A stretch of 64,000 bases of DNA from Prochlorococcus sp. MIT 1341 (lineage in GTDB: Bacteria; Cyanobacteriota; Cyanobacteriia; PCC-6307; Cyanobiaceae): the NCBI RefSeq assembly GCF_034092415.1, contig NZ_CP139304.1, forward strand, positions 1,162,001-1,226,000, in the 5' to 3' direction. The position numbers and the translations under genes are program-made. The notes beneath the pieces are model-generated. The model worked only from the letters and a program-made list of their open reading frames with translations. It did no database searches and had not been told where the DNA came from. The first letter of the stretch is position 1; the number at the start of each line of letters is the position of its first letter. Below, one piece after another: positions 1-64,000 of the stretch.

Positions 1-1375
1 ATAACAAACGATATTCGCTCCTACTAGTAAGAACTCTATATGGTTCTCTTAAATCTTTAGTAACCAAATCATCAATCATTGTTCCTATATAACTTCCTTC
101 GCGTGGAAACAAAAATTTTGCCTCCCCCTTAACCATTCGAGCTGCATTAAGACCAGCAACAAGACCTTGTGCTGATGCCTCTTCATAGCCAGTCGTTCCA
201 TTTAGTTGGCCCGCTCCAAAAAGTCCACTTACTCGCTTGGTTTCCAAAGAATGCGTTAATTGAGTTGCAGGAAGATAGGTGTAATCAACCGCATATGCAG
301 GTCTCAGCATCACACAATTTTCCAATCCAGGAAGAGTTCTCAACAACTCAAGCTGCAAGCGTTCAGGAAGACCTGTTGAAAACCCCTGAACATATATCTC
401 TGGAGTATTTAATCCTTCAGGCTCAAGAAAAATTTGATGTGATGACTTATCTGTAAATCTAACAATTTTGTCCTCAATAGAAGGGCAATAACGTGGCCCT
501 TTGCTATCAACAAATCCGCCATAAATTGGGGTTAAATGAAGATTTTCTTTAATCAGCTTGTGGGTAGCAGTAGTCGTTCGAGTGATATGACAACTAATCT
601 GTTCACCTGAAACCCATACAGCAGGATCAAATGAAAAAAAATGATCTTCCGCGTCACTTGGTTGTTCTTCAAGGGTATTAAGGGAAATACTCCTCCGATC
701 TACACGCGGAGGAGTGCCAGTCTTTAAGCGATCAGTATCAAAGCCTAAATTTACAAGTGCCTCACCCAATCCCTCAGACGCTTGTTCACCTGCACGCCCA
801 GCAGACATGGATTGATTTCCAATCCATATTTTCCCATCTAAAAAAGTGCCCGTTGTGAGGATTACGGCTTTTGCGCCAACAACACTGCCAAAATAAGTTC
901 TAATTCCTCTAATACGTGCTAATGCACCTTTAGAAGGGTCCCAATTTTGAATAGCTTCTGGGGTTTCACCTTCTATTTCCAATCCTGTAACCATAGCTTC
1001 GCGTATAGCTAGGTTGGGGGTAGCTTGAAGCAACTCAAGCATTTTTCTCGCATATAGTCTTTTATCCGTCTGCGCCCGAAGCGCCCATACTGCAGGACCT
1101 CTACTTGAATTCAAGACCCTTTTTTGGATAGCAGTTGCATCGGCTATTCGTCCAATCACTCCACCTAATCCATCAACCTCATGAACTAGTTGACTTTTAG
1201 CCGGACCTCCAACTGCTGGATTACAAGGCTGCCATGCAATCCGATCAAGATTAAGTGTAAATAATGCAGTGGAAAGTCCTAACCGAGCGGTTGTAATTGC
1301 TGCCTCACATCCCGCATGACCACCTCCAACGACAATCACATCGAATTCTTCTGTTAGCTCATCAAGTTTGCTCAT
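1..1375 (-). CDS. mnmG: tRNA uridine-5-carboxymethylaminomethyl synthesis enzyme MnmG, partial
   Basis: The ATG at 1375 opens a frame that runs off the left edge of the window, giving 458 residues of a protein usually about 630-660 long. With MnmE, this FAD enzyme modifies the wobble uridine of certain tRNAs in the cytoplasm. The N-terminus has the FAD-binding GGGHAG turn at residues 17-22. The family blocks [27 protein letters not shown] and [12 protein letters not shown] follow in order. It lies downstream of dnaB on the same strand with a gap of about 50 nt, so co-transcription with rplI-dnaB is plausible. Only the C-terminal MnmE-interacting region is missing. Confidence 0.95.
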
Positions 1376-1423
1376 TGGTTCTGTATCGTTCTCGGCAATC
1401 TGAGAATTCAGAAAAATCAAACC

Positions 1424-2839
1424 CTAAGCAGCAAGATTCCGAAAACGCGTGAATTGAGGCTCAAATAGAAGCTTGACTGTACCAACAGGTCCATTTCTGT
1501 GCTTGGTAACTATGACTTCAGTTATTCCTCTATCTGTTGTCTCAGGATTGTAATACTCATCTCGATAAATCATTAAAACCAAATCAGCATCCTGCTCAAT
1601 TGAGCCAGACTCTCTAAGGTCACTAAGCATTGGTCGCTTATTTGTACGAGATTCAACACCTCGACTTAGCTGAGACAAAGCAACCACAGGAACCTTCAAC
1701 TCTCTTGCCATCCCTTTCAGTCCCCTAGTGATCCTAGAAAGTTCTTGAACACGATTGTCGGGTGTAGAACCCTCCATCAGCTGTAAATAGTCAATCACTA
1801 TTAAACCCAATTCTTTACCTTGTTCTGCCATAAGACGTCTGCACAAAGAACGCATTTCCAAAACTCCAGAATTAGGTTTGTCATCAATAAAAATTGGCAA
1901 CTGACCAAGGGTATTAATCCCTTGTCCAAGTAAAGGCCACTCATCCTCCTGTAATCGACCCGTCCTTAAACGACCACTTTCAATCCCTAACTCCATAGAA
2001 AGCAAACGATAAGTAAGCTGCTCTTTGCTCATCTCTAAACTAAAAACACAAACTGGAAGGCTATGAAGTTGCGCAACATTCTTAGCCAGATTCAAAACGA
2101 TCGAAGTTTTTCCCATCGCTGGCCTTCCAGCAACAATGATCAAATCACTCCTTTGTAAGCCCTGAGTCATTGCATCTAAATCGTAAAAATTAACTGGAAT
2201 TCCAGCAACAGAAGTCCCCAAGGATCTACTTTCAATCTCATTAAATGTGCTAGTAAGAATTTCTGATGTGGGCGTTAAGCCCTTCGATGGTTTTTCCTGA
2301 CTAATCGCAAAGATTGTCTGCTCAGCTTTATCAAGAAGCTCATCCATAGGCATGGTTTGCTCAAAACCAAGTTGAATAACTTCATTACCAGAACGTATCA
2401 ATTGCCGGCGCAAAAACTTATCTAGGACCAACCGAGCAACCTGCTCAATAGAGGCCGTTGAAGCAACACGTTCAACTAATTCAATAAGACGCTTGCTCCC
2501 TCCGACCTTGTCTAAAGCACCCGTGTCAGCAAGCCATGCAGTCATTGCAGTCAAATCAGTCGGCTTGCCTTGGCTATGCAACATCACAGCTGTCCTAAAA
2601 ATCTCTCGATGAGCGTTCAGGTAAAAAGCCTCCGGCTGAAGCAAATCAGCCACTCGACTAATTGCATCCGGATCAAGCAGTATTCCGCCTAAAACCGATT
2701 CCTCGGCCTCCAAATTTTGCGGAGGTAAAAGATCCGGGGGTGATTCAAAACGAGGTTCTAGAGAATCAAGCCTCCTTCCCATAGGCTCTGAACCCTTGCC
2801 ATTGGTATCAAAATTTTTTGATGATTTAGGAGGAACCAT
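1424..2839 (-). CDS. dnaB: Replicative DNA helicase DnaB
   Basis: This is the hexameric helicase that unwinds DNA at the replication fork. The 471 residues match the usual family length. The N-terminal domain begins near residue 39 with PQNLEAEESVLGGIL. The RecA-like domain carries Walker A GRPAMGKTS at about residue 240, Walker B LIVIDYLQLM at about 345, and the C-terminal block SDLRESGSIEQDAD. The frame is continuous with no intein, although some cyanobacterial DnaB proteins carry one. It sits between rplI (60 nt upstream) and mnmG, all on the minus strand. Confidence 0.97.
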   Translation of the reverse strand: MVPPKSSKNFDTNGKGSEPMGRRLDSLEPRFESPPDLLPPQNLEAEESVLGGILLDPDAISRVADLLQPEAFYLNAHREIFRTAVMLHSQGKPTDLTAMTAWLADTGALDKVGGSKRLIELVERVASTASIEQVARLVLDKFLRRQLIRSGNEVIQLGFEQTMPMDELLDKAEQTIFAISQEKPSKGLTPTSEILTSTFNEIESRSLGTSVAGIPVNFYDLDAMTQGLQRSDLIIVAGRPAMGKTSIVLNLAKNVAQLHSLPVCVFSLEMSKEQLTYRLLSMELGIESGRLRTGRLQEDEWPLLGQGINTLGQLPIFIDDKPNSGVLEMRSLCRRLMAEQGKELGLIVIDYLQLMEGSTPDNRVQELSRITRGLKGMARELKVPVVALSQLSRGVESRTNKRPMLSDLRESGSIEQDADLVLMIYRDEYYNPETTDRGITEVIVTKHRNGPVGTVKLLFEPQFTRFRNLAA

Positions 2840-2899
2840 ATGAAAACTTCAAAACTAACCGAAACCTACTTTGACTTGACAATCCAACCTTGCAACAAA

Positions 2900-3358
2900 T
2901 CAGTAACTAACAACTTCAAGATTGATCTCTGCAGTGACATCAGTATGAAGCTTGACCTGAACTTTGTAACTTCCAACACGATGGATTTCAGGGACAGTGA
3001 TATTTCTTCTGTCTACCTCCTTTTTCGTAGCTTCTTGAATGACCTGCGCGACATCCCCATTGGTCACTGTGCCAAATAAAACTTCATCCTCCCCAATTTG
3101 TTTCTTGACAGTAAACCTTCCGATAGTGACAAGGGCAGTTTGAAAATCAATTGCTTCTTGTTTAAGTGCTGCTTCATGCTCAGCCTGCTTAGCCCTCCGA
3201 TGAGCGACCTGTTTCAACACCGCGGGAGTAACGGGTAGAGCTTTCCCAAAAGGTAATAAAAAGTTCCTTGCATATCCAGGAGCAACCTCAACCAGATCTC
3301 CGTTCTTGCCAAGGCTAAGAATATCCTCATTAAGAACTACTTGTACTCGCTTAGCCAT
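2900..3358 (-). CDS. rplI: 50S ribosomal protein L9
   Basis: A 152-residue large-subunit ribosomal protein of normal length for L9. The N-terminal 23S-rRNA-binding domain contains the signature [21 protein letters not shown] (residues about 20-40). A long basic and acidic connecting helix (residues about 45-75) and a C-terminal domain follow. The ATG at 3358 gives the expected start [12 protein letters not shown]. It is the first gene of a minus-strand rplI-dnaB-mnmG run; the rplI-dnaB neighbourhood is common in bacteria. Confidence 0.97.
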
Positions 3359-3396
3359 AGCGCCTAAAAAGAATTGAACATGTACTTCACCTAACC

Positions 3397-4329
3397 CTAA
3401 TACTTAGCAGGCAATCTAATCTTGCTGGCCAAACCAAGAAACCTAAGAAGACGTATATGCTGCCAGGTCAAGTCTACTTGTCCTGCTTGGAGACCTTGTA
3501 GAGCTGAGTTAGGGTATGCATGATGATTGTTGTGCCAACCCTCCCCAAAAGTCAGAGCTGCTACCCAAGGATTGTTCTTAGAATTATCACCACTGTCATA
3601 GACCTCACTGCCCCAACAATGCGTAGCAGAATTAACTAACCAAGTAACGTGATAAACCAAAACTAAACGAAGTGGTATTCCCCAAAGAACCATTGACCAG
3701 CCGCCTACTCCATTAATCGTACCAATCCAAAAAAGCATTGCCCCTAAAGGGACTTGAAGCAAGAGAAAATTTTTATTCAGCCAACGATAATAAGGGTCCC
3801 TATATAAATCTCCGCTTAATCGAGAAACAGCTTTCATCGCAGGAATAGGTTGAAACATCCATCCCATATGACTCCACCAAAAACCTCTATGACTGTTGTG
3901 ATGGTCCGCATCAGTATCAGAAAAAGTATGGTGATGACGGTGTAGGCCTACCCAGTCAATAGGTCCATGTTGACAACTCAATGCACCACAAGTAGCAAAA
4001 AATCGCTCTAACCATCTTGGAACTCGAAATGAGCGATGAGAAAGAAGCCTGTGATAACCAAGGGTGACGCCCAAGCATGCCGTCACCCAATACAAAATCA
4101 ACAAAGCTGAAACAGCTTGAAAACTCCAAAATTTTGGGAATAGAGCAAATACTGTTAATAAATGGATAACGATCATGAAGCCAATCGTTCCCCAGCGCTT
4201 TTGTTCTTTTTTCCAGTGCTTCGTAATACCTGTTGAAGAGACTTGCAACTTTTCGGAATATTCCATTGCCTTACGGGAGGCTACAGGCCTAGACAAAGGA
4301 GCTGGGGCAGCAAACACACCTGAAGCCAT
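3397..4329 (-). CDS. Delta-9-type acyl-lipid/acyl-CoA desaturase (copy 1)
   Basis: An integral-membrane di-iron fatty acid desaturase that introduces a cis double bond into acyl chains. All three histidine boxes of the DesC/stearoyl-desaturase family are present: HRLLSH, HRHHH and HNNHH, set among four hydrophobic segments. The frame stays open to 4455, but that would run into the opposite-strand gene and add a residue stretch atypical of the family. I chose the ATG at 4329 (310 residues); an ATG further in, beginning MEYSEKL, is also possible. It is closely similar to the copy at 5120-6031. The position desaturated and the carrier (lipid or ACP) cannot be read from sequence alone. Confidence 0.9.
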
Positions 4330-4352
4330 GAGCAATCCGCAAACGGTCCGGA

Positions 4353-4358
4353 TATAAT
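4353..4358 (+). promoter_or_regulatory. Candidate -10 element for the gene at 4410
   Basis: A perfect TATAAT lies in the short region between the divergent desaturase (start 4329) and the plus-strand gene (start 4410). It would place transcription start near 4366 and a leader of about 45 nt. No convincing -35 box is seen, which is common for picocyanobacterial promoters. The reverse complement is also TA-rich and could serve the desaturase. Confidence 0.4.
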
Positions 4359-4409
4359 AATAGATCAGGATCCGTATCATCCGGCAAGCATGATCTTGAA
4401 TCTTATTTC

Positions 4410-5141
4410 TTGAGCATTGGATTTCGCGATCGGCTGTCAGATGGACGGCGGGCAATGGCCCATCTCATCCATGTATGGCATGAGAGGAATGGTTGGTCGC
4501 ATAAAATTCTGCCCGCACTTGCAGAAGCATTAGACCTCGGAAAAGTTCATAGTTCTCAAATATCCAATCTCAGAAATGGAAAGCTTTCCTCGCCTGGTCC
4601 AGAAGTTTTCTTAGCTCTGGCTCAAGCCAATGAAGTGCTTTTTGCAGGGATCGAAAATGTAGAAGAGCATTTAGCAGAAGTTCATCCAGAATTACTTGAT
4701 GTACTTTCAAAGGCCTCCCAACCTTTGGCAGGTGATGATGGCAAACCATTAGGAGCTGGAAAATTATTCGAAATTTTTATCGGCTTAGCCCCCTTACCCA
4801 ATTGCTTTGATTGGTATATCGAAGATGAAGAGGCGATAGGGCTAAGTGCAGCACTGGCAGAATATTTATGCGCTGGCAAAACATGGCGTAATTGCCGCGA
4901 AACAGTAATGGCAGCCTATCCAATAGACAAATTATCTAGACGAGAACGTTTTGCAGCAGTAATGGCAGGCATTAAGGACTACAGCGCCGAAGATCTTGAT
5001 GGAGAATTACTTGACTTAAATGCAACCCATATTGCTCTAGGTGGAAACCCGAAACAAGGCGCCAATGACTTCTTAAATAATCTTCGTATTGAATCAAAAA
5101 AAATCAAGGAAAGAAATTCTCATGGAAGATATTTCGCCTGA
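4410..5141 (+). CDS. Conserved-looking hypothetical protein with possible N-terminal HTH
   Basis: I do not recognise a named family. The frame begins at a TTG (4410); an in-frame ATG at 4455 (MAHLIHVWHERNGWSHK) is the alternative start. Residues about 35-75, including SSQISNLRNGKLSSPGPEVFLALAQAN, read like a small XRE-type helix-turn-helix followed by a further helix. The rest is acidic and leucine-rich with no obvious catalytic motif, and ends in a basic tail. It is transcribed opposite to both flanking desaturase genes and its 3' end overlaps the end of the second one by 22 nt. A DNA-binding role in controlling the desaturases is an inference from position only. Confidence 0.75.
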   Translation: MSIGFRDRLSDGRRAMAHLIHVWHERNGWSHKILPALAEALDLGKVHSSQISNLRNGKLSSPGPEVFLALAQANEVLFAGIENVEEHLAEVHPELLDVLSKASQPLAGDDGKPLGAGKLFEIFIGLAPLPNCFDWYIEDEEAIGLSAALAEYLCAGKTWRNCRETVMAAYPIDKLSRRERFAAVMAGIKDYSAEDLDGELLDLNATHIALGGNPKQGANDFLNNLRIESKKIKERNSHGRYFA

Positions 5142-6031
5142 CGGACTTGACGCGCTAATCCTAAGTTTCTCAATAGTTTTATATGTTGCCATGTGAAATC
5201 AAATTCAAACCATCGCAATCCATGACGGGCACTCATTGGATAAGCATGATGGTTATTATGCCAACCCTCTCCAAATGAAAAAATAGCAACCCACCAACAA
5301 TTAGTAGACAAATCTGGCGAATCAAAATTTCTATAGCCAAATTTATGTGTAGCAGAATTGACTAACCAAGTCACATGGTAAACAACAACTAATCTCAAGG
5401 GAACTCCCCATAAAAATAGACCTAAGCCTCCTCCATGAACCTGAGTTAAATTCCCCACCCAATAAAGGGCTAATCCAAGAGGTATTTGTAACAGCAAAAA
5501 CCAATGATCAAGCCAACAGTAAAAGGGGTCTTGGACTAGATCACCAACAAATTTATCACTTATACGAAGAGCAGGTATCTCATGCAACATCCACTCACTA
5601 TGACTCCACCAAAAACCACGACCAGCATCATGATGGTCATTTGGCTGATCAGAAAACTTATGATGATGCCTGTGGAGTGCAACCCATTCAATAGGCCCAC
5701 TTTGACAAGCTAAAGATCCCATAAAAACAAATATTCTCTCAACCCAGACTGGTGTATCAAAACTCCTATGAGCGAGAAGTCTATGCAAGCCAAGCGTTAC
5801 GCCTAAAACCGTTACCCAATAAAGGAAAGAAAAAGCTAAAACAGCTGGCAAGCTCCAAAACCTTGGAAGCAAGGCAAAAACAGCAGCCACGTGCATCAAA
5901 AACATAAAGCCTGTTGTCCCAGCTCTAAATTTTCTTTGAGACAAAGGCAACCGTTTCCGTCGTAAACCAATCCCCTCTCTTAATCGCAGCTCCCTACTAG
6001 TCTTTTGGGATACTGAAATATCTGATACCAA
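5120..6031 (-). CDS. Delta-9-type acyl-lipid/acyl-CoA desaturase (copy 2)
   Basis: A 303-residue paralogue of the desaturase at 3397-4329, with the same architecture: hydrophobic helices and three histidine boxes HRLLAH, HRHHH and HNNHH that bind the di-iron centre. The start MVSDISVSQKTSREL precedes a basic linker and the first membrane helix. The gene converges on the unknown HTH-like gene, overlapping it by 22 nt. Upstream, toward 6058-6089, lies an inverted repeat shared with the divergent PLP-enzyme promoter region. Two tandem desaturases could have different substrates or temperature responses; the sequence does not say which. Confidence 0.92.
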   Translation of the reverse strand: MVSDISVSQKTSRELRLREGIGLRRKRLPLSQRKFRAGTTGFMFLMHVAAVFALLPRFWSLPAVLAFSFLYWVTVLGVTLGLHRLLAHRSFDTPVWVERIFVFMGSLACQSGPIEWVALHRHHHKFSDQPNDHHDAGRGFWWSHSEWMLHEIPALRISDKFVGDLVQDPFYCWLDHWFLLLQIPLGLALYWVGNLTQVHGGGLGLFLWGVPLRLVVVYHVTWLVNSATHKFGYRNFDSPDLSTNCWWVAIFSFGEGWHNNHHAYPMSARHGLRWFEFDFTWQHIKLLRNLGLARQVRQAKYLP

Positions 6032-6057
6032 AGCAAACCCCCTAGATTGAAACTGCG

Positions 6058-6089
6058 TTCAGTACAAGATCACAAGAGAACGTACTGAA
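6058..6089. repeat. 8-bp inverted repeat in divergent intergenic region
   Basis: TTCAGTAC (6058-6065) and GTACTGAA (6082-6089) are exact reverse complements separated by 16 nt. They lie between the minus-strand desaturase (start 6031) and the plus-strand PLP enzyme (start 6139). The arrangement suits either a dimeric regulator site or a small hairpin in a leader RNA. Confidence 0.5.
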
Positions 6090-6138
6090 TAGCAACAAGG
6101 AGAATCTAAAACAACTTTTATCCCCCATAAGACTTTTT

Positions 6139-7440
6139 GTGCAAAAACTTCCCTCCAATGAACTCAACGAGCATTTAATCGAGGCATGGGCCAATAACGA
6201 AATAGCCTCTGCTTTTAAACGAATTGAGAGTTCCGTTTCTGCAAAAACTACCTGCGTGATGGGCCACCTTGAAAAAGTTTTAGATGCGTTCTCATCAGAA
6301 CGCATTGGAACACAACACTTTTCTAGCTTTACAGGCTACGGCCATGGTGATGAAAATAGAGAAGCAATAGACAGGGTATTCGCAAGAGTACTAGGTGCTG
6401 AGAAGGCTGCCATCCGTTTACAACTGGTAAGTGGAACACATGCAATTTGCAGCGCATTATTTGGAGTGCTTAGGCCGGGAGATGAGCTCTTGTGCATCAC
6501 TGGACAACCTTACGAAACCCTAGAGGCAGTAATTGGGACAAGAGGGAAAGGACAGGGATCCCTAATTGATTTTGGTGTCTCCTACGAAGAACTGAACCTA
6601 AGGAATGATGGAACAGTTGATTTAGAAGAACTAGACAAGGCTTTGGAAACCCCAAGAAAAATGATTTTAATTCAACGCAGTTGTGGCTATAGCTGGAGGC
6701 CTTCTCTAAGAATTGATTCCATTAAAGTCTTATGCGAAAAAATACACAAGAAGCAACCAAAATGTGTATGTTTTGTAGATAATTGCTACGGAGAATTTGT
6801 AGAAGATAAAGAGCCAACTGAAGTAGGGGCTGACCTAATAGCTGGCTCCTTAATAAAGAATCTTGGAGGAACTATTACCCCTACAGGTGGTTATATAGCT
6901 GGAAAAACTGATTTAGTTGAACAAGCCTGCTATCGCTTAACTTCACCTGGTATAGGAAGTAAAGGTGGAAGTGGCTTTGATTTATATCGACTAGTGTTAC
7001 AAGGTCTCTTCTTAGCTCCTCAAATGGTTTCAGAAGCGCTTATTGGGGCTGAGCTGATTGCAGAAGTTTTTTCATCTCTTGGGTTTGATGTAAACCCAAC
7101 ATCTGGACAAAATCGAGGAGATATTATTCAGGCAGTTTGCTTAAAAAGTGAGGAAGCACTAACAGTAGTTTGTAAAGCATTCCAAGCCTCTTCACCAATT
7201 GGTTCATATCTAGACCCAATACCAGGAGAGATGCCTGGTTACAGCAATGATTTACTCATGGCAGGTGGCACATTTATTGATGGGAGCACAAGCGAATTTT
7301 CTGCTGACGCACCTCTAAAACCACCTTTCAACTTATACATACAAGGTGGAACCCATCACACACATGTCAAAATTGCTTTAAGGCGAGCATTAATCGCTCT
7401 CATAAGAGCTAAATTAATTTCTTTCCCTACCACCAACTAG
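6139..7440 (+). CDS. PLP-dependent methionine gamma-lyase / aluminium-resistance family protein
   Basis: A 433-residue fold-type I PLP enzyme of the family annotated as methionine gamma-lyase or aluminium resistance protein. Near the N-terminus, FTGYGHGDENREAIDRVFARVLGAE is typical. The likely PLP lysine is Lys240 in AGSLIKNLGGTITP, preceded by the aspartate region CFVDNCYGE. The true substrate of this family in cyanobacteria is not established. The start is a GTG at 6139. An AAGGAG sits at 6097-6102, too far upstream to serve it, and no ATG/GTG/TTG lies between, so the start is uncertain. gcvH follows after 18 nt. Confidence 0.88.
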   Translation: MQKLPSNELNEHLIEAWANNEIASAFKRIESSVSAKTTCVMGHLEKVLDAFSSERIGTQHFSSFTGYGHGDENREAIDRVFARVLGAEKAAIRLQLVSGTHAICSALFGVLRPGDELLCITGQPYETLEAVIGTRGKGQGSLIDFGVSYEELNLRNDGTVDLEELDKALETPRKMILIQRSCGYSWRPSLRIDSIKVLCEKIHKKQPKCVCFVDNCYGEFVEDKEPTEVGADLIAGSLIKNLGGTITPTGGYIAGKTDLVEQACYRLTSPGIGSKGGSGFDLYRLVLQGLFLAPQMVSEALIGAELIAEVFSSLGFDVNPTSGQNRGDIIQAVCLKSEEALTVVCKAFQASSPIGSYLDPIPGEMPGYSNDLLMAGGTFIDGSTSEFSADAPLKPPFNLYIQGGTHHTHVKIALRRALIALIRAKLISFPTTN

Positions 7441-7458
7441 CTCTACTTGGCCCAACAC

Positions 7459-7848
7459 ATGGCCTTTAACTTTCCAGAACACTTTCACTTTGCGGATAGC
7501 CACGAATATGCCAATCCCTTAGGAGATGTCGTCAAAATAGGCATCAGTGCATATGCCGTAGATCAACTAGGTGACATAGTTTTTGTTGACCTGCCTGAAA
7601 CCGGTACCCAACTAATTCGAGGTAAAAGCTTTGGTTCAGTAGAATCAGTCAAAGCAGTTGAAGATATGTATTCCCCCATTAGTGGAGAAGTTTTAGAGAT
7701 CAATCAATCGGTCCTAGATAGCCCTGAAGAACTTCAAAACGATCCTCATGACAAAGGATGGCTAATGCTGCTACGTCCTAGCGATCCAAACGAAATAGAC
7801 CAACTTATGGACGCAACAACTTATTCCAACAAGGTCAATCCCAAATAA
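7459..7848 (+). CDS. gcvH: Glycine cleavage system H protein
   Basis: The small lipoyl carrier that shuttles the methylamine group between the P, T and L proteins of glycine cleavage. The ATG at 7459 gives 129 residues, the usual length; a TTG at 7447 would add four. The block IGISAYAVDQLGDIVFVDLPETG is diagnostic. The lipoylation lysine is expected at Lys65 in SVESVKAVEDMYSPISGEV. It lies 81 nt upstream of gcvP. In a phototroph the complex serves photorespiratory glycine and one-carbon metabolism. Confidence 0.96.
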   Translation: MAFNFPEHFHFADSHEYANPLGDVVKIGISAYAVDQLGDIVFVDLPETGTQLIRGKSFGSVESVKAVEDMYSPISGEVLEINQSVLDSPEELQNDPHDKGWLMLLRPSDPNEIDQLMDATTYSNKVNPK

Positions 7849-7929
7849 CTCGAATAACAAAGTCAATCCAATGCTTCACATGTACAAAAGATTTTCTAAG
7901 GTTATAAACACCTTCGCTAAACGCTAATC

Positions 7930-10842
7930 GTGCTTGAAAAGCAGCCCATTGAGGCTTCAAGCATTTACTGTGAAGAGTTTCTTACAAGGCATATTGGCCC
8001 GAATGCTCTAGACCAGCAAAAAATGCTCCAAGAACTTGGTCATTCAGACCTCGCTGAATTTATAGCCAAAGTTATTCCTTCAGAAATCCTCGAGAAAAAA
8101 TCAATAGACACAAAACTACCTTGGGGATGCTCTGAAACTGAGGCCTTAGAAGAGCTGAATGAAATTGCGAATAAAAACATACTTAAGCGTTCACTGATTG
8201 GATTGGGCTATTACGGCACAGCAACGCCATCTTTGATCAAGCGCCAAATCTTAGAGAACCCTTCCTGGTATACGGCCTACACACCTTATCAAGCAGAAAT
8301 TTCTCAAGGCAGACTCGAAGCCCTTTTCAACTTCCAAACACTGATCAGTGAATTAACAGGTCTACCTATTGCGAATGCTTCCCTCCTGGATGAAGGGACA
8401 GCCGCTGCAGAAGCTATGACTGTAAGTCTTTCTGCATGCAAAAAACAAAATGCAAAGCACTACTTAGTAGATCGAGAAGTCTTTCCACAAACACTCTCAA
8501 TTCTACAAACAAGAGCTAAACCTCTAGGAATAAAAATTGAAATAGATGATCCCAAAAAATTTATATTTGACGAAAGTGTTTTTGGTGTACTTCTACAATT
8601 ACCAGGTAAAAATGGAGAAATTTGGAATCCAGTCCAAATTATTAAAAAGGCTCATACTGTAAATGCAATCGCAACGGTAGCTATTGATCCACTTGCACAG
8701 ATCTTGCTTGCACCAATTGGGAAGCTAGACGCTGATATCGCGATCGGAAGTGTCCAGCGACTCGGAATCCCTATTGCCTTCGGCGGACCACATGCTGCTT
8801 TTTTCGCAACCAAAGAGAAATTTAAAAGGCAAGTTCCTGGAAGACTTGTTGGGAAATCAATAGATACTGAAGGAAACACTGCTTTAAGGCTTGCCTTACA
8901 AACAAGAGAGCAGCATATCCGTCGCGATAAAGCAACAAGCAACATTTGTACAGCTCAAGTGCTATTAGCAATAATGGCCTCATTTTTTGCCATTCATCAT
9001 GGTCCAGAAGGACTAAAAGCAATTGCTGAAAGAATAATTAACTTACGAAGAAAATTTGAAATAGGCCTGAAAAAACTAGATTATAAAGTTCAAGATATTA
9101 ACCGTTTCGATAGCATTGACGTCATTTGTTCTCATGCCCCCGAAGTACACAAGGAAGCCTTATCAAAAGGATTTAATCTAAGAATTCTGCCTCTAGGCGC
9201 AAGAGAAGAATCAGCACAAGGCTTTGGGATCAGCTTTGATGAACTTAGCAACGAGCGAGAGGTCAAACTACTTCTAGAAATCCTGGCAGATGTCAATAAA
9301 AAACCAATCCCTGACCTGCATGAATTTAAAATCTCCCTTGCAGAAGAACTTGATGGTCTTCCTCTCAGAAAAGAGCCTTGGTTAGAGCAAGCTGTTTTTA
9401 ACCTTTATAGAAGTGAAACCGAGTTACTGAGATACATGCAGCAATTAGTAACGAAGGATTTTTCATTGGTTCATGGAATGATCCCTCTTGGGAGTTGCAC
9501 GATGAAACTAAATGCTTGCTCTGAATTAAGTCCAATTAGCTGGGCAACTTTTTCATCAATACATCCATTTACCCCAAGTTATCAAACCTTAGGGTATCAA
9601 AAAATGATTTCCGATCTTGAGGATTGGCTTGGTTATTTAACTGGTTTCTCAGGAATATCACTACAGCCTAATGCCGGTTCTCAAGGTGAATTTGCAGGCC
9701 TACTAATTATCCGTTCGTGGCATAACTCATGCGGAGAAGAACATAGAAATATATGCCTAATACCTACAAGTGCTCATGGCACGAATCCAGCCAGTGCTGT
9801 TATGGCAGGCATGAAGGTTGTACCCATTCAATGCGATGAGAATGGTAATATTGATATAAATGATTTACAAAATAAAGCAAAATTATATTCTTCAAAATTA
9901 GCCGCGTTAATGGTTACATATCCATCAACACATGGTGTCTTTGAAGTACAAATTCGGAAAATCTGCAACATTATTCACACGCATGGCGGTCAAGTTTATT
10001 TGGATGGAGCCAACCTGAATGCGCAAGTTGGTCTATGCAAGCCAGGTAAATATGGTGCTGATGTATGTCACCTGAACTTACATAAAACATTTTGCATTCC
10101 GCATGGTGGTGGTGGACCTGGAGTCGGACCTATAGGAGTAGCACAACATTTAGTTCCTTATCTCCCATCTCACCCACTCAGCAAAAACAGTCAAAAAGAA
10201 TCAATTGGTGCAATATCCGCCGCCCCATGGGGAAGCGCGGGCATCCTTCCTATTAGCTGGATGTATTTAAGAATGATGGGTTATAAAGGCCTGCAGAAAG
10301 CTAGTTCAATAGCTTTATTGTCAGCCAATTACGTAGCTAGGAAACTAAATCCTTATTATCCAGTCTTATTTACAGGTGCTCATCATCTAGTGGCACATGA
10401 ATGTATTTTGGATTTAAGAGAGCTCAAGCGATCTACAGGTGTGGAAGTTGATGATATTGCGAAAAGACTTATGGACTATGGCTTTCATGCACCAACCATA
10501 AGTTGGCCAGTGGCAGGAACCCTTATGATCGAGCCCACAGAAAGTGAGAGCTTGAATGAATTAGATCGATTCTGCGATGCAATGATTGCGATCAGAAAAG
10601 AAATCCAAGCAATTGAAGATGGACGTAGTGACACACAAAACAATCCTCTTAAACATGCTCCGCACACTTTGACTGCTATTACCTCCGAAGAATGGGACCG
10701 CCCATACTCACGCAGAGAGGGGGCATTTCCATTCGAAATACAACTCAAAAACAAGTTCTGGCCAGCGGTTTCAAGAATAAACAATGCCTATGGAGATAGA
10801 AATCTCGTATGCACCTGCAGCTCCATGGAAGAACTCAGCTAG
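7930..10842 (+). CDS. gcvP: Glycine dehydrogenase (decarboxylating), P protein
   Basis: The PLP enzyme that decarboxylates glycine and passes the aminomethyl group to lipoylated GcvH. At 970 residues it is the long, single-chain form with two tandem aminotransferase-like halves. The N-terminal half opens with FLTRHIGPN and contains [20 protein letters not shown]. The C-terminal half carries the PLP lysine at Lys719 in [20 protein letters not shown]. The start is a GTG at 7930. It is directly downstream of gcvH; gcvT lies about 28.6 kb away in the same window. Confidence 0.97.
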
Positions 10843-10953
10843 TCAAAATAGATGCACCAGCACTAGCGCAATTCCCCTGAAAGCGGTAAATTTTCACCGA
10901 AAACCGAATTTTTGGTTTAATTTCACGCTGTAAGCCAGTATTTTGACCATACT

Positions 10954-10963
10954 GCTGCGCAGC
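10954..10963. promoter_or_regulatory. Perfect 10-bp palindrome upstream of small gene
   Basis: GCTGCGCAGC reads the same on both strands and sits 24 nt before the ATG at 10988, in an otherwise AT-rich gap. It could be an operator or part of an RNA hairpin over the ribosome binding region. No known regulator motif is recognised. Confidence 0.25.
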
Positions 10964-10987
10964 TAGACCAATCGCTGGGGGGACAGC

Positions 10988-11245
10988 ATGGATAGCGAAA
11001 CTTCAGTCAAACATTGTTTTCCAGGACAAGACAACAAGGAATTGAAACTTCCTTGCCTTGATCAGGGGCTTCAAGCAACCCTTCACAAAGGCCAAACGCT
11101 TGCTATGGAAGGCACAAATGTAATAAGAGTTCCATTCGGAATAAGACAGCCACAAAAACAAAGGCCTGAGAGACCTGAAAGGGTGGCAACATTAGTGTTG
11201 CCTCTTCAGCCACAAGACAATCCCACACCTCCACAAGCGGCTTAA
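10988..11245 (+). CDS. Small basic hypothetical protein
   Basis: An 85-residue protein that I do not recognise as a named family. The ATG at 10988 is preceded by a purine-rich GGGGGGA (10977-10983) at suitable spacing, supporting translation. The central part (about residues 28-55) contains KGQTLAMEGTNVIRVPFG, which looks folded. The C-terminal third is rich in Pro, Gln and Arg and probably disordered. It has no membrane segment or signal peptide. It stands alone between gcvP and a convergent small gene, with only 5 nt to the latter. It may be a conserved picocyanobacterial protein, but that is from memory of similar sequences, not a search. Confidence 0.65.
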   Translation: MDSETSVKHCFPGQDNKELKLPCLDQGLQATLHKGQTLAMEGTNVIRVPFGIRQPQKQRPERPERVATLVLPLQPQDNPTPPQAA

Positions 11246-11250
11246 GAAAA

Positions 11251-11460
11251 TTAGGCTGCTTGCTTGAATTGATTCTCTTGCAAAAGCAGCCTATCCACCT
11301 TTTTTTTAACATCTTCAACAGAGCTATTAGCAATCCTAAAAGGAAGAAAATTCATAGGGCTACGTTCAGGCCTGACTAGCCACGTTTTATTGACCTCTTG
11401 AAGTAGAAGAAATCCTCGATATCTAATAAAAGGATCATGTCCAGAGTGAGGTGATGACAT
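11251..11460 (-). CDS. Small conserved-looking hypothetical protein
   Basis: A 69-residue protein from the ATG at 11460 (a GTG directly before it is the alternative). The core YRGFLLLQEVNKTWLVRPERSPMNFLPFR has the even composition of a folded domain and resembles short proteins common in marine cyanobacteria. I assign no function. The C-terminus is a charged helix (VEDVKKKVDRLLLQENQ). It converges on the 85-residue gene 5 nt away. The upstream region contains a 12-bp palindrome at 11565-11576. Confidence 0.7.
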   Translation of the reverse strand: MSSPHSGHDPFIRYRGFLLLQEVNKTWLVRPERSPMNFLPFRIANSSVEDVKKKVDRLLLQENQFKQAA

Positions 11461-11564
11461 CACTAAAGGAAAAGAAACTTAGCGTTGCTAATATTTCAAT
11501 ACACAATATGTAGCGGAGAGAGTAAATACTTAAAATCTTTATGATTCAACTAAAAACCATGGTC

Positions 11565-11576
11565 ATGTCATGACAT
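11565..11576. promoter_or_regulatory. Perfect 12-bp palindrome upstream of small minus-strand gene
   Basis: ATGTCATGACAT is a perfect palindrome about 105 nt upstream of the start at 11460, inside a 251-nt gene-free gap. A TATATA run lies 50 nt further upstream (about 11630). It may be an operator; chance cannot be excluded. Confidence 0.25.
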
Positions 11577-11711
11577 TTCGGTCATTAAGGCCTGGTCGAA
11601 AAGATCTTCAGCTGAAAATAATAGAACTATATATAGTGTTAAAGGTAACTAAAAATTCCTCATACCTATTTGGGAGATAAATAAAAGCAGCTTTAAGCCC
11701 TTTATCCCAAA

Positions 11712-12236
11712 TCAAAGCTTCAGTAGTTTCTTTTGCATTAATCGGATCAATAAATCCTCTATAGAGGAATCCTTGGCAGGCTTTGAGCTATTGCTCATCA
11801 GCTGTCTGCCAAGAACTTCAGCACCCAAATGGGTCAACTGAATCCGTAAAGATAAAAGAAGCTCGAGACCACCACCCCCTGAAAAACTAGCCATAGCAAT
11901 AGGGCGACCATTAAAAAGATTTCGAAAATCATCACCTTGAACAGAAAGCCAAGCAATGGCACTTGTCAAAACAGGTGGGATTGAGCCGTTATATTCGGGC
12001 GCACATATCACCCAACGTTCATAAGAAAGTAACTCTTGGCTTAAAACAGCCACTTCTGAGGGAATACCGAGCTTTGCATGCGTCCTTGGGTTGTACAAAG
12101 GACAATCAAACTCTGTCAAATCCACCACATGCGGGTTTAGGCCAAGTCCTGCAGCAATTTGAACAAACCGTTTTGCAAGTTTTAAATTCTCCCCATTACT
12201 TGCTGTGATAATCAAAAGATCCTTTAGAGACGACAT
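11712..12236 (-). CDS. NADPH-dependent FMN reductase family protein
   Basis: A 174-residue flavodoxin-like oxidoreductase of the NADPH-dependent FMN reductase (SsuE/chromate reductase) superfamily. The N-terminal strand LLIITASNGENLKLAKRF is the FMN phosphate-binding loop. The ICAPEYNGSIPPVLTSAIAWL block (about residues 77-97) is the characteristic PEYN-type flavin-contact motif. It is the last gene of a minus-strand group after flv3 and flv1, 48 nt from flv1. That position suggests it could supply reduced flavin or reductant to the flavodiiron proteins, which is an inference. Confidence 0.88.
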   Translation of the reverse strand: MSSLKDLLIITASNGENLKLAKRFVQIAAGLGLNPHVVDLTEFDCPLYNPRTHAKLGIPSEVAVLSQELLSYERWVICAPEYNGSIPPVLTSAIAWLSVQGDDFRNLFNGRPIAMASFSGGGGLELLLSLRIQLTHLGAEVLGRQLMSNSSKPAKDSSIEDLLIRLMQKKLLKL

Positions 12237-12284
12237 CAGAAATCAGGTAAGCAACTTGATGGGGTTTTATCAAAACTAGTGGAT

Positions 12285-14138
12285 CTAATAAGTCGCACCT
12301 GTTTTTCGGTGATGTACTGCAGTAATTCCATCTAGATCTAGAACCTGTCCATCGAGAACCTCTGCATATATCAACCAATGATCTCCGCATTCCATTCTCT
12401 CTTTAACACGTGCTTCAAGCCAAGCAATTGAGTTTTTAAGAAGAGGTTGCCCACCTGGGCTAACTTCTAATTCCAATCCGTCAAATCTATCAGCTCCCGC
12501 TGCAAAAGGCTGAAGAAATTGTTTCATCGAATCCTTCTCTCTGCCTTCAGCAAGAACATTTAAAGCAAAAACATCATCACTATGAAGCAAAGTCTCCACA
12601 GCCCTATCTTTTGCCACAGAGACTGTGAACCCAGGAGGCGAAAAACTCGCTTGGCTAACCCAGCTTGCAACCATAGCTCCACTTAAAGCCTCTTCTCCAG
12701 ATCCTTGACGAACCGTGAGAACACACAACGAACCAACGACTCGTCCTAATGCCAAAACAGAAGAATCGCTTCGGTTAATACTCAACCCTCCCGAAGCAGG
12801 TCGTCGTAAACGACGATCAGCTCTTATCAACGTTCTTGCAAAGTGAGTCCCTGTTTCCTCTAACTTTCTTATCATTGATTTATCAGGGGTAAACTTTACC
12901 TTGATTGGTTCAAAGCCAAAAGAAAAGCCACCATTCCGTAATTTGTTTTCTAGAAGATCCAAAGCCTCTCCACTCCAACCATAACTACCAAAAATCCCAA
13001 CCTTTTTTTTGCGATCTCCTTCTGCCAAAAGTGTTCCTAAAGCTGAAACTATCGGAGTGGGAGCATGGCCTCCAAGTGTAGGTGAACCAATCAGATATGC
13101 ATCCGCTTGTCTAATAGCCTGAATCAATTCAGCAGTAGATGTAAATTCACAATTATGAATATCAATACGCACACCTGTCCGACCAACACCTCTTGATAAG
13201 GCATCAGCTATTGCAGCAGTATTACCATAAGCGCTTGCAAAAAGAAGAACAACCTTTAAAGAGTCACGATGCTGACTTTCACCCCATCTACGATAATTAC
13301 TAAGAAGACTTCGCCAACTAGAATCTATAACCGGACCATGAACTGGAGCAATTGTACGAATATTAAGTTCGTCAATACGATCAAGAATTAACTCGACTTG
13401 CGTTGACATTGAGTACATGAGTGAATCGTAAAAATGTCGACGTTCCTCATCTGTACTACTACTATTAACTTCTCCCCACTCAGGGGTACAAATATGAGAT
13501 GCAAAGAATTTATCACTCATCAAAAGGCCTGATAGTTCATCAAAAGCCAAAAGGCCTCCTGGCCATCTTGGCGTTGGCGCAGGAAGCAAACGTATTGGAC
13601 GCTCCTCAAATTGTAAAAGTTGTTGTTCCTGCTTAATCACATGTACAAGCGGTAAAGCAGAGATCGGAACAACATTCACATCTCTACCATTCCCTTGACT
13701 ATTTGGTTTCTTCTGTTCCCAAAGCTCATTCAATAATTGCGCAGCAGGGTTTGAGCTGACTAATTCAATAAAGGGATACAAATCAACTAATTTCTTCAAA
13801 AAAGCCACTCGATTGGGATTAACATGGCCAATGACAACGTAAAACTTAGATATTTTTGTTGGCAAAGCGTCTGCAAGTGCAGGTAGAAAGACTTTGGAAT
13901 AAATTCCTCCTGGTGGATGAACTAAAACCACAACCTGAGCATTATTCCGATCTGCCAAAGAAGAAATAAACAAAAAAGAATTGTCTGTACTACCCCGCTC
14001 TAAACCATATTCAAGTTCAAATCTCAACCTCTTAGGGCTTAAGCCCCTTAAACAAACCAAGCCTGGCTCAATTGGAATCTGTACTATCTCCAGCTGGTCA
14101 GGATGATTCTCAGAATTGCTATTAAAAAAAAATCCCAT
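12285..14138 (-). CDS. flv1: Flavodiiron protein, Flv1-type (class A)
   Basis: A 617-residue protein with the three-domain cyanobacterial layout: metallo-beta-lactamase-like, flavodoxin (VVLLFASAYGNTAAIADAL) and C-terminal flavin reductase-like (GAMVASWVSQASFSPPGFTVSVAKDRA). Flv1 and Flv3 act as a heterodimer reducing oxygen to water at the photosystem I acceptor side. Here the iron-ligand position reads GHVNPNR near residue 105 instead of HxExDH, so canonical ligands are missing, as is known for the Flv1/Flv2 class. The start ATG overlaps the flv3 stop by 1 nt (TAATG), implying coupled translation. Confidence 0.93.
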   Translation of the reverse strand: MGFFFNSNSENHPDQLEIVQIPIEPGLVCLRGLSPKRLRFELEYGLERGSTDNSFLFISSLADRNNAQVVVLVHPPGGIYSKVFLPALADALPTKISKFYVVIGHVNPNRVAFLKKLVDLYPFIELVSSNPAAQLLNELWEQKKPNSQGNGRDVNVVPISALPLVHVIKQEQQLLQFEERPIRLLPAPTPRWPGGLLAFDELSGLLMSDKFFASHICTPEWGEVNSSSTDEERRHFYDSLMYSMSTQVELILDRIDELNIRTIAPVHGPVIDSSWRSLLSNYRRWGESQHRDSLKVVLLFASAYGNTAAIADALSRGVGRTGVRIDIHNCEFTSTAELIQAIRQADAYLIGSPTLGGHAPTPIVSALGTLLAEGDRKKKVGIFGSYGWSGEALDLLENKLRNGGFSFGFEPIKVKFTPDKSMIRKLEETGTHFARTLIRADRRLRRPASGGLSINRSDSSVLALGRVVGSLCVLTVRQGSGEEALSGAMVASWVSQASFSPPGFTVSVAKDRAVETLLHSDDVFALNVLAEGREKDSMKQFLQPFAAGADRFDGLELEVSPGGQPLLKNSIAWLEARVKERMECGDHWLIYAEVLDGQVLDLDGITAVHHRKTGATY

Positions 14139-15880
14139 TAGTAATGATTACCAACTTTACGATGGTGCACAGCCGTTCTAACATCGGTGTCCGAAATGTT
14201 TCCCTGCTCAACAACCGCATAAACTATCCAATGATCTGGGCCTTCTAATCTTTTTTCAACACAACAGCTCAAATATGCCAAAGCACCAGCAAGAATAGGT
14301 CCACCCTTGGCTACATTCTCTAGGATATTGACTCCCTCAAAACGATCTGCCCCTGGAGGGAAACGCTTCAGAAAGTGACGCAGCAAAGGTTGAAAATTAT
14401 CCTCTCGTAAAACATTAAGCACAAATCTATCCCCAACCTGCATCAATGCCTCAATAGCCCTGTCTTTAGCAACTGCAACCGTAATCCCTGGCGGATTAAA
14501 ACTTGCTTGGGTCACCCAACTAGCAACCATTGCACCACGTCGATGGTTGCTCTGATCACCTTGGCTAGCTGTAACTATATACAAACCTCCACTAATACGA
14601 CCCAAAGCCTTATCTACCTCTCCATCTAGGCTTTTCATCATCGCAATAGTTTTTTTACGATTCAGTATCTGACCCAAATCAGTGCCAGCCTCCTCAAATT
14701 CCTGATATATCTTCCCGTCTGGTGGCATACGGACACGAAGCGGAGCAAACGCTTCTTTCTGGCCCAATGACCTTAATTGATTCGCCACAGAATCAATTGG
14801 CTCATCATTCCCGCCATATGCATCGTAAACAGCTATCCATTGTTTAGGTTTCAAGGCTGCAAGCATGGTTCCAATTGAGCTTTGTACTTCTGCCTCCCGA
14901 TCACTAGGCCAGGTCGGAACCACAACAGCAGTTGCTTCACCAATCAAAACACTAAGCTCTTGAGCATCAGATCCTCGTAAATCAACTAACTGAACCTGAG
15001 CATTCGCTTTGCTAATTCCATGCGCGATAGATTGACTTAATCGATCACAAAAACCATATTGGCTGAAATAGCAAACAGCTGCATAATTCTCACCTTGAGT
15101 TCGTATACCACTCCACTTCCGATAATTATTAACCCATAAAGTGAGATGTTCTTTCAACAATGGTCCATGACCCACTGCGATTGTAGTAATTTCAGGTAAC
15201 TGATCCATTCTCTTTAACGCTTGCAAAACGCTCCTGGCATTAGGTCCCATCAAGCAATCGTAATAAAAACGAAAGTCTGGGCCAATCGCTTCAGGATTAG
15301 TATCAAACAGATCATCCGAACAATAATGCAAACCAAAGGCATCACAGGTATACAGAACACCTGTAGCACGATCAAACGAAAAAATTGTATCGGGCCAATG
15401 AAGATTGGGAGCACTCAAAAAATCAAAGATGTGAGCAATTCCACTTATTGAATTAATCCCCAAATCCAGCGTATCTCCTGACTTGACTGATATTGAACGA
15501 AAGGGTTGATTTAACTGATCTTTCAAAAACTGAATTGCAACTTTCGACGCAACAATTTCAATCTGTGGATTCACTCGAAGCAGATCACCTATTAATCCAG
15601 AATGATCAGGCTCTGTATGACTCACAATCAAATAATCAATCGAACTTGGGTCAATCTGCTCTTGTAATAAGCTAAACCAGATGTTCTGAAATTTCTTATG
15701 AGAAGTATCAATAAGCGCTGTTTTAGCACCCCTGACTAAAAAAGAATTATAGGTAGTCCCATTATGAAGCCCAAATTCAATATCAAAACGACTACGATCC
15801 CAATCCAACGACCGAATCGTGGTTGTATCTATCGCAATGTCTTCACATTGAAGAGATAGTCTTGAATCCGTACTATTCAT
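14138..15880 (-). CDS. flv3: Flavodiiron protein, Flv3-type (class B)
   Basis: The partner of Flv1 in light-driven oxygen photoreduction. It retains the canonical di-iron ligand motif HTEPDH starting near His88, plus HWPDTIFSFD and GHGP further on, so this is the class with an intact metal site. Flavodoxin and flavin reductase domains follow (GAMVASWVTQASFNPPGITVAVAKDRA). I placed the start at the ATG at 15880 (580 residues). The frame extends to a TTG at 15925, but alignment to known Flv3 N-termini from memory favours the shorter form. It is first of the flv3-flv1-FMN reductase group. Confidence 0.93.
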   Translation of the reverse strand: MNSTDSRLSLQCEDIAIDTTTIRSLDWDRSRFDIEFGLHNGTTYNSFLVRGAKTALIDTSHKKFQNIWFSLLQEQIDPSSIDYLIVSHTEPDHSGLIGDLLRVNPQIEIVASKVAIQFLKDQLNQPFRSISVKSGDTLDLGINSISGIAHIFDFLSAPNLHWPDTIFSFDRATGVLYTCDAFGLHYCSDDLFDTNPEAIGPDFRFYYDCLMGPNARSVLQALKRMDQLPEITTIAVGHGPLLKEHLTLWVNNYRKWSGIRTQGENYAAVCYFSQYGFCDRLSQSIAHGISKANAQVQLVDLRGSDAQELSVLIGEATAVVVPTWPSDREAEVQSSIGTMLAALKPKQWIAVYDAYGGNDEPIDSVANQLRSLGQKEAFAPLRVRMPPDGKIYQEFEEAGTDLGQILNRKKTIAMMKSLDGEVDKALGRISGGLYIVTASQGDQSNHRRGAMVASWVTQASFNPPGITVAVAKDRAIEALMQVGDRFVLNVLREDNFQPLLRHFLKRFPPGADRFEGVNILENVAKGGPILAGALAYLSCCVEKRLEGPDHWIVYAVVEQGNISDTDVRTAVHHRKVGNHY

Positions 15881-15969
15881 TGTGAAATTAATGCTCCAGG
15901 TCAGATCAGCTAAAAGGTGCTTCAACCATCCCTAAAACTGTACAAATAATTTGACAGGTATGCGAATAA

Positions 15970-17340
15970 TCAGGAATAAGCAAGGTTAGGCAGCCAATTT
16001 ACAAGCCCAGGTATAGCTATTATCAGTACTAAGATAGCAAGCTGAAGTGCCACAAAAGGCAAGGCTCCAAAATATATATCCCTAGTCGGAAGCTCCTTGG
16101 GCGCGACGCCACGTAAATAGAAAAGCGCAAAACCAAAAGGTGGTGTGAGAAAAGAAGTTTGCAAATTTGCTCCAATGACCACCCCCAACCAGATCAATGC
16201 ATCCGGTCCGAGTAATTGTCTTGCCGCTGGCAGTAAAAGAGGTACGGCTATAAAAGCAATTTCAAAGAAATCAATAAAAAACCCTAATAGAAAAATTGTC
16301 AGCATGCTTATGGTCATAAAGCCAAATTTGCCCCCAGGTAAATTCAGTAGTAAATCAGCAATCAGCTCATCTCCACCAATCCCACGAAAAACCAAACTAA
16401 AGGAAGTAGACCCAATTAATATTGCCATGACCATTGATGTTGTTCTAAGTGTTTCATCACAAACTCTTGAAAGTGCTTGACGACTAAAACCACCATTCAT
16501 AGCTGCCAAACCCATTGCTCCAAAGGCCCCCAAAGTACCTGCTTCAGTAGGAGTAGCTAATCCAAAAAAAATACTTCCCAAAACCAAGAAGATCAGTCCC
16601 AAAGGAGGTGTCATCACCTTCAATAAATTCAGTATTTGAGAAAAAGACAGATTAGAAGAAGCCTGTTGTGGAGCCAGCTCAGGTTTCAAAGCACTAATTA
16701 CTACAACATATCCAGCAAATGCTAAAGCCATCAATATCCCTGGAATCAAAGAACCAAGGAAGAGATCTCCTACTGAAATTCCCAGCTGATCACCTAACAC
16801 AACTAAAACTATGCTTGGAGGAATAATCTGCCCTAAAGTGCCTGATGCGGCTATTACACCGGTAGCTAAAGAACGGTTATAGCCAGCACGAAGCATTGCA
16901 GGTAATGAAATCATTCCCATAGTGGTTACTGTTGCTGCCACAACACCCGTTGTCGCAGCAAGTAAAGAACCCACTAGCACTACTGCGAGTGCCAACCCAC
17001 CCCTAAGACGACCCAACAACGTTCCCATACTTTCCAAAAGTCTCTCAGCAATCCCAGAAGTTTCCAACATCGCTCCCATAAACACAAAACCAGGTATCGC
17101 TAGCAATGTGAAATTCGACATTACTCCAAAAATTCTTTGGGGTAATGCTGTTACAAATAAGGGATCAAAGACGCCTAAGCCAATTCCAAGTAACGCAAAC
17201 AAAACTGAAATTCCACCTAAACAAAAGGCAACTGGATAACCACTCAAAAGCGCGATTACCAAAGCAATAAACATCCCTGGTCCTAAAATTCCTACAAGGT
17301 CCAAGCTGATCACATAACCAACAATATTTATTTCAACCAA
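15970..17340 (-). CDS. TRAP transporter large permease (DctM-type)
   Basis: The main membrane component of a tripartite ATP-independent periplasmic transporter, with about 12 hydrophobic segments. Typical family blocks are ATTGVVAATVTTMGMISLPAMLRAGYN, SGTLGQIIPPSIVLVVLGDQ and LGFFIDFFEIAFIAVPLLLPAA. The frame is open to 17367, but a perfect AGGAGG at 17347-17352 lies 6 nt before a TTG at 17340. I therefore take that TTG as the start (456 residues). It overlaps the stop of the small permease gene by 8 nt (TTGGTTGA). It uses the sodium or proton gradient to move an organic acid captured by the binding protein. Confidence 0.93.
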   Translation of the reverse strand: MVEINIVGYVISLDLVGILGPGMFIALVIALLSGYPVAFCLGGISVLFALLGIGLGVFDPLFVTALPQRIFGVMSNFTLLAIPGFVFMGAMLETSGIAERLLESMGTLLGRLRGGLALAVVLVGSLLAATTGVVAATVTTMGMISLPAMLRAGYNRSLATGVIAASGTLGQIIPPSIVLVVLGDQLGISVGDLFLGSLIPGILMALAFAGYVVVISALKPELAPQQASSNLSFSQILNLLKVMTPPLGLIFLVLGSIFFGLATPTEAGTLGAFGAMGLAAMNGGFSRQALSRVCDETLRTTSMVMAILIGSTSFSLVFRGIGGDELIADLLLNLPGGKFGFMTISMLTIFLLGFFIDFFEIAFIAVPLLLPAARQLLGPDALIWLGVVIGANLQTSFLTPPFGFALFYLRGVAPKELPTRDIYFGALPFVALQLAILVLIIAIPGLVNWLPNLAYS

Positions 17341-17902
17341 GTGAATCCTCCTCATTTTTAAGGCCATAAAATTTCAAGAAGATTGATGAATCCCTTAGAA
17401 AAACTAAGGACTTAATCAACTCAGCCAAACCCTGTAAAAGCAAAAGGAAAAAACCAAGGGGGACAAGACTTTTTACCCAATACCGAGGCAAACCATTTGG
17501 GTCAGGAGAAAGTTCTCCAATACTCCATGAATGCAAGGCAGGTTGAATCGATAAAACAATCACTAAAACAGCAAAAGGAATTAAAAGAAAACAAATACCG
17601 ACTAAATCCATTCGTCTCTTCTGACGTGGACTCCAACTTGTCTGCAACACATCTACTCGTACATGCCCCTTACGTTGTAATGTCCAAGACAATCCGAGTA
17701 GAAAAAACAAATCAAATAAATACCATTGACCTTCAATTAAACGATTTGAACTCAAGTTATATCCAATAGCTGCTCCCACATATCTACCCACAACATTCCA
17801 AAAACCCACAGCTAACATCATCAATACAGCCCATCGTGAAATTACCGCCAAAAGTTTGACAAGGGTTTCGAGACGATTGGACAAGACAAGCCAACCCTTC
17901 AT
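17333..17902 (-). CDS. TRAP transporter small permease (DctQ-type)
   Basis: A protein of about 189 residues with four predicted membrane segments, the usual size and topology of DctQ. The family-like stretch is LIEGQWYLFDLFFLLGLSWTLQRKGHVRVDVL. The ATG at 17902 begins 2 nt after the stop of the binding-protein gene; a TTG at 17908 would overlap that stop. It forms a complex with the large permease encoded immediately downstream. Confidence 0.9.
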   Translation of the reverse strand: MKGWLVLSNRLETLVKLLAVISRWAVLMMLAVGFWNVVGRYVGAAIGYNLSSNRLIEGQWYLFDLFFLLGLSWTLQRKGHVRVDVLQTSWSPRQKRRMDLVGICFLLIPFAVLVIVLSIQPALHSWSIGELSPDPNGLPRYWVKSLVPLGFFLLLLQGLAELIKSLVFLRDSSIFLKFYGLKNEEDSLG

Positions 17903-17904
17903 AA

Positions 17905-19023
17905 TCAAATTCCTACAGAGTTGTAGGAAAAAGACGAGAAGGAGAATTCATTGATTTTGTTCCATGCAGAAACCTCCTTACGAAATAGCTGCCATTGATT
18001 AAAAAGCCTCCGAAAAGTAATATCACCATTTGCCATATCTGCGTAAAGTTGAAAGGCTGCCTTTTGAGCAGCATCAAGAACATCAAAACTATAAGGAACT
18101 AATTCAGTTCCATTCTTGACAAGCCTAGTAAGCGCAGATCCGTTCAAGCTGTCATAACGACTAAGCATAGTGAGATTCGCCTCATAGCAAGCAGTCGAAA
18201 AAATAGCCCGATACTCACTGGGCAACTTCTCCCAAGCCTTCTGATTAACAAGACCTGTCAAGGTAGGGCCTGGTTCCCACCAGCCTGGATAATAATAAAA
18301 CCTTGCTGCACGTGCTAAACCTAACTTCTCATCGTCATATGGTCCTGTCCACTCTGCAGCATCAATTGCACCTCTATCTAATGCTAAATAAATTTCACCT
18401 CCAGGAAGAACTTGAACATTGACTCCTAACTGAGCCATTACCTTGCCACCAAGACCTGGGATACGCATTTTCAACCCTTGCAATGAATCAAGTCCATCCA
18501 ATTTTTTCTTGAACCAACCACCCATTTGCGCACCTGTATTTCCTGCAGGAAAACTAATAACACCAAAATCCGAATAAACTCGATTAATCTCATCATTCCC
18601 TCCCCCTTGATATAACCAAGCATTTTGCTGCTGAGCCGTCAATCCAAAGGGAACAGAAGTGCCAAATGCAAAAGAGGGATTTTTACCGATGTAGTAATAA
18701 CTAGCTGTATGTCCACATTCAACAGAACCAGCCTGAACCGCATCTAAGACCTCGAGCCCAGGCACAATCTCACCTGCCGCATAAGGTCTAATCTGAAACC
18801 TCCCACCACTCAGCTCATTGACCCGTTGACTAATAGTCAACGCACCACCAAAAATAGTATCCAATGAATGCGGCCAACTAGTGGCCATCCTCCAGCGAAC
18901 ATTTGGCAATGAAAAATTCTTAACTTGATCTTCCCGACTGATTTTGCATGAGCTCAAAATCCCAGTTCCAACAACCGCACCGACTGCAGTAGCACCATTA
19001 GTTAATAGCTTACGGCGTTCCAT
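17905..19023 (-). CDS. TRAP transporter solute-binding protein (DctP/TakP-like)
   Basis: A 372-residue periplasmic binding protein. The N-terminus has a twin-arginine-like ERRKLL, a short hydrophobic stretch and a lipobox-like GILSSC, so it may be a Tat-exported lipoprotein. The mature part has the DctP features DAVQAGSVECGHTASYY and LKMRIPGLGGKVMAQLG, where the Arg is expected to bind the substrate carboxylate. ALDRGAIDAAEWTGPYDDEKLGL follows. This resembles the TakP group that binds 2-oxo acids; the actual substrate here is unknown. It is the first gene of the three-gene TRAP operon. Confidence 0.92.
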   Translation of the reverse strand: MERRKLLTNGATAVGAVVGTGILSSCKISREDQVKNFSLPNVRWRMATSWPHSLDTIFGGALTISQRVNELSGGRFQIRPYAAGEIVPGLEVLDAVQAGSVECGHTASYYYIGKNPSFAFGTSVPFGLTAQQQNAWLYQGGGNDEINRVYSDFGVISFPAGNTGAQMGGWFKKKLDGLDSLQGLKMRIPGLGGKVMAQLGVNVQVLPGGEIYLALDRGAIDAAEWTGPYDDEKLGLARAARFYYYPGWWEPGPTLTGLVNQKAWEKLPSEYRAIFSTACYEANLTMLSRYDSLNGSALTRLVKNGTELVPYSFDVLDAAQKAAFQLYADMANGDITFRRLFNQWQLFRKEVSAWNKINEFSFSSFSYNSVGI

Positions 19024-19171
19024 AAAGATCCTGAATCGTGGAGGGCTTTAACGAGAAATGACAAATCAAGAGAAATGTCAAAAACACAAGGATCTGATAT
19101 TCGAAATATCGACCTAATCCAATTTTGCCGATCTTGTTCTAGTTCTGCCTATGTTGTTGAAAAGGATTCAT

Positions 19172-19645
19172 CTAAAGAAACCACCAGCTAGGAAATGTTG
19201 CCGCTTGTCCACAAGAAATTCCATCCTTGGTCCATATCGTCCAAATCCGCGCATTCTTGATATAAAACTCGCGGCCTAAACTATCGATACGAATACCTCT
19301 ATAACCAATCAGTGATGAATTAACAGATGCTCGCTTAAGAAGAGCAGTACGTTCTTCAAGTTGATCAGCTGGTGCAGTCTTTCGCGAAGGCATTCCAACC
19401 ATTTCATCCCAACGACAATGCCAAAGTAGAAGTGCCGAAGCATTTACATATGTAAGTAAAGGATCTCTACTTCTATCATGTGCCAAAAGTGGCATTCGCA
19501 TTGCAAAAACCTCTTGGCTAAGGGTGCGATTATTGCCCTCAGAACAGTTACAAGCCAGCAGAGAACTTCCAAAAGCTTCCTGATAAGAGATAAAAATTAA
19601 ATTTACAAGTCTCACTTTTTCAGGAGTGAGCCAAGGAGCATCAAT
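19172..19645 (-). CDS. MEKHLA-domain protein (PAS-like)
   Basis: A protein of about 157 residues matching the MEKHLA domain, a PAS-related fold first noted in plant HD-ZIP III regulators and cyanobacteria. Supporting blocks are DPLLTYVNASALLLWHCRWDEMVGMPSRKTA (typical PAS-like core) and the C-terminal VWTIW-like strand IWTIWTKDGISCGQAATFP. The domain fills the whole protein. The start is a GTG at 19648 whose bases GTGATTGA overlap the end of the SWIM gene by 8 nt, so translation is probably coupled; the coding body given here should be read as beginning at 19648. Ligand and partner are unknown. Confidence 0.85.
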   Translation of the reverse strand: MDAPWLTPEKVRLVNLIFISYQEAFGSSLLACNCSEGNNRTLSQEVFAMRMPLLAHDRSRDPLLTYVNASALLLWHCRWDEMVGMPSRKTAPADQLEERTALLKRASVNSSLIGYRGIRIDSLGREFYIKNARIWTIWTKDGISCGQAATFPSWWFL

Positions 19646-20534
19646 CACCGGCAGCCATCGCCTGAACCATTGCTTTCTGAGCCAAAATTTCCCCCTGGGA
19701 TCTCAAGTGACTCAAAAAACGATTACGTGCATCTGGAAACATAGGGTCTTGTGCAAGAGGTAAGTCACCAGCTACATCCAAACCTGTTTCCCCCTCCATA
19801 GCAGGAGTGATTACAACAAGATCAGCACTGAGACTGTAGGTATAACGCCACCAAAGTTCCGGTTCCAGAACAACGGAATTGGGGGCGGCAGGTTCATCTT
19901 GACTACTAGTTTCAACATCCTCATCGGATTTATTGTTTTCCAATAATGCTGATAAAACTTGTTTTCGCTGATCGGCAAGGTCAGCCAATAATTTGGCGCG
20001 ACTCCTACCTCGAAGCTGAAAAAGTACAAAAGGATCTTCGCTAAAACGATCTCCCATTAAAAAATAAATTGCACTTATATGTTTACATGGATTTGCTTTA
20101 TCTGGACAACTACATTCACTACGGACTTCCTGCAACTTAAAAGGAAATAACCTCCTTCCACTAGCAGCAAAAGCTCGTTCAATATCTGAAGGCATTACAC
20201 CTGCTAATAACTGAGCTGACCATCGTGCTTTTTGAGTTAACGCCTCAAGAACATAACTCCAATCTTCATCACTCAATACATCTAACCAAAGTTTGACCTT
20301 ATAAGGGTCTTTTTCAGTTCCTTGAACACGGGCATGAACCCGTCTTCCCTCAAATCGAATAGAGGTAACTCTTCCTTCTCGTGCATAGGTCCACGCGCGT
20401 TCCAACCTTTTCTTAAAACGATAAGAATTGATCAGCTCCATCCACTGTTCTACCCACCAAGGTTGATGTCCAAGACCCTCTTCTCCCAAAGCAGTGGTAA
20501 TCGAAGCAAATTCAGGATTCTGTGAATTGGTCAT
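19641..20534 (-). CDS. SWIM zinc-finger protein
   Basis: A 297-residue protein with a SWIM-type zinc motif in VRSECSCPDKANPCKHISAIY (about residues 135-155): CxC followed by CxH. SWIM fingers bind nucleic acid or proteins. The C-terminal third is acidic and low-complexity (SDEDVETSSQDEPAAP). Its ATG begins on the base directly after the SNF2 helicase stop, with zero spacing, and its own end overlaps the MEKHLA gene. Pairing of SWIM proteins with SNF2 helicases recurs in bacteria, suggesting a complex. The DNA or RNA substrate is unknown. Confidence 0.9.
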   Translation of the reverse strand: MTNSQNPEFASITTALGEEGLGHQPWWVEQWMELINSYRFKKRLERAWTYAREGRVTSIRFEGRRVHARVQGTEKDPYKVKLWLDVLSDEDWSYVLEALTQKARWSAQLLAGVMPSDIERAFAASGRRLFPFKLQEVRSECSCPDKANPCKHISAIYFLMGDRFSEDPFVLFQLRGRSRAKLLADLADQRKQVLSALLENNKSDEDVETSSQDEPAAPNSVVLEPELWWRYTYSLSADLVVITPAMEGETGLDVAGDLPLAQDPMFPDARNRFLSHLRSQGEILAQKAMVQAMAAGD

Positions 20535-23500
20535 TTAATCATCCTTTAATTCAACTAAGTTGCGTAATTGATCAGTACCAAGTCCTCCTAACCAATCCTC
20601 GCCAGATCCAATTACATCTTCAGCTAAGCGGGATTTTTCACGGATCATTTGATCAATTTTTTCCTCAACAGATGCACTAGTAATAAATTTATGGACCATT
20701 ACTCTTTTAACCTGACCAATTCTATATGCGCGATCGGTAGCTTGATTTTCCACTGCTGGATTCCACCAACGATCAACATGAAAAACATGGCTTGCACGAG
20801 TTAAATTTAACCCTACACCTCCAGCCTTCAAAGATAAAACAAAGATCTGAGGCCCCCTTGGATCTTCTTGAAAACGATCAATCATTGCCTGCCTATCATT
20901 TTTTCTTGTACTTCCACACAAAAAAGGCACTTCAAAACGCCATCTATATTGAAAATAAGATTGAAGTAAATAACCCCATTCAGCAAATTGAGTAAATAAT
21001 AAAGCACGATCACCAGCCTCAATAACTTCTTCTAGAATTGCCTCTAAGCGTTGTAACTTATGAGATTTTAAGATAAAATTTTCATCAATATTATTCTCTT
21101 TCATAACTAAAGCAGGGTGATTACAAATCTGTTTTAAGCGAGTAAGCAAACCTAATACCTTCCCATGTTTTTGCCCTCTAGGGGAACATGCAATCGCATC
21201 AAACGTTTCATCAACGGTTTTCCTATATAATACTTTCTGCTCTTGACTTAAATCAACCCATTCACTAATTTCTACTTTTTCAGGCAAATCAGAAATGATA
21301 GCCTTATCAGTTTTTAATCTTCGTAAGATAAAAGGACTAACACGTGCCTTCAAATCCCGTAACGAGGACATGTCACCATAACGCTCTATAGGCATCTGAT
21401 ATCTTTGCCTAAAGAAATCTTCCTCTCCTAAGATATTTGGATTTAAAAAATCTAGCAATGCCCAAAGTTCACTAACTCTATTCTCAACTGGTGTGCCAGT
21501 CAAAGCGATTCGAAAACGATTATTTTTATGTTGTCGAGCAATATGCCTAACTGCCTGGCTTTGTTTAGCACTTGAATTCTTAATAGCCTGAGCCTCATCA
21601 ATAACTACCCCTTGCCAATCAATCATTTCAAGAAGTTCACTATCTCTTTGCATCAATCCATAGCTGGTAAGAACAAGATCAATATTCTTCAATTCCTTTT
21701 TCAAAGCAGAAATTGTATTTGGACGACGCGGTCCATAATGTTCACTAACTCGCAATTCAGGTGTAAACGCAAAAGCTTCTCTTTTCCAATTTGTTAAAAC
21801 TGAAGTAGGTGCAATCAACAAAACGGGACGTTTAAATTCTTGTTCACACTTAAGATGTTGCAAAAAAGCTAATAATTGAATTGTTTTTCCAAGACCCATA
21901 TCATCAGCGAGGCACGCACCCTGATCAAATCGATGCAGAAATGCTAACCATCCAAGTCCTCGCTCTTGGTAGGGCCTTAACTGTCCAACAAAACCTTCTG
22001 GCGCAGGTAAAGGGTCAGGCGCTTTCTGTTGATGATATTGTTCAAGAACTCCTTGCAACCTTGGGCCTGCTTCAAAAGAATGCACAGGTAAACGCATCAA
22101 TGTGTCGCCTTCTGTCGCCGTCAAGCGCAATGCATCATCCAAACTGAGCAATGGATTGGAACTACAAAATCGTTCAGCATTTTTTAAATCATTAGGTCTT
22201 AGTTCAATCCAAGAACCTTTATGACGCACTAAGGGACTTCTTTTGCCAGAGAGACGTTCGAGTTCTCGCAGGTTAAGAGTGACGCCACCAATCATCAAAT
22301 CCCAATGCCAATCAAGGTTTTCACCTAGAGTAAAACCTCTTGAACTTCCGGGCAGTTCAGCTCTTATCGCAAGACCTAAGCGACTCGCTAATCCGCCTGA
22401 AAGGCTTAATGGCAATTCGACACCTATGCCTACATCTCTAAGTTGACTTGAAGCAGTTCGTACCAAAACAAAAGCCTCGGCAGGGGTTAATTCCATTACT
22501 TCGGGAGTAGCCGTATCCAAGCCTCTCTCTATGGGAGGAAACACTGTTAAAGATCTTCCCAATCCTTCTAAAAGAAGTTCGCCTGGATGATCTACAGGAA
22601 CCTCACCTAATTGCAAAGTCTTAGAACCAATCGCCCAAACTACTGATGCTGGCACTTTGAGAGTGCGGTCAGACTCAGCTTGCAACGAAAAACGCAACTC
22701 CCAAAGATCTTCTTCCTCAGCAGGGCTAAAAAGTTCTAAGCATGCTCTTGCTGGTGCAACGTTGCCAGCGACACCCTCTTTCCAGTGATGACTAGCAGTT
22801 GCTAAACGTTCAACCTCTTCATCTTCTAAAGAAATCACTCCTGTATCAGACCCAAGTGCTTGTTGCCAAATTTGCAACAGTGGATCTAATCCATCTAAAT
22901 CAGGGGTAAAAGCATGCCTGAGTTGCGCATCAACAAGCTCTTCTAAAAGATTTGCGACTCTCAATCTCCCACTCCGAGGTCTGCAAGATGCAACAGGATT
23001 TGCAGCGCGCATTGCCTCAGGACGCAATCTAGTCGTTCGATTAGTCCTTCTTCCTAATGGTTCCCTCCAAGGCAAAGCACACGTTGCAACAAGTGGCAAT
23101 CTTGCCGCCAATTCTTCAAGTCGCCGACGGTCATCTTCACGGTTCAAAAGTGGAACCCAACGGGCCCTATGTGGATAACCTTCACCCTTACTAAGCTCCA
23201 CCTGAGGAAGCCATCTCCCTCTAGCCACAATGCTCAAAGCCCAACGTTGTAAATGACTCCACCATCGAAGCTCATCAGCTAGATCAGGTTGATCACCGGA
23301 CAGAGGCAGTTTCGACAACCATGCTGTTGCTGCTCCAGGCTCAACAGCCAGTCCCTGTACCTGCCATGGCCACCATTCTGGCTTCTTTGGTACAGGCTCT
23401 CCAGCTTGCAACGGCAGTCCAGTCCAACCAAGATGACCATCTTGAGACGCATTTAAAGATTCCTTAACATCACCTGCCTTAATACGAGATCTAACTGCCC

Positions 23501-23738
23501 TACTGGGCAAAGTCAAACAAGCCGTTGCATCAATACTTTCATCAGGAAGCAGATCAATTTCACTCAACCAAGCCCTTAAATCGTCAGGAAGCAAAGTACA
23601 TGGATGTTGAGCTGGGGTGTCACTGGGGCCAGCCGGGGTGGCGACCCTCCATGTATCAGCCCAAATCAAAAGAGCTGGCCTACCGGTACTGCCCGGTGTG
23701 CGAATAGCCGGAAGCCAAGTGGCATGAAGCAAACTCAT
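20535..23738 (-). CDS. SNF2/Rad54-family helicase-like ATPase
   Basis: A 1067-residue SWI2/SNF2 DNA-dependent ATPase. The C-terminal half holds the motor. Motif I DDMGLGKT is near residue 613, and motif II DEAQ is near 713. ALTGTPVENRVSELWALLDFLNP comes next, then LLFTQF and the motif VI block RASHVFHVDRWWNPAVENQATDRAYRIGQ. The N-terminal half of about 560 residues is a bacterial SNF2 extension with no recognised catalytic motif. It is the first gene of the SNF2-SWIM-MEKHLA operon. A role in remodelling protein-DNA complexes or in repair is expected from the family, but the target is unknown. Confidence 0.94.
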   Translation of the reverse strand: MSLLHATWLPAIRTPGSTGRPALLIWADTWRVATPAGPSDTPAQHPCTLLPDDLRAWLSEIDLLPDESIDATACLTLPSRAVRSRIKAGDVKESLNASQDGHLGWTGLPLQAGEPVPKKPEWWPWQVQGLAVEPGAATAWLSKLPLSGDQPDLADELRWWSHLQRWALSIVARGRWLPQVELSKGEGYPHRARWVPLLNREDDRRRLEELAARLPLVATCALPWREPLGRRTNRTTRLRPEAMRAANPVASCRPRSGRLRVANLLEELVDAQLRHAFTPDLDGLDPLLQIWQQALGSDTGVISLEDEEVERLATASHHWKEGVAGNVAPARACLELFSPAEEEDLWELRFSLQAESDRTLKVPASVVWAIGSKTLQLGEVPVDHPGELLLEGLGRSLTVFPPIERGLDTATPEVMELTPAEAFVLVRTASSQLRDVGIGVELPLSLSGGLASRLGLAIRAELPGSSRGFTLGENLDWHWDLMIGGVTLNLRELERLSGKRSPLVRHKGSWIELRPNDLKNAERFCSSNPLLSLDDALRLTATEGDTLMRLPVHSFEAGPRLQGVLEQYHQQKAPDPLPAPEGFVGQLRPYQERGLGWLAFLHRFDQGACLADDMGLGKTIQLLAFLQHLKCEQEFKRPVLLIAPTSVLTNWKREAFAFTPELRVSEHYGPRRPNTISALKKELKNIDLVLTSYGLMQRDSELLEMIDWQGVVIDEAQAIKNSSAKQSQAVRHIARQHKNNRFRIALTGTPVENRVSELWALLDFLNPNILGEEDFFRQRYQMPIERYGDMSSLRDLKARVSPFILRRLKTDKAIISDLPEKVEISEWVDLSQEQKVLYRKTVDETFDAIACSPRGQKHGKVLGLLTRLKQICNHPALVMKENNIDENFILKSHKLQRLEAILEEVIEAGDRALLFTQFAEWGYLLQSYFQYRWRFEVPFLCGSTRKNDRQAMIDRFQEDPRGPQIFVLSLKAGGVGLNLTRASHVFHVDRWWNPAVENQATDRAYRIGQVKRVMVHKFITSASVEEKIDQMIREKSRLAEDVIGSGEDWLGGLGTDQLRNLVELKDD

Positions 23739-24057
23739 AGCCGAGACACGGCAATCATGCGTTTGGTTCCTCTCAAAAAGAGTGCGCTACCTAACAGTAG
23801 TCAGCACACCCACTGAAAATCTAATATTAATCATGCCAAGGACTTTAAAACCAGTCATCACTAAACTTTCAAATCTTCTACTTTTCCATTAAAAGAACCT
23901 AAAATAGTAATTTTGTCTATATGAGTGGCAGCAACCTTTAACAAAAAACTTGAACCCTATTACTATTCCCAAATCACCTAAAACTAAAAACACCGGAATG
24001 CAATTTTAACTCTGGTTTCATGAAAACCAAATCTCCTTCCATCAACTGACTATAGAC
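23739..24057. other. Gene-free divergent region between the SNF2 gene and alaS
   Basis: This 319-nt AT-rich stretch must contain promoters for the minus-strand SNF2 operon and for alaS. I see no tRNA, strong hairpin or credible small ORF; the longest plus-strand ATG frames here are about 20 codons. No T-box-like structure is evident upstream of alaS. Confidence 0.5.
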
Positions 24058-26736
24058 ATGACGGTTAACAGGCAAAGACCTTCACAAAAAAACCATCCAC
24101 ATAGTGGTGATGAGATAAGGAGCGCCTTCATCAAGTTCTTTACCGAGCGTGATCATTTAGTTATTCCTAGCGCCTCACTTGTCCCTGAAGACCCAACAGT
24201 CCTAATGACAATTGCTGGGATGCTCCCTTTCAAACCAATTTTTTTAGGGCAAGAAAAAGCACCTGCGGCTAGAGCAGTAAGCTCGCAAAAATGCATACGT
24301 ACTAACGATATAGAAAATGTAGGGCGCACAGCAAGGCATCAAACATTTTTCGAGATGCTAGGGAACTTCTCATTTGGGGATTATTTCAAGCAAGAAGCAA
24401 TTACTTGGGCTTGGGAACTCAGCACTGAAGTCTTTGGCCTGAACCCAGAACATCTAGTCATTAGTATTTTTCGTGATGATCATGAGGCTGAAACAATTTG
24501 GCGAGATGTTGTAGGCGTTAACCCTAAACGAATCATACGTATGGATGAAAAAGACAACTTTTGGTCTTCTGGACCAACGGGTCCATGCGGTCCGTGTTCA
24601 GAACTTTATTATGATTTTAAGCCACAGTTAGGCGTTGAACATATTGATCTTGATGATGATGATCGCTTTATCGAATTCTATAACCTTGTCTTTATGGAAT
24701 ACAACAAAGATACTCACGGCTCATTAACCCCGCTATCTAACAAAAATATTGATACTGGTATGGGACTGGAGCGCATGGCTCAGATTCTTCAAAAAGCTCC
24801 GAACAACTATGAAACAGACCTTATTTATCCAATAATTCTAAAAGCATCATCTCTCGCAAATATCAACTACAAAAAAATAGACAATCAAAAAAGAACATCG
24901 CTGAAGATTATTGGGGATCATAGTCGAGCAATCACATTTATGATCAGCGATGGCATCAGAGCAAGCAACCTAGGTCGTGGTTATATTCTAAGACGACTAA
25001 TTCGTAGAGTCATTCGACATGGAAAACTAATAAACATTAAAAAACCATTTCTAGGAGAAATGGGAGACGCAGTAATTGAACTAATGAAATCAACCTATCC
25101 TAAATTACTAGAAAGGCGTAATGTGATTTTATTAGAATTAGAAAGAGAGGAAAGCCGATTCTTAGAAACACTCGAGCGCGGAGAAAAATTACTCACAGAA
25201 ATTTTATCAAAAAACCCAAAGAAAATTAGCGGAAATACAGCCTTTGAACTGTATGACACCTTCGGATTTCCTTTAGAACTAACTCAAGAAATTATCGCGG
25301 AGCATGGAATATCCGTTGAATTAGAAGGCTTTGAAAAAGCTATGAAAAAACAAAGAGAAAGAGCAAAAGCAGCTACTGCAAGTATTGATTTAACAACCCA
25401 AGGTGCCCTAGATAAAATGGTTTCTAGTACAAGTTCGACTGTATTTGAAGGCTATGAAATTCTTGAGAAAAAAAGCAGTGTCGTAGGAATGGTAGTCAAT
25501 GGGGAGTCAGATAAACAGGTTCAACCTGGTGACAACGTAGATATAGCACTTGACGTGACATCATTTTATGGCGAAGGTGGTGGTCAGGTAGGTGATTGTG
25601 GCGTAATTACATCCAATGAAGAATCAAATAATAATCTATTAATTCGAATCAGTGGTGTCACTCGTAAGAAAAATATTTTCATTCATAATGGTAAATTAAT
25701 TCAAGGTAAAATAGCTTTAGGAGATGTTGTCAAGACGAAAGTCAATCAAAACCTACGTAAACGTGCCCAAGCAAATCATACAGCTACACATCTTCTTCAA
25801 TCAGCCCTAAAAAATATCCTTGGAGAAGAGATCAGCCAAGCAGGTTCTCTTGTTGACTTCAATCGTCTCCGCTTTGATTTTAACTATTCATGTGGAGTGA
25901 CCACACAAGAATTAATCGAGATTGAAAAGCTCATCAATTACTGGATATCAGAAGCATATGATCTAGAAATAAACTACATGTCTCTTGAGAAGGCGAAGGC
26001 TATGGGTGCATTAGCTATGTTCGGTGAAAAATATGAGAGTAAAGTTCGAGTCGTAGATATTCCGGGAGTTTCAAAAGAATTATGTGGGGGTACTCATGTA
26101 AGAAATACTTCCGAAATTGGGCTTTTTAAAATCATTAATGAAAGTGGTATATCCGCGGGAATTCGACGCATTGAAGCCATAGCAGGGCCTGCCGTTTTAG
26201 AATTCTTAAATGAAAGAGATGAAATAGTTAATCAGTTAACCAATAGATTTAAGGCTCAACCAAACGAAGTTTGTACAAGGGTTATTGCTTTACAACAGGA
26301 ACTTAAGGAAACTAACAAAGAACTTGTGCTTGCGCGTGAGGAATTAGCAATTGCAAAAGCAATTACTCTAATTGAAGAGGCAATTGATATTGCAGATAAT
26401 AAGGTTCTCATAAAAAGGCTTGATGGCCTCAGTGGAGTCGCACTGCAGAAAGCAGCAGAGAAATTAATAGCAAAATTAGGAGAAAAGACTGCTGTTATTC
26501 TCGGTGGCCTACCAACACCTCAAGATCAAAAGAAGGTCATTCTAGTTGCTGCATTTGGCAAAGGTCTGCTTTCAAGAGGCTTAAAAGCAGGAAAGTTTAT
26601 AGGCGAAATTGCAAAAATTTGCGATGGTGGAGGTGGGGGAAAAGATCATCTAGCTCAGGCAGGAGGTCGCAATGGCGTAGCCCTTGGGAAGGCTTTAGCA
26701 ACCTCAATGAGCAAACTGGAAGAAGAACTACAGTAA
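24058..26736 (+). CDS. alaS: Alanyl-tRNA synthetase
   Basis: Charges tRNA-Ala and edits misacylated Ser or Gly. At 892 residues it has the normal full length. The catalytic core includes IRSAFIKFFTERDHLVIPSASLVP and GMLPFKPIFLG, then WSSGPTGPCGPCSELYYD. The editing domain has the zinc motif HTATHLL and CGGTHVRNT. The C-terminal oligomerisation/DHHA1 domain ends with DGGGGGKDHLAQAGG. The ATG at 24058 is clear. It converges on speA with only 2 nt between stops. Confidence 0.98.
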   Translation: MTVNRQRPSQKNHPHSGDEIRSAFIKFFTERDHLVIPSASLVPEDPTVLMTIAGMLPFKPIFLGQEKAPAARAVSSQKCIRTNDIENVGRTARHQTFFEMLGNFSFGDYFKQEAITWAWELSTEVFGLNPEHLVISIFRDDHEAETIWRDVVGVNPKRIIRMDEKDNFWSSGPTGPCGPCSELYYDFKPQLGVEHIDLDDDDRFIEFYNLVFMEYNKDTHGSLTPLSNKNIDTGMGLERMAQILQKAPNNYETDLIYPIILKASSLANINYKKIDNQKRTSLKIIGDHSRAITFMISDGIRASNLGRGYILRRLIRRVIRHGKLINIKKPFLGEMGDAVIELMKSTYPKLLERRNVILLELEREESRFLETLERGEKLLTEILSKNPKKISGNTAFELYDTFGFPLELTQEIIAEHGISVELEGFEKAMKKQRERAKAATASIDLTTQGALDKMVSSTSSTVFEGYEILEKKSSVVGMVVNGESDKQVQPGDNVDIALDVTSFYGEGGGQVGDCGVITSNEESNNNLLIRISGVTRKKNIFIHNGKLIQGKIALGDVVKTKVNQNLRKRAQANHTATHLLQSALKNILGEEISQAGSLVDFNRLRFDFNYSCGVTTQELIEIEKLINYWISEAYDLEINYMSLEKAKAMGALAMFGEKYESKVRVVDIPGVSKELCGGTHVRNTSEIGLFKIINESGISAGIRRIEAIAGPAVLEFLNERDEIVNQLTNRFKAQPNEVCTRVIALQQELKETNKELVLAREELAIAKAITLIEEAIDIADNKVLIKRLDGLSGVALQKAAEKLIAKLGEKTAVILGGLPTPQDQKKVILVAAFGKGLLSRGLKAGKFIGEIAKICDGGGGGKDHLAQAGGRNGVALGKALATSMSKLEEELQ

Positions 26737-26738
26737 TT

Positions 26739-28709
26739 TTATCTTTTCAGATAAGTACTTTGCCTTAAACTAGTTTCAACATGATCCATTAATAAACGAG
26801 CATCTTTAATCTTCAAAGCACCGCGTTGTATAGCTAGCTCACTAGCAACGCGTAAGCGTTCGAGCAATTGGTTAGGGTCATGCTCCATCGCTTCTAAGAC
26901 ATCTGACTTCATATTGGCTCTAACTACATGGTCAACTTGATAACCCCCATCATTTGTCATACGTATATGAACGGAATTTGTTGTGCCAAATAGATTATGA
27001 AGACTACCCATCACTTCCTGATACGCACCTGCAAGAAACATTCCGATTAAATATTCATCATGATCATTAAACTCATGCAGTTCTAGCAAGGTTTTGTCCT
27101 GACCATGATTAATAAACCTAGACAATTTACCATCAGAATCACAAGTTAGATCAGCAAAATGACCAAGTTGGGTAGGTTTCTCATTTAAGCGATGAATTGG
27201 CATTACTGGGAACAACTGATCTATAGCCCACGTATCCGGTGCAGATCTAAAAATAGAAAAATTAGCATAATAAGTGCTAGCTAGTACTGAGCGAAGATGG
27301 ATTATCTCCTTAGAGTTAGACGTAACACCTGATAGTCTATTAATTAATGCGCGCGCGCACCCCCAGGTTAATTGCTCAGCCTTTGCTCTATCAGCGAGAC
27401 CCAAATAGCCCAACCTAAATGCAACCAAGGCATCATCCTTAAACTTAAGTGCGTCGTTCCAAACCTCTTGGAGCAATGATGGATCAATAGAAGAACTATC
27501 TGACATTGACTCAATATTCCTCAAACTATCTCTCAAATTTCGAAGAATTAAAGGCGCATCATCAGAAACAGGAGGAATATCATTAGAAACAGCACCAACT
27601 CCAAGAATATTAAAAACCAATACCGAGAAATGGCTTACAATTGCTCGACCACTTTCACTTATCAACGTCGGAGGATCAATAGAATTAGAATCACAACATT
27701 CACCTATTGTTGCAACAACATCATTAGCATAATTCTGCAAGGAATAATTAGTTGATGCAGACGAAGCAGTCCTACTTCCATCGTAATCTATTCCAAGTCC
27801 ACCTCCAACATCTAAATAACCCATTGGTGCGCCTAGTGCACATAGTTCAACATATATCTGTCCTGCTTCCTGTAAGGCATCTTTTAAGATCGCAATATTA
27901 TTAATCTGACTACCTAAATGAAAATGTAAAAGCTGTAATTCATCTAACAAATGGGCATTGCGTAATGCCTCTACTGTTGAAAGAATATCTGGAATTGACA
28001 ACCCAAACTTAGACGTTTCACCAACTGAACTACCCCATCGACCAGAACTTCTACTTGCAAGTTTAGCTCTAATGCCGATTAAAGGCGCAGCACCAAGTAG
28101 CTTACTTGCAGAAATAATACGATCAACTTCATCAGGTTGTTCAATAACGACTACTGGAGAACGCCCAAGTTGTCGTGCCAAGATCGCAGTTTCTATATAA
28201 CGCTGATCTTTATAACCATTACAGATCAACAATGCCTTTGGATCATCCATTAAGGACAAGGCAACCAACAACTCTGCCTTACTACCAGCCTCTAACCCAA
28301 AATGCCACTGTTTTCCACAGGCAATCAACTCCTCTACTACATACCGCTGCTGATTACATTTAATAGGAAATACACCCTGATAATTCCCTTTGTAATGGTA
28401 TTGAGCAATCGCTTTTTGGAAAGCAGTATGTAAGCGTTCTAATCTGTCTTCAAGGATGTCATCAAATCTGATTAAAAGTGGCACGCCTACATTGCGACCA
28501 TCCATCTCATCCACTAATGCCATTAAATCTAGAGATCCACCACTCTCCCCTTTTGGACAAACAATGACATGACCCTTGTCATTAATAGAAAAATAAGGGT
28601 AACCCCATTGATCTAATCCAAACAAATTTGCACTTTCTTCAACAGACCACAATTGCGCATTGTGGGACAAGTCTGCAAAAGGTTTGCGCGACGAAGCAAA
28701 TTCAGCCAT
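26739..28709 (-). CDS. speA: Biosynthetic arginine decarboxylase
   Basis: A PLP enzyme of the alanine racemase/ornithine decarboxylase fold that converts arginine to agmatine. The PLP lysine is expected at Lys117 in GVFPIKCNQQ. Other SpeA blocks are LLICNGYKDQRYIE, KFGLS, LQLLHFHLGSQINNIAILKDAL, MGYLDVGGGLGIDYDGS and ISESGRAIVSH. The 656 residues match the bacterial SpeA length. I chose the ATG at 28709; a GTG lies directly before it. With speB and speE around 37-39 kb it completes a polyamine route in this window. Confidence 0.96.
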   Translation of the reverse strand: MAEFASSRKPFADLSHNAQLWSVEESANLFGLDQWGYPYFSINDKGHVIVCPKGESGGSLDLMALVDEMDGRNVGVPLLIRFDDILEDRLERLHTAFQKAIAQYHYKGNYQGVFPIKCNQQRYVVEELIACGKQWHFGLEAGSKAELLVALSLMDDPKALLICNGYKDQRYIETAILARQLGRSPVVVIEQPDEVDRIISASKLLGAAPLIGIRAKLASRSSGRWGSSVGETSKFGLSIPDILSTVEALRNAHLLDELQLLHFHLGSQINNIAILKDALQEAGQIYVELCALGAPMGYLDVGGGLGIDYDGSRTASSASTNYSLQNYANDVVATIGECCDSNSIDPPTLISESGRAIVSHFSVLVFNILGVGAVSNDIPPVSDDAPLILRNLRDSLRNIESMSDSSSIDPSLLQEVWNDALKFKDDALVAFRLGYLGLADRAKAEQLTWGCARALINRLSGVTSNSKEIIHLRSVLASTYYANFSIFRSAPDTWAIDQLFPVMPIHRLNEKPTQLGHFADLTCDSDGKLSRFINHGQDKTLLELHEFNDHDEYLIGMFLAGAYQEVMGSLHNLFGTTNSVHIRMTNDGGYQVDHVVRANMKSDVLEAMEHDPNQLLERLRVASELAIQRGALKIKDARLLMDHVETSLRQSTYLKR

Positions 28710-28833
28710 CACAACTCATAAGACTGCATAAGTCTTTTTAAAATCTAAAGACGAATGAAATATCTGCCAGATTTATACTTGCCAACTAGGCAGCTGACAG
28801 ATGACGATGTGAAAGTTCTAATTTTGTAGATCT

Positions 28834-29292
28834 ATGACTTTGGAGAGGACGTTTATTGCTATCAAGCCAGACGGGGTACAACGTGGTCTGATTGGTGAGA
28901 TTCTCAGTAGGTTTGAAAGCAAAGGCTTTAAATTAGTTGCATTAAAACAGCTAGTCCCAACTCGTGAGTTAGCTGAACAACACTATGGTGTGCATCGGGA
29001 GCGACCCTTCTTCAAAGGACTAGTGAACTTCATTACAAGCGGTCCTGTTGTTGCGATGGTTTGGGAAGGAGAGGGAGTAATCAATAGCTCGCGCAAACTA
29101 ATTGGAGGAACAAAACCACTAGAGGCAGAACCAGGAACTATTCGTGGCGATTTAGCAATCAATATCGGCCGAAATGTAATTCATGGCTCTGATTCACCCG
29201 AAACTGCCGTCTATGAAATTGGACTTTGGTTCCAAAAATCAGAACTCAACGAATGGAAGCCAGCCGATCAAACTTGGCGAGTAGAAGACTAA
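28834..29292 (+). CDS. ndk: Nucleoside diphosphate kinase
   Basis: Balances nucleoside triphosphate pools using a phosphohistidine intermediate. The 152 residues fit the family. The catalytic His117 lies in [16 protein letters not shown], and the N-terminus [20 protein letters not shown] is diagnostic. It is a monocistronic-looking gene divergent from speA (124 nt). It is followed by a strong bidirectional hairpin before thiO. Confidence 0.98.
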
Positions 29293-29313
29293 GCCAACCA
29301 AACTCCTCCTTAA

Positions 29314-29357
29314 TACTCATACCATTCGTATTAGGGATACTCGTATGAGTAGTTTTT
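29314..29357. terminator. Bidirectional hairpin terminator between ndk and thiO
   Basis: A perfect 9-bp stem, TACTCATAC (29314-29322) with GTATGAGTA (29343-29351), is followed on the plus strand by G and five T. The loop contains a further short stem GTAT/ATAC. It sits 21 nt after the ndk stop and just before the convergent thiO stop, where a shared terminator is expected. Confidence 0.75.
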
Positions 29358-29374
29358 ATAGGTTCTCAAAAAAA

Positions 29375-30478
29375 CTAATCTTCAAAGCGATCCCATCGAA
29401 AAGCCTCAAGAAAATTTAATTCTTGGCCAGTTAAGCATTGGCCAAGAATTAAATTCGCAATTAATTCTGAAGTAATTGCAGCCAGTAAAACACCATTACG
29501 ATGATGACCAGCAGCCAACCATAAGCCTTCTATCGAAGAGGAACCCAATAAAGGCCCCTCATCAGGCGTACACGGCCTAAAACCCCACCAACGTTCCATC
29601 GGCGGCCATTGACTTGCGTCAGGCAACAAATCCGACATACCTTTCTGCAAACTTTGTTGACCATAAGGAGTGAGCCCATCAACAAAACCAACCTCTGGTT
29701 CACTAGTAGCCCCTACAACAATCAGTCCATCATCACGGGGCACCATATAAGTCCCACGGCCAAAAATCACACGCCTTAAAGCATCCTTCGGCCCTTGCAC
29801 GGACATCATTTGTCCTTTGACAGGGAAAATTGGCAATTCCTTAAGGAGTTGACTACTCCAAGCACCACTACAAAGAACAGCCTCTTCAGCACTAAATATC
29901 TCAAGTTGTCCTTCTGCAGAGCGAACTTTTACCCCCTTAAACAATTCATGCTCATGAAGAAGTTCTAAAACTTCTACTCCCTCTTGAAACTGAACCCCAA
30001 GACATACACAGGCTTTCTCCAGTGCCCTCATAAGGCGTCTACGATTATCTATTTGTCCATCCTGAGGAAACAACAAACCATACTTCCAATGAGAAGCGAT
30101 CCCAGGTAATTCTTTTTTCAGCTGTAATCGATTAAGCATGATTCCAGACGAAGATGTTGAAAATAAATCCCGTTCATGCGCACTCATAAAAGGAGTTACT
30201 ACACCGCAGAATCGCAATCCACATTGAATTCCACTATCACTTTCAATCCTTGAAACCCACTCAGGAATTCGCTCCAAGCTCAATTCACCCAAACCAAGCA
30301 GATCACCCTGTAATCCTTCTGCATGAGGTGCAAGCATTCCTGCAGCGACAAACCCAGCCGCCTCACTTCGACTTCGACTTAATACAAGTACAGACCGTCC
30401 CTTACGCGCCAATTGATGCGCCAAGGCTAGACCCATCAAGCCTCCACCAAGAATCAATAACGGCTTGGTATTCAACAC
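29375..30478 (-). CDS. thiO: Glycine oxidase ThiO / FAD-dependent D-amino acid oxidase family
   Basis: A 367-residue FAD oxidoreductase. The dinucleotide fold LLILGGGLMGLALAHQLARKG is at residues 7-27. The C-terminal FAD and substrate region has GFRPCTPDEGPLLG and LAAGHHRNGVLLAAIT, typical of ThiO. ThiO oxidises glycine to iminoglycine for the thiazole of thiamin. Related proteins act on other amines, so specificity is inferred. The start is a GTG at 30478. The last 80 coding bases contain a perfect 17-bp inverted repeat (29413-29455), described separately. Confidence 0.88.
   Translation of the reverse strand: MLNTKPLLILGGGLMGLALAHQLARKGRSVLVLSRSRSEAAGFVAAGMLAPHAEGLQGDLLGLGELSLERIPEWVSRIESDSGIQCGLRFCGVVTPFMSAHERDLFSTSSSGIMLNRLQLKKELPGIASHWKYGLLFPQDGQIDNRRRLMRALEKACVCLGVQFQEGVEVLELLHEHELFKGVKVRSAEGQLEIFSAEEAVLCSGAWSSQLLKELPIFPVKGQMMSVQGPKDALRRVIFGRGTYMVPRDDGLIVVGATSEPEVGFVDGLTPYGQQSLQKGMSDLLPDASQWPPMERWWGFRPCTPDEGPLLGSSSIEGLWLAAGHHRNGVLLAAITSELIANLILGQCLTGQELNFLEAFRWDRFED
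29413..29455. repeat. Perfect 17-bp inverted repeat inside the 3' end of thiO
   Basis: The left arm AATTTAATTCTTGGCCA (29413-29429) and right arm TGGCCAAGAATTAAATT (29439-29455) are exact reverse complements with a 9-nt loop. It encodes residues of the ThiO C-terminus (NLILGQ...GQELNF). It would form a very stable hairpin in either transcript. Confidence 0.8.
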
Positions 30479-30578
30479 TATTTCACAAGCAAAAAAATGA
30501 AAAGCTGTGTTTCAGCTCTACAAATTGACCACGAATCGAAGCAACTTTCATAAGATTCCTATATCTATCAGCATAGTG

Positions 30579-32054
30579 ATGACAGAAGCAAGTAATTCCT
30601 GGGAGGCAGTCATTGGCCTAGAAACTCATGTGCAACTAAAAACCCATAGCAAAATCTTTACCGATGCGTCTACATCTTTTGGAGACGATCCCAACACTCA
30701 TATAGATCCCGTTGTATGTGGTTTACCAGGTACTTTGCCCGTGATGAATAAAAAAGTTCTGGAATATGCTGTAAAAGCAGCAATGGCATTAAATTTAAAA
30801 ATCGCCAAGCACAGTAAATTTGATCGAAAGCAATATTTCTATCCTGATCTCCCTAAAAACTATCAAATATCTCAATACGATGAACCAATCGCAGAAGATG
30901 GTTGGATTGAAGTCGAAGTTGCAGAAAAAGGTAAGCAAACCTATCTAAAACGAATTGGAATAGAACGCCTACATATGGAGGAAGATGCAGGAAAACTTGT
31001 TCATGCCGGTAGTGACCGTTTAGCTGGGTCTACACACTCATTAGTTGATTACAACCGTGCTGGGATCGCTCTTGCAGAAATTGTTAGCAAACCTGATCTC
31101 CGTTCAGGTCGTGAAGCAGCAGAATATGCTTCAGAAATACGAAGAATAATGCGTTACCTAGATGTCTCTGACGGAAATATGCAAGAAGGATCTCTAAGGT
31201 GCGATGTAAATATCTCTGTTCGACAAGGGCCGAATGCACCTTTTGGAACAAAAGTAGAAATTAAAAATATGAATTCGTTTTCTGCAATCCAAAAAGCATG
31301 TGAATACGAAATTAAGCGACAAATCACTGCTTATGAAGCCAACCAACCCATTGTGCAGGAGACTCGTCTTTGGGATGAAAGTAAACAACTCACAAAAAGT
31401 ATGCGAAGTAAAGAAGGTGCAAGTGATTATAGATACTTTCCAGACCCAGATTTAGGACCAATTGCAGTCTCTGAGAAACAAAAAGCAGAATGGCGTTCAG
31501 AACTCCCTGAACTACCATCACAAAAACGTCATCGCTATGCTGAAGTCTTAGATCTATCCCCATACGATGCAAGGGTTCTCACAGATGAAAAGTCGATGGC
31601 TGATTATTTTGAAGAAGTGATAGAAGAAGGCGCAGATGCAAAAATAGCAGCCAATTGGATTACCGGTGATATTGCAGCTTATGTAAATACAAATCAACTG
31701 AATTATCAAGAAATAGCGTTAAAGCCAATTAAACTCGCTGAAATGATTGAAATGATTCGAACTGGGACAATTAGCGGAAAGATAGCAAAAGATATCCTTC
31801 CTGAATTACTCGAAAAAGGGGAATCTCCTAATTCAATAGTTGAAAAACGAGGCTTAACTATGATTAGTGATCATGAAACAATTGAAAAGATTATCGAAAA
31901 AATATTAAAAAATAATCCAAACGAAGTAGATGCTTTCCGTGGAGGAAAGAAAAAATTGCAAGGTTTTTTTATAGGTCAAATAATGAAATCAACGAATGGC
32001 AAAGCTGATCCAAAACTTGCCAATAAAATTCTTAATGAGAAACTAAACGCATAA
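30579..32054 (+). CDS. gatB: Aspartyl/glutamyl-tRNA amidotransferase subunit B
   Basis: GatB is the kinase/transferase subunit of GatCAB, which converts Glu-tRNA-Gln (and in some organisms Asp-tRNA-Asn) to the amide form. The start is the ATG at 30579 (MTEASNSWEAVIGLETHVQL; 491 residues). The frame is open further upstream, but homologues begin here. Key blocks are FTDASTSFGDDPNTHIDPVVCGLPGTLPV, HMEEDAGKLVHA and ALAEIVSKPDLRS, with a C-terminal YqeY-like tRNA-binding tail. It is divergent from thiO by about 100 nt and converges on coaE with 2 nt between them. Confidence 0.97.
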   Translation: MTEASNSWEAVIGLETHVQLKTHSKIFTDASTSFGDDPNTHIDPVVCGLPGTLPVMNKKVLEYAVKAAMALNLKIAKHSKFDRKQYFYPDLPKNYQISQYDEPIAEDGWIEVEVAEKGKQTYLKRIGIERLHMEEDAGKLVHAGSDRLAGSTHSLVDYNRAGIALAEIVSKPDLRSGREAAEYASEIRRIMRYLDVSDGNMQEGSLRCDVNISVRQGPNAPFGTKVEIKNMNSFSAIQKACEYEIKRQITAYEANQPIVQETRLWDESKQLTKSMRSKEGASDYRYFPDPDLGPIAVSEKQKAEWRSELPELPSQKRHRYAEVLDLSPYDARVLTDEKSMADYFEEVIEEGADAKIAANWITGDIAAYVNTNQLNYQEIALKPIKLAEMIEMIRTGTISGKIAKDILPELLEKGESPNSIVEKRGLTMISDHETIEKIIEKILKNNPNEVDAFRGGKKKLQGFFIGQIMKSTNGKADPKLANKILNEKLNA

Positions 32055-32056
32055 AA

Positions 32057-32701
32057 CTATAAGCTCACTAAGGATTTTAGAGTAGAAACCCAAGCATTTG
32101 GATCGCCACTATTATCAATAATAGATTCAGAAAGGCTCTTCTTTTTGTCTAAAGGCCACTGAGTGTTAATGCGCTCATATGCTTCAACTAATGAAAGATG
32201 ATCCCTACCAGAAAGGCGACTAGCTTGTTGCTTCTTAGTACATGTAACAAGCCAAACTTCACTACATAAATCAGTAAAGCTTGCTTCAAATAGTAAGGGA
32301 ATCATTAAAACAACTATTGGGGAATCTACCCTAATTCTTAACTGTTCTTCAAAACAAGTTCTAATAAAAGGATGAACCAATCCTTCTAGCCATAATCTCT
32401 CATCAACATTAGAAAAAATTATTTGTGCCAAAGCAAACCGATCTAATGTAAGTGAGTTAAATTTGGTGGTATCAAGCACATCTTTCCCATAACGCTCAAA
32501 TACAGCCTGCGTCAAAGGTGTATCAGGGCCTAAAGCCTTCCTTGAAAAAACATCCGCATCCAAAACAGGGAAACCATAGTGTTTCTCTAAAAAACTCGAA
32601 ACACTACTCTTTCCAGTGGCAATACCACCTGTTAAGCCAATACGGCGCTGTGGTCCTTGCCAACGCGGACTATGAATACCTCCTGAGAAAACCCTATTCA
32701 T
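32057..32701 (-). CDS. coaE: Dephospho-CoA kinase
   Basis: Catalyses the last step of coenzyme A synthesis, phosphorylation of dephospho-CoA. The P-loop GLTGGIATGKSS is at about residues 23-34, followed by PVLDADVFSRKAL, where the Asp is the expected catalytic base. The VVLMIPLLFEASF block matches the family LVDVPLLFE motif. The 214 residues fit. It converges on gatB and is divergent from argJ by 40 nt. Confidence 0.96.
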   Translation of the reverse strand: MNRVFSGGIHSPRWQGPQRRIGLTGGIATGKSSVSSFLEKHYGFPVLDADVFSRKALGPDTPLTQAVFERYGKDVLDTTKFNSLTLDRFALAQIIFSNVDERLWLEGLVHPFIRTCFEEQLRIRVDSPIVVLMIPLLFEASFTDLCSEVWLVTCTKKQQASRLSGRDHLSLVEAYERINTQWPLDKKKSLSESIIDNSGDPNAWVSTLKSLVSL

Positions 32702-32741
32702 TTCTCATGCATAAGAAACGCTCCATTTCCAGTAAATCGTC

Positions 32742-33983
32742 GTGAGTCCATTCAAGAAAAAAGAATGGAGACTAATCACTGGAGGGATAACAGCCCCCCA
32801 AGGGTTCCAAGCATCGGGGATTACAGCAGGGCTAAAACCCTCTCTAAAGCGAGATTTAGCATTATTACTAGCACCAAAGGGGGCCATATGCGCTGGCACA
32901 TTTACAAAATCAATTTTAAAAGCTGCTTGTGTTGATCTTTGTGCTGAAAGACTATTTAAAACCTCAGGATATGCAAGGGCAGTCTTAATCAATTCGGGAC
33001 ATGCAAATGCTTACACAGGTGAACAAGGAATCATTAATAACAACCAAGCAACTAAAGTCTTGGCCGAAAAACTAGGGTTAACAAAAGAAGAAGTACTTAT
33101 TTGCTCAACTGGTGTAATCGGTGAGCACATACCAATCAAAAAGTTAATCAAAAGACTAGATGACTTAATTCTCCAGTTAAGTAAACAAGGAGGAGAAAAC
33201 GCAGCGGAAGCAATAATTACTACAGATTTAGTTACGAAGCAAATTGCTTATGAAGGAGAAATAGATGGGCAAATAATTCGCATTGGTGGAATGGCAAAGG
33301 GGTCAGGGATGATACATCCAAATATGGCTACAATGCTTGCATATATAACGTGTGATGTAAGTTTAGAACATGAGAGTTGGAAACAACTAATCCAAAAAGT
33401 TGCTGAAAAATCCTTCAATTCCATAACGGTAGACGGTGATACAAGTACAAATGACACATTTCTCGCCTTTTCAGCTGGGGAAAAATTGAATAGCAAACAC
33501 TTAACCTACCTTGAAGAAGGATTGACACTAGTAGCTCAGGAACTAGCAAAAAAAATCGCAAGAGATGGAGAGGGAGCATCTTGTCTAATCGAGGTTGAAG
33601 TCAAAGGAACTCATGATGATCAACAAGCAAGAAAAATTGCCAAAACTATTTGCTCATCTGCATTAGTTAAAACAGCAATCCATGGCAAAGATCCCAATTG
33701 GGGAAGGATAATTGCTGCTATAGGAAGAGCAGGTGTCGGGATCGAAGTAACAAAGCTTTCACTTTGGTTAGGCCCATACCAAATAATTCAAAATGGTAAC
33801 GCTATTAAATTTGAGAAAGCTGGATGTAGCGAATACATTGCAAAAAGAATGAAAGGTAATACTCATGAGAATGAGATTGTTAAAATAGATTTAATTGTTG
33901 GAAGTGGATTAGGTAGAGGCGTGTGCTGGGGATGTGATTTAAGTAAAGATTATATATCTATAAATGCGGACTATACTACATGA
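32742..33983 (+). CDS. argJ: Bifunctional ornithine acetyltransferase / N-acetylglutamate synthase
   Basis: Recycles the acetyl group in arginine biosynthesis by transferring it from N-acetylornithine to glutamate, and may also use acetyl-CoA. The self-cleaving precursor has the motif GMAKGSGMIHPNMATMLAYI, with the nucleophile Thr197. Other marks are GAICAGTFTKS near the start and GKDPNWGRIIAAIGRAG. The 413 residues match. The start is a GTG at 32742. Its product pathway feeds arginine, the substrate of SpeA at 26.7-28.7 kb. Confidence 0.97.
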   Translation: MSPFKKKEWRLITGGITAPQGFQASGITAGLKPSLKRDLALLLAPKGAICAGTFTKSILKAACVDLCAERLFKTSGYARAVLINSGHANAYTGEQGIINNNQATKVLAEKLGLTKEEVLICSTGVIGEHIPIKKLIKRLDDLILQLSKQGGENAAEAIITTDLVTKQIAYEGEIDGQIIRIGGMAKGSGMIHPNMATMLAYITCDVSLEHESWKQLIQKVAEKSFNSITVDGDTSTNDTFLAFSAGEKLNSKHLTYLEEGLTLVAQELAKKIARDGEGASCLIEVEVKGTHDDQQARKIAKTICSSALVKTAIHGKDPNWGRIIAAIGRAGVGIEVTKLSLWLGPYQIIQNGNAIKFEKAGCSEYIAKRMKGNTHENEIVKIDLIVGSGLGRGVCWGCDLSKDYISINADYTT

Positions 33984-34001
33984 AAATACCTAATAAAAGT
34001 A

Positions 34002-34007
34002 TATAAT
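34002..34007 (+). promoter_or_regulatory. Candidate -10 element for the PfkB kinase gene
   Basis: A TATAAT within a run of TA repeats, 26 nt before the ATG at 34033. It would give a leader of about 18 nt. There is no matching TTGACA-like -35, so the call rests on the -10 and its position after argJ. Confidence 0.4.
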
Positions 34008-34032
34008 ATATCAATGCTATTATATCCTTAAA

Positions 34033-34872
34033 ATGAAAAGATGGGACTTCAAAGATTTACCTCGCCTACCCAAGTTAAAGCTTGCAGTTATTGGTCATGT
34101 CGAGTGGGTAACATTTGTGGCTGTTAATAAATTACCTCAAGCAGGTATTATTAATCATGCAAAGAATTTTCTTGAAGAGCCAGCTGGTGGAGGAGCAGTT
34201 GTTGCAGCACAACTAGTCAGCTTAAATCAAGGTCATGTCGATTTTTTTACAGCCCTTGGTAAAGATTCTCTTGGAGAAATTGCAATTAAACGACTTACAG
34301 GGCTGGGATTAAATGTCCATGTTTCCTGGAAAAAAGAACCAACAAGGCGGGCGATCAGCATGATCGATCAAGCTGGAGAAAGAGCAATAACAGTTATAGG
34401 AAAAAGACTTCAGCCACTTGGTCGCGACAATTTGCCATGGGAAATGCTTAAAAACTACGATGGTATTTTTGTAACCGCTACAGATTCTGAAGGACTAAAA
34501 AAATCTCGTAATGCTAATTTACTTGCAGTAACACCACGTACAGGATTACAAACAATTAGAGAAGCAAATATTCAAATAGATGCATTAATTGGTAGTGGAA
34601 AAGACCCGGATGAAAAAATAGCTAGAAACATATTAAGCCCTGAACCAAAGCTCCATATATCTACAGAAGGTGCTTCAGGTGGAGAAGTTTGGCCTTTAGG
34701 TCGATACGAAGCATTTCCATTAAAGAACAATGTCGTCAATGCTTATGGATGTGGTGACAGCTTTGCAGCAGGTGTTACTGCAGGCCTGGCGGCAAATTGG
34801 AATATTGAAAAAGCAATCAGCCTTGGAGCATATTGTGGTTCAAAATGTGCTAGTACCTTCGGACCTTATTAA
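34033..34872 (+). CDS. PfkB-family carbohydrate/nucleoside kinase
   Basis: A 279-residue ribokinase-fold kinase. The C-terminal ATP/anion-hole motif NAYGCGDSFAAGVTAGLA contains the catalytic base Asp242. The N-terminal sugar-binding glycines are in EEPAGGGAVVAAQLVSLN. The substrate cannot be assigned; ribokinase, fructokinase and adenosine kinase members all share these motifs. It is short for the family (usually 300-330). It stands alone with its own likely promoter. Confidence 0.9.
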   Translation: MKRWDFKDLPRLPKLKLAVIGHVEWVTFVAVNKLPQAGIINHAKNFLEEPAGGGAVVAAQLVSLNQGHVDFFTALGKDSLGEIAIKRLTGLGLNVHVSWKKEPTRRAISMIDQAGERAITVIGKRLQPLGRDNLPWEMLKNYDGIFVTATDSEGLKKSRNANLLAVTPRTGLQTIREANIQIDALIGSGKDPDEKIARNILSPEPKLHISTEGASGGEVWPLGRYEAFPLKNNVVNAYGCGDSFAAGVTAGLAANWNIEKAISLGAYCGSKCASTFGPY

Positions 34873-34916
34873 GAAAAAATTTTAAATTCTTCAATATTTG
34901 AATCCTACAATATGAA

Positions 34917-35072
34917 TTAATGTCTTTTGTAACGCCTAGTTTTAGCAGCCTTTCTAAATTTCTTAACCATACGTTTAGCATTAATCTTCTTAGACAATTC
35001 AAATTGATTAAACCGGTACCCTAAAAGCGAAAGAAGAAAAACTAAACCAAATAAAAAGATGTAAATTTCCAC
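34917..35072 (-). CDS. Small single-pass membrane protein with very basic tail (51 aa)
   Basis: A GTG at 35072 opens a 51-residue frame ending at the TAA at 34917. Residues 2-19 (EIYIFLFGLVFLLSLLGY) form one hydrophobic helix. Residues 29-51 are strongly basic (SKKINAKRMVKKFRKA, TRRYKRH), fitting an N-out/C-in anchor with a cytoplasmic tail that could touch membrane lipids or nucleic acid. The coherent composition argues for a real gene. The weak points are the absence of a clear ribosome binding site and uncertainty between the GTG and a TTG five codons upstream. I assign no function. Confidence 0.55.
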   Translation of the reverse strand: MEIYIFLFGLVFLLSLLGYRFNQFELSKKINAKRMVKKFRKAAKTRRYKRH

Positions 35073-35176
35073 TTGCTGAAAATGCAACCAATACTATTCA
35101 ACTAATGAATCAAATCAATACCAAAATAAGCAATAAACTGATACACATAGACTAATCCAGAAAGGGACAAGCCTAT

Positions 35177-35518
35177 TTATTTTAAGAACCTAAACCCTGC
35201 GCCACATGCACAGCTTTCAGCCCCTCTTGGGGAACTAATTAAAAATCCACCACCACTTAAATCACCGTAATAACTAAGACTAAGTCCCTTAAGTAAATCC
35301 AATTGCCCCTTTGGAGCATAAATAGTGACCCCATCAGTTCGGAAAATAGGTACACCAGAGAAATCCCCAGGTCGAAGCCGTATATGCAGCCAACGTTGAC
35401 CACATGGATCATCGAGTAAGTCAATGTGCACCCGACCTGGCATACCACCAAAGGCAGCCTGTCTGCTTAATTCAGCTAAAGCAGTTGGGGTAACACTTAG
35501 GGTTTGCCCCTTGTGCAT
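35177..35518 (-). CDS. IscA/HesB-type iron-sulfur carrier protein
   Basis: A 113-residue A-type Fe-S assembly protein. The three expected cysteines are all visible: one in LLDDPCGQRW (about residue 39) and two in the C-terminal SCACGAGFRF. IDLLDDPCGQRWLHIRLRPGD aligns with the region before the first family cysteine. Such proteins carry iron or Fe-S clusters to target apoproteins. It is convergent in layout with the tRNA-Val upstream and stands apart from the 51-aa gene. Confidence 0.87.
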   Translation of the reverse strand: MHKGQTLSVTPTALAELSRQAAFGGMPGRVHIDLLDDPCGQRWLHIRLRPGDFSGVPIFRTDGVTIYAPKGQLDLLKGLSLSYYGDLSGGGFLISSPRGAESCACGAGFRFLK

Positions 35519-35692
35519 GGAGAAAAAAAAGAAATATTTTCAAATCATAGACAACTCAGTGAAACAGCACATAAGTTCCCTATTCCATATTCTTCGTAGA
35601 AAAGCAATCGAAGAGGTTTGAGTACGATCACAAAATTCCGTTTAAAACTGTATACAACACTTTTGGTTAAGTGCTTTAAAGAGTCGTAAGAG

Positions 35693-35764
<72 letters not shown>

Positions 35765-35819
35765 ATACATACAATTCTGCACTACCGCAGGTCAATTACA
35801 CCTTTTCTATGCTGAATAG

Positions 35820-36299
35820 ATGGCATCAGGCAAGAACCATGACAGAGCGACCAAACTACTTAGCCTCCCATTTGGAGTAGCTGTTGGAATTACTCTTGGC
35901 CTCGAGAATGGTCTGATCGGAGGCATCTCTTTCCTAGTTGGTGGATTATGGCTTTCACCTGATCTCGATACAAACTCCAATGCGTTAAAAAGATGGGGAT
36001 TCCTTAAAGGAATTTGGATACCCTACAAAAAACTAATTTGCCATCGCTCGTTACTTTCACACGGACCAGTAATAGGAACAACAATAAGGCTGCTCTACTT
36101 AGCAATATGGCTCTATATCAGCCTCGCAATTTTTAGACAACTTGGAATTATCAAGTTTGCAGACATAAACCAAAACTTGTTTCAAAATCTTTTATTGCAC
36201 AAAGAAAAATATGTGGCTTTCATTTTAGGACTAGAAATGAGTGCTTGGTTGCACCTAATACAAGATGGGGATCCTACTATGATTAATTTGAAAAAATAA
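35820..36299 (+). CDS. DUF2227 putative metal-binding membrane protein
   Basis: A 159-residue protein of the DUF2227 family, described as putative metal-binding. The conserved histidines and aspartates fall in SGKNHDRAT, LWLSPDLDT and HRSLLSHGP. Two to three hydrophobic segments (about residues 18-45, 85-105 and 130-145) indicate membrane association. The family resembles the membrane-bound metal-dependent hydrolase YdjM group. The function is unknown. It begins with the ATG at 35820 after tRNA-Val (opposite strand). Confidence 0.85.
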   Translation: MASGKNHDRATKLLSLPFGVAVGITLGLENGLIGGISFLVGGLWLSPDLDTNSNALKRWGFLKGIWIPYKKLICHRSLLSHGPVIGTTIRLLYLAIWLYISLAIFRQLGIIKFADINQNLFQNLLLHKEKYVAFILGLEMSAWLHLIQDGDPTMINLKK

Positions 36300-36353
36300 T
36301 ATACTCATTAAGACTATTTAATAGTAATGTAAGAGTAGTATTACAATCGGATT

Positions 36354-37166
36354 ATGGTAGAACAAGACATTACAAGATTGATGCAAATAATTGCTAAATT
36401 GCGCGATCCTAAAAGTGGATGCCCATGGGATGTAATCCAAACACATTCATCATTAATCCCCTATGTTCTAGAAGAAGCATACGAAGTTACCGATGCAATC
36501 AAAAACGGGAACGATAATGATCTCCAAGAAGAACTTGGTGACCTGTTATTGCAAGTATTACTTCATACACATATTGCAACCGAAGAAAAGCGATTTGATC
36601 TGAGAGACGTTGTAACCAGTTTACGCAATAAACTAATAAGGCGACACCCCCATGTATTTGAGAATCAAGAAGCATTAAGTATAGAAGAAGTAAAAAAGCA
36701 ATGGGAAAAAATTAAAGAAAAGGAAACTCCAATCCCCAAATCAGAAAGCCCTATTAGCGACAAGTTACGCAATAGAATACGTTCACAATCAGCCATTTCA
36801 GGAGCCATGATAATATCTCAAAAGACAGCAAAGGAAGGCTTTGAGTGGGAAAATTTTAATGATGTTTGGGATAAAGTAATCGAAGAAATGAATGAGCTAA
36901 AAGAGGCAATAGATTCGAAGCAGAAGACTGATATAAAAGGGGAACTTGGTGATATAATCTTTACTCTTATTAATGTTGCACGTTGGCATGAACTTAACCC
37001 TGAAGAATGCTTATCAAAAACCAATCAAAAATTTCTTGACCGCTTTTCTTGGGTGGAAAAAAACTCTACGAACAAGATTTCCAAACAATCCTTTACCGAA
37101 CTAAATTATTTATGGGAGAACGCAAAAAACAAGTTAAAAGCTGCTAAGAATAACAAAAATACTTAA
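36354..37166 (+). CDS. mazG: Nucleoside triphosphate pyrophosphohydrolase MazG
   Basis: Hydrolyses NTPs or dNTPs to the monophosphate and pyrophosphate. The 270 residues carry two MazG domains. The N-terminal domain has LRDPKSGCPWD and YVLEEAYEVTDAI with EELGDLLLQVLLHTHIA. The C-terminal domain has EEMNELKEAID and GELGDIIFTLINVARW; both show the ExxE...ExxD metal-binding layout. In E. coli it is linked to nucleotide-pool and alarmone control. It is followed by speE after 30 nt, possibly as one transcript. Confidence 0.95.
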   Translation: MVEQDITRLMQIIAKLRDPKSGCPWDVIQTHSSLIPYVLEEAYEVTDAIKNGNDNDLQEELGDLLLQVLLHTHIATEEKRFDLRDVVTSLRNKLIRRHPHVFENQEALSIEEVKKQWEKIKEKETPIPKSESPISDKLRNRIRSQSAISGAMIISQKTAKEGFEWENFNDVWDKVIEEMNELKEAIDSKQKTDIKGELGDIIFTLINVARWHELNPEECLSKTNQKFLDRFSWVEKNSTNKISKQSFTELNYLWENAKNKLKAAKNNKNT

Positions 37167-37196
37167 TTGTAAATCCATCAAAACCTTAAAAAGACT

Positions 37197-38057
37197 ATGT
37201 GCACTCCAGAAAATCAAACAAGCACCTGGTTTGATGAATATCAAAAGGGCGTGAGATATGGCCTTGAAGGACAGATCTTAGTAGATGAAAAAAGTAAGTA
37301 TCAAAGAATAACAATTATCGACAGCAAGCGCTATGGGAAAGCGCTCCTCTTAGATAACTGTTGGATGACAGCAGAACAGCAAGAAAAGCACTACCACGAA
37401 TGCCTTGTCCATCCTGCTCTTTCCGGTGCATTAGAAATAAAAAGAGGATTAATTGTTGGAGGTGGAGATGGTGGAACTGCAAAAGAATGTTTGAGATACA
37501 AAGAAGTAGAGCATCTAGATTTAGTAGAGATCGATGAACATGTCATTAAACTTAGTCAAAAATATCTTCCAACAATAGGAGGAAATGCCTGGCAAGATCC
37601 ACGTCTACAAATCAATATTGAAGACGGTATCAAATGGACTAAACATGCAGGAAATGAAGTCTATGATTTTGTAATTATTGACAGCTCAGATCCTAAAGGC
37701 CCTGCAAAAGGTCTCTTCAATGAAACTTTCATAAGAGACTGTAAAAGGATTCTTCGGCCTGGAGGGATATTTGCTATTCAAAGTGAATCACCAGAATCAT
37801 TCCTCAAAATCCATTTAGATATTATTCGGCTTGTCAAAAAGATTTTCCAATTTGCTGATCCCATATACGGATGGGTACCAATGTATCCAAGTGGATGGTG
37901 GAGTTGGACCTTTGCCTCCATGGGAAAACCGCATTACCTTCACCCTCATTCCAAAAGAGTTAATGCAATTTCTCAAGATTGCATTATTTGGAGCTCAAAA
38001 TGGCAAAAAGGAGCTTTTGAAGCTATGCCAGCTTTTATAGAAAGAGCACTTAAATAA
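37197..38057 (+). CDS. speE: Spermidine synthase (polyamine aminopropyltransferase)
   Basis: Transfers an aminopropyl group from decarboxylated S-adenosylmethionine to putrescine. The 286 residues are normal. The nucleotide-binding block is [17 protein letters not shown] (about residues 83-99), and the catalytic Asp region is [16 protein letters not shown]. The N-terminal [15 protein letters not shown] is typical. It is directly upstream of speB (25 nt), forming a polyamine unit with speA elsewhere in the window. A SpeD for decarboxylated SAM is not in this window. Confidence 0.95.
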
Positions 38058-38082
38058 GGAATGCGAGGTATCAATCACTGCC

Positions 38083-38946
38083 ATGTTTAATACTGAAGGT
38101 CCCATCTTTATGCAAAGCCGACGTGATCCAAAAGGCTGCAGTATTGGAATCATTGGTGTTCCATATGATGGAACAACTTCCTTTAGAGCTGGCACACGTT
38201 TTGGGCCAGCAGCTATACGTGAAGTAAGCACATCCCTAGAAACCTATTGCCCTCAACTCAAGCTAGATCTAGAAAATATTGATTATGCAGATCTTGGGTC
38301 CCTAGACATTCCAATAGGCAAGCCAAAAAAAGTTATCAATCTAGTCAAAAAAGGGACAAAAAAAATAATTAGAAATGGTCTCAAACCACTTATTTTAGGA
38401 GGAGAGCACTCTATTACTTCTGGAGCAGTTCAAGCAGTGGCAAACTTTTATCCAGATGTTATTATGATTCAGTTGGATGCACATGCAGACCTTCGAAATC
38501 AATGGCAAAAAACAAAATATAGTCATGCATGTGCAATGCGGCGCTGTCTTGATGTATTGCCAAGCAAGCAACTAATTCAGGTAGGTATTCGCAGTGGAAC
38601 AAAGGAAGAGTTTGACGAAATAGACCTACAAAAAAGAATGGTATCAACAGAAAACGGAGAACTTGCAAATTCTCTTACGAAAGCACTAAGTCCTCACAAA
38701 GATAAGCCTATCTATTTAACAGTCGATCTGGACTGGTTTGATCCAAGTGTATTGCCAGGAACTGGAACACCTGAACCCGGAGGTTTTTATTGGAATGATT
38801 TCGCCTCTTTATTAGATGTAATTCGTCAATACAATCTTATTGCCGCTGACGTTGTTGAACTTGCACCTGAACTTGATCCTTCAAAATGCAGTAGTGTTCT
38901 GGCAGCAAAAGTAACAAGAAGTTTGATAATGCTCCTCAGTACATAA
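38083..38946 (+). CDS. speB: Agmatinase-type ureohydrolase
   Basis: A binuclear manganese ureohydrolase of the arginase/agmatinase fold, 287 residues. The metal motifs are LILGGEHSIT, QLDAHADLRNQ and TVDLDWFDPSVLPGTGTPEPGG. Agmatinase activity (agmatine to putrescine plus urea) is inferred from the neighbour speE and from speA in the window. Related cyanobacterial ureohydrolases act on guanidine or guanidinobutyrate, and these motifs do not separate the options. It converges on the Cys-rich gene at 39018. Confidence 0.9.
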   Translation: MFNTEGPIFMQSRRDPKGCSIGIIGVPYDGTTSFRAGTRFGPAAIREVSTSLETYCPQLKLDLENIDYADLGSLDIPIGKPKKVINLVKKGTKKIIRNGLKPLILGGEHSITSGAVQAVANFYPDVIMIQLDAHADLRNQWQKTKYSHACAMRRCLDVLPSKQLIQVGIRSGTKEEFDEIDLQKRMVSTENGELANSLTKALSPHKDKPIYLTVDLDWFDPSVLPGTGTPEPGGFYWNDFASLLDVIRQYNLIAADVVELAPELDPSKCSSVLAAKVTRSLIMLLST

Positions 38947-39017
38947 CTATCTATCGTTAAAGGTAAACAACAAATCACCATCTCTATGTATTAAGGAAAA
39001 CTCAGATATACCTATGT

Positions 39018-39275
39018 TCAGATCATTGAAAACTCGTCTTCTTTGGAAGAACTAGAAAAAGAACGTCCCAAGTCAAGCTGTCTCTCAATAATCGGCGAAG
39101 AAAAATGCTCCTGAACACTTGGTAAAGATGGAGACTTTTGTGTCCAATGGTGACAGAAAGCAAATTTCGCCAGATCACGGGTAACGGTCAGTTGTCTTAA
39201 ACGACACCAACCTTCAGCTGGGTTTTGGCCAGGTCCACAATGACAACAGGTGCTGCAGCAGTCGTTCCTAGGCAC
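39018..39275 (-). CDS. Small Cys/His-rich protein, probable metal-binding
   Basis: An 85-residue protein that I do not recognise by name. A GTG at 39275 is preceded by GGAGG with a 7-nt spacer (minus strand), a strong ribosome binding site that decides the start over the longer TTG frame at 39332. Right after the start comes a dense motif DCCSTCCHCGPGQNPAEGWC, then FCHHWTQ about 17 residues later. Eight cysteines and several histidines in the first 45 residues suggest zinc or Fe-S binding. The C-terminal half is Ser-rich and polar. It is divergent from gcvT (139 nt). Confidence 0.72.
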   Translation of the reverse strand: MPRNDCCSTCCHCGPGQNPAEGWCRLRQLTVTRDLAKFAFCHHWTQKSPSLPSVQEHFSSPIIERQLDLGRSFSSSSKEDEFSMI

Positions 39276-39413
39276 TGAATATCCTCCAAGGCACCAAGGA
39301 TAAAGAAAGTTCGAAGATCTATCTTGACTCAACAGAAAATCTCCGGCTTTCCTTCAGGTTTGTCAAAACCAATTTCAACAGCCCATAAACCTGCCAATAC
39401 GGTAAACGCATCC

Positions 39414-40526
39414 ATGAAACTCAACAAAACCGCCTTATTTGAAGACTTCAGCAATGCTGGCGCTCGAATGGTTCCCTTCGCTGGATGGGAAATGCCCATC
39501 CAATTCTCAAGCTTGGTAAATGAACATCATGCAGTTCGGAATCATGGAGGGATGTTTGACATCTCTCATATGGGCATAGTCAGGCTTCAAGGAGTAAACG
39601 CAAAAGATCACCTACAAAAGCTCGTGCCCACAGATCTCAACAGAATTGGTCCTGGAGAAGCTTGCTACACAGTTCTGCTTAACAATAGTGCTGGAATTAT
39701 TGATGATTTAATCATTTATGACCTGGGGGTCGATAAGGATGACAACGAGAATCTATTACTGGTTCTTAATGCAGCCTGCACAGATAACGATATTTCATGG
39801 ATCAAAAAACATTTAGAGCCAGCTAATATCTCTATAATTGATGAGAAAAAAACAAACCTTTTAATAGCAATACAAGGCCCCCTTGTACAAAAAAATCTTG
39901 AAAGATTTACTGAGCAACCACTCTCAACCCTTCCAAGATTTGGCCATAGATATCTAAACATCAATTTAGAAGGTGAACCTCCAAACAGTACTTTTATTGC
40001 CAGGACAGGATATACAGGTGAAGACGGGTTCGAGATTCTTATCAATGCAAATTCAGGAAAAAAATTATGGCAAGAATTAAGAAAAGAAGGGTTTACCCCT
40101 TGTGGATTGGGTGCGCGTGACACCCTTCGCCTGGAAGCAGGAATGCTTCTTTATGGGAAAGATATGAGCAACAAAACCACGCCATTTGAAGCAGGCCTTG
40201 GCTGGCTAATTCATCTTGAGATGTCCAGTGATTTCGTTGGTAGATCGGCCCTCGAACAGCAAGCTAAAGAAGGTCTCAAAAAACGTTTAGTAGGAGTTGA
40301 ATTGCAAAGCAAAGCAATCGCAAGAAGTGGATATCCTCTGCTTTCTAACAACAACAAAATTGGCCATATAACAAGTGGCAGCTGGTCACCCACTCTTGAG
40401 AAAGCAATTGGTCTTGGTTACGTACCTATTGAGTTCTCCAAAGTTGACACCTATATGGATATTGAGATCAGAGGGCAGCATTTTCCAGCAAAAGTGGTCA
40501 AACTCCCATTTTATAAACGGAAATGA
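39414..40526 (+). CDS. gcvT: Glycine cleavage system T protein (aminomethyltransferase)
   Basis: Transfers the one-carbon unit from the GcvH-bound methylamine to tetrahydrofolate, releasing ammonia. The 370 residues from the ATG at 39414 match the family; the open frame extends 30 codons upstream but homologues begin with KLNKTALFEDF or similar. Motifs include RMVPFAGWEMPIQF, GMFDISHMG, NAACTDND, RTGYTGEDGFEI and LGARDTLRLEAGMLLYGKDM. It is physically separate from gcvH-gcvP. aspS follows 44 nt downstream. Confidence 0.97.
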   Translation: MKLNKTALFEDFSNAGARMVPFAGWEMPIQFSSLVNEHHAVRNHGGMFDISHMGIVRLQGVNAKDHLQKLVPTDLNRIGPGEACYTVLLNNSAGIIDDLIIYDLGVDKDDNENLLLVLNAACTDNDISWIKKHLEPANISIIDEKKTNLLIAIQGPLVQKNLERFTEQPLSTLPRFGHRYLNINLEGEPPNSTFIARTGYTGEDGFEILINANSGKKLWQELRKEGFTPCGLGARDTLRLEAGMLLYGKDMSNKTTPFEAGLGWLIHLEMSSDFVGRSALEQQAKEGLKKRLVGVELQSKAIARSGYPLLSNNNKIGHITSGSWSPTLEKAIGLGYVPIEFSKVDTYMDIEIRGQHFPAKVVKLPFYKRK

Positions 40527-40570
40527 ACTATCTCCAGAGAAAGACTTTTTAACTAAAAAAAGGAGTTGTT

Positions 40571-42436
40571 ATGGGAAACTCTTTCCAGACATTGATTTCT
40601 TCCTTACCTATGCGCAGCAACAATTGCGGTGAACTGCGCAACAAGCACATTAGTGCTGAGGTTAAATTGTGCGGTTGGGTTGACCGTTGCAGAGATCATG
40701 GAGGGGTCATCTTCATTGACCTTAGAGATCGAAGTGGAACTGTCCAAGTAACAGTTGATCCAGATGAGGGCAATGCAATGTTTGAAATTGCCGAGAGCCT
40801 GCGTAATGAAACTGTTCTCCAAATAACTGGAACCGTTAGAAATAGACCATCAGACGCAATCAACAAAAAACTGCTTACTGGAGAGATAGAGGTTCTAGCA
40901 AAAACACTAAATGTACTTAATCCTGTCAAAGGAACATTACCTTTTACGGTATCCATTCATAACGAAGAACCAATACGCGAAGAATTAAGACTCAGACACC
41001 GCTATCTAGACCTACGTAGAGAGAGAATGCGTCAAAACATACTCCTGCGTCACGAAGCAATAAAAACCGCAAGAGAGTTCCTTGAATCAGAAGGTTTTAT
41101 TGAAGTAGAGACACCTGTCCTAACAAGATCTACCCCCGAAGGAGCACGTGATTATCTTGTGCCGTCACGAGTCTGCGAAGGCCAATGGTTTGCTCTGCCC
41201 CAATCTCCTCAACTCTTTAAACAATTACTTATGGTTGGAGGCATTGAAAAGTACTACCAGATAGCTCGTTGCTTCCGTGATGAAGATCTTCGTGCTGACC
41301 GTCAACCGGAATTCACTCAGCTAGATATTGAGATGAGTTTTATGAATCAAGAAGAGATTCTTGATATGAATGAAAAATTAATTGCAACAATCTGGAAACA
41401 GATCAAAGGGATCTCATTACCTTGCCCATTCCCAAGAATGACTTGGAGTGAAGCAATGAACAGATACGGCACAGATAGGCCAGATACCCGCTATGAAATG
41501 GAATTGAAAGATATAAGTGAAATTGCGAAAAAGATCAAATTTAAAGTCTTTTCAGGAGCCATAGCTTCTGGTGGCTCTGTTAAATGTATTAACGTAAAAG
41601 GAGGCAACAATGTAGTAAGTAATGTACGTATTAAGCCTGGTGGAGATATCTTTACAGAAGCCCAAAAAGCAGGAGCACGCGGGCTAGCCTTTATCAGAGT
41701 TAGGGAATCATTAGAAATCGATACAATAGGAGCAATAAAAGATAATCTTAGCGAAGAAGAGAAACAAAAAATCCTTAAATTAACAAATGCTGAACCTGGA
41801 GATCTACTTCTATTTGGCGCAGGAAATACACAAATGGTAAATAAAACTCTTGATCGAATACGTCAATTTCTTGCTAGAGAGTTAAACCTGATTCCTAACA
41901 AAGACAGTTGGAATTTTCTATGGGTCATTGATTTCCCAATGTTCGAATTGAATCAAGAAGAAAATAGACTCGAAGCACTTCACCACCCTTTTTGTTCCCC
42001 TAATCCAGAGGATATTGGAAACGACCAGAAAACTTGGCCAACTGACCTACCCAGGGCTCGTGCACAAGCCTATGACCTTGTCCTGAATGGTCTAGAACTA
42101 GGCGGTGGGTCTTTACGCATTCACAACTCAGAACTACAAAAAGAAGTGCTAAAAACCATTGGTATGTCGTCAGAAGACACACAACAACAATTTGGATTCC
42201 TAATAGAAGCTCTCGAGATGGGCGCTCCCCCACACGGTGGCCTTGCCTTTGGAATCGACCGCATGATCATGCTCCTAAGTGGAGAAGAATCAATTCGCGA
42301 AACAATTGCCTTTCCAAAAACCCAACAAGCTCGTTGTTTAATGACGCAGGCTCCCTCCCACGCCTCGGATCAACAATTAAAAGAACTGCATGTTGAAAGT
42401 ACTTGGATCATCCCAGAAGAGAATTCATCCAAATAA
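40571..42436 (+). CDS. aspS: Aspartyl-tRNA synthetase
   Basis: A class II synthetase of bacterial type. The N-terminal OB-fold anticodon domain has [21 protein letters not shown]. Motif 2 is [23 protein letters not shown], and motif 3 is [20 protein letters not shown]. The inserted GAD domain lies in between. An AAAGGAG lies 7 nt before the ATG at 40571, so I kept it (621 residues). The second ATG at 40610 ([10 protein letters not shown]) matches the usual family N-terminus and is the alternative (608 residues). GatB in the window makes indirect tRNA amidation possible, so AspRS might be non-discriminating. Confidence 0.96.
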
Positions 42437-42491
42437 GTTAAACAAAACAACTAATTTGACTGGAGATCTTAGTGGAGTCGCAGTAAATTAA

Positions 42492-44176
<1,685 letters not shown>

Positions 44177-44177
<1 letters not shown>

Positions 44178-44842
44178 TGTCAAATCATCTCCCCGTAGTG
44201 GAAACCTTCCATTCAATTCAGGGAGAAGGTAATCATGCAGGGAGAGGTGCTTTTTTTATACGCTTAGCAAATTGTTCTGTGGGTTGTCCTTGGTGTGACA
44301 CTAAAAACTCGTGGGATGTAACAAAACACCCTAAAAAAACAATCAGCCAACTTGCAAATGAAACGCTGCATGCATCACAAAAGGGCGCGTCCTTTGTAGT
44401 AATTACAGGGGGAGAACCTCTACATCATGATCTTAGTCAATTATGTAATGCTATTCGTAATTCAACACAATCAACCAATAGAAAAATAATACCTATCCAC
44501 CTAGAGACAAGCGGAGTAAATGAAATCACTGGAAACCCTAATTGGATTACTCTCTCACCAAAGCCCCATGCTCCTCCTAATTTAAATGTATTAATATCGT
44601 GTCATGAAATAAAAGTCGTAATTCATTCAGAAAAAGATATTATTTTTGCGGAAAATATTGCTGATAAAATAAAACAATTAAAACATGAATCAACAAAAAA
44701 TCCAACTTCTAATAATACATTTTTATACCTTCAGCCAGGTTGGGATAGTCAGTCAGGTTTAAGGCTTGCCTTAGACTACATAAAATGCAATCCAAAATGG
44801 AGATTAAGCCTCCAAACACATAAATGGCTTAATATTAAATAA
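44177..44842 (+). CDS. queE: 7-carboxy-7-deazaguanine synthase (radical SAM)
   Basis: A radical SAM enzyme converting 6-carboxytetrahydropterin to 7-carboxy-7-deazaguanine in preQ0/queuosine synthesis. The 221 residues start ETFHSIQGEGNHAGRGAFF. The cluster-binding cysteines are in CSVGCPWC (CxxxCxxC spacing as in QueE). VITGGEPLHHD and the HLETSGV block complete the core. The ATG overlaps the pyrG stop by one base. queC follows after 98 nt, so the two steps of the pathway are adjacent. Confidence 0.94.
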
Positions 44843-44940
44843 CTCTCAAATATAGACAATTGAAAAAATATCCCCTGGGAAACTAGATTATTATTTTCTG
44901 TATATATGCAGAATCAGCTAATGAGTGCAGAAGGTAGTGC

Positions 44941-45615
44941 ATGAGCAAAAACAAAACCATTGCCCTTCTCTCCGGGGGACTAGATTCGTCGACTGCTGCT
45001 GCAATGGCAATAGATGCTGGAAAAACCGTTATCGGACTATCATTAAATTATGGGCAACGCCATCACAAAGAATTAGAAGCAGCCAATTCAATTGCGCGGC
45101 ACCTAGGGATTTCAGAACATCACACATTGAATATTAATCTTGGTTTATGGGGAGGCTCTTCACTGACTGATTTAAAACAAGACATTCCTCAAGAAGGAAT
45201 TGAAAAAGATGTTATACCAAATACATACGTTCCCTATCGAAATACTGTTTTCATTTCCATAGGGCTAAGTCTTGCTGAAGCGCGTGGAGCCAGTGAGCTA
45301 GTTTTAGGTATCAATGCAATGGATTACTCAGGTTACCCAGACTGCAGACCGGACTATCTGAAAACTTTTCAAGAATTAGCCAACCTTGCAAGTAAGGTTG
45401 GTCGGGAAGGCAATGGGCCCAAACTCTGGGCACCCTTAATCAATTGGAAGAAAATAGAAATTGCTAGAGAGGCTTTGCGCCTAGGTTTGCCAATTGAAAA
45501 GACTTGGAGCTGTTATCAGGGTAATAAAAACCCTTGCGGTAAATGCGATAGTTGTCGACTACGTGATGAAGCATTTAAACACTTAGGAAGAATAGATCTA
45601 TGCACACCCATATAA
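44941..45615 (+). CDS. queC: 7-cyano-7-deazaguanine synthase
   Basis: Converts the QueE product to preQ0 using ATP and ammonia. The 224 residues have the PP-loop [15 protein letters not shown] at the start and a zinc-binding C-terminal [29 protein letters not shown] and ETWSCY-like KTWSCYQG are typical. The ATG at 44941 has GAAGG about 6-10 nt before it. A small hairpin-forming repeat (CCAACCTT/AAGGTTGG, 45380-45401) lies inside the gene. It overlaps pabB by 16 nt. Confidence 0.95.
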
Positions 45616-46958
45616 GAGTGACAAATCCAAAGAAAAAAATGTGTTGCTGGCATGAACCAAATGTTCTTGCAAACAAACTTTGTCAGGAATGGGGAATAGA
45701 AGGATTTATTTGGTTAGATAGCGATGGCAGTCAACATGGAAGATGGATCATTATGGGAGTAGATCCTGTCAGCCAGATTTGTTGTCATGGATTACCAGAT
45801 TCATCTTTTGATCCAAATCCATTTAAAGAACTAAGAAATTTGGGTGATGGTCACTGGACGGGTTGGCTTAGCTATGAAGCTGCTGCTTGGATAGAGCCTA
45901 AAAACCCTTGGAAGACGAATAAGATGTCAACTCTATGGCTAGGAAAACATGACCCAATTTTAAAATTTGACTTAAAAACAAAACAACTATGGCTTGAAGG
46001 ATATAATTCCAAAAGGTTTAATGAATTATTCAAATTTATCAATCAAATAAAACATAATAACGAAACAAAGCAAAAATTGTCATCAAATATTATGGCAAAC
46101 AAATCACTAGGTATCAGGCTCGAAGAATGGGAGTGGCTAACGAATAACAAGAAATATATCAACGACGTAAAGCAAATCCAAAATTGGATTCAAGCAGGTG
46201 ATATCTTCCAAGCAAATTTAACAACATGTTGCGAAGCAATACTCCCCGAAGGCATTTCCTTAATAGATATATTTAATAAGCTACGTCATCAATGTCCAGC
46301 GCCATTCTCAGGACTAGTAGTTGGAGCAAACCATGCCAAAGGTGAGGCTATAATATCTGCATCGCCAGAGAGATTTATAAAAGTATCTGCAAAAGGGCAA
46401 GTAGAAACTAGACCTATAAAAGGAACCAGGCCAAGAGGCATAAATGCTTCTCAGGATGCAAGACTTGCAGCAGAATTAATTTGCAGCATAAAAGATCGAG
46501 CGGAAAACATAATGATTGTAGATCTATTGCGGAATGACCTTGGCAAAGTTTGCAAGCCAGGGTCTATAAATGTTGGTCAGATTACTGGTCTTGAAAGTTT
46601 TTCAGAAGTACATCATTTAACTTCAGTAATAGAAGGCTCACTTCAGGAGGGAAAAACATGGGTCGACTTACTCGAATCTTGTTGGCCTGGTGGCTCCATC
46701 AGTGGTGCTCCTAAGCTCAGGGCATGTCAACGGTTACATGAACTAGAACCAACAGCCAGAGGTCCATACTGTGGATCCTTGCTTAGGCGTGATTGGGATG
46801 GAAGCCTGGATAGCAATCTTATAATTCGTTCTCTAATAGTTAACCAAACAACACTTAGAGCTCATGCAGGTTGTGGAATAGTTGCAGACTCCAAGCCATC
46901 CACAGAAGCTGAAGAGTTGCAATGGAAACTACTTCCAATTCTCAAGGCACTTCAATGA
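45600..46958 (+). CDS. pabB: Aminodeoxychorismate synthase component I
   Basis: A chorismate-binding enzyme making 4-amino-4-deoxychorismate, the first step to 4-aminobenzoate for folate. The 452 residues end with the core blocks [43 protein letters not shown] and [14 protein letters not shown]. Close relatives include anthranilate synthase TrpE. The adjacent aminodeoxychorismate lyase gene favours PabB. The ATG at 45600 overlaps the queC end; an ATG at 45639 is the alternative. No glutamine amidotransferase partner (PabA) is seen next to it. Confidence 0.9.
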
Positions 46959-47788
46959 AAAAAGATCAGATAAAGAGAATTGGTTGGATAAATAATCGCT
47001 GGGTAGAAATCGACGAGTTCTGTCTTCCTATCTGTGACCGAGGCTTACAAATGGCAGATGGAATATTTGAGACTATTTTAATATTAAATGGGCAACCTAA
47101 ATTACTCAATGAACATTTAAATAGATGGCAATATAGCGCCTCCATACTAGGAATGTCATCACCACCAAAATTAAATTGGCTGGAGCCTTTAATTGAAGAA
47201 GGCTTAGAGAGAACTTCATTGAATCAAGGTTCACTAAGACTAAACTGGACGCGAGGAAATAATCTTACAAGAGGTATCACTCTTCCTAAAAAAACCTCAA
47301 AGTTTGATGCGCATCGATTCTGGCTGGAATTAAATTCATATGAGCCAGTGTTTCATACAAAATCGATAGTAATCAGTCAATTAGAAAGAAGAAATCAAAA
47401 TAGCCTCTTAAGTAAATGTAAAACATTTGCTTACAATCAAGCTATACAGGCAAGAAAAGAAGCCAATGATGCTGGATTCGATGATGCGTTGATATTAAAC
47501 ACAAATGGAGAGGTTTGCTGTGGAACCACATCCAATATTTTAGTTCACCGAAAAAATGAATGGTTAACTCCCAGAGAAAGTAGTGGCTGCTTACCAGGTA
47601 TCATGAGAGGCGAAGGTATAAAAAAAGGAATTATTAAAGAAGCCATAATCAAAAAAGAACCAGAGGAAGGTGATCACTGGGTTTTTATAAATAGTTTAAG
47701 TTGTCATCCAATCTCTAGTGTCAATAATAAATCACTAAAGATTTTAAAGAATACCAAGGAATTATGGGAGACATTACTAACTAGGTGA
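46955..47788 (+). CDS. pabC: Aminodeoxychorismate lyase (class IV PLP family)
   Basis: Cleaves aminodeoxychorismate to 4-aminobenzoate and pyruvate. The 277 residues start at the ATG at 46955, which overlaps the pabB stop as ATGA. The fold-type IV PLP lysine is expected in CKTFAYNQAIQARKEA, followed by GFDDALILNTNGEVCCGTTSNIL. CLPICDRGLQMADGIFETI opens the family domain. D-amino acid and branched-chain aminotransferases are similar, so the specificity rests on the neighbour pabB. Confidence 0.9.
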   Translation: MKKDQIKRIGWINNRWVEIDEFCLPICDRGLQMADGIFETILILNGQPKLLNEHLNRWQYSASILGMSSPPKLNWLEPLIEEGLERTSLNQGSLRLNWTRGNNLTRGITLPKKTSKFDAHRFWLELNSYEPVFHTKSIVISQLERRNQNSLLSKCKTFAYNQAIQARKEANDAGFDDALILNTNGEVCCGTTSNILVHRKNEWLTPRESSGCLPGIMRGEGIKKGIIKEAIIKKEPEEGDHWVFINSLSCHPISSVNNKSLKILKNTKELWETLLTR

Positions 47789-47841
47789 TTATTAATTTTA
47801 AATACCCTAATAATTTCTCCTAGTGTCCAGCTATTGTGAGA

Positions 47842-48627
47842 TTAAAATGTTATCGGCATTGTGACATTAGCCGGTTCTGGTGAACACTCTTTAACTTGTA
47901 AATCTACAATTTTTCCTATGACAATAATCGAAGGAGAAGAAAACATTTTTCTCCTTGACTCCTGCACTAAATCACCTAAGTTAGCCCGAATAAAGCGTTG
48001 ACCTACAACTGTTGCCTGCTGAATGACGGCTGCTGGTGTATCTAAACCCATTCCACCCTCAATCAATTGTTGAACGATTTGTTCAATATTATGGAGCCCC
48101 ATATATATAACCAAAGTATGACTAACCTCAGCTAAAGAACTCCAATTAACTGTCCGGCGAGCTTTATCAATCTCCTCATGACCAGTAACGAAAGTCACAG
48201 AGGATCCACAGAGTCTATGGGTCAAAGGAATACCAATATATGCAGGTGCAGCAATGCCTGCAGTTACTCCAGGCACGACTTCCACTGGAACTCCTTTTTG
48301 AAAAAGATATTCAGCTTCTTCACCCCCTCTCCCAAACATAAATGGATCTCCCCCCTTTAATCGCACTACACAATCATGCTTTTTTGCAAGTTCTAAAAGA
48401 AGTGAATTAGTTTTTACTTGAGAAGACGAATGATGACCTCGTCTTTTACCAACAAACTGCAATTCACATGATGCACGCACCACCTCAAGAATTTGACTAG
48501 GTACAAGCGAGTCATACACAACAGCATCGCATTTTTGTAACAGACGATGTGCTTTGACTGTTATTAAATCCGGATCACCGGGTCCAGCACCCACTAAAAA
48601 AACCTTGCCATATTGAATTTTTATCAT
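47842..48627 (-). CDS. cobA: Uroporphyrinogen-III C-methyltransferase
   Basis: A SAM-dependent enzyme that methylates uroporphyrinogen III twice to precorrin-2, leading to siroheme or cobalamin. The 261 residues show VFLVGAGPGDPDLITVKAHRLL at residues 9-30. RLKGGDPFMFGRGGEEAEYL follows, then PGVTAGIAAPAYIGIPLTHR. It lacks the CysG Fe-chelatase/dehydrogenase fusion. It converges on pabC and stands alone on the minus strand. Confidence 0.96.
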   Translation of the reverse strand: MIKIQYGKVFLVGAGPGDPDLITVKAHRLLQKCDAVVYDSLVPSQILEVVRASCELQFVGKRRGHHSSSQVKTNSLLLELAKKHDCVVRLKGGDPFMFGRGGEEAEYLFQKGVPVEVVPGVTAGIAAPAYIGIPLTHRLCGSSVTFVTGHEEIDKARRTVNWSSLAEVSHTLVIYMGLHNIEQIVQQLIEGGMGLDTPAAVIQQATVVGQRFIRANLGDLVQESRRKMFSSPSIIVIGKIVDLQVKECSPEPANVTMPITF

Positions 48628-48921
48628 AGTAAAACCTCAATAAACCAACCATACCCCTTCTCCAAGAGGCGATTGAAAGCAAAGAAGAGTGTACTCAACT
48701 GTTAATAAACGCTTGTGAAACATAGTTAGGATCGAAAGACTATGAAGTTCGTGAGAAAAGATTAGAGAAAATTACGTCAGGTAAGATCTAATTGTATACC
48801 TTAAAAGAATAACATTTACTCTCAAATCTTATGACGATACTATTGCTATAAAAGCTACAACAAACCTAAATTCAAATCTAACAAAAATCTCTAATTATCA
48901 CTGGAAGAGCCCTCTCAAAAA

Positions 48922-49974
48922 ATGAATAGCAAAGAACACTTCAAAAGACTGCTAGGAAAAATAGGTAGTGGTGAGAGCACAAGCCGGGGTATGACCAGGG
49001 CAGAGTCTGCAGAGGCACTCAAGCTAATTCTCAAAGAAAGTGCCAGCCCTACACAAATAGGAGCTTTCCTGATGGCTCATCGTATTCGGCGCCCCGAACC
49101 TCAAGAACTTGCGGGCATGCTTGATACGTATTTGGCATTAGGTCCACAATTAAGCTCCTCAAAAAATCAAGTCAGGCCAATTTGTTTTGGGATGCCCTTC
49201 GATGGCCGATGTCGCACTGCTCCTATTTTTCCACTAACAAGTCTCGTACTTTTAAGCACAAACAATTCTATTGTTTTAAATGGAGGGAGACGAATGCCAA
49301 TCAAATATGGGGTCACACCAATAGAGTTATTTTCAGCTCTTGGCCTCTGCCTAGAGGGTCTAAATATAAAAGCAGTGCAAACTGGTTTTCATAAACATAA
49401 CTTTGCATTAATCCACCAACCAGATCACTTTCCACTTGCAGAATCAATGATCAAATATCGAGATGAACTAGGCAAAAGGCCCCCAATAGCTAGTATGGAA
49501 TTACTTTGGACAGCTCACAGAGGAGATCATCTAATTGTAAGTGGTTTTGTACACCCGCCGACCGAAACAAGAGCTTGGAAAACATTACAAATGTTAGGAG
49601 AAAGAAACTTAATTTCTATCAAAGGACTTGAAGGTAGTATTGACTTGCCAATCAGTAGAAGCTGTATAACCAGTTATATCCAAAATGGAAACTTTGAAAG
49701 GTTAATTCTTCATCCCAAGAAGCATTTCCTACAGGGGAAAGAAACTGAATGGAATAATATTGATATCTGGAAAGAGCAAGCCTTAAAGGCCCTCCACAAT
49801 AAAGGTCCATTAGTACCAGCCCTAACTTGGAATTCTGGAGCGTATCTATGGTTAGCTGGAAAAGCAAAAAGTATGGATGAAGGTTTAAAAACTGCCAAAG
49901 AAACTATTAGCTCCGGTGCAGCAATGGAGATACTAAAGAAATTAATTAGTTGGAGAGCAGAAACATCCACTTGA
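48922..49974 (+). CDS. TrpD-like glycosyl/phosphoribosyltransferase family protein (TrpD2/YbiB type)
   Basis: A 350-residue protein of the anthranilate phosphoribosyltransferase superfamily. The N-terminal helical domain is clear: MTRAESAEALKLILKESASPTQIGAFLMAHRIRR at about residues 24-57. The PRPP-binding loop that reads GTGGD in TrpD is replaced by ICFGMPFDGRCRTAPIF, so normal TrpD chemistry is doubtful. The non-enzymatic or nucleic-acid-binding TrpD2/YbiB group is the better guess. Divergent from cobA by 294 nt. Confidence 0.85.
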   Translation: MNSKEHFKRLLGKIGSGESTSRGMTRAESAEALKLILKESASPTQIGAFLMAHRIRRPEPQELAGMLDTYLALGPQLSSSKNQVRPICFGMPFDGRCRTAPIFPLTSLVLLSTNNSIVLNGGRRMPIKYGVTPIELFSALGLCLEGLNIKAVQTGFHKHNFALIHQPDHFPLAESMIKYRDELGKRPPIASMELLWTAHRGDHLIVSGFVHPPTETRAWKTLQMLGERNLISIKGLEGSIDLPISRSCITSYIQNGNFERLILHPKKHFLQGKETEWNNIDIWKEQALKALHNKGPLVPALTWNSGAYLWLAGKAKSMDEGLKTAKETISSGAAMEILKKLISWRAETST

Positions 49975-50035
49975 TACTGCTCTAATGCGAAAATATAGCT
50001 AAATCTATAAACGACTCAACCAGTCATCAATAGAA

Positions 50036-51262
50036 GTGACGAAGACAAAATTCCCTATCGTCATTAGCACATTTCTTACTTTGCTAAATGACCGGCTTGG
50101 AGAAAGCATCGTGTTTCCTCTTTTGCCATTTCTTCTTGCAAATTTTCAAACAGATGGACGCACCTTAGGCTTACTAGCAGGTAGCTATGCTCTTGCTCAG
50201 TTCGCAGCAACCCCCCTAATTGGGGCATTAAGCGATCGTTTCGGCAGAAAACCTGTGATTGCAAGCTGTGTCACGGGATCAATCATAGGACTAGGATTAT
50301 TTGCATTAACTATTAGTTTAAAATGGCCTCCTGAATCATTTCTTCCTCTAATACTTTTATTTAGTGCAAGGTTAATTGACGGGATTAGTGGCGGGACTGC
50401 TGCTACAGCAAGTGCTGTTTTAGCAGATATTAGCCCTCCTGAACAACGTGCGAAAGCTTTTGGGCTTATTGGAGTTGCTTTTGGATTTGGATTTATTCTT
50501 GGACCTTTTCTCGGAGGGAAGCTGGCTCAGCAATCAGTAACTCTCCCAGTGTGGGTAGCAACTGGATTTGCACTAGTAAACCTTGCAGTAGTTCTTAAAT
50601 TTCTTCCTGAAACACACCCCAAAGAATCAAGAATATCTATCCCTCAAAAAAGAAAGTTGAATCCATTCACGAAAATAAAGCGAATCATGCTTAATCCTCA
50701 TGTAGGAAAACTATCGTTAGCCTTCTTTCTTTTTTTTCTAGCTTTTAATGGATTTACTGCAATCTTAGTTCTATTTTTCAAAGAAAAATTAAATTGGGGT
50801 CCAGAGCTATCAACAACCGCATTCTTAATTGTTGGAATAGTCGCAACCTTTGTTCAAGGTGGACTAATTGGTCCATTGGTGAAAAAATTTAAAGAAAGAA
50901 AATTAACTCTTTTTGGCTTAGGATTAGTAATAATTGGAGCTATAATTATTGCACTTACAAAAGAAGGGCAAAGTAGCACAAGCATATTTATTGCAGTAGG
51001 AATACTTGCTTTCGGTACCGGACTCGTTACTCCTTGCCTAAGAAGTTTAGTTTCACGTAAGCTCGACACAGAAGGACAAGGTACAGCCTTAGGAAGCTTA
51101 CAAGCTCTGCAAAGCCTTGGAAGCTTTATAGGACCTGCGTTAGCTGGGCTTAGTTATGATATTTTGGGAAAAAGCAGCCCTTTTATAGGGGCTTCTATTG
51201 TTGTCATGATCGTAATACCACTAGTCAGCAGAGAAACGCACAAAACAGTATCTCCTGATTAA
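50036..51262 (+). CDS. Major facilitator superfamily transporter, TetA-like
   Basis: A 408-residue 12-segment membrane protein. The MFS signature between segments 2 and 3 is LIGALSDRFGRKPVIA, and the drug/proton antiporter-like GVAFGFGFILGPFLGG follows in segment 5. These fit the tetracycline-resistance-like group, which exports varied small molecules. The substrate is unknown. The GTG start at 50036 lies 61 nt after the TrpD-like gene. Confidence 0.9.
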   Translation: MTKTKFPIVISTFLTLLNDRLGESIVFPLLPFLLANFQTDGRTLGLLAGSYALAQFAATPLIGALSDRFGRKPVIASCVTGSIIGLGLFALTISLKWPPESFLPLILLFSARLIDGISGGTAATASAVLADISPPEQRAKAFGLIGVAFGFGFILGPFLGGKLAQQSVTLPVWVATGFALVNLAVVLKFLPETHPKESRISIPQKRKLNPFTKIKRIMLNPHVGKLSLAFFLFFLAFNGFTAILVLFFKEKLNWGPELSTTAFLIVGIVATFVQGGLIGPLVKKFKERKLTLFGLGLVIIGAIIIALTKEGQSSTSIFIAVGILAFGTGLVTPCLRSLVSRKLDTEGQGTALGSLQALQSLGSFIGPALAGLSYDILGKSSPFIGASIVVMIVIPLVSRETHKTVSPD

Positions 51263-51343
51263 AATATAGAAGGGTCTGCGCATCAAAACAAAAAATTACA
51301 TCTCAAAATTTTTATAGATGGTCTTGCCTACCTACTTCCTAAA

Positions 51344-53464
51344 ATGATTAACACTGATAAAACACGAAAAGGGTATATAAATCGTGAATTGAGTTGGATC
51401 TCATTTAATTTTCGTGTCTTATCCCAAGCCCTAGATATCAAAACACCTCTTATTGAACAAGCAAAATTTAGTGCAATTTTTAGCAATAATCTTGATGAAT
51501 TTTTTATGGTAAGGATTGCTTCTTTAAAGTCTCAAGTTGAAGCAGGGATCACCAAACTGAGTGAAGACGGTAGAACTGCATCAGAACAATTAGAAGAAAT
51601 CCGAAAAAGACTTTTACCAATTCTAAAATTACAAGCCAATCATTATCATGATTATCTAAAGAATGAACTTCGAAGAAACAGAATTTTGATAGTAGACTAT
51701 GAAGACTTGAATGAAATTCAAACAAGTTGGATTAACAGTTATTTTAAGACAAAAATTTTTCCTGTTCTAACGCCTCTAGCAGTCGATCCCGCTCATCCAT
51801 TTCCTTACGTAAGCAACCTCAGCCTAAATGTAGCTGCAATTATCATAGATCCAGAAAAAGATCAAGAACAATTTGTTCGAGTAAAAATACCTCAGAAAAG
51901 CATAAGCCGATTTATCTCAATACCTACAGACCTAGACAAATCAACTTCAAACGCTGAGCTAATAACAATACCTCTGGAACAAATCATAGGCTGTAATCTA
52001 AGAATGCTTTTTCCAGGAATGAAAATAAAAGAACACTATTTTTTTCGTGTTACTCGTGATGCAGACTTAGAGCTCAGAGATATAGAAGCTGATGACCTAA
52101 TGATTGCAATAGAAGAAGGTCTTCGGAAGCGTAGGCTTGGTGGTGAGATTGTAAGGCTAGAAGTGTCAGATAAAATACCCGTAGAAATTCTAAATATGTT
52201 AATAAAAGGGTTGTCTATTAAAGAAGAAGACGTATATATGACAAAAACAATATTAGGTCTCGATGACCTACTTGAATTGTCAACTATATCTAATCATAGG
52301 CTTAAATTTAAGCATCATGTCGGCAAAACCTGTAAGCCACTGAAACATAGTCAAACTGGGAAGCTTGAAACTTCATCTAGCAATAAAGATGAATTCAAAG
52401 ATATCTTCTCAATAATCAAAAATAAAGATATTCTTTTACATCATCCCTATGATTTATTCTCTACCTCTGTAGAAGAGTTTATAAATCAAGCTGCTGAAGA
52501 CCCAGATGTTTTAGCAATCAAGATGACGTTGTACAGAATTGCAAAAGACTCTCAAGTTATTAAAGCCTTAATTCGAGCTGCCGAAAGTGGCAAACAAGTT
52601 ATGGCACTGGTAGAATTAAGGGCACGTTTTGATGAAGATAACAATATTCAATGGGCAAAACAACTAGAACAATCAGGTGTTCATGTTGTTTATGGGGTTG
52701 TGGGCCTTAAAACCCACACAAAAATCGCATTAGTGATCAGGAATGAAAGCAATAAATTAAAAAGTTACGTACATATTGGAACAGGTAATTACAATTGCAA
52801 AACATCAAAACTATACACAGATTTAGGTTTACTTTCTGCTAGAGAGGATCTGGGTAAAGATTTAGTTGAGCTATTTAACTACTTGACTGGCTTTGCTAAA
52901 CAACAAACATTTCGCAAGTTGCTTGTCGCCCCCGTCAGCCTGAGAAAAGGTATAGAAACGTTAATCCATCGAGAAATCAAGAACCATAAGGAAGGTAAAG
53001 GTGGAGTAATTAGAGCTAAGATGAATTCATTAGTAGACCCTAATATCATAAATCTTCTCTATGAAGCTTCTCAAGAAGGAGTCAAAATAGAGTTAATCAT
53101 TCGAGGGATGTGTTGTTTATACCCAGGTGTAAAAGGTCTAAGTGAGAATATTCAAGTGATCAGTGTCATCGGGCAATTCCTAGAACACTCGCGTATATTT
53201 TGGTTCTACAATGGTGGAGAAAAAGAAGCTTATATAGGTAGTGCAGACTTTATGCGACGTAATTTAGATAGAAGAATTGAGGCTGTTACACCCATTGAAG
53301 ATACTTTACTCTTAAAACGTATTGAACAACTTCTAGCGATATACCTGAATGACAACTGTGCCGCATGGGACATGCAGAATGATGGCACCTTTGTGCAACG
53401 AAAAGCAAAAGGACAACAATACAGAGCGCAAGATGAATTGATAGCCTTTTGGGAAACTCTATAG
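51344..53464 (+). CDS. ppk: Polyphosphate kinase 1
   Basis: Polymerises the gamma-phosphate of ATP into polyphosphate, a phosphate and energy store. The 706 residues begin YINRELSWISFNFRVL and FSNNLDEFFMVRIASL, typical of the PPK N-domain. The expected phosphohistidine is His458 in LKTHTKIAL, and a second conserved histidine is His615 in FLEHSRIFWFY. It is followed after about 215 nt by a group 2 sigma gene. Confidence 0.97.
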   Translation: MINTDKTRKGYINRELSWISFNFRVLSQALDIKTPLIEQAKFSAIFSNNLDEFFMVRIASLKSQVEAGITKLSEDGRTASEQLEEIRKRLLPILKLQANHYHDYLKNELRRNRILIVDYEDLNEIQTSWINSYFKTKIFPVLTPLAVDPAHPFPYVSNLSLNVAAIIIDPEKDQEQFVRVKIPQKSISRFISIPTDLDKSTSNAELITIPLEQIIGCNLRMLFPGMKIKEHYFFRVTRDADLELRDIEADDLMIAIEEGLRKRRLGGEIVRLEVSDKIPVEILNMLIKGLSIKEEDVYMTKTILGLDDLLELSTISNHRLKFKHHVGKTCKPLKHSQTGKLETSSSNKDEFKDIFSIIKNKDILLHHPYDLFSTSVEEFINQAAEDPDVLAIKMTLYRIAKDSQVIKALIRAAESGKQVMALVELRARFDEDNNIQWAKQLEQSGVHVVYGVVGLKTHTKIALVIRNESNKLKSYVHIGTGNYNCKTSKLYTDLGLLSAREDLGKDLVELFNYLTGFAKQQTFRKLLVAPVSLRKGIETLIHREIKNHKEGKGGVIRAKMNSLVDPNIINLLYEASQEGVKIELIIRGMCCLYPGVKGLSENIQVISVIGQFLEHSRIFWFYNGGEKEAYIGSADFMRRNLDRRIEAVTPIEDTLLLKRIEQLLAIYLNDNCAAWDMQNDGTFVQRKAKGQQYRAQDELIAFWETL

Positions 53465-53680
53465 AATGTCCTCAGAAAGGAATTTAATAAAAAAGGGATA
53501 AAATAGCTTTTTGAAAAAGTCTGAAAAACTAGACCAAAACCTATAGGTTGCGTTTTATACCTATCAAAGAACCTGAAGTTTTTTAGCCATAGGACTACCA
53601 AAAGATTTCATATTCTATTCTGCTCAATTTGTAAGTTAGTGCTAAATTTCAACCAAATCTAATTTAAGGAGGACAGGGTG

Positions 53681-54706
53681 ATGGGGATCCCTCTGAAATC
53701 TGCTAAGAGCATTTCTGCTCAGCAAAAGGCTAATTCGACTTTATCGTCAGACAAACAAGCGGACACCAATAAAAGCTCATTACCCAAACAAACACAAAAA
53801 ACAACTAACAAACAAACTGGACGACTGGCTACAGATGCTATTGGCTTTTATCTAAGCAGCATCGGCAGAGTCCCTCTCTTAACAGCAGCAGAAGAGATAG
53901 AGCTTGCACATCATGTGCAAGCTATGAAAGAACTTCTTCAATCACCAAAAGAAGAACATACACCCAGACAACGGCACCAAATCAGGATGGGCAAACGGGC
54001 AAGGGACAGAATGATGGCCGCCAATCTTCGACTTGTAGTTAGTGTTGCCAAAAAATATCAAAACCAAGGACTTGAACTGCTTGACCTAGTACAGGAAGGA
54101 GCTATTGGCCTAGAACGTGCTGTTGATAAATTCGATCCAGCCATGGGCTACAAATTCTCGACCTATGCCTATTGGTGGATTCGACAAGGAATGACTCGGG
54201 CAATAGATAACAGTGCTCGCACCATTCGTCTGCCAATTCACATCAGTGAAAAGCTTTCCAAAATGCGACGCATCTCTAGAGAATTGTCCCATCGATTCGG
54301 GCGTCAACCAAATCGGCTAGAACTTGCACATGCAATGGGTATCGAACCTCAAGATTTAGAAGATCTTGTCGCACAAAGTGCTCCATGTTCATCACTAGAT
54401 GCCCATGCCCGGGGTGAAGAGGATAGAAGTACTTTGGGAGAACTTATTCCTGACCCAAATGGCACCGAGCCTATGGAAGGAATGGATAGAAGTATTCAAA
54501 AAGAACATTTGGGTGGATGGCTATCCCAATTAAATGAAAGAGAACAAAAAATACTTCGATTACGGTTTGGTCTAGATGGAGAAGAACCTTTAACACTTGC
54601 TGAGATAGGCAGACAAATCAATGTTTCACGTGAACGAGTAAGGCAATTAGAAGCCAAGGCAATTATCAAACTACGTGTAATGACCAACCATCAACAAGCT
54701 GCATAA
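53681..54706 (+). CDS. RNA polymerase sigma factor, group 2 (RpoD-like)
   Basis: A 341-residue primary-like sigma factor of cyanobacterial group 2. Region 1.2 is FYLSSIGRVPLLTAAEEIELAHHV. Region 2 includes NLRLVVSVAKKYQNQGLELLDLVQEGAIGLERAVDKFDP and KFSTYAYWWIRQGMTRAI. Region 4 HTH is LTLAEIGRQINVSRERVRQLEAKAI. The N-terminal 45 residues are low-complexity and basic. An AAGGAGG at 53666-53672 supports the ATG at 53681 or the GTG directly before it. Group 2 factors respond to stress or growth phase; this one cannot be named. Confidence 0.95.
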   Translation: MGIPLKSAKSISAQQKANSTLSSDKQADTNKSSLPKQTQKTTNKQTGRLATDAIGFYLSSIGRVPLLTAAEEIELAHHVQAMKELLQSPKEEHTPRQRHQIRMGKRARDRMMAANLRLVVSVAKKYQNQGLELLDLVQEGAIGLERAVDKFDPAMGYKFSTYAYWWIRQGMTRAIDNSARTIRLPIHISEKLSKMRRISRELSHRFGRQPNRLELAHAMGIEPQDLEDLVAQSAPCSSLDAHARGEEDRSTLGELIPDPNGTEPMEGMDRSIQKEHLGGWLSQLNEREQKILRLRFGLDGEEPLTLAEIGRQINVSRERVRQLEAKAIIKLRVMTNHQQAA

Positions 54707-54711
54707 TTGTC

Positions 54712-55365
54712 TTGGGGAATATTCTTTCTCTAGGCCTAATTGGAAGTTGGATTGCTGTTATCATCTCGCTAGCAATCCTTTGTCGTAAAATTTGGCCAAA
54801 TAAAAAAGAACTAAGTAGAAAAATTGTCCATATAGGTAACGGTCCTGTAATTCCCATGGCATGGTTTTTAGGCATTCCGAAGGATGTCGCACTAACCTTT
54901 TCATGTTTAATTACAATCACTTTATTGATTAATCAGCAACTTAGAATAATACCTGCTATAGAGGATATAGACCGTAAAAGTTTCGGAACAATTGGATACG
55001 GAGCAGCTATAACTATTCTATTATTTTACATGTGGCCAGACAATGCAGCAGCTGTAAGTAGCGGAGTACTTGTTATGGCCTTTGGAGATGGCTTAGCAGG
55101 GTTAATTGGCTCCAATATTAATTCATATCGTTGGCAAATATTGAATCAAAAAAAATCATTACTTGGAACTTCTACTATGTTTATAGTGTCTTTTCTAATT
55201 TTATTGTTAATCAATATTTACACAGGTTTTTCCTTAAGCTTTTCAGACATCCTCATTATAGCTCTACTTGCAACGACACTTGAACAAGTAGGACAATACG
55301 GACTCGATAATATTTTAGTTCCTTTAGTTGTAGCATTTAGTTGGGTATTCTTTCAAGGAGCATAA
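54712..55365 (+). CDS. Phytol/dolichol kinase-like integral membrane protein
   Basis: A 217-residue protein with about six membrane segments, similar to the VTE5/phytol kinase and phosphatidate cytidylyltransferase-like superfamily. Family-like motifs are RKIVHIGNGPVIPMAWF (about residues 37-53), FGTIGYGAAITIL and VLVMAFGDGLAGLIGS, with KKSLLGTSTMF after it. In cyanobacteria such kinases salvage phytol from chlorophyll for tocopherol or lipid synthesis; the exact substrate is inferred. It starts at a TTG 5 nt after the sigma gene stop, so the two are probably co-transcribed. Confidence 0.82.
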   Translation: MGNILSLGLIGSWIAVIISLAILCRKIWPNKKELSRKIVHIGNGPVIPMAWFLGIPKDVALTFSCLITITLLINQQLRIIPAIEDIDRKSFGTIGYGAAITILLFYMWPDNAAAVSSGVLVMAFGDGLAGLIGSNINSYRWQILNQKKSLLGTSTMFIVSFLILLLINIYTGFSLSFSDILIIALLATTLEQVGQYGLDNILVPLVVAFSWVFFQGA

Positions 55366-55376
55366 AATAATTAATT

Positions 55377-56432
55377 TTATGCTTGGATAGTTTTTACTGA
55401 AGATGATAAATCCTTCAAAAGAGATGCCGTTGTATCTATATCAATACATGCATCTGTAATACTTTGACCATAAACAAGTTCATCCTTGTTTCCTTTTAAA
55501 GACTGATTGCCTGCTACTAAGTGGCTTTCGAGCATCAAACCCATAACAAAATTAGAACCATTTTCAATCTGAGAACAGACATCATGTAGAACATCCGCTT
55601 GTCGTCGATAATCTTTATTAGAGTTACCATGACTACAGTCTATCATTAATTTCTCAGCTAATCTAACTTTCGATAATTCTTTTGCGACTCGATTTACTTC
55701 CTCTGAATGATAATTAGTTCCTGACTTACCACCTCTTAATACTAAATGACCATCAGGGTTACCTGTTGTACTAATAATAGATGCATTACCATCTTTATTA
55801 ATTCCTAAAAAATGATGAGGTCTTGAAGCTGCTTGCATTGCATTGATAGCAATCGACGCAGTCCCATCAGTACCATTTTTATACCCAATTGGCATAGAAA
55901 GACCTGAAGCCATTTCACGATGAGTTTGGCTTTCGGTAGTTCTAGCTCCGATAGCAGTCCAACTAATTAAATCAGCAATATATTGAGGAACTACAGGATC
56001 CAATAACTCTGTCGCAGCTGGCATACCTTTACGAGCTAAATACAACAACAGCCCCCTGGCACGTCGCAACCCCGTATTTATGTCATAAGAACCATCTAAA
56101 TGAGGATCATTTATTAAGCCCTTCCACCCAACGGTAGTTCTAGGTTTCTCAAAATACACACGCATCACGATTTCCAATTCAGAAGCATATAAACGACGCA
56201 AATCATCCAAATGATCGGCATACTCCTTTGCTGCATCAACATCATGGACTGAACAGGGACCCACTATGACCAACAAACGTGAATCCTCTCCACGCATGAT
56301 TGCTTGAATTCGTTGTCGTGCTGTGGAGACCGTTTTGATTGCTAAATCATCAATAGGTAAATCTTGATGCAACAAATCAGGTGGCACCAAAGGTCGCGTC
56401 TCCACCACATGTAGATCTGAAGTGGTGGTCAT
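55377..56432 (-). CDS. 3-deoxy-7-phosphoheptulonate (DAHP) synthase, class I
   Basis: Condenses phosphoenolpyruvate with erythrose-4-phosphate, the first committed step of the shikimate pathway. The 351 residues are of the AroF/AroG/AroH type. Motifs are LLVIVGPCSVHDVDAAKEYA, VGWKGLINDPHLDGS, MPAATELLDPVVPQ, ARTTESQTHREMASG and MIDCSHGNSNKD. The aromatic feedback type cannot be read with certainty. It is divergent from acnB by 145 nt. Confidence 0.95.
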   Translation of the reverse strand: MTTTSDLHVVETRPLVPPDLLHQDLPIDDLAIKTVSTARQRIQAIMRGEDSRLLVIVGPCSVHDVDAAKEYADHLDDLRRLYASELEIVMRVYFEKPRTTVGWKGLINDPHLDGSYDINTGLRRARGLLLYLARKGMPAATELLDPVVPQYIADLISWTAIGARTTESQTHREMASGLSMPIGYKNGTDGTASIAINAMQAASRPHHFLGINKDGNASIISTTGNPDGHLVLRGGKSGTNYHSEEVNRVAKELSKVRLAEKLMIDCSHGNSNKDYRRQADVLHDVCSQIENGSNFVMGLMLESHLVAGNQSLKGNKDELVYGQSITDACIDIDTTASLLKDLSSSVKTIQA

Positions 56433-56577
56433 TGGTCATAAATCTCGACGCCCTAGGCTAATTAAAGAGCAAGCGAACAGCATCAATGAATTTCATTTCA
56501 GCATGTTTATCCATACAAAAAGTATCGATGACGTAGAAGAATAGAGACCTGACTACTAAGGCAACACATCAAACGTC

Positions 56578-59142
56578 ATGTTAAATACCTATTACAAACT
56601 CACTGCCGAAAGAGAAACCTTAGGAATTCCTGGTCTCCCCCTCAATGCAGAAGAAACCGAAGAGCTAACCAAACTTCTTGAAGCTCCAAAAAATGGAGAG
56701 ACCCAGAGCCTAATTCATCTCTTAACCGAAAGGGTTCCACCTGGAGTCGATGAAGCCTCTCTTGTTAAAGCCTCATGGCTCAACGCAGTAGCAACTGGCA
56801 AAGTAAATAGTCCCGCCATCCATCAATTAGAAGCTGTCCGTCTACTAGGTACGATGATTGGTGGATATAATGTGGGAGCACTTGTTGGATTACTCGAAAA
56901 TCAAGATAAAAATATTGCAACATATGCTAGTAATGCTTTAAGTAAAATATTACTTGTTTATGACGCAGTTAATGATATTTTTGATCTTTCTAAAACGAAT
57001 AACTTTGCGAAGAAAGTAATAAACAGTTGGGCCAATGCTGAATGGTTTACAAACAAACCTCCCCTAGAAAAAGAAATCCAAGTCTGTATTTTCAAAGTTG
57101 ATGGTGAAACAAATACAGATGACCTCTCTCCAGCGACTCATGCGACTACTCGACCAGATATTCCATTACATGCTTTAGCAATGCTTGAGACACGGTATCC
57201 GAAAGGTCTTGATATGATTTCGACTTTAAAAAAACAAGGTAATCCAATTGCATATGTTGGAGATGTAGTTGGAACTGGAAGCTCTAGAAAATCTGCTATC
57301 AACTCTGTGCTTTGGCATATTGGTCAAGATATACCTTTTGTCCCAAATAAACGCTCAGGTGGTGTAATTATTGCTAATAAGATTGCACCTATTTTCTTCA
57401 ATACTGCCGAAGATTCCGGTGCTCTTCCAATTGAATGTGACGTAAGCCAACTCAAAAATGGCGATTTAATAACAATTAAAACATCACAGGGAGTGATCAC
57501 CAAAGTTGAAAATAATGAAGAAATTATTGCAAAGTTTGAGTTAAGTCCAAACACAATTACTGATGAAATACAAGCTGGTGGAAGGATTCCCTTGATGATT
57601 GGTAGAGCTTTAACTGACAAAGTTCGCTTAAAACTTGGACTTAATCCTTCAGAGATATTCATTCGACCTAATACACCAACAAATCCAATCGACGGTTATA
57701 CACAAGCACAAAAAATAGTTGGAAAAGCTTGTGGTCTTGTTGGGATTCAACCTGGAACAAGCTGTGAGCCTATCGTCAGCACTGTAGGGAGCCAAGATAC
57801 AACAGGGCCAATGACACGTGACGAGATGAAAGAACTTGCTTGTCTAGGATTCTCAGCTGATTTAGTAATGCAAAGCTTTTGCCATACTGCCGCTTATCCA
57901 AAACCAGTAGATCTAGAAACACATAAAGAACTTCCTGATTTCTTTGCTGATAGAGGAGGTGTGGCACTAAGACCTGGTGATGGAATTATTCATAGCTGGT
58001 TAAACAGAATGTTATTGCCCGACACAGTTGGCACCGGAGGTGATAGCCATACTCGTTTCCCACTAGGCATTTCTTTTCCAGGGGGATCTGGGTTAGTGGC
58101 TTTCGCAGCGGCAATCGGTGCCATGCCTATTGACATGCCAGAGTCAGTTCTCGTGAAATTTAGAGGTTCTTTACAAGAAGGCATTACCCTGAGAGATGTA
58201 GTTAACTCAATTCCTTTATTTGCAATTGAAAAAGGCTTGTTAACTGTTGAAAAAGCAAATAAAAAAAATATTTTTAATGGAAGAATTATGGAAATAGAAG
58301 GTTTACCTGACTTGAAACTAGAACAAGCTTTCGAATTAACCGATGCTTCTGCTGAAAGATCATGTGCGGGATGCTCTATAGCACTGTCAGAAAAAACAGT
58401 TAGCGAATACCTACGGAGCAATATTGCATTGCTTAAAAATATGATTAAAAATGGCTACCAAGATTCAAGAACCTTACAAAGGCGAATAAAAGAAATGGAA
58501 ACATGGCTTCTAAGCCCAAATCTAATTAGTGCTGATAAAAATGCTAAATATAAAGAAACAATAGACATTAACCTGGATGAATTAAAAGAGCCAATTCTTG
58601 CATGTCCGAATGACCCAGACAATGTTAAGTTGCTGAATCAAGTGGCAGGAACTCCTATACAAGAAGTGTTCATAGGTTCTTGCATGACTAACATTGGACA
58701 TTACAGAGCGGCGGCAAAAATACTAGAAAATGAAGGACAAAATAAAGCAAAATTATGGGTTTGCCCACCTACACGAATGGACGAAGAAATGCTAAAGGAA
58801 GAAGGATATTATCAAATATTTGAAGCTGCTGGCAGTCAAATGGAAATGCCTGGATGCTCATTATGCATGGGCAATCAAGCACGTGTTGAAGACAACAGCA
58901 CTGTATTTTCTACAAGCACACGTAACTTTAACAACCGTTTGGGTAATGGAGCTCAAGTCTATCTAGGAAGCGCAGAACTTGCTGCTGTTTGTGCATTATT
59001 AGGATACATACCAACCAATTCAGAGTATCAACAAATAGCAGCTAAACAAATCAGCCCGCTTTCCTCAGAACTTTATAGATATCTTAATTTCAATGAGCTT
59101 TCGGAATATTGCGAAGACGCAAAAATAGTTAACTTAAAATAA
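56578..59142 (+). CDS. acnB: Aconitate hydratase B
   Basis: The [4Fe-4S] enzyme isomerising citrate and isocitrate in the incomplete TCA cycle. The 854 residues have the AcnB layout, with the N-terminal HEAT-like helical domain (residues 1-155) characteristic of AcnB. The cluster cysteines are in [22 protein letters not shown] and [26 protein letters not shown] and [19 protein letters not shown] are the swivel-domain blocks. The ATG at 56578 is clear. A ClC gene follows 24 nt later. Confidence 0.97.
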
Positions 59143-59166
59143 TATCACTTCTAAAAAACAAATACA

Positions 59167-60543
59167 ATGAACAAATCTCCTAAATCAACAAGAAATTTAG
59201 CAATAACATCTAGTAATAAAAGTATTAAAAGCCTTCTCCGTAGAAGATGGCTGGCCATAGCAATAGCATTAGCTCTTACAGGACTCGGTGCATCACTAAC
59301 AGGAAGTCTATTTAAAAGTGGAATCAAATTACTAGAAACTTGGCGATTAGAGCTTCTAGTAATTTTCCCAGCCTGGATAGTTCTTCCACTATTGGGAATT
59401 ACAGGTGGATTCATTTCTGGAACGCTTATAAAAAAACTTGCTCCTGCCGCAAGTGGATCGGGTGTAATTCCAATCATGGGATATCTGCGTCACCGTAATA
59501 TTCCAATGGGATTACGAGTAGGTTTAGTCAAATTAGTTGCAGGCATTATTGCTATTGGTAGCGGATTCCCCCTGGGACCCGAAGGACCTGCCGTACAAAT
59601 GGGTGGATCTGTAGCTTGGCAATTTGCAAAATGGCTAAAAGCACCAAATGCTTTTCGAAGAGTGATTGTTGCAGCAGGAGGAGGAGCAGGTATTGCTGCA
59701 ATCTTTAGTGCGCCACTGGGAGGTTTCTTTTATGCAATCGAAGAACTACTAAATTCTGCTAGACCTATAATTTTAGTTCTAGTAATAGTTACTACATTCT
59801 GGGCAGACTCATGGGCCGATTTACTGCAAAGTATGGGGCTTGGAAACTCAGAAGGTGGGTTTAATAAATTACTAGGTTTTCAACTTGAGCGAACATATTC
59901 ACCGCAAGTCGAATTCTTTCCTATCGATTTCATTTACTTAATAGCACTAGGAATCGTTGCTGGTTTACTAGCTGAGGTATATAGCAGATATGTAATCACC
60001 ATGCAAAAACAAGGGGATAAATTTTTCGGCAAAAAGTTGGTCCTTAGAATGGTAGTAAGTGGCTTTATTTTAGGGGGAATTTACTCTTGTCTACCTGAAA
60101 CATTCCATAAAGCTTCTGTGCTACAAAGCAAAATTGCTTTGGGAAGTATAGACATCAAAATGGCAATAACAACCTTTATTGTTCTTTTTATATGCAGTGG
60201 CATTGCGGCCGCCTCAAAAGCACCAGGAGGGTTGTTTTATCCTATGCTTACTCTAGGAGGATCGATTGGTCTTGCATTTGGAATCATTGTTGAGATACTT
60301 ACAGGGCACGTACCCAGTACGTATGTTTTTGCTGGAATGGGAGCATTTGTAGCAGGTTGCTCTCATACACCAATAACTGCCATGTTCCTTGCTTTTGCAT
60401 TGACAAAAGATTTGCTAATACTAAAACCAATTTTAGTTGCTACACTAACAAGCTTTCTGGTAGCTAGAATATTTAATGAGTCATCTATTTATGAAAGACA
60501 ATTAAAAATAGAATTCAAATCAAATAATACAAAACCTCAGTAA
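59167..60543 (+). CDS. ClC-family chloride channel/proton antiporter
   Basis: A 458-residue membrane protein with the ClC selectivity motifs in order: ASGSGVIPIMG (GSGIP-type), PLGPEGPAVQMGGS (with the gating Glu), and APGGLFYPMLTLGG (GxFxP type). AAIFSAPLGGFFYAIEELL also fits. It exchanges chloride, and often protons, across the plasma or thylakoid membrane. No regulatory CBS domains are seen. It follows acnB closely. Confidence 0.94.
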   Translation: MNKSPKSTRNLAITSSNKSIKSLLRRRWLAIAIALALTGLGASLTGSLFKSGIKLLETWRLELLVIFPAWIVLPLLGITGGFISGTLIKKLAPAASGSGVIPIMGYLRHRNIPMGLRVGLVKLVAGIIAIGSGFPLGPEGPAVQMGGSVAWQFAKWLKAPNAFRRVIVAAGGGAGIAAIFSAPLGGFFYAIEELLNSARPIILVLVIVTTFWADSWADLLQSMGLGNSEGGFNKLLGFQLERTYSPQVEFFPIDFIYLIALGIVAGLLAEVYSRYVITMQKQGDKFFGKKLVLRMVVSGFILGGIYSCLPETFHKASVLQSKIALGSIDIKMAITTFIVLFICSGIAAASKAPGGLFYPMLTLGGSIGLAFGIIVEILTGHVPSTYVFAGMGAFVAGCSHTPITAMFLAFALTKDLLILKPILVATLTSFLVARIFNESSIYERQLKIEFKSNNTKPQ

Positions 60544-60619
60544 ATCTACAATAAAATCCTTTAAAATGTTTGAATAGAAAAAAGTCTATCGCATTAGACT
60601 CTCATCACTGGGAATTACT

Positions 60620-62248
60620 CTGAAACAAGAAACTCTACTATTTAATCCCAGTATCCCTTCCAAAGATGCTCTCAAAGTAATACTTGCTTTTCCTAGTAAT
60701 TACTCTATAGGTATTACCAGTCTTGGATACCAAGTTATTTGGGCAACACTTGCACAAAGAAATGATGTAGACGTTAAGCGTCTCTTTACGGATCTGAGAG
60801 AACGTGCTCACAGAAAATGTGATTTATTTGGGCTATCTCTTAGCTGGGAACTTGATGGACCAATTCTACTAGATTTATTAGAAAAAGAAGGTATACCAAT
60901 ATGGAGCAATCAAAGAAAAGAAGAAGACCCAATTGTCTTTGGAGGTGGACCAGTTTTAACTGCTAATCCGGAGCCTATGGCTCCATTTTTTGATGTAATT
61001 TTAATGGGCGATGGAGAAGAGCTATTGCCAAGGTTTATTGACAATTTAAATGCAACAAAAAATAAAACAAGATTAGAACGTCTTCATAGTTTAACAGCTA
61101 TACCAGGAATATATGTACCGAAGTTCTATGAACCAGAATATGACAAAAGTGGAACGTTATTACGAATTAGCCCAATAGATCCAAAGATCCCTGAGAAAGT
61201 TGTTAAACAAACATTTCTTGGCAATGTACTCAGTCACTCAACTGTTATTACACCCGACGCAGCATGGCCAAACATACATATGGTTGAAGTGGTCAGAAGT
61301 TGCCCGGAAATGTGTAGATTTTGCATGGCAAGTTATCTCACATTGCCTTTTAGAACCAGCTCGCTAAACCAAGGCTTAATACCCGCCGTAGAAAAAGGAT
61401 TAAAAATAACAAATCGAATAGGGTTACTAGGTGCATCAGTTACTCAACACCCTCAATTTAATGAACTAATGGAATGGCTAAATCAAGATAAATTTGATGA
61501 AACAAGGATTAGTGTTAGTTCGGTTAGAGCCGGAACAATTACTCCTGATTTAAGTAAAATTCTTGCGAAAAGAGGCACTAAATCTATTACTATGGCTATA
61601 GAAAGTGGCAGTCAAAAAATCAGAAATATAGTAAATAAAAAATTAAATGAAGATGAAATTTTTAATGCCGCAAAAAATACATACCTAGGCGGCTTAAAGG
61701 GATTAAAGCTTTATGGAATGGTTGGTCTACCTTTGGAAAATGAAGAAGACATAGAAAAAACAGCTGATTTATTAATCAGACTCAAAAAACAAACATCTCA
61801 ACTAAGATTTACTCTTGGTGTGAGCACGTTTGTTCCTAAAGCTCATACTCCATTTCAATGGTATGGAATTCATAAAAATGCTGATAAAAGACTTAAAAGA
61901 TTAAGCAAAGTGCTCAGACCTCAAGGGATTGAAGTTAGACCGGAAAGTTATAAATGGAGTTTAATCCAGGCGCTTCTTTCAAGAGGAGATAGAAGACTTG
62001 CACCCGTAATTTATGCAATTAGAGGTTCTCATAATCGTTTAGGGGAATGGAAAAAAGCATTCAACGCTGCATTTAATCAAGAACTAAACAAACACTTTTA
62101 TCCCGTCAATGAACCTCCTCCTCCTCCTGCCTGGGATGAAATAATCCATGATCAATGGGATACCTCTAAAGTACTTCCCTGGAATCATCTAGAAGGACCT
62201 ATAAACAAAGCAAAACTTATTGAGCACCACCTACTTTTAAAGACTTGA
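60620..62248 (+). CDS. B12-binding-like radical SAM protein, probable CTG start
   Basis: A protein of about 542 residues from a CTG at 60620. Residues 120-542 contain the radical SAM cluster motif CPEMCRFC (Cys 228, 232, 235), and SVSSVRAGTI and GSQKIRNIVNKKLNEDEI downstream. The first ATG of the frame, at 60977, would cut off a conserved-looking N-terminal domain (GITSLGYQVIWATLAQRN and VFGGGPVLTANPEP) similar to B12-binding-like modules. No ATG, GTG or TTG occurs in frame upstream; an ATT at 60614 or 60593 is also possible. A GGGA at 60610-60613 gives a 6-nt spacer to the CTG. The target is unknown. Confidence 0.85.
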   Translation: MKQETLLFNPSIPSKDALKVILAFPSNYSIGITSLGYQVIWATLAQRNDVDVKRLFTDLRERAHRKCDLFGLSLSWELDGPILLDLLEKEGIPIWSNQRKEEDPIVFGGGPVLTANPEPMAPFFDVILMGDGEELLPRFIDNLNATKNKTRLERLHSLTAIPGIYVPKFYEPEYDKSGTLLRISPIDPKIPEKVVKQTFLGNVLSHSTVITPDAAWPNIHMVEVVRSCPEMCRFCMASYLTLPFRTSSLNQGLIPAVEKGLKITNRIGLLGASVTQHPQFNELMEWLNQDKFDETRISVSSVRAGTITPDLSKILAKRGTKSITMAIESGSQKIRNIVNKKLNEDEIFNAAKNTYLGGLKGLKLYGMVGLPLENEEDIEKTADLLIRLKKQTSQLRFTLGVSTFVPKAHTPFQWYGIHKNADKRLKRLSKVLRPQGIEVRPESYKWSLIQALLSRGDRRLAPVIYAIRGSHNRLGEWKKAFNAAFNQELNKHFYPVNEPPPPPAWDEIIHDQWDTSKVLPWNHLEGPINKAKLIEHHLLLKT

Positions 62249-63590
62249 TCAAGTTTTCTTTTTTACCTGGATATAACATCGACCTCAACCCAGCCAACAA
62301 AATCCAACCAACTATATTAATTCGACTATCAAAAAAGGGCATATCTGCTCCATGCATTGCCAACAAAACAAATGCTGCGGTCCACCATGCTCGATCAAAA
62401 ATCTTCTCATTAAAATTGCCACCATTAGGCACCCCCTTTAGAAGAACCCCTCTTTTCAATGCAGTTATTAAGAGGGAAACAACAGTAAAAACAAAAATTA
62501 GCGCAACTGGTAAACCGTGACTTACAGCTAGATCTAAAGGAAGATTGTGGGCATGACCATGCCACTGGCCAGTCCTTAGTGGATACAGAACGGAAAAAGC
62601 TGCTGCTCCCCAACCAAACCAAGGACGTTCTGTAATGAACTCAACGGCCACTTGCCACTGGCGAAGGCGCGTAGAATCCAAAATTCTGGAATCACTATAT
62701 TGCATATCATTTAATCGAGACCAAATACTTTCAGGAACAAATCTTCTGGCAAAAGTTTGCAAGTTTGGATGAACTAAAGGAAAAGAAGCAAAAGCTACAA
62801 ACATAGAAATAAATGCCAATAGAGGCAATAACCAATACCAACGCGTAGGTCCAATTACAAAGGGTAAAGCCAAAAACAACCCCCCCCAAGCATTGCGCGA
62901 ATCTGTAAGAACAAGAGCACAAACAATCAAAATTGCAAAAATAAATGCAAAAAAACGATGTAACCTACTAATCTTTACTTGCAAAAGTAAAGCAAGAGAA
63001 AAAGGCCACACTACAGCCAACCAAGCACCTGCAATATTTGCATAATCAAAAAGACCAGATAATCGACCTACAGGTTCACCACCAGGAGAAATAAACCAAA
63101 CAATTAAACCATTAAAGATCTCCCAAGGTCCCTGCCAGCCAAACCAAAGCTGACCAAAGCCTGTAAGCAAAACTGGGAAAGTGCCTACAACTAAACAAAC
63201 AGCAGCCTGTCGTCTAGCCTTAGGAAAGAGAAGAAAAGGCTGTGCCGCAATGAATAACCAAAAAAAAGGCAACCAGTTCCCTAATCCAACAATAGCCAAC
63301 CAACCTGTATATGAACTAAAAATACCTAACAGCATCAATAAAGCAATTATGAAGAATGCTTTGTTCCATCGGTCATTCCAAAACTTTTTAAATTGTCTAG
63401 GAGTGGTATAAAACAAAGCCGGAAGTAAAAATAAACCTGATAAAAAGGCACTGGATGGCAAAAAAAACAAACCGGCTTGAAACAAACACCAAAATCTGAC
63501 ATTAATGAGAGGTGGTGCATCCCTTACATCCTTTAAAAAAGATTTGATGGATAGAAGAAATAAGCCAGTTGGATTAGCCTGTTGATTCAT
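62217..63590 (-). CDS. O-antigen ligase/polymerase (IctB-like) membrane protein
   Basis: A 457-residue protein with about 10-11 membrane segments. The Wzy_C/O-antigen ligase signature is RLRQWQVAVEFITERPWFGWG followed by WHGHAHNLPLDLAVSHGLPVAL. GRLSGLFDYANIAGAWLAVVWPF is another conserved stretch. The same superfamily includes IctB, once proposed as a bicarbonate transporter in cyanobacteria. The real role (glycan ligation, polymerisation or transport) is undecided. It overlaps the radical SAM gene end by 32 nt on the opposite strand. Confidence 0.88.
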   Translation of the reverse strand: MNQQANPTGLFLLSIKSFLKDVRDAPPLINVRFWCLFQAGLFFLPSSAFLSGLFLLPALFYTTPRQFKKFWNDRWNKAFFIIALLMLLGIFSSYTGWLAIVGLGNWLPFFWLFIAAQPFLLFPKARRQAAVCLVVGTFPVLLTGFGQLWFGWQGPWEIFNGLIVWFISPGGEPVGRLSGLFDYANIAGAWLAVVWPFSLALLLQVKISRLHRFFAFIFAILIVCALVLTDSRNAWGGLFLALPFVIGPTRWYWLLPLLAFISMFVAFASFPLVHPNLQTFARRFVPESIWSRLNDMQYSDSRILDSTRLRQWQVAVEFITERPWFGWGAAAFSVLYPLRTGQWHGHAHNLPLDLAVSHGLPVALIFVFTVVSLLITALKRGVLLKGVPNGGNFNEKIFDRAWWTAAFVLLAMHGADMPFFDSRINIVGWILLAGLRSMLYPGKKENLIKSLKVGGAQ

Positions 63591-63896
63591 AATAAAAGCC
63601 TTACATAGCTTAGAGGCACTAGATCATTCGCATTTAATCGACGAATAATCACACTAATCTACTCGAAAGAAGAAACCTAAAGATCGAAGTGACTTATTCC
63701 AAGGTTTAGTCACTAAAAAGTTTTTTATTTATAAACATTGCACACTAGAAAGGGGAATTACGCTAAAACCAACAATAAGACACATAAAGAAGTAAATTAG
63801 TAAAATCAATTTCAAAAAAAACTCAAACCATCTATTGGGTCATTTAAGCAATCAAAAGATTGATAGTATAAACAGATACATTCCGGAATCGACACA
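63591..63896. other. Gene-free divergent region
   Basis: This 306-nt AT-rich gap separates the minus-strand O-antigen-ligase-like gene from the FAD oxidoreductase. It contains a 7-bp inverted repeat, AGTGACT (63689-63695) and AGTCACT (63709-63715), followed by a short A stretch and six T (63722-63727), which is attenuator-like but weak. A TATAAA at 63868-63873 could be the -10 for the downstream gene. Nothing else is evident. Confidence 0.45.
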
Positions 63897-64000
63897 CTGA
63901 ACAAAGAAATTGCTATTATTGGTGGGGGCTCAATTGGCCTAGGTACAGCATGGCATCTGACAAACCTAGGGCACAATGTGGCAATTATTGACGAACATAT
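63897..64000 (+). CDS. FAD-dependent oxidoreductase, N-terminus only, probable CTG start
   Basis: The frame read from a CTG at 63897 begins MNKEIAIIGGGSIGLGTAWHL, a perfect Rossmann FAD-binding fold (GGGSIG) at the expected distance from the N-terminus, and runs off the right edge. No ATG, GTG or TTG occurs between the upstream in-frame TAG (63864-63866) and the fold, so the start is either CTG or another near-cognate codon. The family is probably D-amino acid oxidase/DadA-like. The rest lies outside the window. Confidence 0.7.
   Translation, partial: MNKEIAIIGGGSIGLGTAWHLTNLGHNVAIIDEH

Follow-up and report, generated by a model that had tools for sequence, protein, structure and literature searches.

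A conserved four-cysteine protein encoded between speB and gcvT in picocyanobacteria is probably a metal-binding protein

Results

An 85-residue reading frame lies between speB and gcvT

The window analyzed here is the whole 64,000-nucleotide stretch of the Prochlorococcus sp. MIT 1341 genome, and coordinates without a locus name refer to it. An open reading frame of 85 residues with a GTG start occupies 39018-39275 of the minus strand, in agreement with the original prediction. NCBIfam profiles name speE (polyamine aminopropyltransferase) and speB, on the plus strand and convergent with this frame, on one flank, and gcvT followed by aspartate-tRNA ligase, divergent from it, on the other, which also bears out the predicted adjacency to gcvT. 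The product is referred to as the Cys4 protein, and the features of the locus are as follows.

38083-38946, plus strand: speB (agmatinase), convergent with the Cys4 gene; named by NCBIfam; found at 46/48 loci
39018-39275, minus strand: coding sequence of the Cys4 protein, 85 aa, GTG start at 39275, stop codon included; homologues found
39144-39155, minus strand: codons for Cys41-His42-His43-Trp44, of which C41, H43, and W44 are invariant (alignments A1 and A4; coordinates by hand from the start codon)
39204-39206, minus strand: codon for Cys24, invariant (A1 and A4; by hand from the start codon)
39246-39248, minus strand: codon for Cys10, invariant (A1 and A4; by hand from the start codon)
39255-39257, minus strand: codon for Cys7, invariant (A1 and A4; by hand from the start codon)
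39283-39287, minus strand: Shine-Dalgarno GGAGG, read from the sequence, 7 nt 5' of the GTG
39297-39302, minus strand: -10 element TATCCT, from aligned upstream regions (TANNNT in 47/47)
39337-39355, no strand assigned: block GAAGGAAAGCNGNAGATTT (minus-strand reading) between the two divergent genes, from the upstream alignment
39414-40526, plus strand: gcvT, divergent from the Cys4 gene; named by NCBIfam; found at 47/48 loci

The GGAGG stands exactly 7 nt 5' of the GTG, as had been noted. An SD-like 4-mer was present within the usual stretch at 29 of 47 Cys4 loci, so the strong Shine-Dalgarno of the window copy is not universal, and the start codons of the homologues vary among ATG, GTG, and TTG. 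When the upstream regions were aligned, with the start codons of six loci assigned by hand, TANNNT occurred at one column in 47/47 sequences (runner-up column, 3/47), at a distance of 20-33 nt from the start codon of the Cys4 gene (21 nt in the window). The block at 39337-39355 lies beyond this -10 box and is kept in most of the aligned upstream regions; it may be part of the gcvT leader or a regulator site. An in-frame TTG at 39324 is a possible alternative start of gcvT. An Rfam scan of 38900-39500 with matches up to E 5 returned only one microRNA and one snoRNA family, both far under the cut-offs.

Gene order was compared at 48 named loci, whose titles read Prochlorococcus in 30 cases, Synechococcus in 17, and Synechococcaceae in 1 (hand count). 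A divergent gcvT was found within 400 nt at 47 of them and a convergent speB within 800 nt at 46; in L107 and L125, the contig ends just past the Cys4 gene. The sole out-of-order locus is L101; on this single-cell contig, possibly a chimera, the match to gcvT falls on the other side and the other strand of the Cys4 gene (L101:206-439 and 1613-2503).

The Cys4 gene is widespread in one family and under purifying selection

A protein search (E 0.001) across 251 genomes from the GTDB family of the window's genome detected homologues of the Cys4 protein in 204, including 140/167 high-quality genomes and 54/59 genera. A 38-member profile matched 24 genomes of a 292-genome phylum sample, all from the same family; scoring covered no more than 19 candidates in each genome, so that distant relatives outside the family could be missed. 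Among named genome contigs, the window protein alone retrieved 53 stretches, none of which was confirmed, and alignment A2 gave 48 confirmed loci out of 84. Phage and plasmid collections yielded no match to the Cys4 protein, and none of 30 pattern-matching stretches in viral contigs was confirmed.

Amino-acid conservation among the homologues spans 34-74% identity. In 10/10 homologue pairs, pN was lower than pS (dS was saturated in one), and comparison of the window copy with its nearest relative (L082) gave a dN of 0.153 and a dS of 1.198, a ratio of about 0.13. The presence of homologues, this excess of dS over dN, and the conserved -10 box indicate that the frame is a genuine gene, as had been proposed from its ribosome-binding site, and the protein is presumably expressed. 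The gene is absent in 5/5 genomes of the g18 clade examined, where an intact speB adjoins an intact gcvT across only a short gap. With a GC content of about 31% at these loci and genomes of 1.6-1.7 Mb, the clade appears to resemble high-light Prochlorococcus. The Cys4 protein is a genuine, conserved, vertically inherited picocyanobacterial family.

The expectation that it belongs to no named family held, since the window protein had no match in Pfam, NCBIfam, PHROGs, or PADLOC. Scans of other members gave four Pfam families, each in 1/38 proteins (e.g., LRV_FeS, E 0.087), and nine PHROGs families, each in 1 or 2 of 46 (best, phrog_14808, E 0.0054); all were taken as chance. Profile searches of PDB sequences returned only rows at E 0.84 or worse. 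The protein was not named in the literature titles and abstract openings searched, a scope outside which lay most subscription journals and all supplements.

Four invariant cysteines define a candidate metal site

The window copy contains seven cysteines (residues 6, 7, 10, 11, 13, 24, and 41) and four histidines (12, 42, 43, and 57). The count of eight cysteines given for the first 45 residues was therefore one too high, and the three histidines (12, 42, and 43) and the clusters CC-x2-CCHC (residues 6-13) and FCHHW (40-44) were described correctly.

Conservation was read from three alignments. A1 comprises 38 of 45 proteins from loci found by similarity search and not chosen by motif (a regular expression dropped L031, a weak match with a stop). 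A3 has 46 rows, without L113 and L126 (removed by the regular expression) and the truncated L125; A4 has 47 rows, with L113 and L126 restored and without L099 and L125. The loci behind A3 and A4 were partly found with the patterns GWCRLR.. or.CHHWT.., so the conservation of these motif residues in A3 and A4 is partly built in. In A1, C7, C10, C24, R27, C41, H42, H43, W44, L51, Q66, and L67 are invariant (38/38), and A3 adds P49 to this set. The residues invariant in 47/47 rows of A4 are C7, C10, C24, R27, C41, H43, W44, P49, and L51. H42 left the invariant set upon the restoration of L113 and L126; it is F in L126, and H12 is L in L113. The remaining cysteines vary in A3: position 6 is C in 27/46, position 11 is mostly Q, and position 13 is C in 45. 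Of the proposed check of homologues and Cys/His conservation, the homologues were found widely and only four of the seven cysteines proved conserved throughout. Homologues, a translation signal, and conserved cysteines, the lack of which had been named as grounds for dismissing the prediction, are all present.

The invariant cysteines of the window copy are spaced C7-x2-C10-x13-C24-x16-C41. Because neither A1 nor A4 shows any variation at these four residues, H43, or W44, the Cys4 protein probably binds a metal, as iron-sulfur or zinc. The site would most simply consist of C7, C10, C24, and C41 with an aromatic/His shield. A c-type cytochrome was rejected as a candidate: the heme motif of these proteins is CxxCH, which is absent, and the conserved motif is C-x2-C-x-H.

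A shorter paralogue of about 50 aa is encoded elsewhere in the window's genome (G000:C1:1454249-1454389, minus strand; L175:3750-3890), and others were found in G083, G070, and G012. The Cys4 profile matched the G083 paralogue at E 2.7e-4, and the reverse search from this paralogue recovered the gcvT-side Cys4 proteins of six genomes (E 5e-4 to 4e-3). By eye, the four paralogues retain the four cysteines in 4/4, H43 in 3/4, W44 in 3/4, and H42 in 1/4, the H42 position being E, E, and Q in the other three. Their neighborhoods, also compared by eye, look different, with no shared arrangement seen, and gave no clue to function. In the window's genome, a 436-aa reading frame close to the paralogue is largely a Lys/Ala/Glu repeat (KAAERKAAEDRKAA...; L175:973-2283).

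Fold models and profile alignments point weakly to a HiPIP-like domain

The AF2 model of the full-length protein was of low to middling confidence (pLDDT 66, pTM 0.40), and that of the core of the L085 copy gave a pLDDT of 76 and a pTM of 0.52. In a Foldseek search of the PDB, the 48 rows for the full model included HiPIP at ranks 5 and 24 (E 4.3 and 8.0) and 2y8n_B at rank 9, none significant. VIA placed 2y8n_B first of eight (38 residues, rmsd 2.5, residues 5-44) with a Z of 3.2 that is under the background range quoted by the tool itself. This chain, labeled 'glycyl radical enzyme' in its row, is taken to be the HPAD small subunit. The core model gave no PDB rows in Foldseek and none for VIA to compare, which is no evidence against a HiPIP fold. 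Among BFVD folds, none of 121 rows was significant (best E 0.25), and two rows with HiPIP-like names stood at E 1.5 and 1.7. The HiPIP family PF01355 was absent among the Pfam-A matches up to E 1 in 38 Cys4 members; a real HiPIP scored E 8.6e-24 against it as a control. PF18671 (HPAD gamma) was likewise outside the matches up to E 1 in the 38 members, and the corresponding genome search matched no control genome.

Alignment by hhalign placed the four cysteines of the Cys4 protein onto those of 1hip and of a 7-sequence HiPIP profile, with a score of 15.9 for 1hip vs 10.2 for a rubredoxin control. Shuffles with the cysteines fixed reached the real score in 5/300 cases for 1hip and 4/200 for 2hip, and 14/300 column shuffles reached it for the 7-sequence profile, all three being marginal. 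The signal failed for 1isu (137/200), 3h31 (31/200), and 8z82 (27/200); the HiPIPs covered singly by shuffle were these three, 1hip, and 2hip. HiPIP was picked after the fold rows had been seen, which makes the low shuffle counts optimistic. With weak support and partly failed replication, the HiPIP likeness is a lead and no proof.

A cNBD gene is linked to the Cys4 gene in many Synechococcus-type genomes

A gene encoding a cyclic-nucleotide-binding-domain (cNBD) protein of about 130-157 aa lies between the Cys4 gene and speB, on the same strand as the former, in many genomes of the Synechococcus type (e.g., L115:4289-4684, L117:4285-4758, and L128:4226-4654, all plus strand). PF00027 was above the cut-off in all three proteins scanned (L115, E 1.3e-11; L128, E 2.1e-9; L117, E 1.4e-12), and in these (131-157 aa) Pfam matches up to E 1 included no HTH or other DNA-binding domain. 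The proteins stop shortly past the domain; their conserved C-terminal RLRxQR...Y occupies the place at which a DNA-binding domain would start.

A cNBD match (E 1e-8) was found in 115 of the 251 family genomes, 107 of which also carry the Cys4 gene and 8 of which do not (hand tally from tables, not computed). Linkage was counted in a subset of 92 listed Cys4 genomes, 83 with and 9 without a cNBD match. In all 83 for which both coordinates were listed, the cNBD gene is next downstream of the Cys4 gene on the same strand, with 65-300 nt between the match ends. Of the 32 cNBD genomes outside this subset, inspected by eye, 8 have no Cys4 match and 24 have a match with unlisted coordinates. In three of these eight (L047, L048, and L050), the cNBD gene stands beside gcvT and the Cys4 gene is absent. 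Among the named loci, some of which are cut short, a cNBD match was present in 11/17 Synechococcus-titled and 0/30 Prochlorococcus-titled ones, and the window's genome and three genus-mates had none. Given the 0/30 and the 8/115 genomes with the cNBD gene alone, neither gene needs the other everywhere. The linkage suggests a shared process; stable gene order (plain synteny) alone could also maintain the side-by-side position.

Discussion

We favor, at somewhat less than an even chance, a reading in which the Cys4 protein has one metal site, a HiPIP-like [4Fe-4S] cluster in preference to zinc, and acts in an accessory or redox-regulatory role, with the cNBD protein as its partner in many Synechococcus-type genomes. 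Cys7, Cys10, Cys24, and Cys41 would hold the metal, and Trp23, His43, and Trp44 would shield the site, which might change state or hold the fold of the protein. The conserved tail (P49-x-L51, Q66-L67) may contact a partner, for which the co-directional downstream cNBD protein without an HTH is plausible in many Synechococcus-type genomes; in the window's genome, the Cys4 protein would have to act without it. The suggestion that the protein could be a metal or Fe-S sensor is upheld in part: the invariant cysteines, H43, and W44 argue for a metal, either as Fe-S or as zinc, and the one pointer to a sensor is the cNBD linkage in part of the family, which does not extend to the window's genome.

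A HiPIP-like [4Fe-4S] mini-domain is considered slightly more likely than zinc, although a structural zinc protein is itself a serious contender that we would not quite back at even odds. Its ligands would again be the four cysteines (or C7, C10, and C24 with C41 or H43), and it would serve as an adaptor or a nucleic-acid- or protein-binding element with no redox role. Zinc is often found in small four-Cys proteins of the cytosol, and VIA listed eight rows at Z 2 or more, five of them (Z 2.1-2.2) chains of spliceosomal U2 snRNP/pre-A/B complexes, presumably zinc-finger subunits; His43 near C41 could be a ligand and the basic CRLR stretch with the invariant R27 could touch nucleic acid. However, a zinc ribbon has two CxxC/CxxH knuckles, and the sole conserved knuckle here is C7-x2-C10, C24 and C41 being single. 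The cysteine spacing also suits HiPIP-type sites, and the loss of H42 in L126 and in all but one of the shorter paralogues speaks against zinc as well.

The three extra cysteines of the window copy (C6, C11, and C13) would fit a cysteine-rich protein that lacks a fixed site and serves as a thiol/metal buffer or in thiol redox, yet exactly four cysteines are invariant, positions 6 and 11 vary as described, and the H43/W44/P49/L51 context is invariant, which makes this reading unlikely. It is very improbable that the frame is spurious or that it is a gcvT-region leader from which no protein is made. Its shortness, the varying start codon, and the incomplete occurrence of an SD-like 4-mer might suggest so, but the low pN in every pair, conservation across the whole range of identities, an aligned -10 element of its own, and the loss of the whole gene between intact speB and gcvT in the g18 clade argue against it. 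Beyond the favored [4Fe-4S] reading, we regard it as improbable that the Cys4 and cNBD proteins form a split, two-polypeptide Crp/Fnr-like switch specific to picocyanobacteria. The [4Fe-4S] cluster would then sense oxygen, redox, or iron and the stand-alone cNBD a nucleotide, and the two would jointly act on a target distinct from the customary DNA site. The sampled Prochlorococcus would have kept the Cys4 half alone, and the high-light-like clade would have lost that too.

The protein is unnamed and present in most of the sampled picocyanobacteria, among which are very abundant marine phototrophs. Its four-Cys site and neighbor gene make its role testable in laboratory strains of Synechococcus. 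Should it prove to be an Fe-S protein, the family libraries searched would have missed a small cluster protein of picocyanobacteria.

Comparison with known systems

Crp/Fnr regulators share PF00027 with the linked cNBD protein, from which their helix-turn-helix is missing. As lineage-restricted hypothetical proteins, the signature proteins of Clade C (marine Synechococcus/Prochlorococcus) in the available part of Gupta and Mathews 2010 (PMC2823733) resemble the Cys4 protein. The eight Clade C proteins of its Table 5b, which the low B/A (high-light) Prochlorococcus group lacks, share the loss pattern of the Cys4 gene; compared by length only, they have 102-273 aa and none matches its 85 aa (PMC2823733).

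Some glycyl radical enzymes are described as having small subunits that adopt a HiPIP-like fold and carry a [4Fe-4S] cluster (PMC12358834, PMC12590467). They include HPAD gamma, BSS beta/gamma (PMC12590467), and MASS beta/gamma, the cluster of MASS beta being ligated by Cys32, 35, 51, and 86 (PMC12358834), and the top VIA row, 2y8n_B, presumably falls in this group. They serve anaerobic enzymes as accessory subunits, whereas the Cys4 gene has no linked enzyme of that kind.

HiPIPs are described as soluble proteins that carry electrons in bacteria, photosynthetic ones and others. No export signal is visible in the Cys4 protein sequence. The HiPIP motif around the last cysteine is G-[YW]-C-x2-[FYW]; the G-[YW] pair that precedes this cysteine differs from the Cys4 rows shown, where none stands before C41. 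Past the last cysteine, 1hip reads C-x2-W-T, as does the Cys4 protein, in which C-x2-W is invariant. The four cysteines follow the same order in 2hip and the Cys4 protein, with similar spacing: C-x2-C-x13-C-x15-C in the former and C-x2-C-x13-C-x16-C in the latter.
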